Source of the DNA: Solobacterium sp.
GTDB lineage: Bacteria > Bacillota_I > Bacilli_A > Erysipelotrichales > Erysipelotrichaceae
Length of the DNA stretch: 10,453 nucleotides
Direction: 5' to 3'
Assembly: GCA_016280695.1 (NCBI GenBank)
Contig: JAEEHG010000138.1
Span: 1 to 10,453 of the forward strand
Position 1 is the first letter of the stretch; the number at the start of each line of letters is the position of its first letter. The notes below the pieces were generated by a model. That model saw only the letters and a program-made list of their open reading frames with translations, was not told where the DNA came from and searched no databases. Below, one piece after another: positions 1 to 10,453 of this stretch. A program made the translations under genes and the position numbers.

Positions 1-1542
1 CTTGTTGCGCATGTAGTTCAGAACATCCTTGGCGAACTGCTGAGCTTCCTTGTGGGTCAGGTCAACACCCAGCCACTTGGCGTTCAGGGCGGCTTCGTTC
101 ATGCCGACCAGGCCGATGGTTGAGAAGTGATTGTCGAAGGTGCCCAGATATCTCTTGGTATAAGGATACAGGCCGTTGTTCATTAACTTGGTGATGACGT
201 CTCTCTTGATCTTCAGGCTGCGGGCGGCCAGATCCATGACCTTGGTCAGACGGTTGAAGAAGTCTTCCCTGTTTTCAGCCAGATAAGCCAGACGGGGCAT
301 GTTGATGGTGACAACACCGACGGAACCGGTTGATTCGCCGGAGCCGAACATACCGCCGGCTTTCTTGCGCAGTTCTCTTAAGTCCAGACGCAGACGGCAG
401 CACATGCTTCTGACATCGGAAGGTTCCATGTCACTGTTGACATAGTTTGAGAAATAAGGAGTACCGTACTTGGCGGTCATTTCGAATAACAGCTTGTTGT
501 TTTCGGTCTCTGACCAGTCGAAGTCCTTGGTAATTGAATAGGTCGGAATCGGATACTGGAAACCGCGGCCGTTGGCATCGCCTTCGATCATGATTTCGAT
601 GAAGGCCTTATTGACCATGTCCATTTCAGCCTTGCAGTCCTTGTAGCAGAAGTCCATTTCCTTGCCGCCGACGATGCAGGGCAGTTCAGCCAGGTCATTG
701 GGAACGGTCCAGTCAAGAGTGACGTTGGTAAACGGTGCCTGAGTGCCCCATCTTGAAGGAGTGTTGACGCCGTAGATGAAGCTCTGGATGCACTGCTTGA
801 CTTCCTTGAATGACAGGTTGTCAGCCTTGACGAAAGGTGCCAGGTAGGTGTCGAAGCTGGAGAAAGCCTGAGCGCCGGCCCATTCGTTCTGCATGATGCC
901 GAGGAAGTTGACCATCTGGTTGCACAGGGTGGACAGATGCTTGGCCGGAGCCGAAGTGATCTTGCCCTGGATGCCGCCGAGGCCTTCCTGGATCAGCTGC
1001 TTGAGCGACCAGCCGGCACAGTAGCCGGTCAGCATGCTCAGGTCATGAATATGGATATCCGCGTTGCGGTGGGCATCGGCGATTTCCTTGTCATAGACTT
1101 CGCTCAGCCAGTAGTTGGCTGTGATCGCACCGCTGTTGGACAGGATCAGGCCGCCGACCGAATAGGTAACGGTGGAGTTTTCCTTGACCCGCCAGTCCAG
1201 CGCTTTCAGGTAGCTGTCAACGAGTTTCTTGTAGTCCAGTGTTGTTGTCGCAATATTACGGATATTTTCCCGCTGCTTGCGGTACAGAATGTAAGCCTTG
1301 GCCACATCCGCATAGCCGGCGTTGCTGAGCACCTTTTCCACGGAGTCCTGAATGTCTTCAACGGTGATCCGGCCGTCCTTGATTTTCGGCTCGAAATCAC
1401 TCGTGACCTGCAGGGCGATCATATCCAGAACTGTCTGGTTATACTGCCTCTCACAGGCATCGAATGCCTTCTGTACGGCATTGCTGATTTTGCGGACATC
1501 AAACTCCGCCAGTGACTCATCTCTTTTTACTACCTTGTACAT
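1..1542 (-). CDS. nrdD: Anaerobic (class III) ribonucleoside-triphosphate reductase, C-terminus cut by window edge
   Basis: Reduces ribonucleoside triphosphates to deoxyribonucleotides without oxygen, using a glycyl radical made by the activase encoded just upstream. The start codon is complement(1540-1542) and 514 codons remain open to base 1, so the frame leaves the window. Residues 1-95 look like an ATP-cone allosteric domain (MYKVVKRDES start). The catalytic barrel follows, with the landmarks ADIHIHDL at 161-168, GYCAGWS at 173-179, RSMCCRLRL at 378-386 and STGSVGVVTINMPRL at 404-418. By family analogy Cys382 (the MxCR position) should be the thiyl-radical cysteine and Cys175 the second active-site cysteine. 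The C-terminal zinc cysteines and glycyl-radical loop lie outside the window. An AGGAAGGG site at 1550-1557, 7 nt before the ATG, lies inside the end of the activase gene, so translation is probably coupled. Family identity is very secure; the residue assignments are by analogy. Confidence 0.97.
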   Translation of the reverse strand, partial: MYKVVKRDESLAEFDVRKISNAVQKAFDACERQYNQTVLDMIALQVTSDFEPKIKDGRITVEDIQDSVEKVLSNAGYADVAKAYILYRKQRENIRNIATTTLDYKKLVDSYLKALDWRVKENSTVTYSVGGLILSNSGAITANYWLSEVYDKEIADAHRNADIHIHDLSMLTGYCAGWSLKQLIQEGLGGIQGKITSAPAKHLSTLCNQMVNFLGIMQNEWAGAQAFSSFDTYLAPFVKADNLSFKEVKQCIQSFIYGVNTPSRWGTQAPFTNVTLDWTVPNDLAELPCIVGGKEMDFCYKDCKAEMDMVNKAFIEIMIEGDANGRGFQYPIPTYSITKDFDWSETENNKLLFEMTAKYGTPYFSNYVNSDMEPSDVRSMCCRLRLDLRELRKKAGGMFGSGESTGSVGVVTINMPRLAYLAENREDFFNRLTKVMDLAARSLKIKRDVITKLMNNGLYPYTKRYLGTFDNHFSTIGLVGMNEAALNAKWLGVDLTHKEAQQFAKDVLNYMRNK

Positions 1543-1546
1543 ATAA

Positions 1547-2698
1547 TTACCCTTCCTTTAATCCCCTGAATTCCGTGCCGGGCAGAATTTCCGCCACGGC
1601 CTGCCGCAGTTCCCTCATTTCTGCGGCACTGTATGCCGTCCAGCCGGGCTGGATGACATTTTCACTTTCTGTATACTGCTGCAGATAATAGTGCTTCGCC
1701 CCTTTGAGCCAGGCAGCGATATCGAGCAGATCCTGCCGGTCATGCAGTTCCCTCACCACCGTGGTGCGGAACTCGTAGTCCGGCGCCTGCGCCATGATGA
1801 TCTTCCGGGATTCCTCGATCAGTTCCGGCGCAAAGTTTTCGCGGTTGATGCCCGCGGTCCGGGCATACTTATCCGGCGTATTCTTGATATCCATGGCCAC
1901 GTAGTCGATCAGCCCGGTATCCAGCAGATGCCGCAGTTTGTCCGGATAGTAGCCGTTGGTATCCAGCTTGACGAGGTAGCCCATCTTCTTGATGTCCCGG
2001 ATGAAGTCCTCCAGGCCTTCCTGCAGCAGGGGTTCCCCGCCGCTGATGCACACCCCGTCCAGCAGTCCTTTCCGTTTTTCCAGATACTCCATGACTTCCT
2101 CCGGATCGAAGAAATCGTAGTTTTCCGGAATGAAGACCAGGTCCTTGTTGTGACAGAACGGACATTTGAAGTTACAGCCGGAAGTGAAGATGGTCGCGGC
2201 GACCTTGCCGGGATAGTCCAGCAGGGTCATCTTCTGCATCCCGCCGATCCGTACCCCGGAGTAACGCGGCTCCGGCACCAGATACATGCGGCTGTTGACA
2301 CAGACTCTCTCAAGCATCTCCTCGAACAGGTCGATGTCCACATCCTGGCCCAGCCGGCGCCGCAGTTCATTGCGGTATTCATACAGCGGCGGCATGATTT
2401 CCGTTGCCTTCTGTGTCGTGTACAGGCGTTTGACCCGGCGGTCGTTTTCATCCGTCTGGGTCTGCACATAACCCTGTTCAATCAGCTTCTGGATGCTCTT
2501 GGTCGTCGTTCCCTTATCCACTTCGCCGATCCGGGATACTTCCTGCATGGAGATGCCCTCATTCTCATTGATGAAGAACAGGAACATCAGCTGGCCGCTG
2601 CCGATATCGTATTGGGCCAGCGCTTTGTCAAAGTATTTCTGCATGTTCCTGTATAGAACAGACAGATTGATCAGGAAGTTGTTCTGCTCTGCTGACAT
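1547..2698 (-). CDS. nrdG: MarR-family regulator domain fused to NrdG-like radical-SAM activase
   Basis: Predicted glycyl-radical activase for the adjacent NrdD, carrying an N-terminal transcription-factor domain. Positions count from the first possible Met (base 2704). Residues about 8-145 read as a MarR winged helix: recognition helix around DKGTTTKSIQKLIEQGYV (63-80), a charged wing DENDRRVKR (85-93), then a long helix ending at Cys135, the only Cys in this half. Residues about 149-385 are a radical-SAM domain. Its cluster motif CxxxCxxC is Cys177, Cys181 and Cys184, and SGGEP at 221-225 is the SAM-binding element. The TLLDYPGK opening (160-167) resembles the NrdG-type activases that begin before the cluster with a short beta segment. 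GGAGG at complement(2707-2711) lies 8 nt from the second Met and only 2 nt from the first, so I prefer base 2698 (383 residues); the longer form would start at 2704. It ends 4 nt before nrdD, an order reversed from the common nrdD-nrdG. Both halves are clearly readable in one uninterrupted frame. Confidence 0.93.
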   Translation of the reverse strand: MSAEQNNFLINLSVLYRNMQKYFDKALAQYDIGSGQLMFLFFINENEGISMQEVSRIGEVDKGTTTKSIQKLIEQGYVQTQTDENDRRVKRLYTTQKATEIMPPLYEYRNELRRRLGQDVDIDLFEEMLERVCVNSRMYLVPEPRYSGVRIGGMQKMTLLDYPGKVAATIFTSGCNFKCPFCHNKDLVFIPENYDFFDPEEVMEYLEKRKGLLDGVCISGGEPLLQEGLEDFIRDIKKMGYLVKLDTNGYYPDKLRHLLDTGLIDYVAMDIKNTPDKYARTAGINRENFAPELIEESRKIIMAQAPDYEFRTTVVRELHDRQDLLDIAAWLKGAKHYYLQQYTESENVIQPGWTAYSAAEMRELRQAVAEILPGTEFRGLKEG

Positions 2699-2706
2699 TG
2701 GCATTT

Positions 2707-2711
2707 CCTCC
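2707..2711 (-). promoter_or_regulatory. Ribosome binding site that decides the marR-nrdG start
   Basis: GGAGG on the minus strand. It is 8 nt upstream of the Met codon at 2698 but only 2 nt from the Met codon at 2704, so the downstream Met is the better start. Confidence 0.7.
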
Positions 2712-2733
2712 GGTCGGTCTGATGGCGCTAAAT

Positions 2734-2757
2734 AAAATAGTTGGATTTCCTACTTTT
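2734..2757 (-). promoter_or_regulatory. Candidate promoter -10 and MarR-type operator of the marR-nrdG-nrdD operon
   Basis: On the minus strand TATTTT (2739-2734) is a plausible but weak -10. A 22-bp imperfect palindrome at 2736-2757 abuts and partly covers it; its core is AGTTGG-ATTT-CCTACT on the plus strand (2739-2754). Eight of the eleven symmetric pairs match; the mismatches are at 2738/2755, 2742/2751 and the central pair. Size and symmetry fit a MarR-dimer site, and the first protein of the operon has a MarR domain, so autoregulation is the natural inference. No good -35 is visible. Confidence 0.4.
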
Positions 2758-2816
2758 GCTTCCATGGAGAATGATAACGCCGAAATCCGGTTCTGAAAAG
2801 ACTAAATTTCAAGTTA

Positions 2817-2857
2817 TTTTCTGCACAAATCCGGGAAATCCTGCCACTTGCAGAAAA
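2817..2857. repeat. Inverted repeat, 9-bp perfect arms, 23-nt loop
   Basis: TTTTCTGCA at 2817-2825 pairs perfectly with TGCAGAAAA at 2849-2857. The function is unknown. It lies about 110 bp upstream of the nrdG start, so it may be an upstream operator half-site pair rather than an RNA hairpin. Confidence 0.45.
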
Positions 2858-2947
2858 GACGTTTCAAAGCCCCGATTTTATCGCCATTTCCTGACTTTTA
2901 TTTCCCATTTTCCCAAACCGGGCATTTTGTCCGGGATTCCGCAGAAG

Positions 2948-2968
2948 TCTGTTCATGATAGGAACAGA
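2948..2968. promoter_or_regulatory. Inverted repeat over the -35 region of the lipase promoter
   Basis: TCTGTTC (2948-2954) and GAACAGA (2962-2968) are perfect 7-bp arms around a 7-nt spacer. The repeat ends 13 bp before the TATAAT box, where a -35 hexamer would lie, and no good -35 is otherwise visible. It is placed like an operator or activator site. It does not match LexA boxes, in which GAAC precedes GTTC. Confidence 0.45.
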
Positions 2969-2981
2969 ACAACGATTTCTT

Positions 2982-2987
2982 TATAAT
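2982..2987 (+). promoter_or_regulatory. Lipase gene promoter, consensus -10
   Basis: A perfect TATAAT lies 28 nt before the lipase start codon. With no good -35, it probably needs an activator. An AAGGAG ribosome binding site at 3003-3008 lies 7 nt before the ATG. Confidence 0.55.
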
Positions 2988-3015
2988 AGTTGGTGACAGT
3001 AAAAGGAGATGGCGT

Positions 3016-4122
3016 ATGTCTGAACTGCAGTTTGTCTTTGTGCACGGACTGTCCGGCTGGGGCAGTTACGATGATAATTACCGGAAAATGCCCTACTGGG
3101 GCATGCGGGGCGGTGACCTGATGGTTTACCTGCGCAGCCGGGGATATGCCTGTTACGCGGCTTCCGTGGCCCCGGCGGGAAGTGCCTGGGACCGGGCCTG
3201 TGAACTGTATGCCCAGCTGGCAGGCACCCGTACCGATTACGGCAGGGCGCACAGCACAGCTTTTCACCATGAACGCTTCGGGCGTGACTTTACCGGCCGG
3301 CCGCTGCTGCCGGAATGGCATGACAATACCCGGCTGGTACTGCTTGGCCATTCGTTCGGCGGGGCTACGGTCCGGCTGTTTTCGGCCCTGATGGCAGAAG
3401 GCAGCAAAGAAGAAAGAACAGCCACGGATCCGGTTGACCTGTGCCCGCTGTTTGCCGGCGGCATGGCCGCGCGCATCCACACCATTGTGACCCTGGCAGC
3501 CCCGATGAACGGCACCACTGCCTATGACATGTTCGAAGACCCGGCATTTGATCCCGCTGCCGTTAAAGTTCCCTGGTGGAGCCGATATCTGGCCGGGCTG
3601 ATGGCCCGCGGCACAAAACCCGCCCTTGACGGCCGGGACAGGCGCGATTACGCCGCCTATGACATGCATATCGATAACGCCATGGCCATGAATGCCCGGA
3701 TCCCGACCCTCGCGGACACGTACTATTATTCCGTGCCGTGCTGTGCCACCCGGCGCCGGGCTGACGGCACCTGCGTGCCGCTGCGGGAAATGGAGCCGCT
3801 GTTTGTCATGCGCTCGACACAGATCGGCGCCTATGCCGGTACAACTGCCGGCGGTGTACGCATTGATGAAGCCTGGCGCGACAATGACGGCCTGGTCAAC
3901 ACAGTCTCCGCCGCGGTCCCGTCCGGGGCTCCTTCCGTGCCCCTGGACCGGGATGATATCAGGCCCGGGATCTGGAATGTCTTCCCGGTTCTCGCCGCCG
4001 ACCATATGTACCTGCAGGGCGGCCTGATGCGCCGGCATGACATCCGCGCCTTCTATCTCGAACTTCTTGAGATGATCGCGGGAACTGAAAAGAACCCCCT
4101 CCGGAGTTCTTCTGATAATTAA
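3016..4122 (+). CDS. Family I.5-type triacylglycerol lipase, no signal peptide
   Basis: Alpha/beta hydrolase expected to cleave acyl esters. The N-terminus (FVFVHGLSGWG, 6-16) matches the start of mature Geobacillus-type lipases, as do DRACELYAQLAG (59-70) and HERFGR (85-90). The nucleophile elbow is GHSFGG, Ser113. The acid is probably Asp291 in DNDGLVNTVS and the base His330 in ADHMYLQGG. Asp59, His79, His85 and Asp216 keep the order and early spacing of the structural zinc ligands known in this family (Asp61, His81, His87, Asp238). At 368 residues it is slightly shorter than mature homologues; the deficit falls after Ser113, where the lid region lies. Homologues are secreted, but there is no signal peptide, and an in-frame TAG at 2959-2961 with no start codon after it before 3016 excludes a hidden one. 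A cytoplasmic role or non-classical export is inferred. Its stop codon overlaps that of the convergent gene. Confidence 0.87.
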   Translation: MSELQFVFVHGLSGWGSYDDNYRKMPYWGMRGGDLMVYLRSRGYACYAASVAPAGSAWDRACELYAQLAGTRTDYGRAHSTAFHHERFGRDFTGRPLLPEWHDNTRLVLLGHSFGGATVRLFSALMAEGSKEERTATDPVDLCPLFAGGMAARIHTIVTLAAPMNGTTAYDMFEDPAFDPAAVKVPWWSRYLAGLMARGTKPALDGRDRRDYAAYDMHIDNAMAMNARIPTLADTYYYSVPCCATRRRADGTCVPLREMEPLFVMRSTQIGAYAGTTAGGVRIDEAWRDNDGLVNTVSAAVPSGAPSVPLDRDDIRPGIWNVFPVLAADHMYLQGGLMRRHDIRAFYLELLEMIAGTEKNPLRSSSDN

Positions 4123-4376
4123 TTATTGCGGTAGCCTTCCTTGAGATCGACGACCGGTACAGCCACGGTGTCCTCCCGGGCCGGCAGGATGATCTCCCGG
4201 ATCTCTTCCACGGGGATCTTGTCCGTCATCATCCCGTTGATCAGTTTCAGGATCTTCCCCTCTTCCCCGCTCTTAAAATCCTCCGGATTGGAAATATATC
4301 CGGAGTGTTCGGAACCATCTTCCAGCACAGCAGTGATGAATTTATTCAGATAAGGGAGCAGGTCTTCTTTTTCCAT
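4119..4376 (-). CDS. Small unrecognised protein, 85 residues
   Basis: I do not recognise the family. The protein is acidic and soluble, starts MEKEDLLPYLNKFI and has no membrane segment or cysteine. The middle (AVLEDGSEHSGYISN, 16-30) looks like a small beta-barrel strand pair, and IPVEEIREIILP (54-65) resembles the closing strand of Sm- or SH3-like folds; this is only a resemblance. The start is chosen because the frame upstream of 4376 runs into the divergent gene. There is no ribosome binding site, but an extended -10 (TGC then TATACT, complement(4383-4391)) would start transcription at about the A of the ATG, so the message may be leaderless. A second in-frame ATG twelve codons upstream (4412) also lacks a ribosome binding site. 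Its TAA overlaps the lipase TAA tail to tail. Confidence 0.5.
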   Translation of the reverse strand: MEKEDLLPYLNKFITAVLEDGSEHSGYISNPEDFKSGEEGKILKLINGMMTDKIPVEEIREIILPAREDTVAVPVVDLKEGYRNN

Positions 4377-4382
4377 GAGATC

Positions 4383-4391
4383 AGTATAGCA
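4383..4391 (-). promoter_or_regulatory. Extended -10 promoter of the 85-residue gene
   Basis: The minus strand reads TGCTATACT, a TGn-extended -10. The -10 ends 6 nt before the ATG, which predicts a leaderless transcript. No recognisable -35 is present, as is usual for extended -10 promoters. Confidence 0.4.
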
Positions 4392-4432
4392 CTTTGCGGG
4401 TACGGGATTCATATTTAGTTTGGTCTGAAACA

Positions 4433-4441
4433 TGCTATGAT
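4433..4441 (+). promoter_or_regulatory. Extended -10 promoter of the zinc-ribbon membrane protein gene
   Basis: TGCTATGAT, a TGn-extended -10. Transcription would start near 4448, at the ribosome binding site, which leaves the upstream ATGs at 4437 and 4440 outside the message and supports a start at 4461. Confidence 0.4.
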
Positions 4442-4460
4442 GACCGCGGAGGAATTCGCT

Positions 4461-5090
4461 ATGGATATGCGCAGATTCATGAAATATTTCCACTGGCTGT
4501 TTATTGCCATCGGGGCCATTGTGCTGGCCATCTCCGTGCTGGCGGAACCGGTTCCGGGTCATCACGGCGGCATTCTCTTCGGCCTTCTGTTCTTTGTGAT
4601 GTTCGCAGGCATTCCCGGCATCATCCGCTATGCCATAGAAGCACCGGCCAGGCAGGACAAGGCCATTCTGGACAGCGGGGTCAGCCGCACCGGCAAGATC
4701 TTCGGGTATCAGGAAGACGCCTCCATACTGGTCAACGGGCGGCCCATGCAGGACCTGGTCATCAGGTATTTCGATCATGGTGTCATCCGGGAGACGGTCG
4801 TGAACAATGATTCCACGGATCTGACGAAATTCCCCATCGGCGCTACCGTCACCATCCGCATCATGAACGGCCAGGCTGCCCTGGTGCCCGGCTCAGTCAC
4901 GGATGCCCGGCTGCAGGGAGAAGAGAACCTGATGAATCCGGATTTCGATCCCACCGGCCGCCGGCCCTCAAAGGGCGTGCACTGCCCCAACTGCGGCTCT
5001 TCCCTGATCATTCCATATGGCATGTCGCTGATCTGCCCTTACTGCGGCTCGAAAGTCTCGCTGTCCGAGAAGGGCGACATCATTCACTGA
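4461..5090 (+). CDS. Membrane protein with two helices and a C-terminal zinc ribbon
   Basis: Unknown function, 209 residues. Two hydrophobic segments form an N-terminal hairpin: about 8-27 (YFHWLFIAIGAIVLAISVL) and about 36-56 (GGILFGLLFFVMFAG onward). A soluble domain of about 110 residues follows, with a beta-rich look (TGKIFGYQEDASILVNG, then an RYFDHG and VTIRIMNGQAALVPGS pattern). It is broadly like DUF3592-type small membrane proteins, a weak resemblance. The C-terminus is a zinc ribbon with CPNC (Cys175, Cys178) and CPYC (Cys192, Cys195), predicted to face the cytoplasm if the hairpin is Nin-Cin. The start at 4461 is preferred because GGAGG at 4448-4452 is 8 nt upstream; starts at 4437 or 4440 would lie upstream of that site. 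It is monocistronic and closed by a terminator directly after the stop. Confidence 0.75.
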   Translation: MDMRRFMKYFHWLFIAIGAIVLAISVLAEPVPGHHGGILFGLLFFVMFAGIPGIIRYAIEAPARQDKAILDSGVSRTGKIFGYQEDASILVNGRPMQDLVIRYFDHGVIRETVVNNDSTDLTKFPIGATVTIRIMNGQAALVPGSVTDARLQGEENLMNPDFDPTGRRPSKGVHCPNCGSSLIIPYGMSLICPYCGSKVSLSEKGDIIH

Positions 5091-5127
5091 AAAAAATCCT
5101 GCCGGCTGGCAGGACTTCTTTTTTTTT
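5091..5127. terminator. Bidirectional intrinsic terminator
   Basis: The stem TCCTGCC (5097-5103) and GGCAGGA (5108-5114) has a GGCT loop, with an A run before (5089-5096) and a T run after (5119-5127). It therefore works as a terminator for the plus-strand membrane protein gene and for the convergent aldo/keto reductase gene, whose stop codon (5126-5128) overlaps the T run. Confidence 0.88.
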
Positions 5128-6154
5128 ACTGTACCTTGACCTCCCCGGCCAGCACCCGGCGGTAATCCGCCAGGTTCTTTTCCAGCAGCGCCGGTGTGTC
5201 CAGTTCATACGGGCATTTCGAGGCGCACTGGTAACAGTGGATGCAGGTTTCGATCTTGTTCATCTCCGCCTGCCCGGCTTCGCTCAGCCATTTCGCGGAC
5301 GGCGCCCGCCGCAGCAGCAGGCTCATCCGGGCACAGGTGTTGATCTTGATCCCCATCGGGCAGGGCATGCAGTAACCGCAGCCGCGGCAGAAGTCACCGG
5401 CCAGTTCCTGCTTTTCCTTTTCGATGAAGGCCCGGATCTCATCCGTCATCACCGCATCATGATCCATGAAGGCCAGCCACTCATCAAGCTCATTTTCCCG
5501 CTGGATGCCCCAGATCGGCAGGACGTCATGCTCAAGGGCAAACGCCATGGCCGCTTCCGCATGCGTGATCAGGCCGCCGGCCAGGCTCTTCATCGCGATA
5601 AAGCCCATATTGCGTTCATGGCACATATTGACCAGACGGATCTCCTTTTCCCCGGACAGGTAACTGAACGGGAACTGCATGGTTTCATACAGGCCGGATT
5701 CCACGCATTCATACGCCACCTCGATCTTATGGGCAGTCACGCCGATATGTCTGATTTTGCCGGCTGCCTTCGCTTCCAGCATGCACTCATACATGCCGCT
5801 GCCGTCACCGGGCTTCCAGCACTGATTGACCTGGTGGAACTGATACAGGTCAATATAGTCTGTCTGCAGTTTTTCCAGCGATGTTTCCAGATCCTTCCGG
5901 AATTCATCCGGAGTCAGGGCATGCGTCTTGGAAGCGATGAAGACTTTGTCCCGCATGCCGGCAAATGCCTTTCCGACCTTCTCTTCACTGTCGGTGTATG
6001 CCCTTGCCGTGTCAAAGAACCGCATGCCGCCGTCGTAGGCTTTCCGCAGAATCATGACGGCTGTTTCCATATCGGTACGCTGCAGCGGCAGAACCCCGAA
6101 CGCGTTCTGCGGTACGGTGATGCCGGTCTGTCCCAGCGTGTAGTTTCTGATCAT
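5126..6154 (-). CDS. Aldo/keto reductase with C-terminal double [4Fe-4S] domain
   Basis: Predicted NAD(P)H- and ferredoxin-type redox enzyme, 342 residues; substrate unknown. Residues 1-245 are an AKR barrel with the expected tetrad Asp48 and Tyr53 (FFDTARAYTDSE), Lys76 (ASKTHAL) and His107 (QFHQV). The C-terminal part holds two cysteine clusters: Cys256, Cys259, Cys262 and Cys265 in CRGCGYCMPCP, and Cys304, Cys307, Cys310 and Cys314 in CIHCYQCASKCP, the second a classic ferredoxin motif. This layout is known for a large family of AKR-ferredoxin proteins in anaerobes. GGAGG at complement(6163-6167) lies 8 nt before the ATG. An upstream palindrome and an extended -10 suggest its own promoter, although the transporter gene lies upstream on the same strand. 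All key residues appear intact. Confidence 0.93.
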   Translation of the reverse strand: MIRNYTLGQTGITVPQNAFGVLPLQRTDMETAVMILRKAYDGGMRFFDTARAYTDSEEKVGKAFAGMRDKVFIASKTHALTPDEFRKDLETSLEKLQTDYIDLYQFHQVNQCWKPGDGSGMYECMLEAKAAGKIRHIGVTAHKIEVAYECVESGLYETMQFPFSYLSGEKEIRLVNMCHERNMGFIAMKSLAGGLITHAEAAMAFALEHDVLPIWGIQRENELDEWLAFMDHDAVMTDEIRAFIEKEKQELAGDFCRGCGYCMPCPMGIKINTCARMSLLLRRAPSAKWLSEAGQAEMNKIETCIHCYQCASKCPYELDTPALLEKNLADYRRVLAGEVKVQ

Positions 6155-6203
6155 GCTTTTTTCCTCCTGTATGCTTTCATCCTATCAGGTATTTATATGT
6201 TTG

Positions 6204-6224
6204 CTTATATCAAAAAGGTTTTTG
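6204..6224 (-). promoter_or_regulatory. Promoter and palindromic operator candidate of the aldo/keto reductase gene
   Basis: TGATATAAG on the minus strand (6212-6204) is a TGn-extended -10, about 50 nt before the start codon. A perfect 14-bp palindrome, CAAAAA-GG-TTTTTG (6211-6224), sits directly upstream and overlaps the TG, where a repressor would block polymerase. The regulator is unknown. Confidence 0.4.
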
Positions 6225-6251
6225 TCATTTTCGCTAATTACAAAATGTTAT

Positions 6252-7172
6252 TTACAGCAGTCTGATGATGCCGGCGCCGATCATCATGATGAGCAGGCCT
6301 GCCGCCTTGCGCAGGGTTACCGGCCGTCGGGCAGTATTGAACCAGCCGAAGTGATCCACCAGTGTCCCCATGGCTGTCGAGCCCAGCAGGTTCATGATAA
6401 CCGTCATGCCGGTGCCGATATGGGCCGGTGTAACGGTGTTGGCCGAAAGGCACAGCGCCCCGAGGATACCGCCGATCCACATCCACCACGGCTTCAGGTT
6501 TCCTTTCAAAGCATCTGCCGAGAGCTTCTGGCGGCCCGAGACAAGCAGCGCAGCCAGAATACAGCAGATCGTCAGGAAGGATACCGAGCTGGACACCAGC
6601 GCGGTCTGAAACGGATTGCCGGTTAAGCGGCCGAAATAACCGTTGATCGAGGTCTGGGTGGTGCCGATCGCCCCGACCAGGACCGCGCAGAGCCGGTACA
6701 GATTGACACCCGCGGCACCAGTCTGCTGTTTCTCCCGGGTCAAAGACGCCGTCAGGACCCCGGCAAAAACCAGCAGTGCCCCGCCGAGCCTGGTTGCGCT
6801 CAACGGGGTCACGTTGCCCCGGAACAGGCCGAGGGCATCAATGAGCAGCCCCGTGACAATCTGCCCCAGGATCGGGAAAATAACCGTCTGCACGCCGCCG
6901 AGTTTCGGGAACAGCAGGATATTGCCGGTCATGACCGTTACCCCGCAGAGCCCGCCGATGTAAATCCACTTCGGCTCCCCGGCCAGCCTGTCCCAGGGAA
7001 GGCGCAGGCTTCCCGCCGTGAAAAACAGCACGCCGGCGATAAACAGCAGCGAGGTCAATACAGATACAAAGGCAGCAGAAAACGGCGATCCAAGCCGCTT
7101 TCTGAGTCTGGTATTTATACACGTCTGCAGCGGCATCAGCATGCCGACTGCCATGGCGAGAAAGAACATCAT
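6252..7172 (-). CDS. DMT-superfamily transporter, YdcZ (DUF606) type, two-repeat form
   Basis: Integral membrane protein of 306 residues with about ten hydrophobic helices; substrate unknown. It is an internal duplication. Half one has INTRLRKRLGSPFSAAFVS (19-37), WIYIGGLCG (69-77) and LGQIVTGLLIDALGLF (102-117). Half two repeats these as INGYFGRLTGNPFQTALVS (176-194), WMWIGGILG (230-238) and LGSTAMGTLVDHFGWF (263-278). Many YdcZ proteins have a single repeat and pair as dimers; here the two are joined by a linker around 144-157 (LTREKQQTGAAGVN). The start is one of two adjacent ATGs (7172, 7169) with only a poor ribosome binding site, so translation probably couples to the cyclophilin gene ending 10 nt upstream. 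Confidence 0.9.
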   Translation of the reverse strand: MMFFLAMAVGMLMPLQTCINTRLRKRLGSPFSAAFVSVLTSLLFIAGVLFFTAGSLRLPWDRLAGEPKWIYIGGLCGVTVMTGNILLFPKLGGVQTVIFPILGQIVTGLLIDALGLFRGNVTPLSATRLGGALLVFAGVLTASLTREKQQTGAAGVNLYRLCAVLVGAIGTTQTSINGYFGRLTGNPFQTALVSSSVSFLTICCILAALLVSGRQKLSADALKGNLKPWWMWIGGILGALCLSANTVTPAHIGTGMTVIMNLLGSTAMGTLVDHFGWFNTARRPVTLRKAAGLLIMMIGAGIIRLL

Positions 7173-7182
7173 ACCGCTTTAT

Positions 7183-7755
7183 TTATTTCCAGGTCGGCGG
7201 TGTCCAGTCTTCACTCATCCGCACCGGCTCCGGATACGTCTGGCCGAACAGCCGCAGTTCCACATGATCGATAACCTGCGCTTCCAGCGGCTCATAGACG
7301 ACCATCTCCGGAATGATGAAATCCTCCAGCAGCCTGGTTTCACATGCGGCGATGCGCAGCACTTCCTCCATGCCTTCAATGACATGGCCGAAGACCGGGT
7401 ATATACCCTTGTGCTCCGGGCAGTCCTTCAGCGGGAAAAAGAACTCTCCGCCCGCCAGCCCATGGCTGCCGTAGCCGCCCATGCATACACACCCCGGGTG
7501 CGAATCGAGCGGTTCGATCTCCGGGTGCAGGCTGAATTCATTCGGAATCAGATAGCGTGCTTCTTTCTTTCCGAAGCCGGAGTAGGATACATCCACCCAC
7601 TTGCCGGGCACGATTCTCTGTATGGCATAATGATCCATCAGCCCCTGACGGGCGATGTGGATGAAGCTGGCAACCGTGTTCGGGGCTGCCTCAGGCAGAA
7701 GTTCAATGACGATCTTTCTGCCGTTTTCCATATGCAGGATTGCTTGCGGGTTCAT
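7183..7755 (-). CDS. Divergent cyclophilin-type peptidyl-prolyl isomerase
   Basis: 190 residues with a cyclophilin layout and no signal peptide, so cytoplasmic. Visible blocks are MENGRKIVIELLPEAAPNTVASF (9-31), the IQRIVPG block (45-51) in place of FHRVIPG with the catalytic Arg47 kept, IPNEF (70-74), GGEFFFPL (102-109) in place of GSQFFI, and YPVFGHVIEGMEEVLRIA (119-136). The usual active-site Gln after the FHR block is not evident (KWVDVSY instead), so isomerase activity may be reduced or substrate preference altered. A C-terminal tail (about 150-190, ending EPVRMSEDWTPPTWK) extends beyond the minimal fold. The start at 7755 is supported by GGAGG 7 nt upstream; the open frame continues upstream but would overlap the divergent gene and lacks similarity. 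It is the first gene of an operon with the transporter. Confidence 0.87.
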   Translation of the reverse strand: MNPQAILHMENGRKIVIELLPEAAPNTVASFIHIARQGLMDHYAIQRIVPGKWVDVSYSGFGKKEARYLIPNEFSLHPEIEPLDSHPGCVCMGGYGSHGLAGGEFFFPLKDCPEHKGIYPVFGHVIEGMEEVLRIAACETRLLEDFIIPEMVVYEPLEAQVIDHVELRLFGQTYPEPVRMSEDWTPPTWK

Positions 7756-7794
7756 CTGATCTCCTCCATATTCATGATATGATCTGTGCCGGGA

Positions 7795-7815
7795 ACATAT
7801 TGTTAAGAAATATGT
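7795..7815. repeat. Inverted repeat in the cyclophilin leader
   Basis: Perfect 7-bp arms ACATATT (7795-7801) and AATATGT (7809-7815) with a 7-nt loop. It lies about 10-30 nt downstream of the predicted transcription start, so it could be an operator or a leader hairpin. Confidence 0.4.
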
Positions 7816-7830
7816 CCGCTCATTTGTTTT

Positions 7831-7839
7831 ATTATAGCA
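7831..7839 (-). promoter_or_regulatory. Consensus extended -10 promoter of the cyclophilin-transporter operon
   Basis: The minus strand reads TGCTATAAT, a perfect TGn-extended -10. Predicted start of transcription is near 7824, giving a leader of about 70 nt. Confidence 0.6.
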
Positions 7840-7902
7840 TTGGATGAAGCCGCTGCCGGACACACCGGGCAGTGTCTCTTTATCCAGTAATGATTCTGTT
7901 TC

Positions 7903-7911
7903 TGCTAAAAT
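7903..7911 (+). promoter_or_regulatory. Extended -10 promoter of the SPFH gene
   Basis: TGCTAAAAT, TGn-extended, 21 nt before the start codon. AGGAGGT at 7919-7925 is a strong ribosome binding site 7 nt before the ATG. Confidence 0.5.
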
Positions 7912-7932
7912 AATTGTCAGGAGGTAACTGAT

Positions 7933-8940
7933 ATGCCATGGATTCTGATTCTCATCATTCTGGCGGGATATATTGTATTCAGCTGTATCCGCATTGTTCC
8001 CCAGGGCTACGAATATGTCATTGAGCTTCTGGGCCGTTTCAAGACCATCTGGCCGGCCGGCCTGCACCTGAAGATGCCTGTTGTTGAGCGCATTGCCAAC
8101 AAGGTCAACATCAAGGAGATGCTGCTGGACGGTGATCTGCTGCCGGTGATTACCAAAGATAACGTCACCATGCAGATTGACTCAGTCGTATACTTCAAGG
8201 TCTTTGACTCGCATCTGTTTACCTATGGGATTACCGATGCCCTCAAGGCGATGGATCTGCTGTCGGCCACAACCCTGCGGAACATCATCGGTGAAATGAC
8301 GCTGGATGAAACGCTGACCAGCCGTGAAACCGTCAACTCCAAGATGCGCACAGTTCTCGATGAAGCCACTGACCAGTGGGGTATCAAGGTCACCCGTGTG
8401 GAGATCAAGAACATCGTGCCGCCGCAGCAGGTCAAGGAAGCGATGGAACAGCAGGTCACTGCCGAACGCAACAAGCGGGCGGAAATCCTTGAAGCCGAAG
8501 GCCACAAGCAGTCTGATATTCTCAAGGCAGAAGGTCATAAAGCTGCCCTGATCCTCGATGCCGAAGCTGACAAGCAGAAGAAGATCCTGGAAGCGGAAGC
8601 GGAACGCCAGGCCCAGATTGAACGGGCTACCGGCCAGGCGGATGCCATCCGCCGGGTGGAACAGGCCAACGCCGACGGTCTGCGCATGCTGAAGGATGCC
8701 GGCGCGGATGAAACCGTCCTGCGGCTCAAGAGCATTGAAGCCCTGGCTACGATCGCTGACGGCAACGCCACCAAGATCTTCCTGCCGGCCGAACTGTCCG
8801 GTATTGCCGGTCTGGCCAGCGGTTTCGGGGAAATGATCAAAACATCCCAGGAAGATGCCGCGAAGAAAAAAGAACCGGCCCAGCCGGAACAGAAAAACAT
8901 CCATCAGGAACCTGATTTCCTGAACCGGAAAATCGTGTAG
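7933..8940 (+). CDS. SPFH/band-7 (stomatin-like) membrane protein
   Basis: Membrane-anchored scaffold protein of the stomatin/prohibitin superfamily, 335 residues; such proteins form large ring oligomers that organise membrane domains and can bind proteases. An N-terminal hydrophobic anchor (WILILIILAGYIVFSCI, 3-19) is followed by VPQGYEYVIELLGRF (22-36), the standard start of the SPFH domain, and by TKDNVTMQIDSVVYFKV (74-90). GIKVTRVEIKNIVPPQQV (150-167) closes the domain. Residues about 168-245 form a long Ala/Glu/Lys coiled coil with short near-repeats (EILEAEGHK, DILKAEGHK, LILDAEADK, KILEAEAER). A short hydrophobic Gly/Ala stretch (285-300) and a charged, probably disordered tail follow. 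It resembles the YbbK/QmcA branch, but the usual NfeD-type partner is not beside it. It is divergent from the cyclophilin operon and closed by a strong terminator. Confidence 0.95.
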   Translation: MPWILILIILAGYIVFSCIRIVPQGYEYVIELLGRFKTIWPAGLHLKMPVVERIANKVNIKEMLLDGDLLPVITKDNVTMQIDSVVYFKVFDSHLFTYGITDALKAMDLLSATTLRNIIGEMTLDETLTSRETVNSKMRTVLDEATDQWGIKVTRVEIKNIVPPQQVKEAMEQQVTAERNKRAEILEAEGHKQSDILKAEGHKAALILDAEADKQKKILEAEAERQAQIERATGQADAIRRVEQANADGLRMLKDAGADETVLRLKSIEALATIADGNATKIFLPAELSGIAGLASGFGEMIKTSQEDAAKKKEPAQPEQKNIHQEPDFLNRKIV

Positions 8941-8955
8941 TATTGCCTTGGCAGG

Positions 8956-8988
8956 GGCAGTCTCCCTAACGGGAGGCTGCCTTTTTTT
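8956..8988 (+). terminator. Intrinsic terminator of the SPFH gene
   Basis: An 11-bp stem (8956-8966 with 8971-8981, one G-U pair) and a TAAC loop are followed directly by seven T (8982-8988). It begins 16 nt after the stop codon. Confidence 0.93.
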
Positions 8989-9029
8989 ATTCGTTATCCA
9001 CTTCATAAAACGTGGTTATAACAATCCGG

Positions 9030-9120
9030 CTGTTATGTTCATATTGCAATCGATATACACATAACAGATAGCAAATTATGCATGATTCCATATATGAACA
9101 TGTATCATTTGCTTTTTTTT
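9030..9120 (+). promoter_or_regulatory. Attenuator-like set of overlapping hairpins
   Basis: Three perfect pairings are visible. Hairpin I: CTGTTATGT (9030-9038) with ACATAACAG (9059-9067). Hairpin II: ATGTTCATAT (9035-9044) with ATATGAACAT (9092-9101). Hairpin III: AGCAAAT (9070-9076) with ATTTGCT (9107-9113), followed by eight T counting the last stem base (9113-9120), so terminator-like. II shares bases with I and crosses III, so II excludes both, whereas I and III can coexist. This is the logic of an attenuator, but the stems are AT-rich and the terminator is weak. Confidence 0.35.
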
Positions 9121-9245
9121 AATAACTTAAAATCTAAAAAAGGATAGCCTCTGATCAATGGTACCCCTTTCAGCATCATAAATTGCCGGTTCGGGGCCAG
9201 CGGTTTATACATCCACTGTCAGAAGTACATCCGGAAAGGAAAAGT

Positions 9246-10424
9246 ATGCAGAAAATTATTGAAGAGTACATTGACTCACATCGTGATGAGATCATCCAGA
9301 AATGGCGTGAACTCGTCGAGATCGAAGCATTCTGGTCTGAAACTGACTACACCAGGGAAGTCGCAGCTTATGTAAAGCAGCTCTTCGAGGATGCAGGATG
9401 CGAATGCGAGATGGTCGATCCTGATCCTTCCATTCCGACCCCGCCGGTTGTCACCGGTGTGATCGGTAAAGATCGTCCGGGCACCCCGATCCTGTTCGGT
9501 GGTCATTATGATACCGTCTTCAAGCGCGGTTTCCTGAAGGATCATCCGTTCCGCATCGATGAAGAAGGCCGTGCCTATGGCCCTGGCGTCCTTGACATGA
9601 AGGGCGGCATCGTTATTGCCGCGTATGTCATCAAGGCCCTGGAAGCCGCCGGCTACAACGAGCGTCCGATCCGCATTTCCTTCTGCGGTGACGAAGAAGG
9701 CGGCAGCAATCACGGCAAAGTTGCCGATGTCCTGGCAGAGTCCGGCCGCGGATGCGAGTACGCATTCAACATGGAAACCGGCATCCCGAAGGACAACGCC
9801 ATCTGCGTCGGCCGTAAAGGCGCCGCTGCCGGCAAGTTCATCGTTCACGGTGTCGCAGCCCACTCCGGCAATGCTTTCGAAGCAGGCCGCAATGCAGTCA
9901 TCGAAGCCGCTCACAAAATGCTCGAAATCGATGCCCTGACCAACCTGGAAACAGGCACGCACATGAATGTGGCCATGGTCAAGGGCGGCCTGGTCCCGAA
10001 CCAGGTTCCGGACATCTGCGAAGTTACCTGGATGTGCCGTTTCCGCTACATGGATGAAATGGAAAAGACCGTCAAGGCAGTGAATGAAATCCTTGCCAAG
10101 ACCTTCATCGAGGGCACAACCACAGAGAACATCTACCTCGGCGGAGGCAACGTCTTCGAAGACACCAAAGAGAACAATGCCCTGGTTGACTTCATCGACA
10201 AGATCAGCCAGCAGTATGGTTACGGTTCTGTCGGCAGGATCTTCCTGGGCGGCGGTTCCGATGCCCCGAACTTTGCCCGTTACGGTGCCATCACCATCTG
10301 TGCCTGCGGTGTCCTGGGTGAATGGAACCATACAGACCGTGAATATGCGATTGTCGAATCCATGTTCACAAGAGCCAAGATGTGGGGTGCTGTTGTCACA
10401 CATCTCAGCGAACACAAGCATTAA
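9246..10424 (+). CDS. M20-family zinc metallopeptidase (glutamate carboxypeptidase-like)
   Basis: Predicted cytoplasmic di-zinc exopeptidase or amidohydrolase, 392 residues; substrate not determinable from sequence. The zinc-site motifs are all present: His87 in GGHYDTV, with Asp89; the bridging Asp117 in GPGVLDMKGG; the catalytic base Glu150 and ligand Glu151 in GDEEGG; Glu177 in NMETG; and His362 in NHTDREYA. The lid/dimerisation domain spans about 190-300, starting KGAAAGKFIVHGVAAHSGNA, with His206 in the usual AHSG position. It is closest in pattern to CPG2-type carboxypeptidases. The start is the ATG at 9246 with GAAAGGA just upstream (9234-9240); a TTG-initiated extension from 9183 has no ribosome binding site. 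The gene lies downstream of an unusual structured leader and is followed at 28 nt by another gene's ribosome binding site. Confidence 0.93.
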   Translation: MQKIIEEYIDSHRDEIIQKWRELVEIEAFWSETDYTREVAAYVKQLFEDAGCECEMVDPDPSIPTPPVVTGVIGKDRPGTPILFGGHYDTVFKRGFLKDHPFRIDEEGRAYGPGVLDMKGGIVIAAYVIKALEAAGYNERPIRISFCGDEEGGSNHGKVADVLAESGRGCEYAFNMETGIPKDNAICVGRKGAAAGKFIVHGVAAHSGNAFEAGRNAVIEAAHKMLEIDALTNLETGTHMNVAMVKGGLVPNQVPDICEVTWMCRFRYMDEMEKTVKAVNEILAKTFIEGTTTENIYLGGGNVFEDTKENNALVDFIDKISQQYGYGSVGRIFLGGGSDAPNFARYGAITICACGVLGEWNHTDREYAIVESMFTRAKMWGAVVTHLSEHKH

Positions 10425-10445
10425 TTCCAGGTTTGGTTGATAAAT

Positions 10446-10453
10446 AAAGGAGA
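10446..10453 (+). promoter_or_regulatory. Ribosome binding site of a downstream gene outside the window
   Basis: AAAGGAGA at the very end, 21 nt after the M20 stop with no terminator between, suggests a co-transcribed plus-strand gene that starts just beyond the window. Confidence 0.6.

Follow-up and report, generated by a model that had tools for sequence, protein, structure and literature searches.

The question raised by this locus is why the activase of a class III ribonucleotide reductase (RNR) should share one chain with a transcription factor domain. The window, meaning the whole stretch of 10,453 nucleotides that was analyzed, is a contig of a Solobacterium MAG that is 77% complete and consists of 291 contigs. 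An earlier note on this DNA had described a MarR domain and a NrdG activase encoded in a single frame, and had proposed that the product is an activase that also represses its own operon. The genes and domains concerned are as follows.

1547..2704, minus strand: MarR-NrdG2 fusion gene, 385 amino acids, identified from its open reading frame, domain matches and full-length homologues
2270..2704, minus strand: MarR winged-helix domain, residues 1-145 (Pfam, alignment and predicted structure), with the recognition helix at residues 64-76, the wing at 80-96 and helices at 98-118 and 124-141
1550..2257, minus strand: NrdG2 radical-SAM activase domain, approximately residues 150-385, with CxxxCxxC at 177-184
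1..1542, minus strand: nrdD, class III ribonucleotide reductase, 514 amino acids visible, its 3' end cut by the contig end

The single frame is as the earlier note described it, and both domains of the window fusion are complete in profile searches, each scoring over its curated cut-off; for TIGR02495 (NrdG2) the score is 226.1 bits, compared with a cut-off of 131.15. A Pfam scan at 1e-3 yields MarR, winged-helix and radical-SAM/Fe-S families and no ATP-cone, so the fusion does not have the Zn-ribbon plus ATP-cone composition of NrdR. In an AlphaFold model with a mean pLDDT of 92 and a pTM of 0.66, in which the relative orientation of the domains is uncertain, the N-terminal half is confidently predicted to adopt the winged-helix fold that the earlier note had supposed, complete with terminal (dimer) helices. 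Structure comparison likens this half to MarR proteins, and the best match of the C-terminal half, among the matches listed, is pyruvate formate-lyase activase.

In an alignment of 67 distinct fusions, the recognition-helix residues D63, K64 and G65 and the wing residues D88 and R90 are invariant (67/67), and T66, T68 and K69 are present in 64, 63 and 66 sequences, respectively. The cluster cysteines C177, C181 and C184 of the radical-SAM CxxxCxxC motif are found in all 67. Judged by sequence, both domains appear intact, the DNA-binding half is under constraint, and the fused activase is a putative installer of the glycyl radical on NrdD. Cys135, which had been suggested as a redox contact, occurs in just 20 of the 67 fusions, and a redox switch at this residue was rejected.

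The fusion is widespread in its order. The best 120 of 7999 scored protein candidates all have MarR and radical-SAM Pfam domains. In a sample of the order, 128 of 244 genomes match the fusion at 1e-30, and by hand assignment from the residue ranges of the matches, 121 of these are fused, including one split across two contigs and one truncated at a contig end, whereas 7 have NrdG2 only. Many of the genomes are MAGs and, because they are related, genome counts are not independent. The set of 67 distinct fusions omits L034, L134 and L136, whose starts are over-extended, and some other loci, such as L150 and L152. Carriers are mostly gut bacteria. The incomplete and fragmented state of the window's MAG could invite the view that an assembly or sequencing artefact has joined two genes, but full-length fusions occur in many separate genomes, including that of the Dielma fastidiosa type strain. 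Confinement to one genome, which the earlier note had named as grounds for dropping the idea, is contradicted by this recurrence beside nrdD; the artefact was rejected, and its probability is negligible.

In a sample of the class, two genomes of another family (f21) have full fusions (L145 and L146). In a tree of the activase domain these nest within the fused group, which suggests that they were acquired by transfer. Across that tree (85 chosen rows, 38 of them fused), the fused label requires two changes, one of them forced by well-supported branches, a pattern consistent with one origin. No full-length fusion was found outside these families in a sample of the phylum searched at 1e-50. An unfused MarR gene beside NrdG2 was considered as a precursor in Clostridia and was unconvincing, with a distant MarR at 2 of 69 loci in the fetched stretches.

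The arrangement with nrdD is also conserved. In the window, nrdD starts 4 bp past the stop codon of the fusion, and its product has an ATP-cone at residues 3-92, according to Pfam. Conservation beside nrdD, proposed earlier as a check on the fusion, is seen in 61 of the 67 distinct fusions, window included, where nrdD follows in the same orientation at an offset of -23 to +32 bp; five fusions are without an adjacent nrdD, and one is at a contig edge. The partner NrdD proteins have 35-92% identity to that of the window. In two genomes (G013 and G231; loci L422 and L423) the operon is extended, and comprises the fusion, nrdD, a thioredoxin-reductase-like gene and nrdD2, a second class III nrdD of E. 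coli type (PRK09263).

Fusions without a neighboring nrdD (L034, L168, L169 and L170) retain both domains and have the site described below upstream. Some nrdD-less fusions adjoin genes that we labeled hslO-like and dus-like from reading their sequences, and the same genes precede fusion-nrdD in a relative (L176). Some genomes with an nrdD-less fusion contain an unfused nrdG2-nrdD pair elsewhere (G011 and G017: L172 and L173), and in the activase tree the unfused NrdG2 copy from such genomes groups with a Butyrivibrio sequence. At 3016-4122 of the window, a gene for a lipase-like protein (Pfam Lip_C) is oriented divergently to this operon of fusion and nrdD.

If the fusion acts on its own operon, a binding site is to be sought upstream of it. 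The region before the fusion gene in the window includes the following elements.

2738..2755, minus strand: operator-like inverted repeat AAGTAGGAAATCCAACTA, 23.0 bits on the motif matrix, starting 51 bp before the ATG
2771..2776, minus strand: predicted -10 box TATCAT, which places the operator centre at about +18 from the predicted start
2794..2799, minus strand: predicted -35 box TTTTCA, with a 17-bp spacer

The window site alone is not significant, as 76 of 200 shuffles hold an equally good match, and the case for the site rests on comparison across genomes. A search for palindromic motifs in 66 upstream regions recovered TAGTTGRANNTYCAACTA with a log-likelihood of 529, compared with 27, 28 and 31 for three mononucleotide-shuffled sets searched with fewer starts. 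A stricter repeat, on a subset of 42 upstream regions chosen so that the proteins share less than 70% identity, gave 322 versus 36-41 for three dinucleotide-shuffled sets searched with equal effort. Sites of at least 12 bits are present in 57 of the 66 fusion upstream regions. Nine fusion promoters score below 12 bits, one of which (L025) is explained by the chosen start codon. The two f21 fusions carry sites of 24.3 and 23.9 bits. At the unfused NrdG2 loci (L044-L112), a 12-bit site was found anywhere in only 1 of 69.

The centre of the site is within -40 to +40 of the predicted start in 52 of the 57 cases. Centres cluster in two groups, +8 to +20 and -28/-29, and are upstream of -40 in one case. 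Placement of the second group is partly circular, since the motif is itself similar to a -35 box; predicted promoters barely outscore shuffled ones (9.0 versus 7.9). Placement over the -35 box or just past the start would block transcription. The possibility that the site belongs to the divergent upstream gene was set aside because the site stays close to the fusion start (at about 20-70 bp across the 57 scoring cases), whereas the remaining upstream DNA looks unrelated, as judged by eye. Co-variation of site position 7 with MarR residue 67 was seen, is confounded by kinship and was not used. The proposal that the protein represses its own operon has gained strong comparative support, because its promoter carries an operator-like site that is conserved.

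The site is not confined to the fusion genes. Exact sites occur in at least 71 of the 244 genomes of the order; among the matches listed, none is in the window's own genome. Among 50 fetched exact sites that are away from fusions, those from fusion-bearing genomes precede an RNR gene in 22 of 27 cases versus 1 of 23 for fusion-less genomes; the others are in or near non-RNR genes. The RNR genes with sites are nrdD2 and, in one genome (G012), class I nrdA. When a matrix learned from fusion promoters only was applied to the 300 bp before nrdD2, for 120 of 121 such genes (that of G116 is without its start), sites of at least 14 bits were found in 51 of 63 fusion-bearing genomes versus 4 of 57 others (Fisher 1.9e-17). 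Random stretches of 325 bp, with those containing an exact site left out, reach this threshold in 0.07% of cases. Counted by genus, from lists copied by hand, nrdD2 has the site in 16 of 24 genera with the fusion versus 0 of 19 without it (p 3e-6). Because the site also precedes other RNR genes, it looks like the mark of an RNR regulon, beyond autoregulation.

In 12 of the 63 fusion-bearing genomes, the 300 bp before nrdD2 hold no site of 14 bits or more. In two of these (G013 and G231), nrdD2 is part of the operon of the fusion itself, and in G139 the site is about 420 bp upstream. Four others (G169, G229, G081 and G192) score 11.4-13.1, the match in G229 being a Crp-type palindrome, and for G111, G053, G179, G075 and G228 no site within 300 bp of nrdD2 appeared. 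The site before nrdD2 is kept in four fusion-less genomes (G022, G246, G103 and G198), whose genera also hold fusion-bearing genomes. One of these, G022 (L249), is 97% complete and has a perfect site before nrdD2, and no fusion was found in it; its site is either a relict or the fusion is on a missing contig. Three genomes possess a further nrdG2-nrdD pair, which is unfused; here sites of 14.4, 17.8 and 23.3 bits are located between the two genes, 47 to approximately 230 bp before nrdD, whose identity was confirmed.

Class I genes bear the site less often. In fusion-bearing genomes, 2 of 25 class I genes have a site of at least 14 bits and 5 of 25 one of at least 11 bits, versus 0 of 14 at 11 bits in others. 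This sample comprises 39 of 76 genes: the first 30 loci, plus nine that were taken from fusion-bearing genomes and scanned over a longer stretch (542-801 bp). The case of G012 was viewed separately. A stricter pattern, TAGTTGNANNTNCAACTA, was searched with zero mismatches throughout 16 fusion-bearing and 10 fusion-less genomes that had been chosen for this purpose. The fusion-bearing set yielded 17 sites, of which RNR promoters account for 16 and the remaining one adjoins another marR match; the fusion-less set yielded a single site, not at an RNR gene. With one mismatch, specificity is lost, with 34 and 22 sites in the same two sets of genomes, compared with 25 and 29 for a control with the pattern reversed. 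Two genomes of genus g3 in which no fusion was found (G037 and G093) have nine and five one-mismatch sites, above other fusion-less genomes, and as far as examined these are not near RNR promoters.

The earlier note took NrdR to be the usual regulator of RNR genes, a form of control that was not found in this class. No NrdR match above the cut-off was found in 60 relatives or in 247 genomes of the class, and 9 of 14 control genomes were positive. Weak matches below the cut-off in 17 of the 60 relatives were taken for the ATP-cones of RNRs. In the available portion of a 2014 review, only Rickettsia, Helicobacter and Desulfovibrio are named as being without NrdR (PMC4009431). Because NrdR is also not found where the fusion is absent, the fusion did not alone cause the loss of NrdR. 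Several fusion-less genera have a Crp/Fnr-like gene divergent to the E. coli-type nrdD2, with a different palindrome, GTTGCANNTGCAAC, between the two (L263, L271, L273, L283, L285 and L286; L263 and L286 were checked with Pfam). This gene and its palindrome may be a second substitute for NrdR, distinct from the fusion. A similar arrangement occurs in the fusion-bearing genome G229 (L270).

The reading we favor, with a probability of roughly 0.77, is that the fusion is an activase that represses its own operon and controls an RNR regulon in a class where no NrdR was found, the state of the activase being the hypothesized sensor. From the sites and the conserved DNA contacts we infer binding and repression, and from the MarR fold that the protein acts as a dimer. 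Bound to TAGTTGRANNTYCAACTA, either across the -35 box or shortly after the transcription start, a fusion dimer would repress nrdG-nrdD and the second class III nrdD at its separate locus, as well as class I nrdA in some genomes, taking on the job of NrdR in this class. Perhaps the activase half is the sensor, such that free fusion dimers hold the genes down and engagement with NrdD, or loading of the cluster or SAM, alters DNA binding in one direction or the other. If engagement with NrdD changes DNA binding, the supply of active reductase would feed back on its own genes. Because NrdD has its own ATP-cone, the nucleotide signal that is sensed directly by NrdR in other bacteria could travel by such a route. 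A more specific version, which we offer tentatively, makes a radical-SAM enzyme the RNR transcription factor of the order, with the activase reading the competence of NrdD (the state of its ATP-cone, its glycyl radical and the cluster) and signaling this to the promoter. Nucleotide sensing would then have shifted from the ATP-cone of NrdR to that of NrdD, by way of the fusion.

Alternatively, the fusion might be a true RNR repressor whose signal is a ligand or a redox change in the MarR domain, such that fusion merely fixes the ratio of repressor to activase. MarR proteins commonly bind their own ligands, and the closest standalone relatives found are adjacent to genes for MATE-like pumps, a setting in which a MarR that binds a ligand would be usual. 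Helix 1, which is highly conserved (S15, L17, R19 and K23 in 66 of 67 fusions, D26 in 67), could be a pocket. However, no ligand is indicated, and both the order of the domains and the operon with nrdD persist among partners as diverged as those above, which exceeds what dosage would need; we judge this alternative somewhat unlikely. Some MarR proteins activate transcription, and so might the fusion, but the site is mostly centered at about +8 to +20 or at the partly circular -28/-29, and only once in 57 cases upstream of -40, which makes activation improbable.

It is also conceivable that the MarR half has a structural role or docks NrdD, and that the site is read by another MarR protein. The nearest standalone MarR proteins found, in G075 and G139 (L414 1477-1905 and L415 1495-1914), share the DKGTT recognition helix and are encoded beside MATE-like transporters, and their own genes are preceded by AGTTG-N6-CAACT-like sites. 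This implies that the outer half-site goes with the DKGTT helix type, a pairing that appears to tie the site to the fused MarR domain, and it also means that other MarR proteins could compete for it. Such proteins and the site kept in four fusion-less genomes favor a separate reader, whereas the DNA-contact residues that are invariant in all 67 fusions, the tracking of the fusion by the site across genera (16/24 versus 0/19) and the sites of the transferred f21 fusions speak against one. Moreover, among the four fusion-less genomes, no MarR resembling the fused one was found at 1e-4 in G022, which has no MarR match of any kind at that threshold, or in G198, and only distant ones with 28% identity were found in G246 and G103. 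A separate reader is, by these results, very improbable, and we retain the self-repressing activase as the preferred reading.

DNA synthesis is limited by the supply of RNR in almost all cells, and the fusion is a candidate replacement for NrdR in about half of the genomes sampled from one order (121/244), with a defined site, a small regulon and a hypothesis of a built-in sensor. It makes testable the question of whether an activating enzyme can report its own engagement to its own promoter. In literature searches that covered titles and abstract openings and few subscription journals, no MarR-NrdG fusion and no MarR control of RNR genes in this group was found, and the putative target site, the palindrome TAGTTGRANNTYCAACTA, is a new result.

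Several known systems resemble the fusion in part. With NrdG2 (TIGR02495) it shares the full domain, the cluster motif and the activase-nrdD gene order of many unfused loci in Clostridia, but it differs by the MarR domain in front. Its likeness to NrdR, a Zn-ribbon plus ATP-cone repressor of RNR genes according to the available portions of several papers (PMC9110341, PMC12176259, PMC12051234, PMC4009431), is one of function and not of membership: a shared box precedes nrdG-nrdD, the second nrdD and some nrdA genes, whereas the domains are unrelated and the box is different. MarR repressors with the DKGTT helix beside MATE-like pumps have the same fold, recognition helix and AGTTG half-site, but the putative targets of the fusion are RNR genes and its MarR domain is fused to an enzyme. 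A further parallel may lie in trigger enzymes, that is, enzymes that double as transcription factors, such as PutA, BirA and NadR. To our knowledge, no radical-SAM enzyme is among them. As in these proteins, a catalytic and a DNA-binding domain are combined in one chain and, by analogy, the fusion would regulate its own pathway.
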